Under the pieces are notes generated by a model. It made no database searches and was not told the origin of the DNA. It saw nothing but the letters and a program-made list of their open reading frames with translations. Source: Acidobacteriota bacterium (GTDB lineage Bacteria > Acidobacteriota > Vicinamibacteria > Vicinamibacterales > UBA2999). Taken from it: a stretch of 64,000 nucleotides of DNA. The stretch covers positions 418,645 to 482,644 of the forward strand of contig JAUYQQ010000015.1 of the NCBI GenBank assembly GCA_030697165.1, read 5' to 3'. Both the position numbers and the translations under genes were made by a program. The stretch's first letter is position 1. Every line of letters begins with the position of its first letter. Shown piece after piece: positions 1-64,000 of the stretch.

Positions 1-1097
<1,097 letters not shown>

Positions 1098-1634
1098 CTA
1101 GAGTTCTTCGATCGTGAGGTTACTGTTCGTGTAGATGCAGATTTGCGAGGCGATGGTCATCGCCCGCTCGGCAATCTCGCGGGGTGTCAGCGTGGTGTTC
1201 TGCACCAGCGCCTGGGCGGCCGCCTGCGCAAACGCGCCGCCCGAGCCGATGCCGATCACGCCGTCATCGGGCTCGATCAGGTCGCCGGTGCCCGACAGCA
1301 GGAACATCGACTTGCGGTCGAGCACGATCAACATGGCTTCGAGCCGCCGCAACGCGCGATCGGTGCGCCAGTCCTTGGCCAGCTCCACCGCCGAGCGGTC
1401 GAGGTTGCCGCGGTACTGCTCGAGCTTGGCTTCGAACCGTGCGAACAGCGCGAACGAATCGGCGGCCGAACCGGCGAAACCGGCCAGGATGCTGTCGTTG
1501 TAAAGGCGGCGGATCTTGCGGGCGTTCTGCTTTACGACGGTGTTGCCGAGCGTGACCTGCCCGTCCCCGGCCAGCACCGCCCGACCCTCGCGGCGCACCG
1601 CCAGGATGGTCGTGGCGTGGAACGTCGAATCCAT
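1098..1634 (-). CDS. hslV: ATP-dependent protease peptidase subunit HslV
   Basis: This is the 178-residue proteasome-like threonine peptidase that partners HslU. It carries [10 protein letters not shown] at the N-terminus, then the family block [29 protein letters not shown], and [14 protein letters not shown] near the C-terminus. The nucleophile in the family is the first Thr of the TTI segment. Here it is preceded by a seven-residue leader (MDSTFHA) that must be removed, a form annotated in many HslV proteins. The stop codon touches the hslU start. The short leader is the only uncertain point; a start inside the TTI segment would also be compatible with function. Confidence 0.96.
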
Positions 1635-1731
1635 CCCTGTAGTGTCTCACACCCGATGTCGGCGGACGGTAGCCGGGGCCAACGCGGTCACAAGAGGTCA
1701 CGAGATCAGGAGAACCCCAGGTTGCGGCTCC

Positions 1732-1905
1732 TCACCTCTCGAACTTCTCGTGTTGACTGGGGCCGCCCTGTGTCGCGTACTGCCCTTGCAGGAAGGCCGC
1801 AAAGGTCTGCGGTGGCCGCGGTACCGCCGGCGCTTACGCCCGCACCGAAGAGGCTGCCACTGCAACCACTGCCGCTGCCATGGCCATCACGCGAATCGTC
1901 TTCAT
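1732..1905 (-). pseudogene. Small exported ORF interrupted by an in-frame stop
   Basis: An ATG overlaps the stop of the upstream permease (ATGA) and is preceded by a GGAGAG ribosome-binding sequence. It opens a 23-codon frame that reads as a full signal peptide (MKTIRVMAMAAAVVAVAASS then VRA). A TAA follows exactly at the predicted cleavage site (ends at 1834). The same frame then stays open for 33 more codons (APAVPRPPQTFAAFLQGQ...) to a TGA at 1732. Either a small exported protein was broken by one nonsense change, or the 23-residue peptide is itself a leader or coupling peptide. I do not recognise a family for the downstream segment. Confidence 0.45.
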
Positions 1906-3290
1906 TTCATCTCTCCGGGCTTCCGGCTCGTCGCCACGAAGTAGAAGTACAGTGGGATGCCCGCCGCCATCACGGCGACTCCGGCCAGTGTCGTCATCGG
2001 GGCGGAATAGAAGCCGTTGATCACGGTCGCGGTGCCGACAATCACGAACAGCGCCGGCGTGAATGGGTAGCCCCACGCACTGAATGGACGCTCCGCGTTC
2101 GGCTCACGCGAGCGCAGGACGAAGACGGCCGCGACCGCGATGGTGGCAAACAGCGTGACCGCGAAGCCGGTATAGGTCGTCAGCGTGTCGGCCGAGCCCG
2201 ACATGATCAGGATGCTGGCCCAGATCGCCTGCGCGACAATCGCGGTCGATGGGGTGCGGAAGGTGGGGTGAATCTTCGCGGCGGCCGGCAGGAATACCCC
2301 GTCGCGCGCCATCGCGTAGTACACGCGCGGGCCCGCAAAGATGTTGGCGCTCACGCTCGCCAGCAGGCTGATGATCGAGACCGCTCCCATGATGTTGCCG
2401 GCCGCGGAGCCCAGCATCTTGTCGGCGACCACGTCCAGCACGCTGCCCTGCACCTTCGCCAGCTCACCGACCGGCATCACATACAGGTACAGGGCGTTCA
2501 GCCCCAGGTAGATCACAATCACCGCGCCGGTGCCGAGCGCCAGCGCCTTCGGCACGTTGCGTCCGGGGTCGCGAATCTCTTCAGCCATGTACGACGCGGC
2601 ATTCCACCCCGAGTAGGTGAACATCACGGCCAGCAACGCCAGCAACCAGGACGACCCGGTGACGGGTCCGGCCACCGCCTGCATATTCGCGCCAGAGCCC
2701 GCGCCCATCGAGAAGCCGGCGGCAATGAAGATGAGCAAGGCCGCGACTTTCAGCACCGCCAGGAAGTTCATCAGCAGCCGGCCCGGGCCGACGCCGCGGT
2801 AGTGCACGTACGACAGCGCCACCACCGCCGAGATCGCGACCAGGGTGCGACGGGACACCGTCAGCGGGAAATACGGAATGGGGATGACGAAGAACGGCGT
2901 GTGATCGGCAGCGCCCGGAAAGAACCGATCGAGGTAAAAGACCAGCACGACAGAGGTCGCCGCAATCGCCCCGGCGAAGCCCGCGACGAACGAAACCCAG
3001 CCGGTCAGGAAGCCGGCCAGCTTACCGTAGGCCGCGCGTAAGTAGACATACTCCCCGCCGGCCCTGGGCCTGAGCGCCGCCAACTCGGCATACGCCGACG
3101 CGCCGCAAAACGCGAGCACGCCGCCGGCCACCCAGATGCCGAGGAACAGCCAGGGGTTCGGAACACCCGCGGCGATCAACGGTGGGGTGAAGAGAATGCC
3201 GCCGCCAATGACGTTGGAAACGATGATCGCCGCTGCGTCGTACGGACCCAGCCGGCGTTCAAGAGTGGAAGTCGCTGCGGTGCTCGCCAT
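1902..3290 (-). CDS. APC-family amino-acid permease
   Basis: A 462-residue, roughly 12-helix transporter of the amino acid-polyamine-organocation superfamily. The N-terminal half has the typical IIVSNVIGGGILFTPP helix-1 motif, where the unwound glycines bind the substrate amino group, and the PRAGGEYVYLRAAYGK motif after helix 2. It resembles the LAT/basic amino-acid permease branch, but the substrate cannot be read from sequence. The stop overlaps the start of a small exported ORF by four bases. The next gene upstream on this strand ends about 30 bases away (stop at 3320), so co-transcription is possible. Confidence 0.9.
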   Translation of the reverse strand: MASTAATSTLERRLGPYDAAAIIVSNVIGGGILFTPPLIAAGVPNPWLFLGIWVAGGVLAFCGASAYAELAALRPRAGGEYVYLRAAYGKLAGFLTGWVSFVAGFAGAIAATSVVLVFYLDRFFPGAADHTPFFVIPIPYFPLTVSRRTLVAISAVVALSYVHYRGVGPGRLLMNFLAVLKVAALLIFIAAGFSMGAGSGANMQAVAGPVTGSSWLLALLAVMFTYSGWNAASYMAEEIRDPGRNVPKALALGTGAVIVIYLGLNALYLYVMPVGELAKVQGSVLDVVADKMLGSAAGNIMGAVSIISLLASVSANIFAGPRVYYAMARDGVFLPAAAKIHPTFRTPSTAIVAQAIWASILIMSGSADTLTTYTGFAVTLFATIAVAAVFVLRSREPNAERPFSAWGYPFTPALFVIVGTATVINGFYSAPMTTLAGVAVMAAGIPLYFYFVATSRKPGEMK

Positions 3291-3319
3291 CGCCGCCGAT
3301 TATAGGCGAGGATATTTGC

Positions 3320-3856
3320 CTAGCGCGTGAGTAGTTGGCGTTGGATCGGATACTCGGCGAGCTTGGCCCAGACCTGCGAGCCCTGCTTCAGGAAGATCTC
3401 GACCTTGGCGTCGATGAACTCCTTGTTCTGCAGCATCTGCATGCGCGGCTGATCGCCGGTGTAGCCAAGCGCCGAGCGCATCACCAGCGGCGCGGTTTCG
3501 GCGCCGGCGGCCAGCACCGGGTCGCGCGGAACCGCCCACCCGAAGTACTCGCCCCACATCTCCTGCTCCCCGACGCGGCGGAAGATCGCGTTGACCTGGA
3601 TCGACTTGAGCTCTTTGTCCGACTTGTTGCGGAACTTCAGCGAGACGCTCGGCACCAGCTTGTTCTTGCCGTCCTCGAGAATGCCATCGTCGAACCAGCC
3701 GGTGACCACGTCGACCGGTTCGAGCGCAGCGACGGCATCGACCGAGGCCCGGCAGCTGTAGGACGACAGGGTGATGCCCCCCGCCATGAGGACGGCGAAG
3801 ATGAGCAGGCCGCCGACGAGGGTGACGAGTGGAACGCGCGGGGTGGTGGTTTCCAT
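3320..3856 (-). CDS. Membrane-anchored protein of unknown function
   Basis: A 178-residue protein with a single N-terminal hydrophobic helix (about residues 10-32, TLVGGLLIFAVLMAGGITLS) followed by a soluble, probably extracytoplasmic region. The soluble part contains the stretch VSLKFRNKSDKELKSIQVNA and a later AVPRDPVLAAGA segment. This reads like a small beta-sandwich domain comparing modified and unmodified strands, as in FxLYD-type proteins, but no diagnostic motif allows naming. It lies between the permease and the secreted protein at 3933, on the same strand. Function unknown. Confidence 0.7.
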   Translation of the reverse strand: METTTPRVPLVTLVGGLLIFAVLMAGGITLSSYSCRASVDAVAALEPVDVVTGWFDDGILEDGKNKLVPSVSLKFRNKSDKELKSIQVNAIFRRVGEQEMWGEYFGWAVPRDPVLAAGAETAPLVMRSALGYTGDQPRMQMLQNKEFIDAKVEIFLKQGSQVWAKLAEYPIQRQLLTR

Positions 3857-3932
3857 AAGAATGTCGCGGCTGACTACGCCGCCTTATTCATTCTAAGACA
3901 CCACCGGCCCGGTTTTGTTCCGGCGTTCTGAA

Positions 3933-4796
3933 TCAGAACTGGCTCACCTGCACCCGCTTGCGGGCCTCGTCGCGGCTAATTCGGCCGGCCCGGTAGTCCA
4001 TCAGGTCGGCGCCCCTGATGCGATAAATCATCGTCACCACTTCTTCGAGCGGATCCTGTGGCGCGAGGGTATCGCGGCCTTCGTTGTCGCGCGCGGCCAC
4101 CGTCAGCCACTGATCGGGGCCAAGCGTCATGGGCGTGCTGTAGTCGATGATCGCGTCGACCAGGGCCTTGGTCACGGCTTCGGTGTAAGCGCGGTTCGGA
4201 TCCTGCGCCCACGCCTTGGCGGGAGGCGCGCCCCCCGCCGCCGCCCCGGCGCCGATCCCGCCGGGACCGTCGGGAAGAACCACGTTGGCCGCGACGGCGG
4301 GACTAGTGGCCTGGTTACCCGAGCGGGCGTAGGCACTCGGCGGCGCCGCCTGGCTTTCAAGCTGCTTCAGCGATCGCTCGAACACCGCGCGGGCCGCGGG
4401 ATCGGTAATCGACGGGCCAACCTTGCGCATGTCGTTAATCGCCCGCTCGGCCGCGGCGTTGTCCTGGTCGATCATGGTGCGCAGGCTCCACATCATGCTT
4501 TGCCGCATCATCGGCACCTGCACGTCGAAGTAGACCCCATACCCGTCGAGGTACACGCCCCGGGCCTGGGCCTCGCCCGCGAGGATGAAGACTCCCGGCA
4601 TCACCGCCAGGATCTCGCGGTTCAGGTTCTTGGCCCCGTAGTCGACGGCCCGGGCCAGCGCGCCTTCCATCACGTAGATGTGATGGCGCATGTCGCTCAT
4701 GTTCACGGGCTTCGTGGTCGTGGCCTCTTGCGCCGCGGCGGGCACCGCCACGACCAACGCCGACAGCACCACCCACGCTCTCATCTGCTTCTTCAT
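3933..4796 (-). CDS. Secreted protein of unknown function downstream of ECF sigma/anti-sigma pair
   Basis: I place the start at the ATG giving MKKQMRAWVVLSALVVAVPA, a clear Sec signal peptide ending at AAA-QEA. An upstream in-frame start would run into an AACTACCAACT-type intergenic repeat. The mature ~265 residues contain MRHHIYVMEGALARAVDYGA near the N-terminus, a central Gly/Ala/Pro linker (about residues 165-200) and a C-terminal helical part. It is the third gene after the sigma and anti-sigma genes on the same strand, which suggests a role in the same envelope response. No known family recognised. Confidence 0.7.
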   Translation of the reverse strand: MKKQMRAWVVLSALVVAVPAAAQEATTTKPVNMSDMRHHIYVMEGALARAVDYGAKNLNREILAVMPGVFILAGEAQARGVYLDGYGVYFDVQVPMMRQSMMWSLRTMIDQDNAAAERAINDMRKVGPSITDPAARAVFERSLKQLESQAAPPSAYARSGNQATSPAVAANVVLPDGPGGIGAGAAAGGAPPAKAWAQDPNRAYTEAVTKALVDAIIDYSTPMTLGPDQWLTVAARDNEGRDTLAPQDPLEEVVTMIYRIRGADLMDYRAGRISRDEARKRVQVSQF

Positions 4797-4810
4797 GGCT
4801 CTCAATGCTC

Positions 4811-4853
4811 TAAGAAAACTACCAACTATCAACTCTTCAACTTTCAACTTACT
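4811..4853. repeat. AACTACCAACT-type low-complexity intergenic repeat
   Basis: This is a run of short units such as ACTACCAACTATCAACTCTTCAA between the secreted-protein gene and the anti-sigma gene. The same vocabulary, in either orientation, fills 26979-27138 and reappears at 53836-53856. It is the junction material that artificially extends the neighbouring reading frame. Confidence 0.75.
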
Positions 4854-5634
4854 GTTGGGGCGTCGTCGACGCCCGGATCAGGTAGTTCACGGTCTGTCGC
4901 TGCTTCGCCATTTCGACGCTGGTGTGGCCAATGGCCTGTTCGACCCGCAGCAGGTCGGCGCGCCGCTGGATGTTCATGTCGCGCGTCAGCTGCGTGACCC
5001 GCAAGGCCAACTCGCGGTTCTGCCTGGACTCGCTCGCCGCGAGCAACTCGCGCACGCGCCGTAAGGTCGGCTCGTCGCCGTCTGATGATCTCGACGCCGC
5101 GCGCACCGTTCCGGTCTCGCGGGTGGCGCGAATTTCTTCACGCAACTGCTGCTCGAGGGCCGTGAGCGCGGGCTTCCACTGCTCGTCGGTGGCCGCCAGG
5201 GGGGCCTCCGGCGGCGCCATGGTCGAGGCGGCCGGCGTCATCCAGCCCGTCGAGATCGCCAACCCGTCGGGGCCCGATTTCACCTGCACGTTGGCCACGG
5301 CGGCGCTGACCGCCAGCACGAAGATGGCCGCCACGGCTTGCGCCCACACGGGAACGGTGTTCCACCACGGCGGCGGACCGGGCACCGCCGCGGCCGGTTG
5401 CGGCGCGGCGGCCGGTTCAGCTCCGGCTCTGACAATGGTGAAGCCCAGTTCGACATTGGGCGGCGCCCACTGGGTCAATCCGGTGCGCACGCCGGCAAGC
5501 GCGCCGACTTCAGCCGCGCACGCGGCGCACTGCTTCAGGTGTTCGTCGACGCGTTGCCGATCGTCCGCGTCGATCTCGTCATAGAGGTAGGCCACGAGCG
5601 TGGCTTTGTCGTCACACGAAAACATGAGGCTCAT
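4849..5634 (-). CDS. Zinc-binding anti-sigma factor with one membrane span
   Basis: A 261-residue protein whose ATG overlaps the sigma factor stop (ATGA), so the two are translationally coupled. The N-terminal ~50 residues form an anti-sigma zinc-finger domain with the H-x3-C-x2-C motif (HLKQCAAC). A Pro/Ala linker follows, then a single membrane helix (VWAQAVAAIFVLAVSAAVAN) and a C-terminal region predicted to be coiled coil, with repeated Arg/Glu/Leu. This is the standard topology of a cytoplasmic sigma-binding domain joined to an extracytoplasmic sensor. The longer frame beginning at 5739 overlaps the sigma gene and is rejected. Confidence 0.9.
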   Translation of the reverse strand: MSLMFSCDDKATLVAYLYDEIDADDRQRVDEHLKQCAACAAEVGALAGVRTGLTQWAPPNVELGFTIVRAGAEPAAAPQPAAAVPGPPPWWNTVPVWAQAVAAIFVLAVSAAVANVQVKSGPDGLAISTGWMTPAASTMAPPEAPLAATDEQWKPALTALEQQLREEIRATRETGTVRAASRSSDGDEPTLRRVRELLAASESRQNRELALRVTQLTRDMNIQRRADLLRVEQAIGHTSVEMAKQRQTVNYLIRASTTPQQ

Positions 5635-6224
5635 GATGATCTTCCACTCGCAAAACTGGTCATGCCCCGGCTTTCCAGGTGCTTGCGCAACACGCTGAGC
5701 CCCTGGTAGAGCCGCGTCTTGACGGTGCTCAACGGGCACCCCTGCAAGTCGGCAATCTCCTGGAACGTCAGGCCGTGATACTCCTTCAACACAATCGCCG
5801 TGCGCTGCTCATCGGGCAGCAGCTTCATGCCCTCGGCGACGATCCGGCTCATCTCGTTGCGGGCGACCAGGTCCTCAATTGACTCGACCGGGCCCTGGTC
5901 GGCCGCCATCTCGATGAAGTCGACATCCTCGGGCATGTCGACGATGGGCGTTCGCTTCTTCCGGCGAATCCAGTCCCGGCACAGGTTCAGCGCAATTCTG
6001 TACAGCCAGGACGAGAATTTCGCCTGGCCCTTGAACCCGGGGAGTGCCCGGAAGGCCCGCAGGAAGGTTTCCTGGGCGACGTCCCGGGCGTCCTCATCCC
6101 GGCCGATGACGCGGTACGCCAGGGCGTAGATCGGCCGTTCCCAGCGCAAAACCAGCTGGTTGAAGCTATCGGCGTCGCCGGCCATGGACCGGGCAACGAG
6201 CTCCTCGTCTGTCGCAACCATCAA
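5631..6224 (-). CDS. ECF-family RNA polymerase sigma factor
   Basis: A 197-residue sigma-70 group 4 factor. Region 2 contains LVLRWERPIYALAYRVIG and DVAQETFLRAFRAL with KFSSWLYRIALNLCRDWIRR. Region 4 contains LPDEQRTAIVLKEYHGLTF and the helix-turn-helix IADLQGCPLSTVKTRLYQG. Its stop overlaps the start of a zinc-finger anti-sigma gene, so activity is probably released by inactivation of that partner. The divergent gene at 6330 shares the ~105 bp upstream region, where an autoregulated promoter would be expected. Confidence 0.95.
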   Translation of the reverse strand: MMVATDEELVARSMAGDADSFNQLVLRWERPIYALAYRVIGRDEDARDVAQETFLRAFRALPGFKGQAKFSSWLYRIALNLCRDWIRRKKRTPIVDMPEDVDFIEMAADQGPVESIEDLVARNEMSRIVAEGMKLLPDEQRTAIVLKEYHGLTFQEIADLQGCPLSTVKTRLYQGLSVLRKHLESRGMTSFASGRSS

Positions 6225-6329
6225 AAGGACTTGGCCAATCTTCTCTTGCTATTCTCTAAGACGGCGGGGATGCTCCGAAAGTCGGCAAAGCGATGCCGAT
6301 GGGGTAAGATACGATTTCAGAGACACTTA

Positions 6330-6932
6330 GTGGGCGTGAACTTTCCAAACGACGAGATTTTTCTTACCACCGAAGAAGTCCTGGAGTACCTCCAGGTCAA
6401 CCTCCGTACGGTTTACCGGCTGATTAAGGCCGGAAAAATCCCGGCGGTACGGGTGGGCCGGCAATGGCGCTTCCGCAAACGTGACATCGACGCCTGGTTG
6501 GACACCCAGCGCCCGCGGGGCGAGCGGATGCCCCAGATGGCCATGTCGGACAAGCCCCAGACCCGGGACGGCCGATCACGCGTCCTCGTCGTGGACGACG
6601 AGTCGAGCATCCGGGAACTGCTCGCCAAGACGCTGGCGCTGGCCGAATACGACGTCGATACCGCGCCCGATGGCCGGGCGGCGCTCGAACGCCTGCGGCT
6701 CGGCAACTACGACCTGCTGATTGCCGACCTGAAAATGCCCGGCATGGACGGCCTCACGCTGATCCGCGAAGCCAAGCGCCTGAAGGCCGACATCCCAGTC
6801 ATCATCATCACCGGCTTCTCCACCGAGTCGAGCGCCATCGAGGCGGTCAATCTCGGAGTGGCCGGCTACCTGACCAAGCCCTTCCGGGTGCCGCAGGTCC
6901 TCGCGGCCGCGGCGCGCGCACTCGGCGAATAA
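6330..6932 (+). CDS. Excisionase-type HTH domain fused to a C-terminal receiver domain
   Basis: With the GTG at 6330, six bases after an AGAGA sequence, the product has 200 residues. Residues ~7-58 form a MerR/excisionase-type DNA-binding domain (FLTTEEVLEYLQVNLRTVYR, VGRQWRFRKRDIDAWL). Residues ~82-200 form a CheY-like receiver with the acidic pair VDDE, phospho-acceptor D133 in LLIADLKMPG, and the lysine in LTKPF. The order is reversed relative to normal response regulators, which place the receiver first. Starts at 6231 or 6336 remain possible. No kinase is adjacent in the same operon. Confidence 0.85.
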   Translation: MGVNFPNDEIFLTTEEVLEYLQVNLRTVYRLIKAGKIPAVRVGRQWRFRKRDIDAWLDTQRPRGERMPQMAMSDKPQTRDGRSRVLVVDDESSIRELLAKTLALAEYDVDTAPDGRAALERLRLGNYDLLIADLKMPGMDGLTLIREAKRLKADIPVIIITGFSTESSAIEAVNLGVAGYLTKPFRVPQVLAAAARALGE

Positions 6933-6939
6933 GAATAAG

Positions 6940-7080
6940 AGGGCTCGCGCCTTCCGCCTTCGCCAAGGCTACGGCGGGACAGGCCGGCGCTCGTGGGGCT
7001 CGGCGCTGCGCGCCTTGTCGGGCTCACTTCGTTCGTGGGGCCCCAGGCCGACCCCTACGACGCGGCGCAGCCGCGAGCCC
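6940..7080. repeat. GGGCTCGCGCC / CCGCCTTCGCCAAGG repeat cluster
   Basis: The gap before the ABC-F gene consists of repeats: GGGCTCGCGCCTTCCGCC, the partial palindrome CCGCCTTCGCCAAGGCTACG followed by GCGG, and GGGGCTCGGCGCTGCGCGCC. Closely similar words occur at 11802-11905, and the CCGCCTTCGCC palindrome recurs at 28552, 49549 and 56402. No gene is seen here. Confidence 0.65.
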
Positions 7081-7109
7081 CAGGAGCGGCCAAAGGCCGC
7101 GACCCGCAG

Positions 7110-9102
<1,993 letters not shown>

Positions 9103-9116
<14 letters not shown>

Positions 9117-9134
9117 TCTAATTACAATTCTGTA
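9103..9134. terminator. AT-rich hairpin at the end of the ABC-F gene
   Basis: TACAGAATT-c-GTAAT, a CTA loop, then ATTAC-AATTCTGTA form a 14-bp stem with one bulged base. The stem overlaps the ABC-F stop codon. There is no following T-run, so intrinsic termination is uncertain. A further partial copy (AATTCTGTAATC) lies near 9162-9175. The base composition is unlike the surrounding GC-rich DNA. Confidence 0.5.
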
Positions 9135-9252
9135 TGATCTGTCCTGCCTAGGTCATAATCCAAATTCTGTAATCGCAACGACTTAGAGCGTTACCTCGTT
9201 CACCCGGTTCGAGGCACAAGCTTTGCTCCCGCTTGTGTCTGGCTCCATGCAC

Positions 9253-10383
9253 ATGGCGAAACGCACACCCAAGCCCTCGCGACTGACCGATGTCTTCTTC
9301 AGGCATATGGTCGGCAACATGCGCAATGGCGTCTTAGCCATCGCGCGCGACGGCGCCATCGTGCTGGTCAACGACGAGGCGTGCCGCCTGTTCGCCCTTC
9401 CGCCGGGTGGGACGCTGGTCGGCCAACCGTTTGGCGACGTGCTCCACGCCCATCCCGATATCGTTCGCGTGCTGGGCGGCGCCTTCGACATGGCCGCGCT
9501 GCCCAACCGCGCGGAGTTGCGTCTCAAGTCCACCGACATCGTGATCGGCTACACGCTGTCGCTGGTGCGCGATGAAGCGGGCACCACGGTCGGCGCCGCG
9601 CTGTTCTTCAAGGACCTCACCCACGTCGAACAGATGGAAGAGCGCGAGCGCCTGCGCGACCGGCTGGCGGCCGTGGGCGAGATGGCGGCCGTCATGGCGC
9701 ACGAAATCAAGAACCCGCTGGCGGCCATCGAGGTCGTCGCCGGCCTGCTCCGGCGGAAAGCACCCGACAACGCCGATGTGCAGACACTGGTGAAGGACAT
9801 CATCAGCGAAGCGAAGATGGCCAATGCCATCGTCCAGGAAGTGCTGGCTTTCGTGCGCCCGGTACGCCTGCAGGTGGACCGCACGTCGCTCGCCGAGTCC
9901 CTGGCCAGTGCCGTCCTCCTGGCCGACGGCAAGGCGACGCGCGGCAGCATCCTCGTCGAGACCGCGCTGCCCGATCGACTGCCGTTGCTCGGCGCCGACC
10001 GGCACCAGCTGACACAGGTCTTCGCCAACCTGCTGATCAACGCGTACGAAGCGCTCGACGGCCGCGGCCGCATTGTCATTTCGGCGTCGCTCGCCCGCAC
10101 GGCCGCCGACGGCGCGCTGCTGCCAGACGGCCAGCAGCCGGTCGACACCGTGGTGGTGGACGTGGCCGACGACGGCCCGGGGATGACCGCCGCGGTGGCC
10201 GAGAAGATCTTCAACCCGTTCTTCACCACCAAGGCGCAGGGCTCCGGGCTCGGCCTGGCGATTGTCCGGAAGATTATTGACGCGCACGAAGGCCGGATCG
10301 ACATGACCACCACCGACGGGCGGGGCACACGCTTCCGCGTGACCTTGCCGGTGGAGCCGCACAAGCACGGATCGCACCACTAA
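9253..10383 (+). CDS. PAS-domain sensor histidine kinase (NtrB-like)
   Basis: A soluble 376-residue kinase. It has an N-terminal PAS domain (about residues 15-120, GVLAIARDGAIVLVNDEACR), a HisKA dimerisation domain with phospho-acceptor H150 in VMAHEIKNPL, and an HATPase_c domain with N-box NLLINAYEAL, G1 VADDGPGM and GSGLGLAIVRKII. No transmembrane segment is seen. It sits 24 bp upstream of a sigma-54-type response regulator and is very likely its cognate kinase. ATG codons at 9247 and 9253 are both possible starts. A CACAAGC/GCTTGTG inverted repeat lies just before them. Confidence 0.92.
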   Translation: MAKRTPKPSRLTDVFFRHMVGNMRNGVLAIARDGAIVLVNDEACRLFALPPGGTLVGQPFGDVLHAHPDIVRVLGGAFDMAALPNRAELRLKSTDIVIGYTLSLVRDEAGTTVGAALFFKDLTHVEQMEERERLRDRLAAVGEMAAVMAHEIKNPLAAIEVVAGLLRRKAPDNADVQTLVKDIISEAKMANAIVQEVLAFVRPVRLQVDRTSLAESLASAVLLADGKATRGSILVETALPDRLPLLGADRHQLTQVFANLLINAYEALDGRGRIVISASLARTAADGALLPDGQQPVDTVVVDVADDGPGMTAAVAEKIFNPFFTTKAQGSGLGLAIVRKIIDAHEGRIDMTTTDGRGTRFRVTLPVEPHKHGSHH

Positions 10384-10406
10384 CCGACAGACGGAGCACA
10401 CTGCAC

Positions 10407-11801
<1,395 letters not shown>

Positions 11802-11905
11802 GGCGCCTCGCTCCGTTCGGCGTAGGGCTCGCGCCTCCGGCGCTCGTCGGGCTCGGCGCTACCGCGCCTCGTGGGGCGCCTCGCTCGCGCTCGGCGTGGG
11901 GACGG
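11802..11905. repeat. GGGCTCGCGCC / GGCGCTCGTSGGGCTCGGCGCT repeat
   Basis: Tandem-like words such as GGGCGCCTCGCTCCGTTCGG, GTAGGGCTCGCGCCTCCGG and CGCTCGTCGGGCTCGGCGCT make up the convergent gap and run into the 3' end of the glycosyltransferase gene, whose last ~15 codons they encode. They are related to the block at 6940-7080. Confidence 0.65.
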
Positions 11906-13136
11906 CGGGCCACCGCGTGATCGCGAAGGCGGCATACACGCCCAGGAACATGTGTAGGGTGCTCTTGTGGCTGGTGTGCGCCCAGAACACGGCGGTCGTG
12001 ATCGCAAACGCCGCGAACAGGAAGCAAATGAGGAGATGGGGGACCGGCTTGGCGTTGCCGCGCGACAGCCACCAGCCGATCAGGGCCAGGACGTGCAGGG
12101 GGACCGAGTACGCGGCGTAGCCCCATTGGATAATCGATTCCCGCGCGGGGCTCAGTTGCCCCGAGAACGACCACGCCACCTTGCGAATCATGTCGATCAG
12201 GGTCTGTCCCGGATTCGCCTGGATGTATTCGATCGCCCACTGCCACAACAGCCGATCCGCCGCGAGCTCGCTGCCCTGGGATGCCAGCACCCGCTTGCGT
12301 TCTTCAGGCAGGCGCGCGTGCGCGGCGTCGTAGATTTCATCGACACTTCGCTCCGGAAGGAACTCGGTCGTGACCGGGTTGTTGGCTGTCCACAGGCTGA
12401 GGCCTGACTCGGTGGTGAGTACCGGGGCGCCGACCACCGACCAGTTCCGCACCATCCACCCGCCAACCAGCAGGACCACCGGAATCGAAACCATCGCCGC
12501 CTGGCGAAAGCGCCACGGCCCGCCACGGCCCGACGGCCACGCCACCCAGAGAAGCGCGAACGGCAGGAACAACGCGAGACGCACCGTGGTCAGCGTGGCC
12601 AGGCCAAGAACGACGCCCGCCGCCAACTGGAACGGAACGCCCCGCGGTGCCTCGCGCGACCGCAACAACAGGTAAATGGCCAACCCCATCAGCAGGTTGA
12701 ACAGCGCCGTGTCTTGCAAGGCCGTGCTGTGCGCGATCGAGTAGGGATTGAAGGCCGTCAGGCAGGCGGCTATCAGGCCGACGCGGCGATCGAACAGGGT
12801 GCACGCGATGCCATAGACGATGAGACTGCGGCCGGCGCTGAGGGCCGCTTGGAAGATCGGCAATCCGGGGTACAGCCAGTCCCAGGGGAGGAGGGCCGAG
12901 ACGACCAGGGGGTAAACCGGCACCCGAACCGCGCAGTCCACGCCGACGCCGAAGCAGAAGCCGTCGCCCCGAAGGAAGGACTCGGCGAGGTGCCGGTAAA
13001 AGGTGTAGCCATCGGTAAGGAACGCCGCTTCACCCTGCGCCAGCCGGTAACCGAGGCGGACGGCAAAGGCGACGATCACGATGGCCAGCAAGTCCCAGCG
13101 AAGGCGCGCAACTGCGCGGCGCAGGCGGCCAGTCAT
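11859..13136 (-). CDS. Multi-pass glycosyltransferase of the GT39/PMT-like superfamily
   Basis: A 425-residue integral membrane protein with about ten hydrophobic helices. An acidic first periplasmic loop is followed by DGYTFYRHLAESFLRGDGFC, the arrangement seen in ArnT/PMT-type lipid-linked sugar transferases. A C-terminal soluble loop (ERSVDEIYDAAHARLPEERK) follows. The donor is presumably a polyprenyl-linked sugar; the acceptor is unknown. The final residues (PTPSASEAPHEAR) are encoded by an intergenic repeat element. The start lies three bases after the stop of the GGT gene, so these genes form one transcription unit. Confidence 0.8.
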   Translation of the reverse strand: MTGRLRRAVARLRWDLLAIVIVAFAVRLGYRLAQGEAAFLTDGYTFYRHLAESFLRGDGFCFGVGVDCAVRVPVYPLVVSALLPWDWLYPGLPIFQAALSAGRSLIVYGIACTLFDRRVGLIAACLTAFNPYSIAHSTALQDTALFNLLMGLAIYLLLRSREAPRGVPFQLAAGVVLGLATLTTVRLALFLPFALLWVAWPSGRGGPWRFRQAAMVSIPVVLLVGGWMVRNWSVVGAPVLTTESGLSLWTANNPVTTEFLPERSVDEIYDAAHARLPEERKRVLASQGSELAADRLLWQWAIEYIQANPGQTLIDMIRKVAWSFSGQLSPARESIIQWGYAAYSVPLHVLALIGWWLSRGNAKPVPHLLICFLFAAFAITTAVFWAHTSHKSTLHMFLGVYAAFAITRWPAVPTPSASEAPHEAR

Positions 13137-13139
13137 GCC

Positions 13140-15005
13140 CTAGTACGCAATTGCATAGCAATCCCGCCGTGGATCGGCCGCGGCAAATCGATTGCCGGTA
13201 GCGGGATCGATCATCACCGCCGTGGCGCAGCCCGACATGCCGAATGGGCGCAAGCGGCCTACGTCGTGGCCTCGCGCCTTGAGGTCGTTGTAGACCACGT
13301 CGGGAATGGTCGCCTCGACGTTCAATTGGTTGAAACCCGCCGAGTGCGGCCAGAACGACCCGTAGAAGTGCATGGTTTGCGCGCGCGGGCGTTCGAGGGC
13401 AGCATGCAGGTTCGGGTACCAGTCGTCCCAGAACTCAACAATGCTCAGGAAGGCCTGCAGGATGGTCTGGTCCTGGTTATCGCCGCCGGGCGTGCCCAGG
13501 CCCATCATCGGGATATCACCCTTGAACACCAGGCTCGGCGTCAGCGTGTATCGCGGCCGGGCGCGCGGGCGAATCTGGTTGGCGTGCGTCTTGTCGAGCC
13601 AGAACTGCTCGCCCCGCACGCTCATGCCAATGCCGGTGTCGCCGAGAATCACGGCGCCGGGCACCCACCCGCCGCTTGGCGTCACGTCGAAGATGTTGCC
13701 GTCCTTGTCGATTACCGCCATGTGGGTCGTGTCTTTGACGATGCCGGAGGAGTCGTCACCAACGCCGGCGGTCCGCGGGGTAACGGCGCTCTCGACGTTC
13801 GCTTTCCAGAAGGTCCACTGCTTGACCGTCGAGTCGTGCTTGAGCGGATCCCCGGCAATGAACGAGGTCGAGGCCCGGCGCGGATCGATCAGCGCCGCCC
13901 GCTCCCTGGCATACGCTTTCGACAGCAGCCCTTCAGCGGGCACCTGCACGAACGCGGGATCGGCGTAGTAGGTGTCGCGATCCGCGTACGCCAGCTTGAT
14001 CGCCTCGGTTACCGTGTGGAGATAATCGGCGCTGCCATACTGCATCGCGCGAAGGTCGAAGTTCTCCAGGATGTTGAGCGCCTGCAGCATGACCGGCCCC
14101 TGGCTGCCGAAGCCGTGCTTGTAAACAGTGTAGCCGCGATAGGTCGTCTTCGCGGGCTCTTCGATGCGGGCGTAGTACTCCGCGAAGTCCGACACCTCGA
14201 ACGGCGCGCCGTGCTTCTGCAGGAACGCCACCATTTCCTTCGCGATGTCGCCCTTATAGAAGCGATCGCGCGCAGCGACGATGCCGGCGACACGCCCTCT
14301 CTTCTTTGCGGCACGTTCCGCCTCGACCATCCGCTTGAGCGTGCGCGCGAGCGCCGGCAGCTTGATCGTCTCTCCCGGCGTGTAAAGCGATCCGTCGGGC
14401 TTGAGCCAATAGGCCTTGTTGCCCGGCCAGGTCTCGAAGAACTCGAGCTGGTTCCGGATGGCGCGGTAGGTGCTCGGACGCATCGGAAAGCCGTGCTCGG
14501 CGTAACCGATCGCCGAGGCCGCGACCTGTTCGAAGCTCATCGTGCCCCACTTCTCGAGCACGGTCAGCGACGCATGCAGCGCGCCGGGCACCACCGCCGG
14601 GTCGAGCCCTTCGCCCTCCAGGGTCTTCTGGCGCGAGAGATACCAATCGACGTCGACCGCCTTCGGGGCCCAGCCCTGCCCGACGATCGAGGTGACCTTG
14701 TTGTCCTTCTTGGGATAGACGAGGACGAGCGCTTCGCCACCGAGGCTGTACAGGTCCTGCTCGAGCACGCCGCCCGCCAGCAGCGACGCCACCCCCGCGT
14801 CGAACGCGTTGCCGCCTTTGAGCAGGATGGCGAGCGCGGCCGACGTCGTGAGGGGATGACCGGTGGACACGCCACCGGCCGGTCCCATCACCGCGGGCCT
14901 CAATGCCGAACCGGCAGGCTGCCGATCCTGCATCGGCACCTGGCCGATACCCACCCCGCTCGAAAAACCCAGACCGAGCGCCGTCGCGAGGAGCAGGTAG
15001 CGCAT
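13140..15005 (-). CDS. Gamma-glutamyltransferase family protein (secreted)
   Basis: A 621-residue Ntn-hydrolase precursor with an N-terminal signal peptide (LLLATALGLGFSSGVGIG). It has the large-subunit motif STGHPLTTSAALAILLKGGN and the autoprocessing site DTTHMAVIDKDGN, whose second Thr is the family nucleophile after self-cleavage. The small-subunit part has the TPSGGW and PRYTLTPSLV segments. The position of PSGG matches the glycine-rich oxyanion loop. It is expected to act in the periplasm on glutathione or gamma-glutamyl peptides. Two bases separate it from the cyclophilin gene, and the glycosyltransferase follows immediately. Confidence 0.9.
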   Translation of the reverse strand: MRYLLLATALGLGFSSGVGIGQVPMQDRQPAGSALRPAVMGPAGGVSTGHPLTTSAALAILLKGGNAFDAGVASLLAGGVLEQDLYSLGGEALVLVYPKKDNKVTSIVGQGWAPKAVDVDWYLSRQKTLEGEGLDPAVVPGALHASLTVLEKWGTMSFEQVAASAIGYAEHGFPMRPSTYRAIRNQLEFFETWPGNKAYWLKPDGSLYTPGETIKLPALARTLKRMVEAERAAKKRGRVAGIVAARDRFYKGDIAKEMVAFLQKHGAPFEVSDFAEYYARIEEPAKTTYRGYTVYKHGFGSQGPVMLQALNILENFDLRAMQYGSADYLHTVTEAIKLAYADRDTYYADPAFVQVPAEGLLSKAYARERAALIDPRRASTSFIAGDPLKHDSTVKQWTFWKANVESAVTPRTAGVGDDSSGIVKDTTHMAVIDKDGNIFDVTPSGGWVPGAVILGDTGIGMSVRGEQFWLDKTHANQIRPRARPRYTLTPSLVFKGDIPMMGLGTPGGDNQDQTILQAFLSIVEFWDDWYPNLHAALERPRAQTMHFYGSFWPHSAGFNQLNVEATIPDVVYNDLKARGHDVGRLRPFGMSGCATAVMIDPATGNRFAAADPRRDCYAIAY

Positions 15006-15006
15006 C

Positions 15007-15654
15007 CTACTTCTCGATCGTCGCCTTCTTGATGTAGTCGAGCTTCGGGAAGTTCTTCATCAGGTAGGCATTGCCTTCCATCTGGACGCGGCCCTGTTCA
15101 GGCCCCCTGCCGCGCGGCGCACCTTCACCGTAGCCGGTGTGGATCTTGTTGACGACGTCCTTGCCCTCAATCACCTCGCCGAACGGCGCGAACCCCATCG
15201 AATCGAGGTTGGCGTTGTTCCCGTAGTTGATGAACACCTGCGTCGTGCGGGTGTCGGGGCTGCCGCCCATCGCGTACGTGATGTACATCGACTTGTTGCT
15301 CTGCTTCACGGGATCCACACCGATGCGGGCATTGCGCCACGCCGCCGACACCGCCGGATCACCGTTGATGCCGAACTGCACCATGAAGCCTGAAATCGCG
15401 CGGAAGAAACGGGCGTCGTCGTAGAAGCCGCTCTTCACCAGGTTGTAAAACCGGTCGGCACCAAGCGGCGCCCACTCGCGGTTCACCTGGACGACAAACA
15501 CTCCAGCGCTCGTGTCGAACTTCACTTTGTAACTGGCCGGCGCCTGCTCCTTGAGCGAGGCGGGGTCCTTGAGCGACGGCGCCTGGGCGGCGGCGCCGCC
15601 GGCAAACATCGTCAGGATGGCAAGGGCAAACAAAACGGTCGTGGTACGAATCAT
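15007..15654 (-). CDS. Exported cyclophilin-type peptidyl-prolyl cis-trans isomerase
   Basis: A 215-residue protein with a signal peptide (VLFALAILTMFAGGAAAQA) and a cyclophilin domain. The core motif RFFRAISGFMVQFGINGDP contains the catalytic-region Arg and Phe/Gln residues, followed by VFINYGNNANLDSMGFAPFG. The position normally occupied by a Trp is Phe/Leu-like, as in other bacterial periplasmic cyclophilins. It is expected to act on prolyl bonds in secreted proteins. It is the first gene of a cyclophilin-GGT-glycosyltransferase unit and is preceded by an AGGAG-like ribosome site (reverse of ctcctcc near 15660). Confidence 0.92.
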   Translation of the reverse strand: MIRTTTVLFALAILTMFAGGAAAQAPSLKDPASLKEQAPASYKVKFDTSAGVFVVQVNREWAPLGADRFYNLVKSGFYDDARFFRAISGFMVQFGINGDPAVSAAWRNARIGVDPVKQSNKSMYITYAMGGSPDTRTTQVFINYGNNANLDSMGFAPFGEVIEGKDVVNKIHTGYGEGAPRGRGPEQGRVQMEGNAYLMKNFPKLDYIKKATIEK

Positions 15655-15681
15655 TCAGATCTCCTCCAGAGAACAGGGCGA

Positions 15682-17880
15682 TTATCCCTTTGGAAGCGGG
15701 TTTGGCGAAAGGGGGCTGTCAAGAACGCCGCGCAGCGCCCGAACCAGCTGGGCGGGCGAGAACGGCTTCGATAACAAGGTCGCATGCTCGAGGTCCTGGC
15801 TGGTCACCACGTCGGCGGCGTAGCCAGACATCAGCAGCACCCGCACCGACGGTCGCAGGGCGCGGACACGCGCGGCCAGTTCCGGCCCCTTCATGCCCGG
15901 CATGACCACGTCGGACAGCAACACGTCGATCGTGCCGTCGAACGCAATCGCCGCCTGCAGGGCCTCGGCGCCGCTGGCCGCCGAGATGACCCGGTAGCCG
16001 CCCCGCTCCAGCGTTTCCACGGCCAGTCGGCGCACGCCCTCTTCATCCTCGGCGAGCAGCACCGTTTCGCGGGATCCGCCGGGCCGGGCGTCGATCGGCG
16101 GCGTGGTTGGCACCGGCGTGATGGGGGGCAGGTCGGGCGCGCGCGGCAGCAGCAACTCAATCGAAGTGCCCTGGCCGGGCGCCGTAGTCACGCCAATGTG
16201 GCCGCCGCACTGGCGCACGAAACCGTAGACCGTCGACAACCCCAGGCCGGTGCCCTGGCCGGGCGGCTTGGTCGTGAAGAACGGCTCGAACATCCGTGCC
16301 CGAGTCGCATCGTCCATGCCCGTGCCGCTGTCGGTGACCACGATCTGCACGTAGTTGCCGGGCCGGACCTGGCCATCGAGACGCCGCTCGCCGGCGGGGC
16401 GAGGCGCGTTGCGGGCCACAATCTGCAGCGTGCCGCCGTCGGGCATGGCGTCGCGCGCGTTGATCGCGAGGTTGACGATCGACTGCTCCACCTGCGCCGG
16501 GTCGGCCAGCACCGGCCACAACCCCGGCTCGGCCTGCGCGGTCACGGTGATGTTGGCGCCGATGACGCGCCGGATCAATTGCATCAGGTTCTCGAGCAAC
16601 ATCGTGAAGTCGAACTGATTGGTTTGCAGCACCTGCCGGCGGCTGAACGCCAGCAGCTTCTGCGTGAGCGCAGCGGCGCTGTCGGCGGCCCGGCGAATCT
16701 GGATCGCCTGATCGCGGACGGGCGAGTTGTCCGGAGCGTCCTCTTCGATCATGCAGGCGTAGCCGAGAATCGCCGTCAGCATGTTGTTGAAGTCGTGCGC
16801 CACGCCGCCGGCGAGCTTGCCGATGGCCTCCATCTTTTGCGATTCGGCCAGTTGCCGTTCGAGCTGCCGCTGCGCCTCCTGCAAGCGGCGCTCACGGCGG
16901 GCCAGCAGCCACCCGCCGAGAGGGACCGCCACCAGTAGCGCGACCATCAGCGCCAACTGCCCGCTCGCGGTGCGCTGGACGAGAGCCGCCACATAGCTGT
17001 ACGGCAACGACGAGGCGACGAGCCACGACTCGTTGGCAACTTCGAACTTCGACCAGGCGTGAAGCCGGCGGCCATTGACATCATCGAGAATCGAGGTGCC
17101 CTGGGCTGCTTGGTGGTTGTGCGAGTCACCCGCGCTCGGCGCAGCACCCGTCCGGCCAGGCCCCAGAAGAACGCCAAAGTCCGGGGTGGCCACGCCGACC
17201 ACCAACCGCTCAGTCGCCAACTCGGACAGTGCCGGTCCCAGGTAGACGTCGGCCAGGCGATTGAGATCGACCACCAGCGCCACCACGCCATTGAAGTCAT
17301 TGCGCGGGTTCGGGTTCTCGCCGCTCGGCGCCGTGCGCCACACCGGCATGGCCAGCGAACGATAGTGCGGGGTGGCCGTGGGCCTTCCCCACGAGCCGAC
17401 AATGCGGGTCCGGCTCTTGTTCGCCGGGTCGGCGAACCAGGACCATTCGGGCGGGAAGGGTTCCACGGGGCCACTGCCGCGCTGCAACTCTCCCGATGGC
17501 GACCAGTAGTAGAGCCGCCCGTCGGCATCCATGCGCGCAATGTACCGGACGATGCCGTTGGGATTCTCGCCGAAGGCCGCGCCAATGCGCTGCGCGAGGA
17601 ACGGCACGTCCAGGTTCTGCACGCTCGGAATGCTGTTGAACTGCCGCAATTGCGCCGACAGTCCGCGCAGCTCTCCCTGGACCGCGGCCGCGCCGGTCCG
17701 AACCATCGCCAACTGCTGCAGCGAGTGCTGCTCGATGACCCCGTTCACGGTGGCTCGGTAAATGAGAATGCTCAGGGTGGCGACGACGAGCAATGCCGCC
17801 AACGTGCCCAGGTAAATGGCACGAGTCACCGCCTTCGTCGAGGGCTCGGGGGGCGCGGGAGGCGGCATCGAGGCGTCCAC
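15682..17880 (-). CDS. Membrane-bound hybrid sensor histidine kinase with C-terminal receiver
   Basis: A 732-residue protein. A membrane helix (~22-44) is followed by a ~260-residue extracytoplasmic sensor resembling a Cache fold, with [20 protein letters not shown] and [21 protein letters not shown] second membrane helix lies near 305-325. The HisKA domain has GGVAHDFNN, with the phospho-acceptor His near residue 362. The HATPase domain has [20 protein letters not shown] and [12 protein letters not shown]. The receiver has [10 protein letters not shown] and the lysine in LLSKPFS. Periplasmic ligand unknown. No response-regulator gene is adjacent, so output may be by phosphorelay to a distant partner. 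Confidence 0.92.
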
Positions 17881-17913
17881 ACTATACCCGGTCCGCGCGG
17901 GCGCGCCGCCAAC

Positions 17914-18609
17914 TCACTGCACGGCGCTGCGCGACTGGCTGGCGACACGTTGCAGGACCTCGGCGTGGGCCAACGCGCCACCGAGGACAGGCGTCGCGGG
18001 CGCGGGCGCGCCCAGGAGGTGGCGATACGCGACCAGCGCCGCGAGATACGTGCCCGATCCAGACGGATGGAACTTGTCGGCCGCATACAGCGGGAGGTTG
18101 CGATCGATCGCCCAGGCCTCGCGCCACGCATCACCGACCGGCAGCAGGGTGCCCGCCACGGCTTTGGCCGCCGCCCGGTACGACTGGCTCACGCCCTCGG
18201 CGTCGCCCCGGCGTGACTGCGACGGCCACACCATGTAGAGCGCCGTACGGGCACCCGCCTGCTTGATCTCGGCGTCGAATCGCTTCGTGTACTCGATCAG
18301 CAGTCGACGTGACTCGGGCAGCGCCGACGGCCCCTGCTGCAACACGACGATGTCCCAGCGGCCGGCGGCAATCGCCTTGCGGGCCTCGCCCGAATGCCAG
18401 TGGTCTTCGAGGCTGGCGTCGGGCTTCGCAACGCTCTCGCAGACGACCGGTCGGCCGGCCGCGCGCGCGAGCGTGCACACCATGCCCGGCAGGTCGTTCT
18501 GATACGTGAGGCTGTTGCCGACGAACAGGATGCGCAACGGATCGGGAGCCGGCTGCATCGTGCCAAGCAGCGACAGGACGAGCAGCCGGCCGAACCAGGA
18601 CGTCAACAC
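17914..18609 (-). CDS. SGNH/GDSL-family hydrolase (secreted)
   Basis: A 231-residue protein with an N-terminal hydrophobic leader. The SGNH block I appears as ILFVGNSLTYQNDLPGM, with the nucleophile Ser in GNSLT. The C-terminal catalytic Asp/His pair appears as DKFHPSGSGTYLAAL. These are the diagnostic features of SGNH esterases acting on acyl or acetyl esters of lipids or polysaccharides. The substrate cannot be deduced. It lies 33 bases from the hybrid kinase gene on the same strand and follows the 957-residue secreted protein gene. Confidence 0.85.
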   Translation of the reverse strand: MLTSWFGRLLVLSLLGTMQPAPDPLRILFVGNSLTYQNDLPGMVCTLARAAGRPVVCESVAKPDASLEDHWHSGEARKAIAAGRWDIVVLQQGPSALPESRRLLIEYTKRFDAEIKQAGARTALYMVWPSQSRRGDAEGVSQSYRAAAKAVAGTLLPVGDAWREAWAIDRNLPLYAADKFHPSGSGTYLAALVAYRHLLGAPAPATPVLGGALAHAEVLQRVASQSRSAVQ

Positions 18610-18625
18610 GCGGTGCCGATCTTAC

Positions 18626-21499
18626 TCACTTCTGGGTAATGCAGGCCTGCAGAGCAGCATCTGTCGGCAGCGTCGGGCTGGACAGTGCCGGGCACGCCGC
18701 CAGGCAGTCACCGGCAAACATGTAGTCGAGCGACACCGTCTTCTTCCCGGTCTTCTTCACCTCCGCATGTTCAGCCCACAGCTTTCGCAGGGTCGCCAAC
18801 GTGTAGTTGCCGCACGCCCTGGCCGCGCTCGTCTGTGACGGCGGTGTCGGGGTCGGCTGGCGCGGCGACTCTGGCACCGGCGCAGTGGGGACCGGAGCCC
18901 GCCCTGCCAACGCCTGGAGCCGGTCGCGGCAGGCCATCCCGAGTTGCACACGGCGGTCGGCATCATCCAGCAACTCCGCCAGCGCCTGGCGCCTGAGCGC
19001 CGCCAGTTCCGCCTGTTGCCACAGGGTTTCCAGCCGCGGGCAGTCAGGAAAGGCGCGCGCTTCCATTTCGTCGATACGCAGCAGTCCGATCGCGTGAATC
19101 GATCTTGCCGACTCACGCAGCCGGAGCAGCGCTGCCCGATCGATGGTGATGGCCGACACGCGCGTGATGAGCGTGCGGAAGTCCGCGTCGCGCTGCTCGC
19201 TGGTCGAGTCGATGTTGTAGAAGCGGCGGACGCCGGCCAGGAAGGCCGACCGCACCTGATCGAAGCGGCTGGCAGCCGCGTCGAGACTGGCCAGTTCCCG
19301 ATCGAAGACCTCGGCGGTCGCCCTTGCCGACGTCTCCAGGACCGCCGCCTCCGCCAACTCGGTCTGCATGGCCAGGCGGGCCCTGGCGGCTCGCGCCATG
19401 AGGGCCTCGGTGCCGGCCGATGCCGCCGTCTGAGCACGCAATTGCGCCCTGGTCTGGGCCAACAGCGCCGCGGCCGCGGTCAGCGGGCGCTGCACCGTGC
19501 TGTCGATGCGAACCGCCAGCGCCTCAGCCGCAAGTCCCTTCGCTCGCACGTCCGCGACAATGCGGGCGGCCGCGTCGCAGGCGCCGTCGGCCAGCGTCCC
19601 GGCTTGCGCGGCGCGCGGCGCCAGCGTCGCCTCGGCTCCCGCGCCGTGTTCTGCCGGCGCCGCCGGCAGCGCGTCGGCCGCCGCGCAGGCCTTGAGCAGT
19701 TCGGCCTTCGCGGTCCGGATTCGGGCGCGGCCTGCTTCGGCATCGCCGCGAAGCGCATCGGCCACATCGGCGTTGGACCTCAACCAGTTGGCGCGAACCG
19801 CAATCGCCGCCGCAAGTGAATCGAGTTCAGCCGCATACCGCCGGGCAATACCGAGGGCAGCGTCGGCTTGATCCTGCTGCGCAAGTTCCTGTGCGAGACG
19901 GGCCGTTCGCTCGCCGTACGCGTCGATGCCGAGTTCGACGGTGGTCCCCACCAGCAGCCCAGTGGATTCGAAAGCGAGTCGAAGGGCCAGCATTCCGCCA
20001 CTCTTGAAGCTGGCCCGGGCGAGCGCGATCTGGGGGTCGCCACCCTTCGCCACCCACTGGTAATACTCGTCGAGGCCTTCCTGGCTGGTCTGGTCGATCA
20101 AGCCCGCCGTCCCAGGGATGCCCGACGTGTACCAGACACCGTAGACAATCCCCTTGCCGGCGGTTTTCAGGAATCCATCGCCCGGCGCACGCTCGGCCTT
20201 GGCCCGCTCAGCACCTTCGAGGCCGCCAAAGACTGCGCCGGCAACCAGGAGAAACGTTCCCGCGTTCCGGACGCCTTTCGATCTGGTCGTGGCCGCGGGG
20301 AGGCGGGCGCCAGCCACGGCGCTGGTCTTCGCGCCACGCGTCGTGCGCTCCAGCATCTGGCTTCGCGTCAACGGCTTCCCCGTGCCGGGGTCGACGTTGA
20401 TGATGGTGCCGTCATCCAAGACCCGCCGGCTCGGAGCCGAGCCCTCGAGCTCGGTCAACAGCGGCCCACCGTGCTCGCGCTGAATATTGGTCTGCGCACC
20501 GAGCACCTCGCCGCGGTATTGCAGCAGTTCGCGTTGTGCCGCGGCCCGCGATCGGGCATCGGGGGCGCGCCTGACCTGCTCGACGAGGTCCGCATCGCGC
20601 GCCTGGCCCAGTTGCTTCGCTTTCGTGTACGCCTCGGCGTTGGCGCGCTCCGCCCGCTGGTGGAAATCGCGGATCGCCTTCGCCCGCTGTTCGGGCGTGG
20701 CGTGTTCGGGAACGACGCCGGCCGATTCCCACGAAGCGCCGCGCTTCAGGCGTTCAAGCGAGTCAAGCAGCCCGGGATCGGCACCACCGACAGCCGCGAT
20801 GTTACGCCCCACCATCTTGCCGAGCTTGGCCCGCTCCTCATAGCTGTACGACAGGGGATCCTTCTTGAGGATCGCTCCACCCTTGCGGGTGTTGTCCAGC
20901 ACGCTGACATAGTGGTCGCCCGACTCAAAGGCGAGTCCGGTTTCGCGATTGCTGGCCCGGCCGATGGCGGCCGTCTCGCTGGCCGAACTGCCGACGGGTC
21001 CAAACTCCCGCGGCGCGCGGCGATGGGTCGTGACGTCGAGCTCGCGAATGGTGATGGAGTCGCCCTGGCCGTCGACGTGATAGCCCATCTCGGTGGCGGC
21101 CTTTCGGAACTTGTGGAAGTCCTGGCCCGAGAGGCTCCTGGTGTCGATATCGCCCTGCAGCCCGCGGGAACCTTCGGCGGTTGGCAGCGTTCCAGTGGAC
21201 TCCGGCATGTTAATGCCGGCGCGTTCGACGAGCTGCTTGAAGGCATCCTGCCGCTTCGATTCGAGCCCGATCGCGTCGCCGTGCATGCGCCGGTCGATCT
21301 CGACGTGCGCCGACCGCGTGTCGTTGGGCGTGCCGTGCAGCGCGCGGTGCTCGGCCTCCGCCCGCGACTGCAGTTGCTGGCGCTCGGTGTGAACCTCATA
21401 CACGCCACTCGCCGTCTGCGAAACAGCCAGGCCCGACATCGCCAGGCTCAGCACGGCCGGGCCAACCCACCATCGCAGAATCCGGTTTCGCGTGGTCAT
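18626..21499 (-). CDS. Large secreted protein with central hydrophobic segment, function unknown
   Basis: A 957-residue protein with a Sec signal peptide (VGPAVLSLAMSGLAVSQTAS). Residues ~30-400 are rich in charged residues and carry no recognised motif. A short glycine-rich hydrophobic span follows (TFLLVAGAVFGGLEGAERA), then GKGIVYGVWYTSGIPGTAG, then ~350 residues of Ala-rich helix likely to form long coiled coils. A Cys-containing C-terminus ends the protein (ACGNYTLATLRKLW, FAGDCLAACPALSS). The start overlaps the upstream 490-residue TPR protein by four bases, so the two are co-translated. The layout resembles large envelope or delivery proteins, but no toxin or adhesin motif is visible. 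Confidence 0.7.
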   Translation of the reverse strand: MTTRNRILRWWVGPAVLSLAMSGLAVSQTASGVYEVHTERQQLQSRAEAEHRALHGTPNDTRSAHVEIDRRMHGDAIGLESKRQDAFKQLVERAGINMPESTGTLPTAEGSRGLQGDIDTRSLSGQDFHKFRKAATEMGYHVDGQGDSITIRELDVTTHRRAPREFGPVGSSASETAAIGRASNRETGLAFESGDHYVSVLDNTRKGGAILKKDPLSYSYEERAKLGKMVGRNIAAVGGADPGLLDSLERLKRGASWESAGVVPEHATPEQRAKAIRDFHQRAERANAEAYTKAKQLGQARDADLVEQVRRAPDARSRAAAQRELLQYRGEVLGAQTNIQREHGGPLLTELEGSAPSRRVLDDGTIINVDPGTGKPLTRSQMLERTTRGAKTSAVAGARLPAATTRSKGVRNAGTFLLVAGAVFGGLEGAERAKAERAPGDGFLKTAGKGIVYGVWYTSGIPGTAGLIDQTSQEGLDEYYQWVAKGGDPQIALARASFKSGGMLALRLAFESTGLLVGTTVELGIDAYGERTARLAQELAQQDQADAALGIARRYAAELDSLAAAIAVRANWLRSNADVADALRGDAEAGRARIRTAKAELLKACAAADALPAAPAEHGAGAEATLAPRAAQAGTLADGACDAAARIVADVRAKGLAAEALAVRIDSTVQRPLTAAAALLAQTRAQLRAQTAASAGTEALMARAARARLAMQTELAEAAVLETSARATAEVFDRELASLDAAASRFDQVRSAFLAGVRRFYNIDSTSEQRDADFRTLITRVSAITIDRAALLRLRESARSIHAIGLLRIDEMEARAFPDCPRLETLWQQAELAALRRQALAELLDDADRRVQLGMACRDRLQALAGRAPVPTAPVPESPRQPTPTPPSQTSAARACGNYTLATLRKLWAEHAEVKKTGKKTVSLDYMFAGDCLAACPALSSPTLPTDAALQACITQK

Positions 21500-22968
21500 G
21501 GCCGGCCTCCCTGGTGCGCCATCGCGTCGCCGAGCGTGCGAGCGAAGGCGCGGTTGGCAGGCGAAGCCCCGGCCCGTTCCGATACCTGACGCAATTCAGA
21601 TCGCGCCTGGGCGCCCAGTCCCTGGGCGTCGAGGATGATCGCGAAGGCCAGCCGCACCGTGTCGGCCTCTGGCCAGCGGGCGAGCCAGCCACGCCAGAAG
21701 GCCGCACCGCGCGTGAGCTGTTCGTCACGCAGGTATGCCTCGGTCATGCGCGCCACCACCCACGGCAATCCCCGCGAGACGTCTGCCTGAAGGACGGTTT
21801 CGAAGTGCTCCAGGGCGGCGTCATACAGGCCCTGATCGAACAGCGACAGACCAAGCGCGAGGCGGGCCTCGGCCAGGGCGGGCTCCACAGCCACCGCGTG
21901 GGCGAATGCGTCCTCCGCCAGGGCCAGCACCATCGGCTCCGGTGGCAACTCCCGGTACAGCTGGCCGAGTAACAGCCACGCCCGGCCGTCATTGGGCAGC
22001 GCATCAACCAATCGCTCGGCCAGCGCTGCGGCGTCCCCGAGCGCCTCTGGCCGGCTCGTCTTCAGGTATTCCTCATACCGTGCCACCGCGGCTGCGCGAA
22101 GCGTGTCGGCGACGGCGGCGTCAGTCGCCGGCGGCAACGGTTCGGGCGCGACGGCGGTCGCGCTGCCGTCGATGGCCTGCACGCTCTTGAAGGCCGCATA
22201 GCTCTGTGTGTTCACCTCGCGCCGGCCGGTATCAGCACGCTCGAGATCGAAGGCCGACCGCGAATACACCGCGACCGTGTATACCTGGGCGTCAGTCATC
22301 TCGACCTCCACAACGTCGAGCCCGCCCTCCCTGCGCCCGGTCGCGGTCAACCGGTGAATGTCCTGCAGCCGCAGCTTCCACTGCTCCTTGGTGTCGAGGC
22401 GCACGAACGCGAACGCGCTCTTCTGTTTGGGATCCAGAAAGACGGTGCCCTCGTACGATCCGTCCGATCTCGTCACCAGGGCGCGAGCGCCAGTTGCCAG
22501 CCCCGGCTTGGTGGCCGGTCGAGTGACCGCTGCCACCGCCGAGAGCCGGTTCGCCCACAGGTTGTTCACCTCGACGAGCCCGGTGTCGTCACGAATGATG
22601 TTGAAGCCGGGCCATCTGTGGATGCCAAGCTCCAGCGCCTGGCCATCGGTGGTCTGCACCGCCGCCCACGCAAAGGTCTGCGACGAGTACGACCAACCCG
22701 GCTTGAGCGTGACGTCGCGACCGAGCAGGCGCACCGACAACAACTCGCTGATGAGGAAGTTGACGGGCTTCCCGTCGGCCGTGACAAAAGCCCACAACGG
22801 ACCGGCCGGCTTGGGCGCGACTACCCCCGTATACGTGCCGCCGTCGGCGCGGGTTACCCGGATGCGGCTGCCCACGCCGAGTGACGGCGGGGCCTGTGCC
22901 TGCAGGCTGGCGGTGCCGGCCAGGACGATCAGGAGGACGGCGTGGGGAATAACTCGCGGTGTAGGCAT
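21496..22968 (-). CDS. Secreted protein with beta-barrel-like repeats and C-terminal TPRs
   Basis: A 490-residue protein with a signal peptide (HAVLLIVLAGTASLQAQA). Two similar small beta domains follow, opening with GSRIRVTRADGGTYTGVV (~30) and GARALVTRSDGSYEGTVF (~160), each reminiscent of SH3/Sm-like barrels. Residues ~300-480 contain tetratricopeptide-like helices, for example AEARLALGLSLFDQGLYDAA followed by LEHFETVLQAD. Its stop overlaps the start of the 957-residue secreted protein (ATGA), implying that the products work together, perhaps as a periplasmic scaffold and client. No family name can be given. Confidence 0.75.
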   Translation of the reverse strand: MPTPRVIPHAVLLIVLAGTASLQAQAPPSLGVGSRIRVTRADGGTYTGVVAPKPAGPLWAFVTADGKPVNFLISELLSVRLLGRDVTLKPGWSYSSQTFAWAAVQTTDGQALELGIHRWPGFNIIRDDTGLVEVNNLWANRLSAVAAVTRPATKPGLATGARALVTRSDGSYEGTVFLDPKQKSAFAFVRLDTKEQWKLRLQDIHRLTATGRREGGLDVVEVEMTDAQVYTVAVYSRSAFDLERADTGRREVNTQSYAAFKSVQAIDGSATAVAPEPLPPATDAAVADTLRAAAVARYEEYLKTSRPEALGDAAALAERLVDALPNDGRAWLLLGQLYRELPPEPMVLALAEDAFAHAVAVEPALAEARLALGLSLFDQGLYDAALEHFETVLQADVSRGLPWVVARMTEAYLRDEQLTRGAAFWRGWLARWPEADTVRLAFAIILDAQGLGAQARSELRQVSERAGASPANRAFARTLGDAMAHQGGRP

Positions 22969-23082
22969 GACGGCCCCCAGGCCAATGCCGCGGTCGACGC
23001 CTTCTATCGAGGAAATAATCGGCGGACAGGCGCCGGGGCCCGCGTAACGACGGCCTCGGCGTGGCTATAGCAAACGGTGTGC

Positions 23083-24480
23083 CTACGGGGTTCGCACGGT
23101 GACGGTGACCCCAATCCGATCGGGCTCGCGGCCCGTGAAGGCCACCGGCCCGGTGACCGGCCAGCTCGCGCTGGCCCACGGAAACGGGTTCGACACGTCC
23201 ATCCAGAAGAAGCTGACGTTGACCAGGCGGTTGACGTCCACGAATGCGCGAACGGCCAGGGCGCGGTCCTTCTTGCCCATCGACACGCCGTAGAGGTTGT
23301 TGAGCTCCAGGTACTGAATCAGGCTGTCGTCGCGCGAGAGCTCTTCGCGCACCACGCTGCCTCCGGCGCGGACCTTGCCGGCCACCGGCACGTCAAACAG
23401 CGCGCCCATGAAGTAGCCGGGCTTGTCGATGGCGGCAAGGTCGGGAATGCCCACCAGCTCGCCGGAGGTCAGCGTCGGCCCCCACTGGTACTTGGCGTAC
23501 TCACCGAACACCGAGGCCCAGGAGGTTGGCGACACCTTCACGCTCACCACCAGCGCATCGTCGTTGCGCTTGGAGGCCCAGTAGTTGGGCAGGCGCTCCA
23601 CTTTCGAACCGGTGTAGCCCTTCTTGTAGGCGGCGCGGATGTCGAGGGCTTTGATCGGCGCCAGCCGCGCGGAGGCGACGACGGTGATGGCGCTGTTGGT
23701 GTCGAACGAGGTGTTGACGTGATAGAACCAGTCGTAGTCCTTCTCGCGATTACCTTCGCCGAGGACCGCCATGACGCCGGCGTCAAACACCGAACGGTCG
23801 CCGCGCCGCGCCGAGAAGGCCAGCATCGCGCCGAAATTGGCCTCGGCGTTGAGCCGGGTGATGCGGGTCATGTCCTTGGCGGTCGCCGCGCCGACCTCGC
23901 GAGGGGCGAAGCCGACCGGCAGGATGAACCGGCCGCCGCGTAATGAGACGCCGCCGGCGATGCCCCAGTCGATGTAGCCCTCGCGCAGGATGCCCTGCTG
24001 CGTGATGTAGTCGAGCGAGGAGCTGTTGTAGGTGTCGACCCGCTTGAGGCCGTCTTCGACGTCGCACTTCACGATCGGCCCGAGGCCGGCGTAGAGGTTC
24101 GGATCGTTGGGGAAGAAGAAGTCCTTCTCGCCGCAGGACGGCCGCGCGTTGGTTTCGCTGACCGGGTTCACCGAGACGAAGTAGCGGACGTGGTCGCTGA
24201 CCTTGCCGGCGACGCTCAGAATCGCCATGCCGACGCGGCCCTGTTTCTCGAAGCCGAGGGCCGCCTGCGCGCCGTCGTGCGACCAGCCCATCACCAGCTC
24301 GCCGCCGAACTTGAAGCGTTCGCTCTGCGCGAACTTGAAGCCAAAAAAGTCCACGGCGTCAGCGGCCGGTTCCGGGGCCGGCGCAGTCTGTTGGGCGAAG
24401 GCGGGAGCAGCGGTCAGCAGGGTAACGAGTGCGATCGCGGTACACAGCGATCGGAGTCGGACGCGGTTCGAAGCAGGCAC
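23083..24480 (-). CDS. Outer-membrane beta-barrel (porin-like) protein
   Basis: A 465-residue protein with a signal peptide (LCTAIALVTLLTAAPAFAQQ). The rest consists of alternating amphipathic strands such as VRYFVSVNPVSET, GVSLRGGRFILPVGFAPRE and VNVSFFWMDVSNPF, ending in VTVTVRTP. Segment GRFILPVGFAPREVG resembles the conserved 'GRxxxPFG' strand of phosphate-selective or Bbp16-like porins. One Cys pair (PSCGEKDFFFPNDP and IVKCDVEDG) could form a loop disulfide. Transported solute unknown. It stands alone, with 114 bp of apparently empty DNA downstream. Confidence 0.8.
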   Translation of the reverse strand: MPASNRVRLRSLCTAIALVTLLTAAPAFAQQTAPAPEPAADAVDFFGFKFAQSERFKFGGELVMGWSHDGAQAALGFEKQGRVGMAILSVAGKVSDHVRYFVSVNPVSETNARPSCGEKDFFFPNDPNLYAGLGPIVKCDVEDGLKRVDTYNSSSLDYITQQGILREGYIDWGIAGGVSLRGGRFILPVGFAPREVGAATAKDMTRITRLNAEANFGAMLAFSARRGDRSVFDAGVMAVLGEGNREKDYDWFYHVNTSFDTNSAITVVASARLAPIKALDIRAAYKKGYTGSKVERLPNYWASKRNDDALVVSVKVSPTSWASVFGEYAKYQWGPTLTSGELVGIPDLAAIDKPGYFMGALFDVPVAGKVRAGGSVVREELSRDDSLIQYLELNNLYGVSMGKKDRALAVRAFVDVNRLVNVSFFWMDVSNPFPWASASWPVTGPVAFTGREPDRIGVTVTVRTP

Positions 24481-24491
24481 CAGAGAGGATT

Positions 24492-25517
24492 CTACTCGCT
24501 CTTGGACGACTTAGTCTCGCCAAAGCGGCCTTCGGCCGCGACGGCGGAGGCGCGCGGGTGCGATTTGCGGTAGACGTCGATCAGCTGTGCGGTGTTGACG
24601 TGCGTGTAGCGCTGGGTCGTGCTCAAGCGCGAGTGCCCCAGCAACTCCTGGATCGCCCTGAGGTCGGCGCCACGCTGCAGCAGGTGCGTGGCGAACGAGT
24701 GGCGCAGCGCGTGGGGGCTGATGCCGAGGCGCGTGCTGCATAAGGCCACGTAGCGGCGCAGCAGGCGATCGACGCTGCGGCCGGTCAGCCGCCCGCCGCG
24801 CGCGTTCAGGAACAGCGGATCGACGGCCGCCCGGTGACGGACCGCGGCGGACGCTTTCCGGCGGGGCGCGATGGCGGCGCGACGGCCAGCCCGCGCCTGC
24901 CGCGCGGCCAGAATCGCGGCCCGGTCGGCCATCCAGGCGCGCAGCGTGGCCGCCGCGTTCTGGTTGAACGGCAGCAGGCGCTGCTTGCCGCCTTTGCCCA
25001 TGACGCGAACCATCCGGCTCGACAAATTCAGATCCTCGAGGTTGATCCCGACCAGTTCGCTCAACCGCAGACCCGAGGCGTAGAACAACTCGAGAATGGC
25101 GCGGTCGCGGCGGCCCAGCGGGTCGGCGGTACTCGGCATCTCAATCAGCCTGGCCATCTCCGGTTCGGACAAGTGGGTGGGAATGGTCTGGTCGCGCTTG
25201 GGCGCCACGGCCCTGGCGGTGGGGTCGTGCTCGATCAGCTCTTCCCGCCGCAGGTATTTCACGAACGTGCGCAGCGCCGACAGCTTGCGCGCCACCGACG
25301 ATCGCGCCTTGCCGGCCTTGTTCAGCTCCGCCAGGTGCGAGCGCACCGAGCTCAGGCCAAGGTCGTCCGGGGTCAGGGCCGACATCTTGCGGTCCTTGTC
25401 GGCGGCCACCCAGGCCAGGTACTGGGTGATGTCGCTCTCGTAGGCGCGCACGGTGTGCGGCGACACGTGCCGATTCAGGCTGAGATAGGCCAGGAATTCC
25501 TTTAAATGCTCGCGCAC
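24492..25517 (-). CDS. xerC: Tyrosine recombinase XerC
   Basis: A 341-residue site-specific recombinase of the XerC/D group. The N-terminal SAM-like domain has FLAYLSLNRHVSPHTVRAYE. The catalytic domain has all six expected residues: Arg in YASGLRLSELVG, Lys in MGKGGKQR, His-x2-Arg in HALRHSFATHLL, and His and nucleophile Tyr in LLGHSRLSTTQRYTHV. A basic insert (about residues 205-230, RQARAGRRAAIAPRRKA) is longer than usual. It lies next to trmFO, the classic arrangement for XerC in the topA-trmFO-xerC-hslV cluster. It resolves chromosome dimers at dif, which was not found here. Confidence 0.93.
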   Translation of the reverse strand: MREHLKEFLAYLSLNRHVSPHTVRAYESDITQYLAWVAADKDRKMSALTPDDLGLSSVRSHLAELNKAGKARSSVARKLSALRTFVKYLRREELIEHDPTARAVAPKRDQTIPTHLSEPEMARLIEMPSTADPLGRRDRAILELFYASGLRLSELVGINLEDLNLSSRMVRVMGKGGKQRLLPFNQNAAATLRAWMADRAAILAARQARAGRRAAIAPRRKASAAVRHRAAVDPLFLNARGGRLTGRSVDRLLRRYVALCSTRLGISPHALRHSFATHLLQRGADLRAIQELLGHSRLSTTQRYTHVNTAQLIDVYRKSHPRASAVAAEGRFGETKSSKSE

Positions 25518-25570
25518 GGGCCACCGACCATACAGCCACAGATTAGACGCAGATTAGACACCGACATTCT

Positions 25571-25636
25571 CAAGCCGCAAGCCCACGCCGCACGCCGCAC
25601 GCCGCAAGCCCACGCCTCAAGCCTCAAGCCCCAAAG
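25571..25636. repeat. CAAGCC / CACGCCGCA low-complexity repeat
   Basis: The xerC-trmFO gap and the last codons of trmFO consist of CTCAAGCCGCAAGCC, CACGCCGCACGCCGCA and CCTCAAGCCTCAAGCCCC units. Related words occur inside nadD (49322-49346) and at the tmk start (51249-51296). Confidence 0.65.
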
Positions 25637-26978
25637 CCACTCCGCGCCAGGCATCAAGATCAGCAAGCGCGCGCTCGGCGATCATCAGCTTCTTCTTCAT
25701 CTTGTCGCGCGGCGGGTCGTCCAAAGGCGGCATGATGCCGTGCGTGATGTTGGTCGGCTGATAGTTCTTGGGATCGGCGTGCGAGACGTAATGGGCCAGC
25801 GAGCCGATGGCGGTGGTTCGTGGTGGCGCCTGCGGCGCCTCGCCGCGCGCCAGGGCGGCGGCATTGCGGCCCGCCACCAGGCCGGAGGCCGCTGATTCCA
25901 CATAGCCTTCGACGCCCGAGACCTGCCCGGCAAAGAACAGGTCGGGCCGCTGCCGGGTCTGCCACGTCGGCAGCAGGACCTTGGGGCCGCAGATGTAGGT
26001 GTTGCGGTGGACCATGCCGAAACGCACGAACTCGGCGTTCTCGAGGCCCGGAATCATCTTGAGCAGGCGCGACTGGTCGCCCCACTTGATCTGGGTCTGG
26101 AAGCCCACGAGGCTGTAGTGGTCGCCGGCCAGCGTGTCCTGGCGCAATTGCACGACGGCGTAGGGCAGGCGGCCGGTGCGCGGATCCTTGAGGCCAACCG
26201 GTTTCATCGGGCCGAAGCGCAGCGTGCCCTCGCCACGGTGCGCCATGACCTCGATCGGCAGGCAGCCCTCGAAGAATTTGGTGTTGTCGAAATCGTGAAC
26301 CGTCGCCGATTCGGCCGTGATCAACGCTGCATAAAACGCGTCGTACTCGGCCCTGGTCATCGGACAGTTCAGGTAGTCACCTTCCTCGGTCGCCTCAAGG
26401 GCCTCGCCGGGATTGGCGCTCCACACGTTACGGCCCCAACGCGATGCGCGGAACACTTTCGACATGTCGATCGACTCAGCGAGCACGATCGGGCTGATCG
26501 CGTCGTAAAACGACAGGTGCTCCTCGCCCACCATAGCCTGGATGTCCCTGGACAGGGCATCCGAGGTCAAGGGCCCGGTCGCGATAATCACCGGCGACCA
26601 CTCGGCGCCCGGCACCCGGTCCACTTCCCCACGCTCGACGCGAATGCGCGAATGGGCCTGCACCCGGGCGGTGACCGCTTTCGAAAAAGCGTGGCGATCG
26701 ACAGCCAGGGCCGCGCCGGCCGGCACCCGCGTCGCGTCGGCCGCCGCCATGACGAGCGATCCAAGCCGGCGCATCTCCTCCTTGATCAGGCCGACCGCGT
26801 TATCGAGCTTGTCGGCGCGAAACGAGTTGCTGCAGACCAGTTCGGCCAGGCCGTCGGTCTGGTGGACCGCCGTCGGCCGCACCGGCCGCATCTCGTGAAT
26901 CGTGACGTCGGCGCCGGACTCCGCAGCCTGCCACGCCGCCTCGCAACCCGCGAGTCCGCCGCCAATTACATGAATCAT
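25617..26978 (-). CDS. trmFO: Methylenetetrahydrofolate-tRNA-(uracil-54-C5)-methyltransferase
   Basis: A 453-residue FAD-dependent enzyme forming ribothymidine at U54 of tRNA using methylene-THF. The FAD-binding motif IGGGLAGCEAAWQAAE opens the protein. LAELVCSNSFRADKLDNAVG and LKEEM-type residues, GPLTSDALS, SRWGRNVWSANPGEA and FAGQVSGVEGYVESAASG follow, as in all TrmFO proteins. The C-terminal codons lie in a low-complexity repeat. It directly precedes xerC, matching the conserved topA-trmFO-xerC order; topA itself is 15 kb away in this window. Confidence 0.96.
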   Translation of the reverse strand: MIHVIGGGLAGCEAAWQAAESGADVTIHEMRPVRPTAVHQTDGLAELVCSNSFRADKLDNAVGLIKEEMRRLGSLVMAAADATRVPAGAALAVDRHAFSKAVTARVQAHSRIRVERGEVDRVPGAEWSPVIIATGPLTSDALSRDIQAMVGEEHLSFYDAISPIVLAESIDMSKVFRASRWGRNVWSANPGEALEATEEGDYLNCPMTRAEYDAFYAALITAESATVHDFDNTKFFEGCLPIEVMAHRGEGTLRFGPMKPVGLKDPRTGRLPYAVVQLRQDTLAGDHYSLVGFQTQIKWGDQSRLLKMIPGLENAEFVRFGMVHRNTYICGPKVLLPTWQTRQRPDLFFAGQVSGVEGYVESAASGLVAGRNAAALARGEAPQAPPRTTAIGSLAHYVSHADPKNYQPTNITHGIMPPLDDPPRDKMKKKLMIAERALADLDAWRGVALGLEA

Positions 26979-27138
26979 GTCAGTTGAAAGTTGAAAGTTG
27001 GCAGTTGGTAGTTACAGTTGGAAGTTTCAGTGCCAGTTTCAGTTGTCAGTGTAACGCCTTCAACCCCTCTCCTGAACTGAAACTGCCACTGAAACTGAAA
27101 CTCTTCAACTTCAACTACCAACTATCAACTCGTCAACT
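26979..27138. repeat. GTTGGTAGTT / AACTACCAAC inverted low-complexity repeat
   Basis: The 160-bp gap between trmFO and the MATE gene is filled by units such as GTTGAAAGTTGGCAGTTGG and GTTTCAGTTGTCAG on the left. Complementary words such as CTGAAACTGCCACTGAAAC and CAACTACCAACTATCAACTC lie on the right, so the whole region can fold back on itself. No gene is seen. Confidence 0.75.
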
Positions 27139-28524
27139 TCAAACTCTCTTGTTCTTCCACTTTCCCCTGCGAAAGATCAGCCCGCTGGCGATCGCCAGCG
27201 TCGAGAACGCCACGGTCATCGCAATGTAGACGCCGTTCGGGCCCATGCCGAACTGGATGGCCAGCAGCCACGCCAGCGGAATCTGCAAGCACCAGAAGGA
27301 GCCCAGGTTGATCCAGGTCGGCGTCCACGTGTCGCCAGCGCCGTTGAACGACTGCGTCAGCACGAGGCCGTAGGCGAAGAACACGAAGCCACCGCTGACG
27401 ATGCGAAGGCAGGCGATGGCATTCGGCGCCACGGCGGCATCGGCCGTGAAGATCGCCACGATCTCGGGCGCGAACGCCACGAACAGCGCGCCCACCACAC
27501 CCAGCACCAAGGCGTTGTACTTGGCCGCCGTCCACACCGCCTCGTTAGCACGCTCGGGCTTACCGGCGCCAAGCGCCTGCCCCACCATGGTCGCCGCCGC
27601 GTTGCCGAGCCCCCACGCCGGCATCATCGCAAAAATGATGACCCGGATGCCGATGGTGTAGCCGGCCAGCGCATCGCTGCCGAAGGTCGCAATCACCCGG
27701 ACCAGGCCGATGTAGCTGGACGTGTCGATCAGGATCTGCAGGAAGCCCACGCCGCTCAGGCGGCACACGTTCCACATCACGGCTGGCACTAGCTCCAGGT
27801 GGCGGCGCGTGATGTGAATGCGGCTCTTCCCCGACCAGAGCGTCCAGAACTGGATTAGCACGGCAATGCCGCGGCCGGTGTTGGTGGCCACCGCCGCGCC
27901 GGTGACGCCCAGTTCCGGGAACGGCCCGAGCCCGAAAATCAGGACCGGATCCATCACGATGTTGATGCCATTGCCGATCCAGAGCACCCGCATGGCGATG
28001 GCCGGATCGCCCGCGCCACGGAAAATCGCGTTGTTCAGGAACAACAGGGTCACGGTGGCGTTGCCGGCGAACATCACCTGGGCGTAGCCGAGCGACGACT
28101 CGATCATCGAGGGCGTGGCGCCCATCACCCGCAGCAGCCGCTCGGCATTGAGGTAGCCGAATATGCCAACCGCGATCGAGATCAGCAGGCCGAGCGCGAT
28201 CGCTTGCGCGGCCGCCTGCGCGGCGCCGTCGTCGTCCCTCTCGCCCATGCGGCGGGCCACCACCGCGGTGGCGCCAATGCCCAGGCCCATCGCTACGGTG
28301 TAGACAATCGTGAGCATTGATTCGGTGACGCCGACCGTCGCCACCGCCTCGGCGCCGACCCGCGCCACGAAGAACACATCGACCACCGCGAACAGCGACT
28401 CCATGGCCATTTCGAGGACCATGGGCACCGACAGCAGGACGAGGGCGGAGCCGACCGGGCCCACCGTGTAGTCGCGGTCAGAACCGCGAATCGCTTCAAG
28501 AAAGAGGGGCCACCAACGTTTCAT
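27139..28524 (-). CDS. MATE-family efflux transporter
   Basis: A 461-residue, 12-helix transporter of the multidrug and toxin extrusion family, with its internal two-fold repeat. The first half has SVPMVLEMAMESLFAVVDVF, FFVARVGAEAVATVG and ATAVVARRMGE. The second half has GYTIGIRVIIFAMMPAWGLG and AAATMVGQALGAGKPERANE. It exports cationic or other small molecules in exchange for Na+ or H+; the substrate is unknown. A hairpin element separates it from the symporter gene upstream. Confidence 0.93.
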   Translation of the reverse strand: MKRWWPLFLEAIRGSDRDYTVGPVGSALVLLSVPMVLEMAMESLFAVVDVFFVARVGAEAVATVGVTESMLTIVYTVAMGLGIGATAVVARRMGERDDDGAAQAAAQAIALGLLISIAVGIFGYLNAERLLRVMGATPSMIESSLGYAQVMFAGNATVTLLFLNNAIFRGAGDPAIAMRVLWIGNGINIVMDPVLIFGLGPFPELGVTGAAVATNTGRGIAVLIQFWTLWSGKSRIHITRRHLELVPAVMWNVCRLSGVGFLQILIDTSSYIGLVRVIATFGSDALAGYTIGIRVIIFAMMPAWGLGNAAATMVGQALGAGKPERANEAVWTAAKYNALVLGVVGALFVAFAPEIVAIFTADAAVAPNAIACLRIVSGGFVFFAYGLVLTQSFNGAGDTWTPTWINLGSFWCLQIPLAWLLAIQFGMGPNGVYIAMTVAFSTLAIASGLIFRRGKWKNKRV

Positions 28525-28535
28525 GGACTGGTGAA

Positions 28536-28589
28536 GGCAACCTTTTCTTGTCCCGCCGAAGCGCTCGACGCGAAGGCGGAAGGGTTGCC
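28536..28589. terminator. Nested inverted repeat between AGCS and MATE genes
   Basis: Outer arms GGCAACC (28536-28542) and GGTTGCC (28583-28589) enclose a CCGCCGAAG...GAAGGCGG palindrome. The element sits just after the symporter stop on the minus strand and could end its transcript. The inner palindrome belongs to a repeat family also found near 6957 and 56402. Confidence 0.5.
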
Positions 28590-28592
28590 TGA

Positions 28593-29939
28593 CTACCGCG
28601 CGGTCGCGAAGAACTCTCGCGTGAGCTTGCGCAGCAGCGCAATCGAACCGAGCACGGCGACCAGGTTGGGAATGGCCATCAGCCCATTAAGCGTATCCGC
28701 CACATCCCACACCAGGTGGAGCGACCCGACGGCGCCGAGGTAAATGAACACCAGCCACGCCATCTTGTAAGGCATGGCGGCGCGGGCGCCGAAGAGATAG
28801 ACGATGCCGGTTTCGCCGTAGTAACTCCAGCCAACCACCGTGGAAAACGCAAACAGCACCAGACTGGTCGTCACCACGATGTTGCCCCACGTGCCGGGCA
28901 GGCCGACCGAGAACGCTTCACCCGCCAGGGCGGCGCCCGTGGCGCCTCCTGACCATACGCCGGTCACCAGGATCGCCAGGCCCGTCGTCGTGCACACCAG
29001 GATCGTATCGATAAAGACCTCGAAGATGCCGTAGAGGCCTTGTCGCACGGGGTGATCGGTTTTCGCCGCGGCGTGCACAATCGGTGCGCTGCCCAGGCCC
29101 GCCTCGTTCGAGAACAGGCCGCGCGCAATGCCGTAGCGCATGGCCAGCATGATCGTGGCGCCGGCGAAGCCGCCGGTCGCGGCCGCGCCCGAGAACGCGC
29201 TCGTGAACACCAGCGACAGCGCCGCCGGAATCTCGCCGGCGAAGCGCGCCAGAATGAACAGGCCGCCACCGAGGTAGACGAGCGCCATGAACGGCACGAG
29301 GTACTCGGTTAAGTGGCCGATGCGCTTGATACCGCCGAGGATCACCGCGCCCGTGAGCAGGGCCAGCATCACGCCGGTGATCGACGGACTCAACCCGAAC
29401 GAGGCCTGCAGGCTGGCCGCGACCGAGTTCGACTGCACCATGTTGCCGATACCGAAGGCGGCCAGCGCCACGAAACCCGCGAAGATCGTGCCGAGCCACG
29501 GCAGGCCGAGCCCTTTCCTCAACACGTACATCGCTCCGCCGCGCATCTGCCCGGCGCTGTCCTTCTCGCGGTAGTGGAGCGCGATGACGATCTCGGCGAA
29601 CTTGGTGCACATGCCGAGAATGCCGGACACCCACAGCCAGAACAACGCCCCGGGTCCGCCGATCGAGATCGCGGTGGCGACACCAGCGATGTTGCCGACG
29701 CCAACCGTCGACGCCAACGCGGTAGCCACGGCCTGGAAGGGCGACACCTCGCCGGGGCCAGCCGCCTTCTGCGTCAGCTTGCCCAGCACCTCGCGCAGCG
29801 CGACGCCGAGATAGCGGAACTGGACGCCGCCGGTGAGGATCGTCAACAGCAGGCCCGTGCCCACCAGCAGCACGATCATCGGCCAGCCCCAGACGTACCC
29901 GTTTAACCAGCCGTTCGCAGCGGTAATTGTTTCGACCAT
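28593..29939 (-). CDS. Sodium:alanine (AGCS-family) symporter
   Basis: A 448-residue transporter of the alanine or glycine:cation symporter family. Signature segments include FQAVATALASTVGVGNIAGV, GGPGALFWLWVSGILGMCTK, FAEIVIALHYRE, and RGLFSNEAGLGSAPIVHAAA. It imports alanine or glycine with Na+. It is transcribed divergently from the monooxygenase gene that opens the Kai/B12 block; the 116-bp intergenic region must hold both promoters, but I cannot place them securely. Confidence 0.93.
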   Translation of the reverse strand: MVETITAANGWLNGYVWGWPMIVLLVGTGLLLTILTGGVQFRYLGVALREVLGKLTQKAAGPGEVSPFQAVATALASTVGVGNIAGVATAISIGGPGALFWLWVSGILGMCTKFAEIVIALHYREKDSAGQMRGGAMYVLRKGLGLPWLGTIFAGFVALAAFGIGNMVQSNSVAASLQASFGLSPSITGVMLALLTGAVILGGIKRIGHLTEYLVPFMALVYLGGGLFILARFAGEIPAALSLVFTSAFSGAAATGGFAGATIMLAMRYGIARGLFSNEAGLGSAPIVHAAAKTDHPVRQGLYGIFEVFIDTILVCTTTGLAILVTGVWSGGATGAALAGEAFSVGLPGTWGNIVVTTSLVLFAFSTVVGWSYYGETGIVYLFGARAAMPYKMAWLVFIYLGAVGSLHLVWDVADTLNGLMAIPNLVAVLGSIALLRKLTREFFATAR

Positions 29940-30055
29940 GTTGGCAATATCTTATGCGTGGTGACGACTAGACAGCGAACTTCGACGGGTTTCAGGGGGA
30001 GCGGCCTCGCAGCCGGGCTTGGTGCAGATGTAGTTACGAAAGAGGTGGCGAGCCA

Positions 30056-30433
30056 GTGCGTATTGCCGTTAGGATTGCATCCACTCTCATTTCAATGGAT
30101 CAATCTATTTCAGCAATTTCGCCCGCCCCGCAGGGCTTCGTGGCCATCAGCCGCTTTACCATCGCAAATGGGATGACCGCTCAGGTCAAAGCAGCTTTTC
30201 GTGCCCGCCCGCACCTCGTTGACAGCGCCTCCGGGTTTTGCCGCATGGAAGTGATCAGCCCAGTTGATCATCCCGAGGAGATCTGGCTGATTACTTTTTG
30301 GACTGATGAGCAAAGCTTCCGCACCTGGCACCGCAGCCATATGTACCGGGACTCGCACAAGGGGATCCCCAAGGGCCTCAAGCTGGTCCCCGGCGAAACC
30401 GAGATCAGGCATTTCGAGCACGTGGCCTCCTGA
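30056..30433 (+). CDS. Antibiotic biosynthesis monooxygenase (ABM) domain protein
   Basis: A small protein of up to 125 residues. The ABM-type dimeric alpha/beta fold is seen in FVAISRFTIANGMTAQVKAA, FRARPHLVDSASGFCRMEVI, and IWLITFWTDEQSFRTWHRS followed by a C-terminal HFEH-type strand. This fold occurs in quinol oxygenases and HmoA-like haem-degrading monooxygenases. The Trp/His residues around WHRSHMY are compatible with either. The GTG at 30056 follows an AGAGG sequence; an internal ATG at 30095 is the alternative start. It is 11 bp upstream of the cobalamin-binding gene, hence probably its operon leader. Confidence 0.75.
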   Translation: MRIAVRIASTLISMDQSISAISPAPQGFVAISRFTIANGMTAQVKAAFRARPHLVDSASGFCRMEVISPVDHPEEIWLITFWTDEQSFRTWHRSHMYRDSHKGIPKGLKLVPGETEIRHFEHVAS

Positions 30434-30444
30434 AAGAGAACGCA

Positions 30445-31512
30445 ATGACCGGCACTTCCAACACCGCTGATCTCCTCACGCGCCGGCGGCTCGAGCTCTC
30501 GCAGATCCTCGTGGATCGCGAGTTTGCCCGTCACCCGGAACTTGAGCAGCGTTACGGCGCGACGGCGCGGGAGAAGTCGCTCCAGGATGTCGGCTTCCAT
30601 CTGGCGCACCTGGCTCAGGCTCTCGCGGTCGGCAATCCTCCGCTGTTCACAGATTATGTCGCCTGGGCGCGGATCGTGCTCGCCCAGCGTCGGGTGCGGT
30701 CCGAGGACTTGGCATTCCACCTCAGCTGCCTGGCTGACGTTCTGCGGGAGCAGCTGCCCGGTGAGGCAGGCGAGAGTGCCGCTGCTTACGTGGAGCGGGC
30801 GGTGCAGGCGATGCCCGGAATGCCGGATGACCTGCCAACCTTCCTGCATGAGGGAGCGCCCCTCTCGCCGCTGGCCCACCAGTATCTGGAGGCGTTGCGC
30901 CGGGGAGAACGTCAGGTCGCCAGCCGGATCGTGCTGTCTGCGGTGGAGAACGGCACGACAGTCCAAGATATCTATCTGCAGGTATTTCAGCCAGTGCAGT
31001 ATGAGATCGGTCGCCTCTGGCAGACCAACCGCATCTCGGTCGCGCAAGAGCACTATTGCACCGCGGCGACCCAACTCATCATGTCGCAGCTCTATCCGCT
31101 CATCTTCGCGGCTGAAAAGCACGGGCGGACGCTCGTGGCGACGGGCGTCGCGGGCGACCTCCACGAGCTCGGGATCCGCATGGTGGCTGATTTTTTCGAG
31201 ATGGGGGGCTGGCACACCTATTATCTCGGGACCAACACCCCGCATGCCGCGGTCATCGCGGCCGTGCAGGACCGCAACGGCGACGTGCTCGCGATCTCTG
31301 CCACCATGCCGTATCACGTCGAGAACGTCCGTGAGCTGATCGCAGCGGTCCGCCGCCAGCCTGACCTGAGTCATGTGAAAATCCTGGTCGGCGGAGGCCC
31401 GTTCAACCGCGATCCGGAACTGTGGTCGAAGCTCGGAGCTGATGGCACGGCCGTCGACGCCCAGTTCGCCCTGCGGCTTGCGGATGAGTCGACGGGAGAA
31501 GAACAACAATGA
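30445..31512 (+). CDS. Cobalamin-binding photoreceptor-like protein without DNA-binding domain
   Basis: A 355-residue protein. Residues ~1-130 form a helical region with no HTH (RYGATAREKSLQDVGFHLAH). Residues ~135-215 match the B12-binding helical cap, including W192-x9-E202-H203, the signature of CarH/LitR-type light sensors, in which the Trp and His sit over the adenosyl face. Residues ~225-345 form the Rossmann-like B12 domain with D238-L-H240-E-L-G243, the DxHxxG motif that supplies the lower cobalt ligand. The gene overlaps the following kinase by four bases (ATGA), so light- or B12-dependent control of that kinase is the likely role. A redox role is the alternative. Family and motifs are seen; photochemistry is inferred. 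Confidence 0.88.
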   Translation: MTGTSNTADLLTRRRLELSQILVDREFARHPELEQRYGATAREKSLQDVGFHLAHLAQALAVGNPPLFTDYVAWARIVLAQRRVRSEDLAFHLSCLADVLREQLPGEAGESAAAYVERAVQAMPGMPDDLPTFLHEGAPLSPLAHQYLEALRRGERQVASRIVLSAVENGTTVQDIYLQVFQPVQYEIGRLWQTNRISVAQEHYCTAATQLIMSQLYPLIFAAEKHGRTLVATGVAGDLHELGIRMVADFFEMGGWHTYYLGTNTPHAAVIAAVQDRNGDVLAISATMPYHVENVRELIAAVRRQPDLSHVKILVGGGPFNRDPELWSKLGADGTAVDAQFALRLADESTGEEQQ

Positions 31513-32726
31513 ATGACGCGATCAAGGAGCGCGGTCTGGTCCTTGTGTGTAACGCGGCCGGTTTCGTGGACCGCATTTTGCGCGACGACCTCGGGCTGGG
31601 CGCGCGGATTCCGCCCGGCACATCTTTCACCCACTTGGTGGACCATGAGGCAAGGGAAAAGGCCCAGGCATTTGTAGCAGAGATGCAACTGAAGCACGCG
31701 GCGCACGACTGGGAAATCACCGTGCCCCTTGATGCCCACCTCATGCCGCTCCATTTCAGCGGAGCCCGCGTGGATGATGGCTTCCTTGTCGTCGTCGCGA
31801 GCACCCGGGATGACCTCCACCGGATCAACGAGGAGTTGATGCGGATCAACAACGAGCAGGCGAATGCCCTGCGGATGGTGGCCAAGGATCTCGCCCTCCA
31901 CGCCCGGGGCAATCGCGCGCTTGACGACGCGGCCTACGAACAGCTCACGCGCGTCAACAACGAGCTGGCCAATCTCCAGCGGGAGCTGGCGCAAAAGAAC
32001 GCGGAGCTGCAGAAGCTGAACGAAACCAAGAACCGTTTCCTGGGTATGGCCGCCCACGATCTGCGCAGTCCGCTTGGCGTCATCATGGCCTACGCGCAAT
32101 TCCTCGAGGCGGAGGCCACGCCCGTTCTCAGCGAGGAGCAGCGCGAGTTTGTCGCCACCATCCACCGGACCAGCGAGTTCATGCTCAACCTGGTGACTGA
32201 CCTGCTGGATGTCAGCACGATCGAATCGGGCCGCCTCGAGCTGCAACGGGCGATGATCGATGTCGCCGCGCTGGTGGAGCGCAATGTGACCCTGAACCGG
32301 ACCCTCGCGGCCCGGAAACGTATTGCGGTGGATTTCGTGCCGTCGCCCGTCGGTCCGGTGCAGGCGGAGCTCGACGCGAACAAAATCCAGCAGGTGCTAA
32401 ACAACCTCCTGACCAACGCCGTGAATTACTCGCATGCAGACACCCGCGTGATCGTCACGCTTGAAGCCTCGCCCGAGTCCGTCACGGTCAGCGTCCGCGA
32501 TCAGGGGCAGGGCATCCCGGCAGAGGAATTGCCGAAGCTCTTCCGGCCCTTCGGCCGCACCCGCGTCAGGGGGACCGCCGGGGAGCAGAGCACCGGCCTG
32601 GGACTCGCGATCGCTCGGCGCATCGTCGAGGGGCATGGCGGCGAGATCGCCGTGGAGAGCCAGGTCGGTCGTGGTTCTGAATTCCGGGTAATCCTGCCAC
32701 GATTTACCTCGGCGTTAAGTCGGTGA
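31509..32726 (+). CDS. Soluble PAS sensor histidine kinase coupled to the cobalamin protein
   Basis: A 405-residue kinase with no membrane helix. Residues ~5-105 form a PAS-like domain (LVLVCNAAGFVDRILRDDLG). A coiled coil follows (~108-170, with ELMRINNEQANAL and NNELANLQRELAQKNAELQ). HisKA carries H183 in GMAAHDLRSPLG. HATPase_c carries NNLLTNAVNYS, VRDQGQGIP and STGLGLAIARRIVEGHGG. Co-translation with the cobalamin-binding protein makes that protein the obvious sensor partner. The LuxR-type regulator 107 bp downstream is the likely phosphate receiver. Confidence 0.93.
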   Translation: MNDAIKERGLVLVCNAAGFVDRILRDDLGLGARIPPGTSFTHLVDHEAREKAQAFVAEMQLKHAAHDWEITVPLDAHLMPLHFSGARVDDGFLVVVASTRDDLHRINEELMRINNEQANALRMVAKDLALHARGNRALDDAAYEQLTRVNNELANLQRELAQKNAELQKLNETKNRFLGMAAHDLRSPLGVIMAYAQFLEAEATPVLSEEQREFVATIHRTSEFMLNLVTDLLDVSTIESGRLELQRAMIDVAALVERNVTLNRTLAARKRIAVDFVPSPVGPVQAELDANKIQQVLNNLLTNAVNYSHADTRVIVTLEASPESVTVSVRDQGQGIPAEELPKLFRPFGRTRVRGTAGEQSTGLGLAIARRIVEGHGGEIAVESQVGRGSEFRVILPRFTSALSR

Positions 32727-32794
32727 TTCGCGACGCGCTAGCATCGTGCCAGTGCCGGGGTGGAGTCGATTTTTAGCCGGGGCATCCGCTTTTT

Positions 32795-32838
32795 TTCTTC
32801 GAATGTGCCGATGCATTTTCTTAGAATGTGCCGATGCA
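32795..32838. repeat. Two tandem 21-bp direct repeats before the response regulator
   Basis: TTCTTcGAATGTGCCGATGC(A) at 32795-32815 and TTCTTaGAATGTGCCGATGC(A) at 32818-32838 differ at one base and have a 23-bp period. The second copy contains the regulator start codon. A 13-base exact match, GTGCCGATGCAAT, preceded by TTTTCT, recurs at 41317-41329, after the last gene of the block. Possible operator, or trace of an insertion. Confidence 0.7.
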
Positions 32839-33457
32839 ATCAGCAAATGCCAAGCGCATCCTGCTGGTCGACGACGACTTGCCGAGATGCGGCCTCATCA
32901 CACGGGTGCTTGCCGGGTCCGGTTACGTTGTGCACGCCGCACACACGGGAGAACGAGCGCTGGATCTGGTAAGCCGCGAGCCCACGCCAGACCTTGTCTT
33001 GATGGACGTCGTGCTGCCCGGGATCTCCGGGATCGAAGCCTGCCGGCAGATTGGCGAGCGAGCGCGGAAGAGATCGACTCCTGTTCTCCTGATGTCGGGG
33101 TGCGCCATCGGCTCGATCGAGCAGGCGGAGGGCCTTGAGGCTGGCGCCGTCGGTTATGTCGCCTGGCCCATCTCGGCGCGCGAGCTCAAGGCGCGCGTTT
33201 CCGCGGCCCTCGGTACGAACCAGCGTCCGCAGAGTGAGCACACGCCCGACTTGTCCCCTCGCCAACTGGAAGTCGTGGCGTGGATTGCCGAAGGGCTCGC
33301 GACCAAGGAAATCGCAGTGAAGCTTGGAATTACCGTGCGCACGGCTGAGACTCACCGCGCAGCAATCCTGCGGCGACTGGGGCTTCGCTCCTCCTCCCTT
33401 CTTGTGCGATATGCGATTGAGCGCGGCATCACGCCGAACACCCTCGGTCTGCAGTAG
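32834..33457 (+). CDS. LuxR/NarL-family response regulator with atypical receiver
   Basis: A 207-residue regulator. The receiver (~10-125) has the acidic cluster VDDD, phospho-acceptor D58 in LMDVVLPG and Ser in LLMSG. The nearly invariant lysine is replaced by W111 (VAWPIS). The C-terminal GerE/LuxR helix-turn-helix spans LSPRQLEVVAWIAEGLATKE and VRTAETHRAAILRRLG. The start ATG lies inside a tandem repeat with no clear ribosome site. Position suggests it acts under the B12-linked kinase and controls the Kai genes or itself. Confidence 0.9.
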   Translation: MQSANAKRILLVDDDLPRCGLITRVLAGSGYVVHAAHTGERALDLVSREPTPDLVLMDVVLPGISGIEACRQIGERARKRSTPVLLMSGCAIGSIEQAEGLEAGAVGYVAWPISARELKARVSAALGTNQRPQSEHTPDLSPRQLEVVAWIAEGLATKEIAVKLGITVRTAETHRAAILRRLGLRSSSLLVRYAIERGITPNTLGLQ

Positions 33458-33534
33458 CGCGGGGAGTGCTCAATGTGCTGGGGATGAACGATCCGAACAA
33501 AACAGGCGCATGGCAGTTCGGCCCCTCATCGCGA

Positions 33535-33558
33535 GGCATACCAAATATTGGGTATGCC
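33535..33558. promoter_or_regulatory. 24-bp near-perfect palindrome upstream of kaiB
   Basis: Half-sites GGCATACCAAAT and ATTGGGTATGCC are reverse complements at 11 of 12 positions with no spacer. The site is AT-rich in its centre, lies 135 bp before the kaiB start and 78 bp after the regulator gene, and is not followed by a T-run. It looks like an operator for a dimeric regulator, most simply the neighbouring LuxR-type protein. Binding is inference. Confidence 0.55.
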
Positions 33559-33692
33559 CCGAACCTCGACACACCTCGTCCATTCACGCATACTTCGCAA
33601 GGCCCCTGATGCAAGGCAGCGGCCCGCCCTCTTGGGTCGCGCGGCATTCCGCTTTCGCGCGGTGGGCAGACGAAGTCACTTCCGTGAGTCTG

Positions 33693-33974
33693 ATGAAGGA
33701 CAAACACGAGTTCCATTTCCGACTCTACGTCTGCGGGCACACCGGCCGGAGCCAGCGGGCGATCGCAGTGCTGCAGAAGCTGTGCGAAGAGAAGCTGGCC
33801 GGACGCAGTGAGTTGGAAGTGATCGATGTGCTGGCCGAACCCGGCCGTGCCGACGAGGACAGGGTGCTTGCGACCCCCACGTTGATCAAGCTGGCCCCCG
33901 CCCCTATCCGGCGCGTGGTCGGTGATTTATCGGACCCGTCTCGCCTGGGCGAGGCCCTCGACCTCCCTGACTAG
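33693..33974 (+). CDS. kaiB: KaiB-family protein
   Basis: A 93-residue protein matching KaiB throughout: FRLYVCGHTGRSQRAIAVLQ, LEVIDVLAEPGRADEDRVLA and TPTLIKLAPAPIRRVVGDLS. The block ATPTL...PIRRVVGDLSD corresponds to the region that refolds in the fold-switched, KaiC-binding state of cyanobacterial KaiB. The ATG at 33693 gives the usual KaiB length; a GTG at 33684 is possible. A 235-bp leader precedes it. The gene lies 27 bp upstream of kaiC, the standard kaiBC order. Role: binding to the KaiC CI ring to reset its phosphorylation state (known for the family). Confidence 0.94.
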   Translation: MKDKHEFHFRLYVCGHTGRSQRAIAVLQKLCEEKLAGRSELEVIDVLAEPGRADEDRVLATPTLIKLAPAPIRRVVGDLSDPSRLGEALDLPD

Positions 33975-34001
33975 CCGCTAACCTGCCTACATTCACCTCC
34001 C

Positions 34002-35510
34002 ATGAATAGCATCAGTTTCGAGAAACTCCCGTCATATATCGACGGCTTCGACCATATCGCCGGCGGGGGCTTGCCGTTTGGGCGGACAACGCTCGTCGCC
34101 GGGTCGGCTGGCAGCTGCAAGTCCGTCTTCGCGGCCCAATTCCTGGCCGCGGGCATCCTGCACGCGGGCGAAGCCGGGGTCTTCGTCACGTTCGAAGAAT
34201 CAGTGAACGATCTCCGGCGGAACATGACCGGCTTCGGCTGGGACATCGCGGCCTGGGAGCGCGCCGGCAAGTGGGCCTTTGTCGACGCCGCCCCGGAGTT
34301 CGATGCGCCGACGAGCGTGATCGGGGAGTTCGATTTCAACGCCTTGATCGCCCGCATCGAGCACGCAGTAAAGCAGACCGGAGCGCGCCGGCTCTCCATG
34401 GACACGCTGGGCGCGGTGTTTTCCCATTTTGCCGACAGCCCCACGGTCCGGCGTGAGCTCTTGCGGGTCGCGGAAGCCGTCAAACGCATGGGCGTGACCG
34501 CGGTGATGACGGCCGAGCGCACCGTGGAATATGGTGAACTATCCCAGTTCGGAGTCGAAGAGTTCGTGGCGGACAACGTCGTCGTCCTCCGCAATACCCT
34601 CGCGGCGCAGAAGCGGCGGCGCACCTTGGAAATCCTGAAATTCCGCGGCTCGTTCCACCACAAGGGGGAATACCCGTTTACCGTGGTGCCGGACCATGGC
34701 ATCGTGATCATTCCACTGTCCGCGATCGAACTCAACCAGCAATCGTCAAGCGAGCGCATGACCTCCGGGAGCGCGGATCTCGACACCATGTGCGGGGGAG
34801 GATTCTTCCGCGATTCCATTGTGCTCATCTCCGGGGCGACCGGCACCGGCAAGACGTTGATGGCCACCGAGTTCATCGCCGGCGGGGCCCGCCACCAAGA
34901 GCGGTCTCTGCTCTTCGCGTTCGAGGAGAGCCGCCAGCAACTATTCCGCAACGCCAGCGGCTGGGGCGTCGACCTCCCCCGCATGGAGAGCGAGGGGTTA
35001 CTGCGCATTTGCTGCGAGTATCCGGAGGCCGCCGGCATGGAGGATCATTTGATCCGGATGAAAAAGATCATTGAGGAATACCGCCCGAGGCGCGTGGCGG
35101 TGGACAGCCTTTCCGCCCTCGAGCGGGTGTCCTCGGTCCAGAGCTTCCGCGAATTCGTCATCTGGCTGACCTCCTACATCAAGCAACAGCAGATCGCCGG
35201 CCTCTTTACCGCCACTACCCCGAATCTGTTCGGCGGCACTTCGGTGACCGATGAGCACATCTCGACCATCACCGACTCGATCATCCTGCTCCGCTATGTG
35301 GAAATGCACGGCGAAATGCGGCGCGGGGTCATGATCCTGAAGATGCGCGGTTCCAGTCACGACAAGGACATCCGCGAGTTCCTCATCGACGCCACCGGCA
35401 TGCGGATCGGCCGGCCCTTCCGGGAAATCTCCGGCATCCTTTCCGGGCGGCCGCGTCAGGCGGTCGGCATGGAGCTCGAACGCATCCACGGTTTCTATCC
35501 CCAAGAGTAG
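34002..35510 (+). CDS. kaiC: KaiC-family autokinase/ATPase
   Basis: A 502-residue protein with two RecA-like domains. CI has a variant P-loop G34-S-A-G-S-C-K40-S41, in which Cys replaces the last Gly, and catalytic E65/E66. CII has a canonical P-loop G278-A-T-G-T-G-K284-T285 and catalytic E308/E309. The CII autophosphorylation region reads V-T416-D-E-H-I-S421-T422-I-T-D. T416, S421 and T422 align with T426, S431 and T432 of Synechococcus KaiC, so both clock phosphosites are kept. The C-terminal tail after SGRPRQ is short, consistent with the absence of kaiA nearby. The gene is directly followed by a giant hybrid kinase. Confidence 0.95.
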   Translation: MNSISFEKLPSYIDGFDHIAGGGLPFGRTTLVAGSAGSCKSVFAAQFLAAGILHAGEAGVFVTFEESVNDLRRNMTGFGWDIAAWERAGKWAFVDAAPEFDAPTSVIGEFDFNALIARIEHAVKQTGARRLSMDTLGAVFSHFADSPTVRRELLRVAEAVKRMGVTAVMTAERTVEYGELSQFGVEEFVADNVVVLRNTLAAQKRRRTLEILKFRGSFHHKGEYPFTVVPDHGIVIIPLSAIELNQQSSSERMTSGSADLDTMCGGGFFRDSIVLISGATGTGKTLMATEFIAGGARHQERSLLFAFEESRQQLFRNASGWGVDLPRMESEGLLRICCEYPEAAGMEDHLIRMKKIIEEYRPRRVAVDSLSALERVSSVQSFREFVIWLTSYIKQQQIAGLFTATTPNLFGGTSVTDEHISTITDSIILLRYVEMHGEMRRGVMILKMRGSSHDKDIREFLIDATGMRIGRPFREISGILSGRPRQAVGMELERIHGFYPQE

Positions 35511-35514
35511 CCGG

Positions 35515-38500
35515 ATGGCGCTCAGCCCACTGATCCTGGTTGTCGATGACACCGATGCGACTCGCCGGGCTACCGTGCTGGTGCTGGAGAAGGCCGGCTT
35601 TCGCGTGGCGGATGCGGTCGACGGCACATCCGCGCTGAGATGCATCCCCGAACTTAGCCCCGACCTCGTCTTGCTTGATGCCATGATGCCGGACATCGGC
35701 GGCATCGAGGTGCTGCGGCGGCTGCGGGCCGACCCGCGAATGGCCCACTTGCCCGTCGTGATCCTCAGCTCGCAATTGACGCAGGCTGCAGACCAGGCCG
35801 AGGGACTCGACGCCGGCGCGGACGGCTACATCGCCCGCCCGATCAGCAACGTGGAGCTCGTCGCCCGCGTCCGGGCCATGCTCCGGAGTCAAGAACTCAG
35901 TCGCCAGTTGCGCGAAAGCGAGGCGCGCTTCCGCGAGCTGATCACGCAGCAGACCGATGGCTTGCTCGTGGTTGACGCCGCCGGTCGCATCCAGTTCGCC
36001 AACCCGGCGGCCGCACGAATTTTCGGACGCCGGATAGAGGACCTGGTGGGGCTTCCCTTCGGTTTTCCGATCAGTTCCGGCACCCCCGTGGAAATTGACG
36101 GGCTTGAGGCTGGCAGCTCTGGCCGCATCCTGGAGTTTTTCGCCTCCGCGACCCAGTGGGACCTTCAGCCGGCCCACCTGATCTCGCTGCGTGACATCAC
36201 CGAGCGCAAGCGCTCGGTGAACCTGCTGGCTCTCCGGGCTCGCCAGCAGGAAGTGATTGCGCGGCTGGGGATCGAGGCCTCCCGGACCATCTCCCTCGAC
36301 GACATTTTCCGCCTGGCAACGTCCAGGGCCGCCGAGGCGCTGGACATGGAGCTGAGTAAGGTGCTCCAGCTCTCGCCTGACCGGAGCCGGCTGCGGCTCG
36401 TGGCCGGCGTCGGCTGGGATCCGGGCGTAATCGGCACCGCGACCGTCAGCAGCGAACGGGAATCCCAAGCCGGGTTCGCCCTGATGCAGGGCATCCCCGT
36501 GGTGTCGGATGACTTGGCCAACGAAACCCGCTTCCGCGCGTCGCCCCTGCTGGTAGAGCACCAGGTTCGCTCGGGCATGAGCACGATCATCTACCTGCGG
36601 GGCACACCGTGGGGCGTGCTCGGCGTTCATTCCCGCCGCCCGCGCCAGTTCTCCGAGCAGGACAGCCACTTCCTCCAGTCCGTCGCCACCCTGCTTTCCG
36701 TGGTGATCGAGCGTCTGGCCGCCGCGCGCGAGCAATCTGCCAGCACCCAGCGCATGCGGGAAGCCCAGCGCATCGCCCACCTCGGCAGCTGGGAACTGGA
36801 CATCCCGACCAAGAAGCTGAGCTGGTCCGAGGAGGTGTTCCGGATGTTCGGCGTCGAACCGTCAGCGTTCGCCGCCACCTACGAAGGATTCTTCGCGTTC
36901 GTGCATCCGGACGACCGCGACGCGATGCAAACCGCCCAGCAGGCCGCGCTGTCGGGCGGGGGGGCGCTGGAAATCGAGCACCGAATCATCCGGCCCGACG
37001 GCAGCATTCGTCACGTCCTGGAGCGCGGTGAACTGATCCACGACGACAGCGGACAGCCCGTGGCCCTCTCTGGAACGGTCCTGGACACCACCGACCTGAG
37101 AGCGGCGCAGAACCGTGCAGAGCGGATGAATACCTTGCTCACCGAGGCCCAGCAGATCGCGAACATGGGCAGTTGGGAGATGGACCTCACCAGTGGGAAG
37201 CTGGTCTGGTCGGAGGAAACGTGCCGCCTGTTTGGCATCCGGCCGGAGGAATTTGGCGGCACCTTCGAGACCTTCACCGGGCTCATTCTTCCCGAGGACC
37301 TGACCGCCTTCGGCGCGGTTCATGCCGAGATCACACCCGAAGCACCGTTACTGGAGGCTGAATATCGGATCCGGCGCCCCGATGGCGAGGTGCGGTGGAT
37401 GTTTGAGCGCGGCAGGGTCGCGTTTGACGCCGCCGGAAAGGCCGTCCGCCGGCAGGGCGTGGTCATGGACGTCACCGAGCGCAAGCGCGCCGAGGCGGAC
37501 CTGCGCGAAAGCGAGCAGTTGCTGCGGATCGCCGGTCATATTGCGCACATGGGCGCATGGAGCGTGGACTTCCCGGATGTCCGCATCACGTGGTCGGATG
37601 AAGTCTGTGCGATCCACGACATGCCCGCCGGCACGGTACCGGCCTTGGACCAGGCCCTGGCCTTCTACACCCCGGAATCGCGCCCGGTCATCGAGTCGGC
37701 CTTTTCCCTCTGCGCCAGCGAAGGGACGCCATTCGACGTGGAGATTGAGCTGCTGAGCGCGAAAAAGCAGGGCAAGTGGGTGCGGTCGATCGGACAAGCC
37801 GAGCGGGATCAGACCGGTGCGATTCGGCGGGTGCACGGCGCGTTTCAGGACATCAGCGAGCAGAAGAAAGCGCAGGCGGAGGCGCTGCGCGCGGCGGAGA
37901 CGCTCGCCGGGATTGTCGAGGTTCAGCAGGAAATCGCCAACGTGGACCTGACGTCCTCCGATGTGCTGCGGAGGATTGCCGAGCACGCCATGGTTTTAAC
38001 AGGGGCGGCGGGCGGCGCGGTGGAGATGGTGGACGGATCGGACATGGTATATGCCGCGACTGCCGGCATGGTTGTGGACGATGTCGGTCCGCCAAAGCTT
38101 GAAGGCGGCTTATCCGGCGTGGCGGTCGCCACCGGCAGGGTCCTGTGTTGCGACGATACGGAGACCGACTCCCGCGTGGACCTGGCGTTCTGTCGCGCAC
38201 TGGGCGTACGTGCCATGATCGTCGCCCCGGTGCATGTGTCCGGGGAGATCGTGGGCGTTCTCAAGGTCCTCTCCGACAAACCCGGCGCTTTCGGTAAGCG
38301 CGATATTCACAACCTTCAGATTCTGGCGGAGACGCTCGGTGTCGTCATTCAGCGCCATCGCGCGGCCGATGCCCTCCGCGGAAGTATGGAGGAATTCCGG
38401 CGTCTGGCAGAGGCCATGCCTCAAATCGTCTGGGTCACACGCGCGGACGGCTGGACCACCTACTTCAACCAGCACTGGATGGACTATACCGGGCTGACGC

Positions 38501-41259
38501 TGGAGGAAAGCCTCGGCCATGGCTGGAATAAACCCTTTCATCCCGACGATCAGCAGCGGGCTTGGGAAGCCTGGCAGCGGGCCACGTCGACCGTTGGCGC
38601 TTATTCGCTCGAATGCCGCTTGCGCCGCGCGGATGGACAGTATCGCTGGTGGCTGATCCGCGGAAAACCCCAACAGGACGCGGCCGGCACGGTGCAGAAG
38701 TGGTTCGGCACCTGCACGGACATCCATGACCTGAAAATCGCCGAAGAGGAGATCACCAGAAGCAATCGTGCGCTCACGATGTTGAGTCGCTGCAACGAGG
38801 CGCTAATCCGCTCGGAGAGCGAGAGCGGCCTGCTGGCGGCCGTCTGCCAGATCGCTGTGGACATCGGCGGTTTCCGGCTGGCCTGGGTCGGCTACGCGCT
38901 TGACGATGCGGAGAAGACCATCGCGTGCCAGAGCCACGCCGGTTTGGGGGGTGGCTATCTCGCCAATGTCCGGATCACCTGGGGCGAAAACGATCCGGCG
39001 GGGCAAGGTCCAGCTGGCAGAGTAATCCGTCACGGCGAGCCGGTGGTGATTCCTGATTTCGAATCCGATGAAGGGTTCCGCCCCTGGCTGCAGGCGGCGC
39101 GGGCGCACGGATTCCGGGGCACGATCGCCCTGCCGCTGGCCAACGGGAGCCGCACGTTTGGCGTGTTCGTGCTGTATCAGGCCGAAGTCCGCCAGCCGTT
39201 GCCGGATGAACTACGCCTGCTGCAGGAACTGGCGGATGACATGGCTTTCGGCATCGTCAACCTCCGGGCGCGCGCCGACCGGCAACGGATGCACACGGCG
39301 GTGGAACAGGTCGCCGCCTCGGTCTCGGCCGCCGCGAGCACCGATTTTTTCGAACAACTGACCCGCAACATGGTGGCGGCTCTGGGGGCGAAAGCCGGGT
39401 TTGTGGCGAAGGTGCTCCCCGACGAGCCGGTCTCCTCACGCACCATCGCTGTCGTGGTGGACGATCAGGTCACGGCCAATTTCGATTACGTCATCCAGGG
39501 CACGCCCTGCGAGAATTTTTACACATCGGACACCTGCGTTATTCACGAGCAGGTGGCCCGACAGTTTCCTCTGTCCCCGACGCTGGCGGCGTTGGGGGCC
39601 GAGGGCTTCGTGGGGCGGCGGCTGGACAATGCAGCGGGAACATTCATCGGCCAGATGGTTGTGATCTTCCGCGAGCCGCTCAAGGACCCTGATTTTGTGG
39701 TCTCCACGCTCCAGATTTTCTCGGCCCGCGCGGCGGCGGAATTGGAGCGGCAGGAGACCGACACGAGACTGCGCGAGCAGGCGGCACTGCTGGACGCAGC
39801 ACAGGACGCCATTCTGGTGCGAGACCTGGACCACCGCCTCACCTACTGGAACAGGAGCGCCGAGCGGCTCTACGGGTGGACCGCGCAGGAAGTGCTCGGT
39901 CGGTCAATGGCGGAATTGCTCTCCTCCGACCCGGGCACATACGACCAGGCCATGGAGGCGTTGCTCGCCGATGGCGAATGGACTGGTGAGTGCCGGCACA
40001 AATGCAAGGATGGCCGCATCCTCGACATCGAAGGGCGGTGGACGCTCGTGCGGGATGCCGCCGGCCAGCCCAAGACCGTTCTTGCCATCCACACGGACGT
40101 CACCGATCGCCGGCAGCACGAACGCCTGGCCCAACGCTCGCAGCGTCTGGAGTCCATCGGCACGCTGGCGGGAGGGATTGCCCATGACCTGAACAATGCG
40201 CTCGCTCCCATCACGATGAGCGGTGAATTGCTAAGGGATGCGTATCCCGGTGAATCAGAACTGCTGGACATGATCGACAACGGGAGCAAGCGTGCGGCGG
40301 ACATGGTGCGGCAATTGTTGGCGTTCGCCAAGGGCGCGGCGGGTGAACGCGTCTCCGTCCAGACCAGCCGTTTGGTCATGGAGTTGGAGAAGCTGATGAT
40401 GGGCAGCTTCCCCAAGAACATCCGGCTGGTGATCAAATGCGACGCCCACCTTCCGACCGTGCTTGGCGACGCCACACAGTTGCACCAGGTGCTGCTGAAT
40501 CTGTGCGTCAACGCCCGTGACGCCATGCCCAGCGGCGGTACGCTCGCTGTGTCAGCGGAGAGCCAGGAAGTGGACGCCGTCTACGCCAGTTCCGTGCCCG
40601 GCGCCAGGCCCGGCCAGTACCTGGTGCTGCGGGTGCGCGACACCGGCACGGGCATTCCGCCGGAACTTCTCGACCGTGTTTTCGACCCGTTCTTCACGAC
40701 CAAAGGCCCGGACAAAGGCACGGGCCTGGGCCTGTCCACCGTGATGGGCATCGTGAAGGGACACGACGGATTTCTGCAGGTCTATTCGCAACCTGGACAG
40801 GGCTCGACTTTCGCCGTGTATCTGCCCGCCGAAGCTGGTGGCGTTGATGCGGAGCTTGTGACCGAACCGGCAGAGAGGTTCCGTGGGCAAGGGGAAACCA
40901 TCCTGTTCGTGGATGACGAACCCGCCCTCCGGCAGACGGCGCACGCGGTCCTGCAGCGGATGAACTTCACGCCGCTGACCGCCACCGACGGTGCCGATGG
41001 CCTGATTCACGCGGCGAAGCATCGCGCTGAGATTCACGCCATCATCACGGACCTGCACATGCCCCACATGGACGGCCTGGCCTTTGTCCGCGCGCTCCGG
41101 CGCATGCTGCCGGACATCCCGGTCCTGGTGGCCAGCGGTCGGATGGAAGACGACGTGACTGCGGAGTTCAAGACCCTGGGCGTGACGGCCCGGCTGGACA
41201 AGCCATTCACCGAAAGGCAACTGGCGGAGGCCTTGAAGGGTCTGCTCCGACCGAGGTGA
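35515..41259 (+). CDS. Giant multi-PAS/GAF hybrid histidine kinase of the Kai block
   Basis: A soluble 1914-residue protein starting four bases after kaiC. Visible order: receiver (~1-122; D55, but the conserved Lys is R108), PAS (~130-230), GAF (~240-405), three PAS (~410-785), GAF (~790-960), PAS (~965-1085), two GAF (~1095-1430), PAS (~1435-1535), HisKA with H1557 in [10 protein letters not shown], HATPase_c ([34 protein letters not shown]) and receiver (~1795-1914; D1846, Lys in LDKPF). No GAF shows the Cys-His pair of bilin-binding photosensors. In other bacteria, KaiC output passes through PAS/GAF kinases; this enzyme is the natural candidate here. N- and C-terminal receivers allow phosphorelay. 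Confidence 0.93.
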
Positions 41260-41465
41260 GGGGAGCCTGGCAACAACCCAACCCGGCACTCGCGTTGGCT
41301 TGTCAGTTTTCTCGTCGTGCCGATGCAATTGACGTCGCAGATTCTGCGGACCTCAAGAGCCACATTCGCGAGATCACGCCGAAACTTCGACGGCACGCCG
41401 TTCGCTTCACGTCTCGGCATGTCCAGGGACGATGGTAGGATTTCCGGATGGAAGGGAGGGACGCG
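41260..41465. other. Intergenic region after the Kai block
   Basis: About 205 bp between the giant kinase and the Uma2 gene. It contains the third copy of the GTGCCGATGCAAT word (41317-41329), preceded by TTTTCT. No gene is convincing here; the short open frame across 41256-41438 shows no recognisable motif. No terminator hairpin with a T-run was found. Confidence 0.5.
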
Positions 41466-42044
41466 ATGGCGGACGCGGTTCGTTCCACGGCCAGGCTCAC
41501 GTACGACGATCTGGTTGCCATGTTCCCGGACGATGATGGGGTGCAGCGGGAGCTCATCGACGGGGAGCTGTTCGTGACGCCCTCGCCCTTCGTCCGGCAC
41601 CAGCGGCTGGTCGTCCGGCTGACGACGGCCCTTGCCAACCATCTGGCGGCACACGCTGGCCAGGGCGAAGTGTTTAGCTCGCCCCTCGACGTCGTGATGA
41701 CTCCCTACGACGTCGTCGCACCAGATGTGCTCGTGGTCCTCGGCGACCAACTCGATGTCCTTACCGATAAGCACATCCGCGGCGCTCCTGGCATCGTGGT
41801 CGAGATCCTGTCCAAAGGCACACGCAAGCGAGACCTCACGCTCAAGCGGCAACTCTTCGATCGCGAGGGTGTGCGCGAGTATTGGATTGTTGATCCCGAA
41901 GGCGACAACGTTGCGGTCTACCGGCGCGCCGCAGACGGATCGTTTCCGCTGGCGGTCACGCTCGAATCCGGCAAGGGCGACTCACTGACGACGGCGCTGC
42001 TTCCGGGTTGGGAACTGGCGCTCGAGCCCCTGTTTCGGCCGTAG
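41466..42044 (+). CDS. Uma2-family (DUF820) putative endonuclease
   Basis: A 192-residue protein of the Uma2/DUF820 family, which has a PD-(D/E)xK nuclease fold. It contains LTYDDLVAMFPDDDGVQREL, IDGELFVTPSPFVRHQ, the core VAPDVLVVLGDQ, VVEILSKGTRKRDLTLKRQL and EYWIVDPEGDNVAVYRR. Asp of APDVLVV and Glu/Lys of EILSKGTRK-D are the likely metal site. The ATG at 41466 is chosen because GGGAGGGA lies six bases upstream; an ATG at 41448 is in frame. The family is abundant in cyanobacteria and in Acidobacteria- and Planctomycetes-type genomes, often as solitary mobile genes; its role is unclear. Confidence 0.85.
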   Translation: MADAVRSTARLTYDDLVAMFPDDDGVQRELIDGELFVTPSPFVRHQRLVVRLTTALANHLAAHAGQGEVFSSPLDVVMTPYDVVAPDVLVVLGDQLDVLTDKHIRGAPGIVVEILSKGTRKRDLTLKRQLFDREGVREYWIVDPEGDNVAVYRRAADGSFPLAVTLESGKGDSLTTALLPGWELALEPLFRP

Positions 42045-42082
42045 ACGGCGACGGCTAAAGCCGTCGCCCTCCGATCGTCTAC
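42041..42082. terminator. Nested perfect hairpin of the CTAAAG family between Uma2 and topA
   Basis: GGCGACGGCT-AA-AGCCGTCGCC (42047-42068) is flanked by further arms GTAGAC (42041) and GTCTAC (42077-42082). It lies between convergent genes and overlaps both stop codons, so it can act as a bidirectional terminator. It is one of several CTAAAG-centred palindromes in the window. Confidence 0.6.
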
Positions 42083-44790
42083 GCGGACTTCTTCGCCTTC
42101 TTAGCAGCCTTCTGCTTCGCCGGCGCCTTCGCCGCCTTGCGGCCGCGGGCCGGCTTCTTTGACTTCGACATGCCGGCGCGAGCCGCCAGCAGCTCCACCG
42201 CCGCCGACATTGTCACTGCCTCGACCTGCGTGCCCTTCGGCACCGAGGCGTTGGTGGTGCCGTCGGTCACGTACGGACCGTAGCGGCCGTCGAGAATACG
42301 GACGTTCTCGCCGCTGTCGGGATGCTTGCCGAGGGCCTTTAGTTCCTTCGGTTCGGCGCGCTGGCGCCGGCCCGACTTCTTCGGCTGTGCGAGCAGCTCC
42401 TCCGCGCGCGCCAGCGTGATGGCATACACGTCGTCCGACTCTTCGAGCGAGCGGAACTCCGTACCGTGTTTGACGTACGGCCCAAAGCGGCCGACGTTCG
42501 CGAAAATGCCCTCGCCGTCCTGGCCGGTGCCGAGTTCGCGCGGCAACGACAGCAGCTTTTGGGCAACCTCGAGGGTGATAGTGTCTTCCGTGTGATCCCG
42601 GCCAAGCGACGCGCGACGCGGCTTGATGTCGCGGTCTTCCGGGGTCTCGCCCAACTGCACGTAGGCGCCGAAGCGGCCGTGCATGATGTAGACATGCTGC
42701 CCGCTCGGCTCGTCAACGCCGAGCGACTTGGGCCCCTGCGCCTTGGCCTTGAGCAGCGCGATGGCCTTGTCGAGCGTGAGATCGGCCGGCGCGAGATCTT
42801 CCGGCAGCGACGCGCGCGGACCGCCATCGGCCTGCGATCCCATCTGCAGGAACGGACCGTAGCGGCCAATGCGCACGCGAATGGGTAAGTTGCTTTCGGG
42901 ATCGATGCCGAGCTCGATGATCGGGTATTCGATCGCCTGCCCCTTGTCCTCGACGAGATGCTCGAGACCGGGATGCTTGCCGTCGCCGCGATAGAACTCG
43001 GCCAGGAACACCAGCCAGTCCTTCTCGCCGTTCGAGATCTTGTCGAGGATCTCTTCCATCTCGGCGGTGAACGCGAGGTCCACGTAATCGCCGAAGTGAT
43101 TGCGCAGCAAGCGGGTCACGGCGAACGCGGTGAAACTCGGCACCAGGGCCTTGCCCTGCCGTGAAATGTAGCCGCGGCGCTGAATCGTGGCGACCGTCGG
43201 CGCATAGGTCGACGGCCGGCCAATGCCCTCTTCTTCGAGCTTCTTCACGAGCGACGCTTCGGTGTAGCGGGCGGGCGGCGAGGTCTGGTGGCCCTTGGCA
43301 TCGAGGCCGAGGAGGATCAGCTCCTGGTCCATCTTGTCTGGGGACCAGACCTGGTCGCCGACCGACAACTTGGGCAACACGGAGTCCTGTTCGAGCAATT
43401 CAGCCGACGGGTCGTCCGAGCCTTCGACATAGGCGCGCAGATAGCCGGCAAACTCAATGGCCTTGCCGCTGGCATTGAAGGTCGCGGCGACGCCGTTGCT
43501 GGTCTCGCCGGCGATCTCGATCGAGGTGCGCAGCAGCCTGGCGTCGGCCATCTGCGACGCCACGGCGCGCTTCCAGATCAGGTCATAAACGCGCATCTCG
43601 TCGCTTTCGAGAATGCGCTCGAGCGACGCCGGCGTGCGGCGGAAGTCGGTGGGACGAATCGCCTCGTGGGCTTCCTGCGCGTTGCGGACCTTGGTCTGGT
43701 ACTGCCGCGGCCCCTTGTGGAAGTCGGCGCCGTACAACTCGACCACGGCATGCTGGGCTTCGACCAGCGCCTTGCTGCTGAGCGTCGTCGAGTCGGTTCG
43801 GTGGTACGAGATCAAACCCTCGAGGTCACCGCCGCCAAGGTCCATGCCCTGGAACAGCCGCTGGGCGATCTGCATGGTGCGCTCGGACGAGAAACCAAGC
43901 TTGCGGTTGGCTTCCTGCTGCAGCGTCGAAGTGGTGAACGGCGGCGAGGGCCGCTGCGTGAAGGGCTTCTCTTCGACGCTTGTCACAGACCACGGCAGCT
44001 TGCGCATCAGCGTTTCGCGCAGCTCGGTGGCGGTCGTCTCGTCGAGCAGCCGGACGGTGTTTGACTCGAGCACGCCCTTGCTATCGAAGTCCTTGCCGGT
44101 GGCGACGCGCTGGCCGCCGATCTTGGCCAGGGTCGCGCCGAACTCGATCGCACCGCCGCGCAGCTTCGCCTCGAGGTCCCAGTAGCTCGCGGTCCGGAAC
44201 GCCAGGCGTTCTTCTTCGCGCTCGACGATGACGCGCACGGCGACGCTCTGCACGCGCCCCGCGCTGAGGCCCGTCTGCACCTTCTTCCACAGCACCGGCG
44301 ACAACGTGTAGCCGTAGAGGCGATCGAGAATGCGACGGCTCTCTTGCGCGCGGACGAGGTTCTCGTCGATGTCGTGCTGTTCGGCCAGCGCCGCCTTGAC
44401 GGCTTCCTCGGTGATCTCGTGAAAGACGATGCGGCGAACCTTGACCTTGGGCTTGAGCAGCTCTTTCAAGTGCCAGCTAATGGCTTCGCCTTCGCGATCA
44501 GGGTCGGTCGCGAGAATCAATTCCGACGCGTCCTTCATGGCGGCCTTGAGGGCCGTCACGTTCTTCTTCTTGTCGCCGGGCACCACGTAGTACGGCGTGA
44601 ACTCGCCGTCGGTATCGATCCCCAGGCGGCCCCACGACTTGCCCTTGATCTCGGCGGGGACTTCAGCGGCCGACTCCGGGAGATCCCTGATGTGGCCGTA
44701 GCTGGCCTCCACCCGGTATTTCTTTCCGAGGAAACGAGACAAGGTTCGGGCTTTGGCGGGCGATTCGACAATAACTAGCGGTATTGGCAT
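42079..44790 (-). CDS. topA: DNA topoisomerase I
   Basis: A 903-residue type IA topoisomerase. The TOPRIM domain is at the N-terminus (LVIVESPAKARTLSRFLG, ILATDPDREGEAISWHL). The central domain carries catalytic Tyr in LISYHRTDSTTLSS and LPRxxxPP-type residues TQRPSPPFTTSTLQQEANRK (partly). Instead of classical zinc fingers, the C-terminus has repeated glycine/tyrosine modules (RIGRYGPFLQMG, HGRFGAYVQLG, NVGRFGPYVKHG, DGRYGPYVTDG) and a Lys/Ala tail. It relaxes negative supercoils. It lies 10 bp downstream of dprA, the conserved pairing. Confidence 0.96.
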   Translation of the reverse strand: MPIPLVIVESPAKARTLSRFLGKKYRVEASYGHIRDLPESAAEVPAEIKGKSWGRLGIDTDGEFTPYYVVPGDKKKNVTALKAAMKDASELILATDPDREGEAISWHLKELLKPKVKVRRIVFHEITEEAVKAALAEQHDIDENLVRAQESRRILDRLYGYTLSPVLWKKVQTGLSAGRVQSVAVRVIVEREEERLAFRTASYWDLEAKLRGGAIEFGATLAKIGGQRVATGKDFDSKGVLESNTVRLLDETTATELRETLMRKLPWSVTSVEEKPFTQRPSPPFTTSTLQQEANRKLGFSSERTMQIAQRLFQGMDLGGGDLEGLISYHRTDSTTLSSKALVEAQHAVVELYGADFHKGPRQYQTKVRNAQEAHEAIRPTDFRRTPASLERILESDEMRVYDLIWKRAVASQMADARLLRTSIEIAGETSNGVAATFNASGKAIEFAGYLRAYVEGSDDPSAELLEQDSVLPKLSVGDQVWSPDKMDQELILLGLDAKGHQTSPPARYTEASLVKKLEEEGIGRPSTYAPTVATIQRRGYISRQGKALVPSFTAFAVTRLLRNHFGDYVDLAFTAEMEEILDKISNGEKDWLVFLAEFYRGDGKHPGLEHLVEDKGQAIEYPIIELGIDPESNLPIRVRIGRYGPFLQMGSQADGGPRASLPEDLAPADLTLDKAIALLKAKAQGPKSLGVDEPSGQHVYIMHGRFGAYVQLGETPEDRDIKPRRASLGRDHTEDTITLEVAQKLLSLPRELGTGQDGEGIFANVGRFGPYVKHGTEFRSLEESDDVYAITLARAEELLAQPKKSGRRQRAEPKELKALGKHPDSGENVRILDGRYGPYVTDGTTNASVPKGTQVEAVTMSAAVELLAARAGMSKSKKPARGRKAAKAPAKQKAAKKAKKSA

Positions 44791-44799
44791 CGAAAGTCT

Positions 44800-45621
44800 T
44801 TACACCTTACTCCGGGATCGAACGAAGCGGCCCGATCCAATTCGACGAATTTCTCCGGTCAGCTCCCATTCGAGCAGCCGGGCTAGCGCATCGCCGGCCG
44901 AAATCTTCAGCTCGACCGCGATGTCATCTACCGTAAATTCAACGGTTTCCGAGGTTTCGCGCATCAACCCCCGCGGGTGGCCGATGCCCATCTCCTGCAG
45001 GATATCGACCGCAGACTCAACCAGCTTTGCCCCGTCCCTCAGCAAGGCATGGGCGCCACGGTTGCGGCCACCCGCAGTCAATCCGGGCATGGCCATGACA
45101 TCCCGCCCCTGTTCGGCAGCGAGCCGCGCCGTGATCAGAGACCCGCTCTTCTCGGCCGCCTCGACCACCACCACGGCACGAGACAGGCCGCTGATGATGC
45201 GGTTGCGCTTTGGGAAATTGCCGGGGAACGGAAGCACGCCTGGCGGAAACTCGGTCAACAGCAGCCCCGCGGCGGCAATGCGATCAAACAGGGGCGCGTT
45301 CTCTTCGGGATACACGCAATCGATGCCCGTCCCCAGCACGGCGATGGTGGTGCCCCCGGCATCAAGGGCGCCGGCATGCGCCGCCGCATCAATGCCACGC
45401 GCCAATCCACTGGCGACAACAATCCCGGCCCGGGCCAGGTCGCCGGCCAGCGCCTCGGCCGCCGCCGTCCCAGCTCGGGATGCGGCACGTGCGCCGACGA
45501 TGGCGACCACGATCTTGTCACAAATCGAGAGATCGCCACGGAACCAGAGAATCGCAGGCGGATTGGGGATTTCGGTCAGGAGTTGTGGAAAACACGACGA
45601 GCCGAGCCGGACGGTATCCAT
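44800..45621 (-). CDS. dprA: DNA-processing protein DprA
   Basis: A 273-residue DprA/Smf protein that loads RecA on incoming single-stranded DNA during transformation. It has the Rossmann-like core VAIVGARAASRAGTAAAEAL, VASGLARGIDAAAHAGAL, TIAVLGTGIDCVYP, FPKRNRIISGLSRAVVVVEA and SGSLITARLAAEQGRDVMAM. The C-terminal winged-helix domain is present (VDDIAVELKISAGDALARLL). The N-terminal SAM domain of longer homologues is absent. It is first in a dprA-topA unit, with a 157-bp divergent promoter region upstream. Confidence 0.94.
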   Translation of the reverse strand: MDTVRLGSSCFPQLLTEIPNPPAILWFRGDLSICDKIVVAIVGARAASRAGTAAAEALAGDLARAGIVVASGLARGIDAAAHAGALDAGGTTIAVLGTGIDCVYPEENAPLFDRIAAAGLLLTEFPPGVLPFPGNFPKRNRIISGLSRAVVVVEAAEKSGSLITARLAAEQGRDVMAMPGLTAGGRNRGAHALLRDGAKLVESAVDILQEMGIGHPRGLMRETSETVEFTVDDIAVELKISAGDALARLLEWELTGEIRRIGSGRFVRSRSKV

Positions 45622-45735
45622 GGGGAAACCTCAGCTGACGGCCGCCTGACCTGCCCCCGACAATACCCCCGCCTTCGCAAGTTGTCCACCTCTTGCTTCG
45701 GCGGGGCAAGGTCCGTCGGTGCAAGGAATGTTCAC

Positions 45736-45764
45736 TTGCCGCCCCCGGGGCAGGCCGATATAGT
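45736..45764 (+). promoter_or_regulatory. Sigma-70-like promoter for the TPR/lipoprotein pair
   Basis: TTGCCG (45736-45741), a 17-base spacer and TATAGT (45759-45764) make a good match to the housekeeping consensus. Transcription would begin around 45771, only a few bases before the ATG at 45779, so the mRNA would be nearly leaderless. Confidence 0.55.
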
Positions 45765-45778
45765 GCGGAGTAGGAACC

Positions 45779-46141
45779 ATGTCTGTCCGTCCTCTGGTTT
45801 TGGCGTTGTTCGTGGTCGTGGCGTCGGCTCCACACGCGTGGGCCGAGCAGCGGGGTCAGGCCAAGGAACAGGTCGAGTTCGGCATCCAGGTGGCGCAGCG
45901 CGGTCTGTGGAAAGAGGCGATCTACCGCTGGGAGCGCGCCACCCAGCTGGATCCCACTTACGCCGCAGCGTTCAACAACCTCGCAGTGGCCTACGAGCAC
46001 GAGGGTCAGTTGGCAAAGGCACGAGAGGCCTACGAGAAGGCGCTCGCGCTCGAACCCAACAATGTGCTCGTTCGGCAGAACTACGACCTGTTCAAGGAAA
46101 TCAATGACCGCGCGGCTCAGAAAGACGGCCGGCAGTACTAG
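45779..46141 (+). CDS. Exported tetratricopeptide-repeat protein
   Basis: A 120-residue protein with a signal peptide (LVLALFVVVASAPHAWAEQR) and about two and a half TPR motifs: KEAIYRWERATQLDPTYAAA, FNNLAVAYEHEGQLAKAREA and YEKALALEPNNVLVRQNYDL. It is a periplasmic scaffold of unknown partner. The 3' end overlaps the start region of the lipoprotein gene, so the two are probably co-translated. Confidence 0.85.
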   Translation: MSVRPLVLALFVVVASAPHAWAEQRGQAKEQVEFGIQVAQRGLWKEAIYRWERATQLDPTYAAAFNNLAVAYEHEGQLAKAREAYEKALALEPNNVLVRQNYDLFKEINDRAAQKDGRQY

Positions 46142-46982
46142 GCGCACGGCCGGAGGCCGGGCAAAGCTAACACTGTGGCGCACGGCTGGGGTCCTGGCAA
46201 AGGCATCGATGTGCCTGGTGCTGGTGACCGCGCTCGCGGCGTGCGGTCAAAGCTATACCGAGATCCCGATTGAAACGCCGATCCAGCCCAAGCTGGATGT
46301 CACGCCGTTTCAGCGCATCTTCATCGCGGGCTTCATTGCCGGCGCCAACGACGATGTCGACGCCAACCTGGAGACCGTGCGCCTGCTGCGCAGCCAGTTG
46401 CGCAACAAGGGCATCATGCGGGTGATCGACGCCGACACGCTGCCCCTGCTCGAGGTCGCCAGGCAAGGCGGCGAGGCCAGCCCGCCACCCGTGCCCGACC
46501 AGCAGGCCGCCACGCCGGCTCCCGAACAGGACCCCAACAAGCCGCCCGTCTTCAACGACGAGAGGGACCTCGAGCCCTATAACCACATCTTCGCGAACGT
46601 GGCGTATTGGAAGCGGATTGGCGAAGAGTTCCAGCAGCCATTGATCGTGACCGGCGCCGTGCTGTTCGCGCCGCAACAGCGCGCCGGATTCGTCCAGCGC
46701 GAACAGGAAGTGTACGACTCGTTCGGCCGCCGGCAGGTCGTGCCGGTTCGCACCTACATGGAGCGCAAGGGCTTCGTGCTCCGTCCCACGTTTATCTTCA
46801 TCGACGGGCGCACCGGCGAAACCCTGCATAGCGAGACGTTCCGGGAAGAGATCCTCTACAACGCCAACCAGCAGACCCCGGCCCTGTCGTCCTATTTCGA
46901 GCTCATGGACCGGCTGCTCCCGGCCTTCCTTAACACGTTGAGCGCACAGAAGATAAAGGGAACCAGGACCCTTCTGAAATAG
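46104..46982 (+). CDS. Lipoprotein of unknown function
   Basis: With the ATG at 46104, the 292-residue precursor has a basic N-region and the lipobox LVTALAAC-GQ, giving an N-terminal lipid-modified Cys. An internal ATG at 46206 would leave no basic N-region. The mature part includes FIAGFIAGANDDVDANLETV, a Pro-rich linker (GGEASPPPVPDQQAATPAPE) and PLIVTGAVLFAPQQRAGFV followed by TYMERKGFVLRPTFIFIDGR. This layout resembles lipoproteins with a CsgG-like nucleotide-independent fold, but no motif is decisive. It overlaps the TPR gene by 38 bp. Confidence 0.75.
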   Translation: MTARLRKTAGSTRRTAGGRAKLTLWRTAGVLAKASMCLVLVTALAACGQSYTEIPIETPIQPKLDVTPFQRIFIAGFIAGANDDVDANLETVRLLRSQLRNKGIMRVIDADTLPLLEVARQGGEASPPPVPDQQAATPAPEQDPNKPPVFNDERDLEPYNHIFANVAYWKRIGEEFQQPLIVTGAVLFAPQQRAGFVQREQEVYDSFGRRQVVPVRTYMERKGFVLRPTFIFIDGRTGETLHSETFREEILYNANQQTPALSSYFELMDRLLPAFLNTLSAQKIKGTRTLLK

Positions 46983-47064
46983 GGGCGGGTGGGGCTGGTA
47001 GGGCGGGTGGGGCGGGTCAAAGTCACCCTACCAGCCCAACCCGCCCTACCAGCCCCACCTGCCC
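46982..47064. repeat. Long GC-rich inverted repeat (GGGTGGGGCTGGTAGGGCGG family)
   Basis: The left arm (46982-47017) and right arm (about 47025-47064) pair over roughly 35 bp with a few mismatches around a short loop. The plus strand of the left arm has six runs of three or four G and could also form a quadruplex. It sits between the lipoprotein gene and rplU. The same element is inserted in frame in the ABC-F gene (8717-8816). Confidence 0.8.
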
Positions 47065-47132
47065 TCGTGCTATCCTTTGTAGTTCCTGTGGCGCGGAAAT
47101 TCACTTCCGCCGCCTGATTCGGAGAGTTGACC

Positions 47133-47450
47133 GTGTTTGCAATCATCCAGGCCTCGGGCCGCCAGTTCCGTGTCGAGACGGGCGCCATCATCGCCATCGA
47201 CGGACACAACGCCGGCGAAGCCGGCGGCGAAGTCTCGTTCGACCAGGTCCTCCTCGTCAGCAATGACGCAGGCGACGTGACCGCCGGCACGCCCTTCGTG
47301 ACGGGCGCCAAGGTGCTCGGCGTCATCGGCGAGCTCGACAAGACCAAGAAAATCCGCGTGTTCAAGAAGAAGCGGCGCAAGCAGTACCGTCGGACGAAGG
47401 GCCATCGCAGCCTCCTGACGCGCGTCCGCATCACCGACATCCAGGTTTAG
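47133..47450 (+). CDS. rplU: 50S ribosomal protein L21
   Basis: A 105-residue L21. The GTG at 47133 is preceded by GGAG at a spacing of eight bases and gives the standard opening MFAIIQASGRQFRVE; an in-frame TTG at 47127 is too close to that site. The family features FDQVLLVSNDAGDVTAGTPF, KKIRVFKKKRRKQYRRTKGH and TRVRITDIQV are all present. It binds 23S rRNA and leads the conserved rplU-rpmA-obgE cluster. Confidence 0.97.
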   Translation: MFAIIQASGRQFRVETGAIIAIDGHNAGEAGGEVSFDQVLLVSNDAGDVTAGTPFVTGAKVLGVIGELDKTKKIRVFKKKRRKQYRRTKGHRSLLTRVRITDIQV

Positions 47451-47465
47451 AGATAGAGCGCTGTA

Positions 47466-47723
47466 ATGGCTACTAAAAAAGGTCAGGGATCGTCTCGTAA
47501 CGGCCGCGACAGCAACTCGCAGCGGCTCGGCGTCAAGCGCTTCGAGGGCAACCTCGTCACCGGCGGCTCGATTCTCGTGCGCCAGCGTGGCCGTAAGTAC
47601 CAGCCCGGGCTGAACGTCGGCCTCGGCAAGGACGACACGCTCTTCGCGAAGGTCACCGGCAAGGTGAAGTTCGAAGACCACGGTCAGCGCGGACGCTTTA
47701 TCTCGGTCCACCCGGTCGAGTAA
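47466..47723 (+). CDS. rpmA: 50S ribosomal protein L27
   Basis: An 85-residue L27 with the usual N-terminus ([20 protein letters not shown]), [40 protein letters not shown] and a C-terminal HPVE. The N-terminal tail reaches the peptidyl-transferase centre. There is no Firmicutes-type N-terminal cleavage extension. It lies 15 bp after rplU and 8 bp before obgE. Confidence 0.98.
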
Positions 47724-47731
47724 CTACGTAA

Positions 47732-48862
47732 GTGTTCGTCGACGAAGTCGACATCCACATCAAGGCTGGCGACGGAGGCAGGGGATCCCTCAGCTTCCGT
47801 CGCGAGAAGTTCGTCCCGAAGGGCGGACCTGACGGCGGCAACGGCGGCGCCGGTGGTTCGGTCTACGTCGTCGCCGACCCCCACCGCAATACGCTCGTCC
47901 ACTTCCGCTTCAATCCCGACTACAAGGCCCAGCGCGGCGGCAACGGTGCCGGCGCCCTGCGTACCGGCCGCGGCGGACGCGACCTCGAGATCCCCGTGCC
48001 GGTGGGCACGCTGGTATTCACGGTCGATCCGGAGACCGGCGACAAGGTGCAGGCTGCTGACCTCACGGTGGTGGGCCAGCGGGTGCTGCTCGCGCAGGGC
48101 GGGCGCGGCGGGCTTGGCAACGCGCACTTCGCCACGTCCACCAATCGCGCGCCGCGCAAGGTGCAGCCGGGCGAGCCGGGGCAGGAATTCGACCTCCACC
48201 TCAAGCTGAAGCTGCTGGCGGATGTCGGCCTGGTTGGTTATCCCAACGCCGGCAAGTCGACGCTGATCTCCGTGATCTCGGCAGCCAAGCCGAAGATTGC
48301 CGCCTATCCGTTCACCACCCTCACGCCCAATCTCGGCGTGGTCGCACTGAGCGGCGATCGCGACTTCGTCGTCGCCGATGTGCCGGGGCTGATTGAAGGC
48401 GCGCACGAGGGCCACGGGCTCGGTCACCAGTTCCTGCGCCACATCGAGCGGACCAAGGTGATCATTCACCTCGTGGATATCTCCAGCGCCTCGGGCCGCG
48501 ATGCGGTTGAAGACTTCGACACCATCCGCAAGGAACTCGAGCTCTACAACCCCGAGCTGCTCAAGAAGCCGCACCTGGTCGCCGCCAACAAGATCGACGC
48601 GATTGACGATCCGAAGCGCATCACCGCGCTCGAGAAGCGCGCCAAGAAACTGAAGCTCAAGTTCTTCCAGATTTCCGCCGTGGCCGGCACCGGCGTGAAG
48701 GAACTGATCGAGGCCGCGTGGCCGATCATTGCCAAGGCGCGCGAGCTCGAGGCCAAGGCGATCGAGATCGACCCGGAAGAAGACGACGACCGGGAAGTGC
48801 CCGCGGACTACAATCCGGCGCTGATGCCGCCCTTGCGCAGCGGCACGCCAAAGAAACGATGA
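47732..48862 (+). CDS. obgE: GTPase ObgE/CgtA
   Basis: A 376-residue Obg GTPase involved in 50S assembly. The N-terminal glycine-rich Obg domain (IKAGDGGRGSLSFRREKFVP, GGNGGAGGSVYVVAD) is followed by the G domain with P-loop GYPNAGKST, DVPGLIEGAHEGHGLGHQFL and NKID. The start is GTG. The acidic/basic C-terminus (EEDDDRE, PKKR) is short and lacks the OCT domain. The stop overlaps the nadD start (ATGA). Confidence 0.97.
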   Translation: MFVDEVDIHIKAGDGGRGSLSFRREKFVPKGGPDGGNGGAGGSVYVVADPHRNTLVHFRFNPDYKAQRGGNGAGALRTGRGGRDLEIPVPVGTLVFTVDPETGDKVQAADLTVVGQRVLLAQGGRGGLGNAHFATSTNRAPRKVQPGEPGQEFDLHLKLKLLADVGLVGYPNAGKSTLISVISAAKPKIAAYPFTTLTPNLGVVALSGDRDFVVADVPGLIEGAHEGHGLGHQFLRHIERTKVIIHLVDISSASGRDAVEDFDTIRKELELYNPELLKKPHLVAANKIDAIDDPKRITALEKRAKKLKLKFFQISAVAGTGVKELIEAAWPIIAKARELEAKAIEIDPEEDDDREVPADYNPALMPPLRSGTPKKR

Positions 48863-49518
48863 CGCTCGGCGTCCTCGGCGGCACGTTCGACCCCATTCAC
48901 AACGGTCACCTCGCGGCTGGCCTCCAGGCCCAGGCAGCCCTGCAGCTCGACCGCGTGATGCTCGTCCCGTCGCACATTCCGCCCCACCGGTCGGTTGGCG
49001 CCTCTCCAGAGGCGCGACTGGCCATGGCCGAACTGGCCGCACGGGAGCAGCCGGGCTGGACGGCCTCGGACATCGAGCTGAAGCGTGACGGACCGTCGTA
49101 CACGTTCGATACGCTGACGTCGCTCCGTGACCGGTCTACGACGCAGTTTTTCTTCATCATTGGCGCCGATGCGTTTGCAGAAATTGCCACCTGGTCACGC
49201 TACCCTGCCGTCCTCGACCTCGCTCACTTCATCGTCGTCGCGCGGCCCGGAATCACGCTACACTCACTCAAAGCGCGTGTCCCTGACCTTGCCGACCGCA
49301 TGACGACACCGGACTTGTTCAAGCCCAAAGCCTCAAGCGCCAAGCCTGGCGACAAAACCCGCGTCATCCTGCTCGAAACCGCGACACCTGATGTGTCGTC
49401 CACTGAGATCCGCCGCCGCGTCCGCGCCGGCCACGGCATCGGCGGCCTGGTTCCCGATTCGGTCGCGTCATACATCTCGACCCATCGTCTGTATCTGGAA
49501 AGCACCTTGCATGGCTAA
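48859..49518 (+). CDS. nadD: Nicotinate-nucleotide adenylyltransferase
   Basis: A 219-residue enzyme that adenylylates nicotinic-acid mononucleotide in NAD synthesis. It has GVLGGTFDPIHNGHL (the ATP-binding HxGH motif), MLVPSHIPPHR, FIIGADAFAEIATWSRYPA and C-terminal VSSTEIRRRVRAGHGI. The start ATG overlaps the obgE stop. Around residues 155-163 the sequence FKPKASSAKPGDK is encoded by a CAAGCC-type low-complexity repeat inserted between two core strands. Confidence 0.95.
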   Translation: MTLGVLGGTFDPIHNGHLAAGLQAQAALQLDRVMLVPSHIPPHRSVGASPEARLAMAELAAREQPGWTASDIELKRDGPSYTFDTLTSLRDRSTTQFFFIIGADAFAEIATWSRYPAVLDLAHFIVVARPGITLHSLKARVPDLADRMTTPDLFKPKASSAKPGDKTRVILLETATPDVSSTEIRRRVRAGHGIGGLVPDSVASYISTHRLYLESTLHG

Positions 49519-49972
49519 AACGACGAGTCCGCGGAAACCCAGGCCCCGCCTTCGCCCCGACGCCGCCAAGGCTTCGTCGGGCTCCGGCGAGGCAAGCGAC
49601 AAACCGGCGGCGCCGCGCCCGGCCAAGCTGCCCAAGTCGATCCAGGCGGTCATTGACGCGGCGCAGGACAAGAAGGCCACCGGCGTGGTGGTGCTCGACC
49701 TGAAGAAGGCGGGCGCGTTCACGGATTACTTCGTGATTTGTTCGGGCGCCAATCCGCGGCAGGTGCAGGCCATTGCCGATTCGATCGAGACAGCGCTCAA
49801 GGGGCAGAAGCAACGGCCCTCGCTCGTGGAAGGCTACGCGCGGGCCGAATGGGTGCTGCTCGACTATTTCGACTTCGTGGTCCACGTCTTCTCGAAGCAC
49901 GCGCGCGAGTTCTACGCCCTCGACCGCCTCTGGGGCAGCGCCGTGCGCCACGAACTCCCCGACCAAGACTAA
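49511..49972 (+). CDS. rsfS: Ribosomal silencing factor RsfS
   Basis: A 153-residue protein. The C-terminal ~110 residues match RsfS/Iojap: VVVLDLKKAGAFTDYFVICS, NPRQVQAIADSIETALK, VEGYARAEWVLLDYFDFVVH and FYALDRLWG. It blocks 30S-50S joining by binding L14 under starvation. The N-terminal ~40 residues form a basic Pro/Ala extension, partly encoded by a CCGCCTTCGCC...AAGGCTTCG repeat. The ATG overlaps the end of nadD by eight bases; this nadD-rsfS order is widely conserved. Confidence 0.93.
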   Translation: MAKTTSPRKPRPRLRPDAAKASSGSGEASDKPAAPRPAKLPKSIQAVIDAAQDKKATGVVVLDLKKAGAFTDYFVICSGANPRQVQAIADSIETALKGQKQRPSLVEGYARAEWVLLDYFDFVVHVFSKHAREFYALDRLWGSAVRHELPDQD

Positions 49973-49984
49973 TAGTGCCAGGAG

Positions 49985-50006
49985 GCCCGGGACTTTAGTC
50001 CCGGGC
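49985..50006. terminator. Perfect 10-bp hairpin between rsfS and the ComF-like gene
   Basis: GCCCGGGACT-TT-AGTCCCGGGC forms a perfect stem with a two-base loop, 13 bases after the rsfS stop. It has no T-run, so termination is uncertain. Its centre ACTTTAGT is the reverse of the CTAAAG palindrome family. Confidence 0.55.
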
Positions 50007-50026
50007 ACGGCGACCGGGTCTGCCCT

Positions 50027-50698
50027 ATGACCCTGCGCGCCCTCGCCAACAGCCTCCTGGCCTCTCTCTTCGAACCACCGTGCGCGGCCTGCGCGCGGCC
50101 GCTGCCAAACCCGCTCGACGGCGCGGTGTGCGAGCAGTGCTGGGCAGCAATCAGGACCGGCGCGCCCCTCACTGAGCACCCGCGCGGTCATGCCGTCGAG
50201 TGGGCGTGCGCGGTGGATCACTACGAGGGCCGCTTGCGCGACATCATCCACGCGCTGAAGTACGAGCGGCGGCGCTCGATCGCGAAGCCGTTGGGCCGCC
50301 TGATGCGCGAACGCGGCCAGGCGCTGCTGCTCGGTGCCGACCTGGTGGTCCCGGTTCCGCTACATCCCCGGCGCGAACGCGGTCGCGGCTTCAACCAGGC
50401 TGACGATCTGGCGCGGCAACTGGGGTTGCCGGTGGCTGCCCTGCTACGCCGGGTGCGCGACACCACCTCGCAAATCGAGCTGCCGGCCGACGCGCGGCAC
50501 CAGAACGTTCGTGACGCGTTTGCCATCGCTGATGGTCCGGCTAAAGCCGGACGCCACATGGCAACGGTGGTCGTTCTCGTCGATGACGTGTCGACGACGG
50601 GGGCGACGCTCGAGGCGTGCGCCCGGGTGTTGAAACGTGGCGGGGTCAGGGAGGTGCGGGCGCTTACAGCAGCCCGAGTCGTGACCGGACGGCGCTGA
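50027..50698 (+). CDS. ComF-like phosphoribosyltransferase family protein
   Basis: A 223-residue protein. A zinc-finger-like N-terminus (CAACARPLPNPLDGAVCEQC) is followed by the phosphoribosyltransferase fold with LIHALKYERR-type residues IIHALKYERRRSIAKPLGR, VVPVPLHPRRERGRGFNQAD and the PRPP loop VVVLVDDVSTTGATLEAC. ComF proteins take part in DNA uptake for competence; dprA is 4.4 kb away. Residues ~169-176 (DGPAKAGRH) are encoded by a GTCCGGCT-AA-AGCCGGAC palindrome inserted in frame. The 3' end overlaps convergent tmk by 35 bp. Confidence 0.9.
   Translation: MTLRALANSLLASLFEPPCAACARPLPNPLDGAVCEQCWAAIRTGAPLTEHPRGHAVEWACAVDHYEGRLRDIIHALKYERRRSIAKPLGRLMRERGQALLLGADLVVPVPLHPRRERGRGFNQADDLARQLGLPVAALLRRVRDTTSQIELPADARHQNVRDAFAIADGPAKAGRHMATVVVLVDDVSTTGATLEACARVLKRGGVREVRALTAARVVTGRR
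50535..50552. repeat. CTAAAG palindrome inside the ComF-like gene
   Basis: GTCCGGCT-AA-AGCCGGAC is perfect and translates in frame as part of GPAKAGR. It is the same arm sequence as the outer stem at 56387-56435. Confidence 0.75.
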
Positions 50699-51296
50699 GC
50701 ACGTCGGCCGACACCGCATCCTTGTCGCGGGCGCCGTCGAGATGCACCCACCCGGCGTCGTGGCCGGCCTGGCGGAGATAGCTCTCGCGAACGCGGCCGA
50801 GCAGCGGCAGGTCGCGCTCGAACTTGTCGCGCGCCACTTGCTTGCGAGTGAGCGAGGCGTCGGGAGGAATGTCCAGCAGCAGCGTCAGCGAGGGCTGTGG
50901 CAGGCGGCTCTGGATCTCGGTCAACCACGCCGCGTCCAGCCGCTGCGCCTCGCCGTACGCGATGCTCGACGCCAGGTAGCGGTCGCACACCACCATGCGA
51001 CCGGCCTCGAGCCACTGCAGAATCTGCGGCCGGAACTCGAACCGGTTGGCGATGTACAGCAACTGCAGGGTGTCGGGATCGTAGTGGCGCTCGCCCTGCA
51101 GCGCGTGGCCAATCTCGGTGCCGATGGCGGTGGTGTACTCGGGAAAGGTCAGGAACTCGGCGCCCAGTCCAGCGGTCCGAAACGCCGCCAGCAGCCGCTC
51201 GGCCTGGGTCTGCTTGCCGCTTTGGTCCAGTCCTTCAAAGGCAATCAAGTGGCCTGAGGGCTTAGGGGCTTGGGGGCTCGGGGGCTTGGGGTTCAT
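50664..51296 (-). CDS. tmk: Thymidylate kinase
   Basis: A 210-residue dTMP kinase. It has the P-loop LIAFEGLDQSGKQTQAERLL, FPEYTTAIGTEIGHALQGER, CDRYLASSIAYGEAQRLD (the DR-Y motif) and a C-terminal lid-type helix region. The start ATG overlaps the lysA stop (ATGA). The first ~14 residues (NPKPPSPQAPKPSG) are encoded by a GGGGCTTGGGGGCT-type repeat. The gene converges on the ComF-like gene with a 35-bp overlap. Confidence 0.94.
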   Translation of the reverse strand: MNPKPPSPQAPKPSGHLIAFEGLDQSGKQTQAERLLAAFRTAGLGAEFLTFPEYTTAIGTEIGHALQGERHYDPDTLQLLYIANRFEFRPQILQWLEAGRMVVCDRYLASSIAYGEAQRLDAAWLTEIQSRLPQPSLTLLLDIPPDASLTRKQVARDKFERDLPLLGRVRESYLRQAGHDAGWVHLDGARDKDAVSADVLSAVRSRLGLL

Positions 51297-52534
51297 TCGG
51301 TTTCGAGCGACAGCAGTTCGTCGAGCGTTTGCCGGCGGCGAATCACCCGCCACTCGCCGTTCTCGACCATCACCTCGGGCGACAGCGGCCGTCGCAAGTA
51401 GGTGTGCGCCATGACGGCGCCATACGCGCCCACGTCGTGGACGGCCAGGAGGTCGCCGACCGCGACCGGCGCCAGTTGCCGGTCGCGCGCATACGAGTCG
51501 GTGCTTTCGCAAATCGGGCCGACGATGTCGACCGGACCGGGTTCGCCGGCCCGCGGTACCACAGGTTCAATGTGGTGGAAGGCGTTGTAGAGTGCCGGCC
51601 TCATCAACTCGGTCATGCCGGCGTCGACTACGACAAAGCGCTTCGCGCCGGGAAACTGCTTGACGTCAACGACGGTCGTCAACAACCGGCCGGCCGGACC
51701 CACCAGCACGCGCCCGGGCTCGATCGCGATCTTGAGGCCGCTGCCCCGGGTGGCTGTCACCAGGGCGCGAACGTAGTCGGCCGGGTTTACCACCGGCGCG
51801 CCATCGTACGAAATGCCCAGTCCGCCGCCCATGTCGAGGTGCTGCAGGTGAATGCCTTCGTCCGCAAGCGCGTGCGCGAGCGCGACCACGGCCTCCGCGG
51901 CGCGGCTCAACGGGTCGAGGGTCGTGATCTGGGAACCGATGTGGACGTGCGCGCCGACCGGCGCCAGGCCCTGGCGGCCGGCCATCTCGCGAAACAGGGC
52001 CGGCGCTTCGTCGATCGGCACGCCAAATTTGTTGGACCGCAGGCCCGTGGAGATATGAGGATGGCTCTTCGCGTCGATGTCGGGGTTGACCCGCAACGCG
52101 ACCCGGGCCACCGTGCCTTGCGCGACCGCACGTTGATCGATGCGATCGAGTTCGCCGGGCGATTCGACGTTGATGGCCAGCAGCCCCAGCGCCACCGCGC
52201 GATCGATTTCGGACGCGCTCTTGCCCACCCCGGTGAACACGATCTGGTCCGGACGAAAGCCGCAGCGCAGCGCGACATCGACTTCGCCCAGCGAGTTGGC
52301 GTCGCCGTGGCTGCCAAGCGAGTGCAGCAGCCGCACCACCGCGAGCGCCGAATTGGCCTTGAGTGCGTAGTGGATGGCGTGCGGATAGCCGTCAAACGCC
52401 TCATCCAGCGTCGCGTAAGCGGCGCGAATCAGGTCGGCATCGTAGACGTAACAGGGCGTGCCGACGCCGGCGGCGATGTCCTGGAGCCGGGCGGTAGACA
52501 GGCCTGGAGAAGTCGCGGGTGCGGTGACAGCCAC
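51293..52534 (-). CDS. lysA: Diaminopimelate decarboxylase
   Basis: A 413-residue PLP enzyme making lysine from meso-diaminopimelate. The PLP lysine lies in HYALKANSALAVVRLLHSLG. HVHIGSQITTLDPL, HLDMGGGLGISYDG, EPGRVLVGPAG and the second-subunit Cys motif GPICESTDSYA follow. The start is taken as GTG 52534 with a close AGGA. Longer in-frame versions run through the divergent sigma gene and are rejected. Coupled to tmk by a four-base overlap. Confidence 0.95.
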   Translation of the reverse strand: MAVTAPATSPGLSTARLQDIAAGVGTPCYVYDADLIRAAYATLDEAFDGYPHAIHYALKANSALAVVRLLHSLGSHGDANSLGEVDVALRCGFRPDQIVFTGVGKSASEIDRAVALGLLAINVESPGELDRIDQRAVAQGTVARVALRVNPDIDAKSHPHISTGLRSNKFGVPIDEAPALFREMAGRQGLAPVGAHVHIGSQITTLDPLSRAAEAVVALAHALADEGIHLQHLDMGGGLGISYDGAPVVNPADYVRALVTATRGSGLKIAIEPGRVLVGPAGRLLTTVVDVKQFPGAKRFVVVDAGMTELMRPALYNAFHHIEPVVPRAGEPGPVDIVGPICESTDSYARDRQLAPVAVGDLLAVHDVGAYGAVMAHTYLRRPLSPEVMVENGEWRVIRRRQTLDELLSLETE

Positions 52535-52627
52535 TTTCCTGATTCTATCGCGCCGGCTGGGCGATTGGGGTGGGGTGGAATGGTATGATTCGGGGTCGGG
52601 GACGGCTCGTCCTCTGCCCACTGCCAC

Positions 52628-53227
52628 ATGCCTGATCCCTCGCCAGCGCCCCTTGAAGCCATCGACACGCTCATCGCGAGCTGTCTCGGCGGCGATCAGA
52701 CCGCGTGGGAGGAGATCGTGCGCCAGCACCGGCGCAAGGTCTTCAACATCGCCTACAAGTTCACCGGCCGGCACGACGAAGCCGAAGACCTGACGCAGGA
52801 CATCTTCCTGAAGATCTTCAAGTCGCTGCACACCTTCGACCGCCGCGCGAACTTCCAGACGTGGCTGGTCAGCGTCAGCCGCAACCTGTGCATCGATCAC
52901 TACCGCAGCGTCCGCAAGGAGCGCGAGACGATCGACCGCGACGTCGATGCCGGCGAGTTGACGCCCGCGGCGCCCGGCCAAAACGCCTTCCAGGCGCTCG
53001 AACAGGCCGACCGCGTCGAGCTGCTGCGCAAGGCGATGGCCGAATTGCCGCCGTCGCTGCGCGAGGCGGTCGTCAAGCGCGACCTCCAGGAGCTGTCGTA
53101 CCAGGAAATCGCCGATCAACTGAACTTGCCTGAAGGCACCGTGAAATCGCGCATCAACCGCGGCCGCACGGAACTGGCCCGCCAGGTGCAACGCATTCGG
53201 GAAGAAGACGAAGGGGTAACGGGATGA
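52628..53227 (+). CDS. ECF-type RNA polymerase sigma factor
   Basis: A 199-residue group 4 sigma factor. Region 2 has NIAYKFTGRHDEAEDLTQDI and FQTWLVSVSRNLCIDHYR. Region 4 has LPPSLREAVVKRDLQELSYQ and IADQLNLPEGTVKSRINRGR. Its stop overlaps the start of a STAS-domain gene (ATGA). This is unusual, since ECF factors are normally coupled to an anti-sigma factor rather than an anti-sigma antagonist. A 93-bp region separates it from divergent lysA. Confidence 0.94.
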   Translation: MPDPSPAPLEAIDTLIASCLGGDQTAWEEIVRQHRRKVFNIAYKFTGRHDEAEDLTQDIFLKIFKSLHTFDRRANFQTWLVSVSRNLCIDHYRSVRKERETIDRDVDAGELTPAAPGQNAFQALEQADRVELLRKAMAELPPSLREAVVKRDLQELSYQEIADQLNLPEGTVKSRINRGRTELARQVQRIREEDEGVTG

Positions 53228-53565
53228 ATCTCACGACCGATCGCGCTCAAGGCGTCGCCATCGTCCGCGTTGGCGAAACGCGACTGATGTATCCGCTGTT
53301 GGCCGATTTCTCGGGCGCGGTGATGTCTCTGCTGACCGCCGGCGACAAGAAGGTGATGATCGACCTGTCGAAGGTCACCTACGTCGACTCGGCCACCATC
53401 GGCTGCCTGATGGACCTCTACCGCCAGACCTCGGCGGCCGGCGGGGAACTGCGGCTGGCCGGCGTCAACAAGCGGGTCGAGACCATGCTGACCATGACCG
53501 GCGCCCACAACTTCCTCAAGATGTTCCCGGACGAGGCGGGCGCGCTTCAGAGCTTCGGGAGCTAA
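53224..53565 (+). CDS. STAS-domain anti-sigma factor antagonist-like protein
   Basis: A 113-residue single STAS domain with KKVMIDLSKVTYVDSATIGC followed by LMDLYRQTSAAGGELRLAGV. The Ser in YVDSATIG sits at the phosphorylation position of SpoIIAA/RsbV, so kinase control is plausible. It starts within the sigma-factor stop and precedes an 88-residue helical protein by two bases. No RsbW-type kinase is encoded nearby. Confidence 0.92.
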   Translation: MNLTTDRAQGVAIVRVGETRLMYPLLADFSGAVMSLLTAGDKKVMIDLSKVTYVDSATIGCLMDLYRQTSAAGGELRLAGVNKRVETMLTMTGAHNFLKMFPDEAGALQSFGS

Positions 53566-53567
53566 TC

Positions 53568-53834
53568 ATGCGGAGCATCAAGACCACATCGGGCACCGAG
53601 ATCGCGCTCGACGGCGACCTGCTCGCGGTCCTCGAGGCGCTATTCCACGAAGTGACCGCCAAGAAGGAACTGGAGCGGTCCTTCGAGGACCTGAACCGCG
53701 AGATCAACTACCTGATCGACCAGCTCACCGACGATGAGCGGCGCGCGTATCTGGCCGAAAGCCTGTTTCTGAACCAGGTGAAGTACGAGAACGACAAGCT
53801 CGAGGCGTACCTGAAGAAGATCGGGAAAAGGTAG
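53568..53834 (+). CDS. Small helical protein of unknown function
   Basis: An 88-residue protein with GTEIALDGDLLAVLEALFHE then a heptad-like segment (KKELERSFEDLNREINYLID) and a Lys-rich end. It is probably an alpha-helical coiled coil. It is the third gene of the sigma-STAS unit, two bases after the STAS stop, and may be the missing regulatory partner. No family recognised. Confidence 0.7.
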   Translation: MRSIKTTSGTEIALDGDLLAVLEALFHEVTAKKELERSFEDLNREINYLIDQLTDDERRAYLAESLFLNQVKYENDKLEAYLKKIGKR

Positions 53835-53835
53835 A

Positions 53836-53856
53836 AGTTGGTAGTTGGTAGTTAGG
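53836..53856. repeat. Short GTTGGTAGTT repeat
   Basis: AAGTTGGTAGTTGGTAGTTA lies between the small helical protein gene and the radical SAM gene. It is the same vocabulary as the intergenic repeats at 4811-4853 and 26979-27138. Confidence 0.6.
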
Positions 53857-53872
53857 ATTCAAGAGACCTGCC

Positions 53873-55234
53873 ATGTCGCTCCACTATCTCGCCAGCCGCT
53901 ACACCTGCTCGTGGCCGTGGTCCATCGGGGTGTTGCTCTGCGACGGCCGCATGGTGTGCGGCTGCGCCGATCCGTATGCCAAGCGCGTGCTCGGCGACAC
54001 CCGCACCTCGACGGTGTCGGAGGTGTGGCGCGGCGCCACCGCCAGCCAGCTGCGCATCGACATGAACGCCGGCGGGGCGGAGTTCTGCGGCGACTGCCCG
54101 CTCAAGCTGCCGCTCGCCCCCGGCCAGCAACCACCGCAGCGCGACCTCGACGTGGCCCCGCTGCCCGGCCGCCTCTATATCGAGACGACCGCCGCCTGTA
54201 ACATCTCGTGCTTCCAGGCGTGCTGCGCGCCGGAGACCGGCATCACCAAGACCCGCCAGGCCGGCATGCTCGACTGGGACGTGTTCACGAAAGTCGTGGA
54301 CGAAGCCGGGCCGTCACTCGGCCGGATCGACTTCTTCAACTACGGCGAAGCCTTCCTGCACAAGCGCGCGGTCGAGATGTGCGAGTACATCAAGACGCGC
54401 TTCCCGCACATCTACCTCTACACCAGCACCAACGGCCTGGCGTTCACCGAAGAGAAGGTCCGGCAACTGGCGCGCTCCGGCATAGACGAGGTGACGTTCT
54501 CGATCGACGGCGCGTCGCAGGAGACCTACGTCCGCTACCGCCAGCGCGGCAACTTCGACAAGGCCATCGCCAACCTGCGGGCGCTCGTCGACGAGCGCCG
54601 CAAGGCCGGGCGCGACCTGCCGTTCGTGAACTGGCGGTACATCCTCTTCAACTGGAACGACCACGACGACGAGATGGCGCGCGCGCGCGAGATGGCCGCC
54701 GAGATCGGCGTCGATCGCCTGTGCTGGGAGATCACCGATCACCCCGAGGATTCGTTCTCGCAGCGCTACCAGCCCGGCTCCGAGGGCAACGCGCGCATCC
54801 AGCACGAAATCTGGGACAACAGCGGTCTCGGCAATGCCATTCCCGGCATGACGCCGCGCGCCGAGATCCGCCTGCATTCGCCGCTGCCCGACCTGCCGTA
54901 CCTGGTGCGGGCCGCGACCACGTTGCCCCTGACCCCGAAGGTTCGCAACCTTTCGGGACAGCCGTTCCGCAAGACCACCAGCTCCGGCCGGCGGCTCGTG
55001 CGCCTCGGTGCGCAACTGATGCGCGAAGACGGCACGCTGATCGAACGCGATTACGCGCGCGCCTTCCTGCCCGCCGACCTCGCGCCTGGCGCCGAGATGG
55101 CGGTGCCGATCGAGGTGCCCATTCCGGAGACGCCGGGACGCTACGCGCTGAAGTTCGACCTGGTCAGCGAAGGGGTCGATTGGTTCGAGGCCTGCGGCTC
55201 GCCCACGACGACGAAGGGATTGTGGGTCAGGTAG
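53873..55234 (+). CDS. Radical SAM protein with N-terminal SPASM-like and C-terminal beta domain
   Basis: A 453-residue protein. The N-terminal ~80 residues carry C12, C23, C29, C31, C72 and C75 with GDTRTSTVSEVWRG between. This pattern is typical of the auxiliary iron-sulfur (SPASM/twitch) domain normally found after the radical SAM barrel. The barrel follows with C109-x3-C113-x3-C117-C118 (CNISCFQACC), not the canonical Cx3Cx2C, then IDFFNYGEAFLHKRAVEM and VTFSIDGASQETYVRYR. Residues ~350-453 look like a beta-sandwich (LVRLGAQLMREDGTLIERDY) as in Wzt-type carbohydrate-binding tails. Substrate unknown; peptide or polysaccharide modification is plausible. Confidence 0.82.
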   Translation: MSLHYLASRYTCSWPWSIGVLLCDGRMVCGCADPYAKRVLGDTRTSTVSEVWRGATASQLRIDMNAGGAEFCGDCPLKLPLAPGQQPPQRDLDVAPLPGRLYIETTAACNISCFQACCAPETGITKTRQAGMLDWDVFTKVVDEAGPSLGRIDFFNYGEAFLHKRAVEMCEYIKTRFPHIYLYTSTNGLAFTEEKVRQLARSGIDEVTFSIDGASQETYVRYRQRGNFDKAIANLRALVDERRKAGRDLPFVNWRYILFNWNDHDDEMARAREMAAEIGVDRLCWEITDHPEDSFSQRYQPGSEGNARIQHEIWDNSGLGNAIPGMTPRAEIRLHSPLPDLPYLVRAATTLPLTPKVRNLSGQPFRKTTSSGRRLVRLGAQLMREDGTLIERDYARAFLPADLAPGAEMAVPIEVPIPETPGRYALKFDLVSEGVDWFEACGSPTTTKGLWVR

Positions 55235-55255
55235 GGCGGGTGGGGCCGGCAGGGA
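55232..55255. repeat. Half copy of the GGGCGGGTGGGG repeat
   Basis: TAGGGCGGGTGGGGCCGGCA follows the radical SAM stop. It matches one arm of the inverted repeats at 8717 and 46982. Only one arm is seen. Confidence 0.5.
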
Positions 55256-55263
55256 GATTACTC

Positions 55264-56385
55264 ATGACTAGAGCAGCAGCCTTCAGCATTGCGATTCTTC
55301 TCGTTCTAAGCGTCGATGGTTTCGCGCAGCAGCGCGCCGCTGACGGCGTCACCATCAATGACGAGGGACTGCCACAGTACGCGACGTTCTCGCTGTGCGC
55401 GATCGACCCGGCGACGGGCCAGTCGGGCGCCGGCGTGACGACGCGGGTGCCGTTTGTGGGCCGCGCCGTGCCGCACGTGCGCGCCGGGATCGGCGCCGTC
55501 TGCACCCAGGCCTCCACCGTGGTCGAGTACGGACCGCGCGGGCTGGATCTGCTGGCCAAGGGCGTGGAACCGTCGGCCGCCCTGGCGCAACTGCTCGCCG
55601 ACGACCAGCAGCGCGAGTCGCGCCAGCTGGCCTTGATCGACATGCAGGGCCGCGCCGCCGCCCACACCGGCAAGCAGAACGGCAACTGGGCCGGCAGCCG
55701 GCAGGGCCTGAACTACACCGTGCAGGCCAACATCATGGTCGGCCCCGAGGTGGTCGAGGCGATCGCGGCGACGTTCGAGGCCACCGCCGGCACCGGCATG
55801 CCACTCGCCGAGCGGATGATCCTGGCCATGGAAGCCGGCCAGGCCAAGGGCGGCGACCGCCGCTGGGGCAACCTGCAATCGGCGGCGATCAAGATCGCGG
55901 ACCCGAACGATTCGGGGCGCGGCGGCGATCACATCGCCCTCGCGATCGAAGTGGGCGAGCATGCCGAACCGGTCGGCGAGATGAAGCGCATCTACTACAC
56001 GACCGCTCGCCGGCTCGGCTATCGGACGTTCTCGAAGGTGGAAGGCGCGGATGTGATTGAGTTGAAGCGCATGCTGCACGCGCTCGGTTACTGGCGGCCG
56101 ACACTGGCGGCCTTCCCGAGCACGCCTGCCGGCACCAACACGCCCACGATGCAGGAGCTGCGAAAGACCAACCCCGCGGCTTACGACACGGCCGTCGCCG
56201 AGGCGCGCCAGGCGTCGGCGGCGTTCACGCGCGAGTACGCGACGTTTGACGACGAGGCCATCGCGGCGGTCGACAAGTTCCGCGCCGACCAGAGCCTGAA
56301 CTACCAGGGCAACCCACCAGGGTTGGTCGATCAGCGACTGGTCGACGCGCTCAGGACTGCGTACTTCGCCAAGACGAAAAAGTAG
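55264..56385 (+). CDS. Exported DUF1028 (Ntn-hydrolase-like) protein with extended C-terminus
   Basis: A 373-residue protein with a signal peptide (FSIAILLVLSVDGFAQQ). It has the DUF1028 core: YATFSLCAIDPATGQSGAGV, VGRAVPHVRAGIGAVCTQAS, IDMQGRAAAHTGKQNGNWAG, YTVQANIMVGPEVVEAI and the GGDRRWGNLQSAAIKI segment. A ~110-residue helical C-terminal extension follows, with DEEA-type residues and a final peptidoglycan-binding-like KFRADQSLNYQGNPPGLVD. The family adopts an Ntn-hydrolase fold; activity is unknown. It follows the radical SAM gene by 29 bp. Confidence 0.85.
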   Translation: MTRAAAFSIAILLVLSVDGFAQQRAADGVTINDEGLPQYATFSLCAIDPATGQSGAGVTTRVPFVGRAVPHVRAGIGAVCTQASTVVEYGPRGLDLLAKGVEPSAALAQLLADDQQRESRQLALIDMQGRAAAHTGKQNGNWAGSRQGLNYTVQANIMVGPEVVEAIAATFEATAGTGMPLAERMILAMEAGQAKGGDRRWGNLQSAAIKIADPNDSGRGGDHIALAIEVGEHAEPVGEMKRIYYTTARRLGYRTFSKVEGADVIELKRMLHALGYWRPTLAAFPSTPAGTNTPTMQELRKTNPAAYDTAVAEARQASAAFTREYATFDDEAIAAVDKFRADQSLNYQGNPPGLVDQRLVDALRTAYFAKTKK

Positions 56386-56386
56386 C

Positions 56387-56435
56387 GTCCGGCTTCTTGA
56401 CCCGCCGAAGCCTTGGCGAAGGCGGTTAGCCGGAC
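56387..56435. terminator. Composite nested palindrome between convergent genes
   Basis: Outer arms GTCCGGCT (56387-56394) and AGCCGGAC (56428-56435) enclose CCGCCGAAGCC...GGCGAAGGCGG (56402-56425). The outer arms equal those of the CTAAAG palindrome at 50535; the inner element equals the family near 6957 and 28552. It lies between the DUF1028 gene and the convergent gene at 56439, so a bidirectional terminator role is plausible. Confidence 0.6.
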
Positions 56436-56438
56436 TGA

Positions 56439-57065
56439 TTACTCAACCTCGACCGGCGCGATGCAGTCGCGACTGGCGTCGGCGCCAATCGGCATCCAGC
56501 CGGTGAAGTCGGGCTGGGCCGCCATCATCAACACCGGCGACAGCGCGTCCGGCTTGAAGTCGGGGCCCGCCTCTTTCGCGAGGTCGGCACGAAACGCCTC
56601 GAAGCCCGCAACCGAAAACACCAGGTAATACAACTGACGCGTGGCGCCCATGGCCGACACGCGCCGATACCCCACGCAGGCTGGTGAAATCGCCGCGCGG
56701 TCGAGTCCGGCGGCCTGCGCCAGGGCCAGTACCCGTTCCGGAGTCACGCCCGCGGGCAGTTCCTGGCGCAGCGCGAGCGGTATGCCAGGCTGGCTGGGCG
56801 TACCCATCGACTCCATCTGCCGGCTGAACAACTGCCGGAACATGTTCATGGGCAGTTCGGGTGGCGGGCGCAGCGAGGCCACCGACCCCTGCGAATCGGC
56901 GGCGGTATCGACGCCGAGCGTCCAGCCCTGCAGATGCCGGGCCGACATCTGATACGGCTCGGCTCTGACGCTCTGCGCCGAACGCACAAACAGCCAGCCG
57001 CCCACGGCGATCACCACGAAGCCGATCGCCACCTTGACGAGCGGGTGCATTTTCTTTGCGGCCAT
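56439..57065 (-). CDS. Membrane-anchored protein of unknown function linked to cytochrome c
   Basis: A 208-residue protein with one N-terminal helix (VKVAIGFVVIAVGGWLFVRS) and a periplasmic-side domain. Segments include SARHLQGWTLGVDTAADSQ, LALRQELPAGVTPERVLALA and MGATRQLYYLVFSVAGFEAF. Two Cys residues (ISPACVGYRR, ASRDCIAPVE) could pair. The start overlaps the cytochrome c stop by one base (TAATG), so the two are co-translated and probably work in the same respiratory step. Family not recognised. Confidence 0.72.
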   Translation of the reverse strand: MAAKKMHPLVKVAIGFVVIAVGGWLFVRSAQSVRAEPYQMSARHLQGWTLGVDTAADSQGSVASLRPPPELPMNMFRQLFSRQMESMGTPSQPGIPLALRQELPAGVTPERVLALAQAAGLDRAAISPACVGYRRVSAMGATRQLYYLVFSVAGFEAFRADLAKEAGPDFKPDALSPVLMMAAQPDFTGWMPIGADASRDCIAPVEVE

Positions 57066-58009
57066 TACGGTTCCCTTGATGCGGTGTAGGCCGCGATCGC
57101 GATCATGTCGTCGACGGTGAGCTGCTCAACCGCGGCGTTCATCAGCGCCGACCACGGCCCCTTTCGCATGCCCTGTTGCATGTCGAACAACTGCCTGACG
57201 GTGTAGCTCGGCGAGCGGCCGGCCAACGGCGGCACCGGGCCCAGTCCCTTGAGGTCGGAACCGTGGCAGGTCCCGCAGGTCCTCGCGAGTGACTCGCCCC
57301 TCGCGATGCTGCCCTTCGGCACGTAGGCGACGAAACCAGACGATGCGTCACGCAACTCTGTTCGCCGCAGGTCCTCGGGCATTTCGATGATGCGTTGACC
57401 GAGTGGTTCGGTCCCTTCGCCGGCGGGTACGTGCATCGCCCCCGTAATCCGGGTCTTCGGCACGTCATCCGCTTCGACGACCCGGATCCACTTCTTGAAT
57501 GGGAACGATGCGAAGTAGGCCGCCGCCGTCCGGACCTCTTCGTCGTTGGCCGCCTTCGCATCCTGGATCATCGCGTTGGGCGGGCCCATCCTCGGCTCGG
57601 CGCTCTTCCGATCGCCAGTCTTGAAGTCGATCATCTGCTGAACGATGTAGGCGGCCGGCAGGCCGGCGAGCGAGGCGTTCTCGGGCCGGCCCTGGCCGTT
57701 GACCAGGTGACAGAAGCCGCATGCGCGCAACTCCGGACGCCGGCCGTGCGCCACGACAACGGGCATCGGCGGATGCTCGGATGGGTGCCAGTCAGGCGGA
57801 TTGAAGGCGTCGCGAGTCTGGGCGATCGTGAACGACAAGCTGCTGCCATTAACCCGTTGCGGTGCCGGCTCAGGCGGCGCGGGCTTGGCGCCCGGCACCG
57901 GCGGCGGATTCACCGTGTACGCCCACGGCGGCGGCAATGGCGCTTGTGCGGTTGCGACGACCGCGCCGAGGATGACGCCAACAACCACCAGTCCCAATCG
58001 CTGAATCAT
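57065..58009 (-). CDS. Diheme c-type cytochrome
   Basis: A 314-residue secreted protein. The signal peptide is LGLVVVGVILGAVVATAQA. Two haem-binding motifs, CGFCH and CGTCH, lie in two cytochrome c domains; GLPAAYIVQQMIDFKTGDRK and PSYTVRQLFDMQQGMRKGPW follow each motif in similar positions, showing an internal duplication. Periplasmic electron transfer is certain in type. A partner such as the PQQ dehydrogenase 4.5 kb away is possible but unproven. The start overlaps the DUF1801 stop (ATGA). Confidence 0.92.
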   Translation of the reverse strand: MIQRLGLVVVGVILGAVVATAQAPLPPPWAYTVNPPPVPGAKPAPPEPAPQRVNGSSLSFTIAQTRDAFNPPDWHPSEHPPMPVVVAHGRRPELRACGFCHLVNGQGRPENASLAGLPAAYIVQQMIDFKTGDRKSAEPRMGPPNAMIQDAKAANDEEVRTAAAYFASFPFKKWIRVVEADDVPKTRITGAMHVPAGEGTEPLGQRIIEMPEDLRRTELRDASSGFVAYVPKGSIARGESLARTCGTCHGSDLKGLGPVPPLAGRSPSYTVRQLFDMQQGMRKGPWSALMNAAVEQLTVDDMIAIAAYTASREP

Positions 58010-58428
58010 GCGCGCACGTCCTGCTTCTTCATGTACCTCACGCCTGCCGCAATCAGCTTCGTCAGCGTGGGCATGTGCACGTCCGATAGGCGCTTGATGT
58101 GCAGGCACGAGCCGCTGGACTTGTGAGGGCCCAGCTTCGCCAGCAGCTCGTCCCGTTGCGGGTAGCCGCCAAGCACGTAGAGAGTGATGTTGCCTTTGCG
58201 CGGCGCAAATCCCGTGGCCATCCAGTCCAGTTCGCGGCCGGTCGGGTATTTCAGGTGGACCGAACCGAACCCGATGATGCCCGGGCCCCACATGGCGGGC
58301 TTGGCCTTGGTCGCCCTCTGCATCAAGGCGCTGATCGCCCTGCAGTCCTTGCGCACCTGGTCGTCCTTGATCGCGTTCAGAAAGCCGCTGACCGACGCCG
58401 TGGTTTTCCTGGTTTTGAGTTCAGCCAT
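58006..58428 (-). CDS. DUF1801-family protein
   Basis: A 140-residue cytoplasmic protein of the DUF1801/YdhG-like family: VSGFLNAIKDDQVRKDCRAI, PAMWGPGIIGFGSVHLKYP, MATGFAPRKGNITLYVLGG, KLGPHKSSGSCLHIKRLSDV. Biochemical role unknown; the fold is shared with small ligand-binding iron-chaperone-like proteins. Overlaps the cytochrome gene by four bases and follows the truncated metallopeptidase by three bases. Confidence 0.85.
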   Translation of the reverse strand: MAELKTRKTTASVSGFLNAIKDDQVRKDCRAISALMQRATKAKPAMWGPGIIGFGSVHLKYPTGRELDWMATGFAPRKGNITLYVLGGYPQRDELLAKLGPHKSSGSCLHIKRLSDVHMPTLTKLIAAGVRYMKKQDVRA

Positions 58429-58431
58429 GTT

Positions 58432-58924
58432 TCATGCCCCTTTTGGCCATTCCCTCCACGACTCGGCGGCCAGCGGCAGGTCGTTCAGCTCTGCCCTGGC
58501 TTCACGCCACGCGGGATAGTGCTCGTTCAGCAGCGCCACGAACCGTTCGCTGTGCGTCGGCGCGACCAGATGAAGCATCTCATGAACCACCACATACTCG
58601 AGCAGGTCCTTCGGCTTCTTCACCAGTTCCGTATTCAGCCGGATGTTTCGTGCCCTGTGATTGCAACTGCCCCACCGGGTCTTCATGCGCTGCAGAAAGT
58701 ACGCGGCTACCTTGCGCTTGAGCCGCGGCTCCCACTTGTGAATCAGCCGCGGGACGGCCGCATGCAGCAAGCCCCTGTGCCACTGGTGCATCACCGCCTC
58801 ACGCTTCGCCCGGTCGCTGCCGGGCCGCACACTGAGCGTGATCCGCCGATGGTCCATCGTCACCGAGGGCTTCTGGTCGCGTTCGACCACCGTCAGCAGG
58901 TAACGCTTGCCCCACACGTAGTGG
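58432..58924 (-). pseudogene. N-terminally truncated YgjP/SprT-like metallopeptidase (DUF45)
   Basis: About 161 residues starting at a GTG (58917) in the sequence SHYVWGKRYLLTVVERD. The zinc site VVVHEMLHLVAPTHSERF and the preceding FLQRMKTRWGSCNHRARNIR are those of the YgjP (DUF45) family. Family members are usually ~230 residues or longer; the first ~70 are missing, and the remaining frame joins hsdR remnant sequence out of frame near 58925. The catalytic HExxH is intact, so residual activity is possible. Such genes commonly close type I restriction operons. Confidence 0.75.
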
Positions 58925-59423
58925 CTCGGCGACTTCCACCGAGCTGCGCTTGAGCTCGATCACGGCGACGGCGATGCCGTTCAGGTAGAGGACGATGTCT
59001 GGCCGGCGTTCGTAGCCGCCCTTGAGCGTGACCTCCTCGGCCAGCGCGAAATCATTCTTTTCGGGGTCCTCCCCAGTCGATCAGATACACGGTTTCGTGC
59101 GCCTGCCCTGCCGCCACCTGCACCTGGACGCCGTAGCGCAGCAACTGATACGTGCGCAGGTTGGCCTGGTAGAGGGTGACGCCGGTGGCGTCGGCGGCGG
59201 TTTCGAGCTTCTGCAAGGCGGCGGCGACATGGGCGGGAGAGTAGCCGCGTGCCAGGAGATTGGCCCGCAAGAACGCCGTCTCGATGTGGCGATTGTTCTC
59301 GCGCGTGCTCCAGTCGCCCAGGTGGCGATAACGCAAACCGTCGGGTCGCGCGGGGTCGGTGAACAAGGCCACCACGCGGTTCTGGGTGTGGCGCTCGGAG
59401 CGGGGCTGTCCGTCTGGGCTCAT
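58925..59423 (-). pseudogene. hsdR: hsdR remnant: type I restriction subunit R, N-terminal fragment only
   Basis: The first frame (59423-59052) reads [59 protein letters not shown], matching the N-terminus of HsdR. An extra base in the C-run at 59071-59074 (TGGGGAGG on the coding strand) shifts it. The next frame continues correctly as [20 protein letters not shown] and RPDIVLYLNGIAVAVIELKR, the PD-ExK nuclease core, then ends near 58925. The helicase and C-terminal domains (normally ~850 more residues) are gone. Start overlaps the rhuM stop (ATGA). Confidence 0.88.
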
Positions 59424-60466
59424 CGCTTCGGTCGCCTCGGTGGCTTTGGCTTCGGCAGTCTTTTCAGGTCAGCCACGGCCTTCTCGAAGTCCGCGTCAAC
59501 CGCCCGCGGCTGCGAATCAAGCAGCACGCGGTAGCGGTCGTATTCGAGCTCGGCCTTCATCCTGGCCTGCTCGGCGGTGATCTTACCCGAATGGTCCAGC
59601 AATTCGTGGGCAGAGAGCTTCAGGAACTCGTCCAGCTTGACGACCCAATCGCGCATGGTCATCACCTGGCGCTGCAGGGCCCGCAACTCGGCAAACTCGA
59701 TGTAGGCGTTGACGATCCGGTTCAGGGTGTCGAGTTCTGCCGGGTCCAGGTAGTTCTTGGCGACGGCGACGTCTTCCTTGCGGACGATGCCGCCGGGCCG
59801 GGTGGTCTGCAACCCCATGAACGGCTTCGTCGCGTCCACCCGCGCATGAATGACCTCTGCCGCCGTTTGCCCGTGGGCCGCCGAGTGCATCTTGTTCTGC
59901 ACGGTGGCAAAAAACTGCTGCGACAGCTCGGTGTTCGGCGTGTAGTCCACGCTTGTGGCGTAGATATCGAGGACCTTCTGGTAGAAACGCCGCTCCGAGG
60001 AGCGGATGTCGCGAATGCGCGCCAGTTGCTCGTCGAAGTAGTCCTTCTGACCCTGGCCCGGCGGGTTCTTCAGCCGCTCGTCGTCCATGGTGAAGCCCTT
60101 CACCAGGTACTCGCTCAAGCGCGCCGTGGCCCACTGCCGGAACTGGGTGCCGCGGTGGCTGCGGACGCGGTAGCCGACGGCGAGAATGGCTTCGAGGCGG
60201 TAGTGCCGCAGGCGTCGGGTCACCTCCCGACCGCCCTCGGCGCGAACTTGTAAGTAATCCTTACAGGTTGCCGCCTCGACCAGCTCACCTTCCGCGAACA
60301 CGGCCTTCAGGTGGATGGTCACGTTCTGCGGCGTGGTCTGGAACAGCTCCGCGATCTGCGCCTGCGTCAGCCAGATGGTCTCGTCCTCAAGCCGGCACTG
60401 GATGCGCGTGCGCCCATCCTCGGTCCGGTAGAGGATGATCTCAGATTGCGGGAGCGAATCAGGCAT
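59420..60466 (-). CDS. Virulence RhuM-family protein in the restriction operon
   Basis: A 348-residue protein of the RhuM family: [40 protein letters not shown] (an HTH-like segment), [20 protein letters not shown] and [22 protein letters not shown]-terminal half has [20 protein letters not shown] and a Lys/Pro/Arg tail. The family is often encoded within type I restriction operons or islands; function unproven. It overlaps hsdR by four bases and the GxxExxY gene by eight. Intact, unlike hsdR and hsdM. Confidence 0.88.
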
Positions 60467-60896
60467 CGGCGTCCCCCGGCGGGCGGTTCACGCGAAGACG
60501 CGAAGACGCGAAATCCTGGTGGTTATTGACGACCCGCTTGATGCCATCCTTGAACGTGGCTGCCCCGAAATTGATCAGCAGGCCGAGCGGGAGACTGAGC
60601 AGCCGCAGGTAGGTCAGCAGTTGCTTCGAATGCACTGGCGCCAACGTCTCGACGGACTTCAGTTCAATGACCAGGCAACCATTGACGAGCAGATCCACCC
60701 GCAAGCCCTCGCTGAAGTGCATGCCGTGAAAATCGAAAGCCACGGCTTTTTGACGTTCCACCTGCAAGCCACGTTGTTCCAGCATTCGTGCCAGCACTGC
60801 TTCGTATACCGATTCCAGGAGTCCCGGTCCCAGATCCTTATGGAGATGGAACGCAACGTCAACGACGATGGCAGACGTCTCTTCGGCGTTCATCAA
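60459..60896 (-). CDS. GxxExxY protein
   Basis: A 145-residue protein with the defining motif GPGLLESVYEAVLARMLEQR. A PD-(D/E)xK-like core is also seen: LRVDLLVNGCLVIELKSVE, HSKQLLTYLRL and LGLLINFGAATFKDGIKRVV. The family is structurally nuclease-like, with unknown function. The C-terminal codons (FASSRLRVNR) derive from a CGCGAAGACGCGAAGACGCG repeat. Overlaps hsdS by four bases and rhuM by eight, so it is part of the operon. Confidence 0.9.
   Translation of the reverse strand: MMNAEETSAIVVDVAFHLHKDLGPGLLESVYEAVLARMLEQRGLQVERQKAVAFDFHGMHFSEGLRVDLLVNGCLVIELKSVETLAPVHSKQLLTYLRLLSLPLGLLINFGAATFKDGIKRVVNNHQDFASSRLRVNRPPGDADA
60490..60516. repeat. CGCGAAGA tandem repeat (copy 1)
   Basis: CGCGAAGACGCGAAGACGCG lies at the 3' end of the GxxExxY gene. 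A reverse-oriented relative (GCGTCCTTCGCGTCTTCGCG) is at 60908-60932, at the 3' end of hsdS. Both repeats supply the C-terminal tails of their genes. Confidence 0.6.
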
Positions 60897-62134
60897 TCCA
60901 CTCGTTGTCTCGCGTCCTTCGCGTCTTCGCGTGAGATCAGTCGGATTCTACCGGTGAGTAGCTCCTGCATCATCCCCTGCTTGAGCGCGCGGGTCTTGTC
61001 GCGGCGGGCTTCGAGGGCTGAGAGCTCGGCGTCCATGTCTGAAAGAACAGCGGCGATCGCGGTCTGTTCAGCGAGGTCGCTTGGAATCCGAATCTCAGCC
61101 GCGCTGACGTCTGCCGAGTTGACCGAATCAAACGTCGAACCCTTAGAGTGTTTCGCCCAACTCGGCTCCAGGTAGATGAGACAGTGATAGAGGAAGCCAT
61201 TCGGGAATCTAATGGCGCAGACGCCCCGACCGAGGCAGACGTCGAAGGCGGCACGCGAGATCTCGCCGACCGGCGCGCGGACTGACATCAGAATGTCGCC
61301 GGTTCTTCCGTGCTTCGTAATCAGGGTCGTGAACGTGCGCTTGATCGTGAGACGGTTCACGATGTCAGCATTGCCTTGGATTAGTGGAAGTCCCATGCCC
61401 TTGGTGTTGTAGTTCGATGAGCTTGGTGACTGGCCCATGACAATCTGCGCGGCCTCACCCAACCGCCTCACCTCCCAATCCCCGCTGAAGCCAGGGAGGC
61501 GCGTCTGGCCGGTGAGCAGTTGCTGCATGGCGGCCTGCTTGAGGTCTCGCTTCTTGGCGATGAGCCGGTCCAGCCCGTCCAGAAAATCATCCACATCACA
61601 CAGGGCTGCCGAGATGAGGCGCTGTTCTGAGAGCGGGGGGAGTTGGACCATTAAACCTGCGAGAGTGCCCTGATTCAGGTTCACCATGGTCGTGCCAACT
61701 GAAGAATCTTCGATGGCCGAAATGGCCCGTGGACTCGAAAGCACTCGCTGCAGAAAATCTGGATCGGCGTTCAGGGGTCTAACAATCATCGAGCCGGTTC
61801 CGCACAACCATCCCGCGTGGTGCTGCTGAATGACGGCGCATCTCCCCATGTCGCCTCGCCGGCCAATTACAATTTGGCCGGGGCTCATGCGAAAGTCGGA
61901 AAGGCGCCTCGCTGCCTGTTCCGTGATAGTCATTGTCCGGGTCGGCTCAATCTTTCCGCCAACAATGTGCATTGGGTTAACGACCGGAACGCCGTCATCG
62001 GTGTAGTCGGACTTGTGGAGTGCGCTTCCAAAAGGGCCCGTGCGAAAGGTCGCGAGCCGGCCCAGCGGTGCGACGTCCCAGTCAGTGGGGAGCACGCCCA
62101 ACCCTGTCTGCTTGTATCCGGGCTTCACGTCCAC
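60893..62134 (-). CDS. hsdS: Type I restriction-modification specificity subunit HsdS
   Basis: A 413-residue HsdS with two target-recognition domains (about 10-190 and 205-390). Each is followed by a conserved helix: LSEQRLISAALCDVDDFLDG with KKRDLKQAAMQQLLTGQTRL, and LAEQTAIAAVLSDMDAELSA with DKTRALKQGMMQELLTGRIR. The reading frame is intact. It normally directs HsdM and HsdR to a bipartite site, but both catalytic partners here are deleted. The C-terminal REDAKDARQRVD comes from a short repeat. It overlaps the hsdM remnant by ten bases. Confidence 0.95.
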   Translation of the reverse strand: MDVKPGYKQTGLGVLPTDWDVAPLGRLATFRTGPFGSALHKSDYTDDGVPVVNPMHIVGGKIEPTRTMTITEQAARRLSDFRMSPGQIVIGRRGDMGRCAVIQQHHAGWLCGTGSMIVRPLNADPDFLQRVLSSPRAISAIEDSSVGTTMVNLNQGTLAGLMVQLPPLSEQRLISAALCDVDDFLDGLDRLIAKKRDLKQAAMQQLLTGQTRLPGFSGDWEVRRLGEAAQIVMGQSPSSSNYNTKGMGLPLIQGNADIVNRLTIKRTFTTLITKHGRTGDILMSVRAPVGEISRAAFDVCLGRGVCAIRFPNGFLYHCLIYLEPSWAKHSKGSTFDSVNSADVSAAEIRIPSDLAEQTAIAAVLSDMDAELSALEARRDKTRALKQGMMQELLTGRIRLISREDAKDARQRVD

Positions 62135-62505
62135 GACGCCCCCATCTTCGCCAGGTGCTGTTCCACCCGCGCGGCGAGAGTCGCAACTTCGTCGGTGAGC
62201 TGCGGCAATGGCCGGTTATAGCGCTCGGCCAACTCGCGGATGCGGCCGGTCAGGGTCTGCGAGACGCGCTCCAGTTCGCCCTGCACAGCGACCGACAGGC
62301 GCGCCATCCATTTGTCGTCCACCACCAGCGTCTTGATCTCCGCGTCGGTTAGCGTGGGGTACTTCTCGTAGGCGAGCTTGTCGAGCGCCGCTTCCTGCTC
62401 CTTGACCGCGCGCTTCAGCGTGGTCTGACTGGCGTCCATGCCGCCGCGCAGCTCGTCACAGGAGGCCCAGAGGGATGAGTACAGGTCGGATTTCTTTATG
62501 GCCAT
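62125..62505 (-). pseudogene. hsdM: hsdM remnant: N- and C-termini fused by an in-frame internal deletion
   Basis: A 126-residue open frame. Residues 1-27 (MAIKKSDLYSSLWASCDELR GG-type start) match the N-terminus of HsdM. From residue 28 the sequence (TLKRAVKEQEAALDKLAYEK, DAEIKTLVVDDKWMARLSVA, LAERYNRPLPQLTDEVATLA) matches the extreme C-terminus. The whole S-adenosylmethionine methyltransferase domain with its NPPF/Y motif, normally several hundred residues, is missing; the join is near 62424. The frame is preserved, so a small S-binding peptide could still be made. Confidence 0.85.
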
Positions 62506-62512
62506 TGTGTTC

Positions 62513-62532
62513 GGGCGGGCTAAAGCCCGCCC
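62513..62532. terminator. CTAAAG palindrome upstream of the hsd remnant operon
   Basis: GGGCGGGCT-AA-AGCCCGCCC is perfect. It lies between the PQQ dehydrogenase stop and the hsdM start, both on the minus strand, and may end the dehydrogenase transcript. A degenerate second copy (GGGCGAGCTGAAGACCCGCC) follows at 62545. Confidence 0.6.
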
Positions 62533-62576
62533 CTACATTCACACTGGGCGAGCTGAAGACCCGCCGCTACGTGCGT

Positions 62577-64000
62577 TTATCTCTTGGGTAGCTCGAACAC
62601 GTACAGCGTGTGCCCGTTCGAAGGCGGGTTAATCTCTGGAGTGATGGTCCGCGGCACGACACGCGGACTGCCGCCGCCGACGCCGGTCGTGACGGCCACG
62701 TATTGCTTGCCGTTGGCCGAGAACGACACCGGGAAGCCCTGCACCGCCGTACCCAGGCGCGCCGACCACAACACCTCGCCGGTTTTCACGTCGTGAGCGC
62801 GGAACTGGCGGTCGAGGTCGCCAATGAACATCACGCCGCCCGCCGTGCTCAACGCAGCGGTCAGGTAGGCGGCCCGCTGCTGGCTGCTCCACGTCTCCTT
62901 CATGGTCGTCACGTCGATGGCGAGCAGCTTGCCGACGTTGCCGTCGCTGCCCGGCATCTCGAAAAACCGGCGAGCGGCGCCGACGCCGCCGGACCCCTCG
63001 GCAAACTCGATCTTGCGCGCGACGATTTCCATGCACGACTGGCTGAGCGGGATGATCAACTGCCGTGTCGGCGGGTGATACGTCATGGCCTGCCAGTTGT
63101 GGCCGCCCTCGGTGCTCGGGCACACCGTCAACCACTCGTCCAGTTTCTGCTCGATGATGTCCTGCCGGTAGGTCGGCGTGCCCTTCTCGGGATCGATCTT
63201 GTCGAACATGTTCTGGAACACGGTCTGCTTGTAACCCAGGAACTTGCCGGTCTTGCGCTCCAGCTTCCACAGGATGCCGGCCTTGCCGATGGTGAAGAGC
63301 GCCTTCTCGGGGCCGTTGTCAACGAGCACGCGCTCGAACACCTCGTCCTGGTCCAGCGTCTCGCCGGGGATGTGCTGGTAGTGCCAAGCGAGGGTGCCGT
63401 CCTCGACCCTGATCGCCACTGTCGAACCGGTGTAGAGCGCCGCATCGCTGACCTTGGTGCCGCGGCTCGCGGGCATCCACGGTTTCGGCTGGGCCACGCC
63501 GTAATAGACGAGATCGAGCTCGGGATCGTAGCTGCCGACGATCCAGGTATCGCCGCCGGCGCGCATGCTGTCGGGCAACGCGCCCCAGGTGTCGCCCCCA
63601 GGCTCGCCGGTACGCGCCACGGTGTGAAATTTCCACATCAGCTTGCCGGTCTTCGCGTCGTAGGCACTGATGAAGCAGCGGTCGGCGGCACGGAATCGGT
63701 CGCAGCCCTGCAAGCCCTGGATCACCCTGCCACGCGCCACCAGCGGACCGCTGGTCTGGTAGTACCCCTTGGCGTTGTCGGCCACCGTCACGTTCCACAC
63801 CACGGCCCCGGTTTTGGCGTCGAGCGCGTAGAGCTTGGCATCGGTGGTCGACAGGAAAATCTTGTCCTCGTAGATCGCGATGTTGCGCATCGAGGCGAAC
63901 GAGCCGACGGCGGCGTTGGGCCCGACCTGGTTCTCCCAAATCAGGTCGCCGGTCGCGGCATCGAGCGCCTGCACCATGTTCAGCGTGTGGGTGAGGTACA
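62577..64000 (-). CDS. PQQ-dependent dehydrogenase (N-terminus outside window)
   Basis: At least 474 residues of an eight-bladed quinoprotein dehydrogenase. The repeated blade motifs are clear: [95 protein letters not shown] and [10 protein letters not shown] lie at expected positions of the alcohol dehydrogenase family. It is a periplasmic enzyme oxidising an alcohol or sugar with pyrroloquinoline quinone and passing electrons to cytochrome c. The signal peptide and PQQ-stacking Cys pair are outside or not visible, so the substrate class is open. Confidence 0.9.

Follow-up and report, generated by a model that had tools for sequence, protein, structure and literature searches.

A putative globin-first photocobilin-type photosensor, encoded with a histidine kinase and a candidate noncanonical haem oxygenase in an Acidobacteriota genome

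The window analysed here, a stretch of 64,000 nt from an Acidobacteriota contig, carries a gene cluster on its forward strand. An ORF of 355 aa (nt 30445–31512), here termed the sensor, comprises a photoglobin and a B12 domain. It is preceded, after a gap of 11 bp, by a gene of about 110 codons (nt 30095–30433, with an alternative GTG start at nt 30056) coding for an ABM-fold, IsdG/HmuQ-like protein (Pfam ABM, 1.4e-12), a candidate noncanonical haem oxygenase. Downstream, the ATG of a histidine kinase gene (nt 31509–32726) overlaps the sensor stop codon as ATGA, in agreement with the translational coupling proposed in an earlier note on this DNA. A response regulator with a LuxR-type (GerE) HTH follows (nt 32828–33457), identified by a Pfam-type domain match and likely to provide a transcriptional output. 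The cluster continues with genes for a KaiB-like protein (nt 33693–33974; Pfam KaiB, 1.2e-24) and for a KaiC with two ATPase domains and the phosphosite motif HISTITD (nt 34002–35510; NCBIfam circ_KaiC, 6.7e-179; 595.6 bits against TIGR02655, whose curated cut-off is 546), and ends with a large receiver-PAS/GAF-kinase-receiver hybrid (nt 35515–41259), recognised by its domain matches.

The C-terminal part of the sensor (nt 30865–31509, forward strand; residues ~141–355) was predicted to form an AdoCbl-binding four-helix cap and Rossmann domain. Pfam returned B12-binding (5e-22) and B12-binding_2 (3e-17), whereas no HTH family was matched, and the absence of a DNA-binding domain claimed by the earlier note thus holds. 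The CarH/LitR-type photoreceptor signature that it had reported was found as well, with W192, E202-H203 and D238-L-H240-E-L-G243 at the positions given, and the Pfam and PDB matches agree with it. All four SignatureFinder elements, namely GxxW, EH, GxxH and GxxxP (PMC11796333), are present, and G189, W192, E202, H203, H240, G262 and P266 are identical across 87 of 87 aligned relatives; D238 is not family-defining, as most proteins in the same alignment have Glu at that site. The best PDB sequence matches in a phmmer search were the photocobilins 8j2w and 8j2x (1.3e-28), together with 8j2y, with CarH ranking behind. The AF2 model of the full-length sensor reached a pLDDT of 92.6 and a pTM of 0.85, its B12 domain matching the SasPcob dark structure with an rmsd of 1.8 Å over 210 columns, and a cobalamin adenosyltransferase gene was found in the same genome. 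The pocket Trp is followed by Gln (Q193), as in 79 of the 87 relatives; the equivalent residue of TtCarH is H132, the light-state His ligand of CarH. Because Gln replaces this His, Q193 predicts, as far as sequence goes, a SasPcob-type, water/hydroxide-ligated light state and not the bis-His state of CarH. CarH and LitR share the AdoCbl domain and the light signature with the sensor but differ in having a MerR HTH in the place of its globin domain and the light-state His in the place of Q193.

As for the N-terminal part (nt 30445–30849, forward strand; residues ~1–135), the earlier note had described a helical domain of ~130 residues replacing the HTH. The replacement stands, but the domain is recognisable as a phycobiliprotein-like photoglobin, which had been missed, as had the fact that the ABM gene upstream and the KaiBC genes downstream are part of the cluster. 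By phmmer, sensor residues 31–102 align with SasPcob residues 248–318, in its C-terminal biliverdin domain, the domain order being reversed. Used alone as query, the N-terminal domain matched SasPcob at 6.9e-5 and, weakly, phycocyanin alpha. Its separate AF2 model (pLDDT 93.2, pTM 0.86) gave, in Foldseek and VIA-align comparisons, Z scores of 17.3 with smURFP, 17.2 with allophycocyanin B and 16.4 with SasPcob (8j2w_B). Biliverdin is contacted in SasPcob by D270 and W296 (PMC10979010) and, because of the numbering offset in the alignment (the PDB sequence index is the paper's number minus 6, W61 being index 55), these correspond to D48 and W74 of the sensor. W74 is kept in 87/87 aligned proteins and D48 in 81/87; both are near-invariant with or without an ABM gene, and were rejected as predictors of its presence. 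On its modelled fold, the N-terminal domain is a phycobiliprotein-like, bilin-binding photoglobin with a bilin as putative ligand.

The nearest characterised proteins are the photocobilins SasPcob and AbDPcob (PMC10979010; PDB 8J2W, 8J2X, 8J2Y), which bind AdoCbl and biliverdin, have their Co-C bond cleaved by green and red light, and like the sensor join a CarH-like B12 domain carrying W-x9-EH to a bilin globin; SasPcob also shares the two bilin-contact residues and the Gln after the pocket Trp. They differ in that the globin comes first in the sensor, that its partner is a separate kinase instead of a fused cyclase, and that the window sensor has ABM upstream and KaiBC downstream. The sensor belongs to the photoglobin-B12 family (Schneider et al. 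2022, cited in PMC10151467 and PMC11796333), with which it shares the globin-B12 fusion and the signalling context.

In 74 of 82 loci the gene that immediately follows the sensor codes for a kinase, a count that, like the other locus counts, is non-independent owing to MAG contigs, common descent and horizontal transfer. Output through the coupled kinase instead of direct DNA binding, as the earlier note had suggested, is thus most likely. In 58 of these kinases the N-terminal domain is homologous to its counterpart in the window kinase, whose first ~155 residues (nt 31509–31980) were matched by no Pfam family; from sequence, we infer that this family-specific domain is a docking candidate for the sensor.

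The ABM gene immediately precedes the sensor gene in 30 of the 82 loci, these being the window, a sensor paralogue of the same genome and 28 others, and the ABM label changes at least four times on the sensor tree, as forced by the starred branches. At the paralogue, ABM and PAS domains form a single protein (L039), which ends in a Cys-rich motif, LPICMECGK...YCPQC, and a similar Cys-rich protein is encoded downstream of the sensor in L070. The ABM profile matched HmoB, IsdI, IsdG and MhuD in the PDB. In NCBIfam, HmuQ was the best match, below cut-off, and 20/20 aligned members matched the HmuQ and IsdG-type haem oxygenase models, again sub-cut-off. Of the IsdG N-W-H triad, the catalytic Trp and the haem-ligand His are present in 66/66 unique sequences, as they are in IsdG/HmuQ-type haem oxygenases, which have the same fold; these enzymes differ in their catalytic Asn, replaced in the ABM proteins by an invariant Ser (65/65 readable members, while 11 of the 12 other ABMs compared have Asn), and in being linked to iron uptake rather than to photoreceptors. 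Characterised IsdG-type enzymes require the catalytic Asn and yield staphylobilin or mycobilin, not biliverdin (PMC5557675, PMC9393634).

Among 297 genomes of the window's phylum, four ABM genes scored above 90 bits and all four adjoin photoglobin-B12 genes, the next best hit scoring 55 bits. Neither a canonical haem oxygenase (PF01126) nor a phytochrome was found in the window's genome. In photoglobin-B12 genomes at large, ABM and the canonical haem oxygenase are not simply complementary, PF01126 being found in 5/50 of them, ABM-positive and ABM-negative alike, and such a pattern emerged only at the phytochrome loci described below; the ABM-positive L085, L092 and L113 carry the canonical enzyme too. 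Many relatives, anaerobes included, keep D48/W74 with no nearby ABM. These anaerobes comprise heliobacteria, a Lokiarchaeota MAG and Methanohalophilus (L109, L116, L127, L131, L140), in which O2-dependent haem cleavage is unlikely.

Exclusivity of ABM to photoglobin-B12, which holds in the sample of the window's phylum, fails in Hymenobacteraceae (the family of Adhaeribacter). In 200 genomes of this family, the ABM subfamily was found in 70, only 10 of which have photoglobin-B12, adjacent in 8; 63 of the 71 ABM genes are not beside photoglobin-B12, some being beside neither photoreceptor type. A phytochrome is encoded in 68 of the 70 ABM genomes, and the other two (G349, G353) have photoglobin-B12 beside ABM. 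In ABM-less genomes a canonical haem oxygenase, checked by Pfam, overlaps or abuts the phytochrome gene in 30/30 loci, while in ABM-positive genomes it stands beside the phytochrome in 0/25, counts that are non-independent because the ABM-less loci are mostly of one clade. At the ABM-positive phytochrome loci, ABM lies at 15–122 bp in nine and within ~4.2 kb in five more. In two ABM-less loci, L248 and L249, the phytochrome is of the short-ORF type that characterises ABM-positive genomes, yet the canonical enzyme is present. Since its relatives adjoin phytochromes in place of the usual haem oxygenase, ABM reads as an undescribed haem-cutting enzyme, and the simplest reading of these gene arrangements is that it would replace BphO as the source of the phytochrome bilin. 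The ABM protein in the window is likely to be the source of the sensor's bilin, made from haem. A Ser-type ABM lies 15–28 bp from a bacteriophytochrome, with no adjacent canonical haem oxygenase, in L234, L236, L237, L238 and L240, and in L184, L187, L189 and L192 the Hymenobacteraceae ABM is near electron-transfer-flavoprotein-like genes and not a photoreceptor; these neighbours possibly reflect electron supply for haem cleavage, or mere conserved synteny.

With regard to KaiB and KaiC, the gene order of the window, from ABM through sensor, kinase, KaiB and KaiC to a hybrid kinase, recurs in L086, a gammaproteobacterial MAG. KaiC scored above cut-off in 9 of 50 sampled genomes and in 5 of these 9 (L086, L100, L117, L118, L146) is located within 8 kb of the sensor, against ~0.4% per gene expected for random placement in a 4-Mb genome. 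A functional link between the sensor cluster and KaiBC is likely. The sensor-KaiBC neighbourhood in these five recurs in unrelated phyla.

Taken as a whole, we favour, with a probability of roughly 0.7, the reading of the sensor as a globin-first photocobilin-type photosensor acting through a two-component kinase, with the ABM protein encoded upstream making its bilin. It rests on the sequence and the folds predicted from it, on the residues that contact the ligands, on the conserved order of the genes and on the exchange between ABM and haem oxygenase, from which we infer cofactor binding, photochemistry, kinase control and ABM chemistry. Counting against it are the products and the Asn requirement of characterised IsdG-type enzymes, the canonical haem oxygenase of three ABM-positive genomes, the many relatives that keep D48/W74 with no nearby ABM, and the Hymenobacteraceae ABM genes that stand apart from photoglobin-B12 or from both photoreceptor types. 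AdoCbl would be bound by the C-terminal domain, and light would cleave the Co-C bond and loosen a dark dimer; a bilin in the N-terminal photoglobin, most likely generated from haem by the ABM product, would extend sensitivity towards red light. The coupled kinase would read the light-induced change, probably via its family-specific N-terminal domain, and hand it on to the LuxR-type response regulator encoded next to it, and possibly also to the co-encoded KaiB/KaiC timer.

Among the other explanations, the likeliest, though a doubtful one, has the ABM protein binding haem or a bilin as a partner, or detoxifying haem as an enzyme, and not supplying the chromophore. The Ser at the catalytic Asn site and the ABM-PAS fusion at the paralogue are consistent with it, but the way in which ABM and the canonical haem oxygenase take each other's place at phytochrome loci argues against it, as does the conservation pattern itself, with Trp and His invariant and the Ser setting these proteins apart from other ABMs. 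Somewhat less probable is a sensor of green light through B12 only, with a structural globin domain and no bilin in vivo, in line with the lack of a canonical haem oxygenase in its own genome, the retention of the globin domain in anaerobic relatives and the weak biliverdin binding of AbDPcob (~20% occupancy; PMC10979010). However, AbDPcob has His where the sensor has D48, which is retained in 33/33 ABM-linked members, and a haem-oxygenase-like ABM gene lies in the sensor's own cluster. An AerR-like stand-alone B12 sensor or a SCHIC-like haem sensor, to which the missing HTH and a weak match in the PDB to the SCHIC domain of AppA (2e-4) would point, was rejected as very improbable, given the far stronger photocobilin similarity (1e-28), the complete AdoCbl signature and the additional bilin-globin domain.

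The AerR analogy of the earlier note was accordingly abandoned: because its N-terminal domain is a photoglobin with D48 and W74, the sensor reads as globin-first photocobilin-type and not as an AerR-like one-cofactor protein. AerR is a B12 sensor with no HTH of its own that acts on a repressor rather than on a kinase; the sensor likewise has no HTH, but adds a bilin-globin domain and a kinase partner.

A broader form of the favoured photocobilin-type reading, to which we give even odds, is that ABM founds an undescribed Ser-Trp-His class of haem oxygenases for photosensor bilins, serving photoglobin-B12 and bacteriophytochromes and replacing BphO in many Bacteroidota, and that, in a host outside the cyanobacteria, the sensor-kinase pair also feeds light signals into a KaiBC timer. 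Linkage of ABM or KaiBC to photoglobin-B12, and of ABM to bacteriophytochrome, had no report in the literature searched (the primary photoglobin paper lying outside it), and relative to that literature the ABM and KaiBC linkages of the sensor look new. The photocobilins known so far are two crystallised actinobacterial proteins, for which neither a natural signalling pathway nor a source of the bilin is established. A conserved module of three genes, for bilin maker, dual-pigment sensor and kinase, would give them both, and would be a compact red/green optogenetic cassette. If ABM makes biliverdin, an IsdG-fold enzyme would serve chromophore synthesis and not iron salvage, and there would be an explanation for phytochromes seemingly devoid of a haem oxygenase. 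Through the KaiBC linkage, light input to non-cyanobacterial clocks or timers could be tested directly.

The globin-first photoglobin-B12 family is widespread, known but little-studied. When named genomes were scanned, 80 near-full-length relatives with the globin-first arrangement turned up, from Acidobacteriota, Verrucomicrobiota, Planctomycetota, Gemmatimonadota, Pseudomonadota, Bacteroidota, Chloroflexota and Bacillota (including Paenibacillus and heliobacteria), with archaeal relatives in Methanohalophilus and Lokiarchaeota MAGs. The closest ones, with up to 69% identity to the window sensor, are from Planctomycetota and Verrucomicrobiota MAGs, while the gene is missing from most sampled members of the organism's own genus; on these sequence comparisons, the cassette was therefore probably horizontally transferred. 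The paralogue in the window's genome (G000:C22; L039:7243–9296) is 35% identical to the sensor. A 947-aa photoglobin-B12 fusion was also found in L096, titled as a Klebsiella pneumoniae MAG, a bin that is probably mislabelled.
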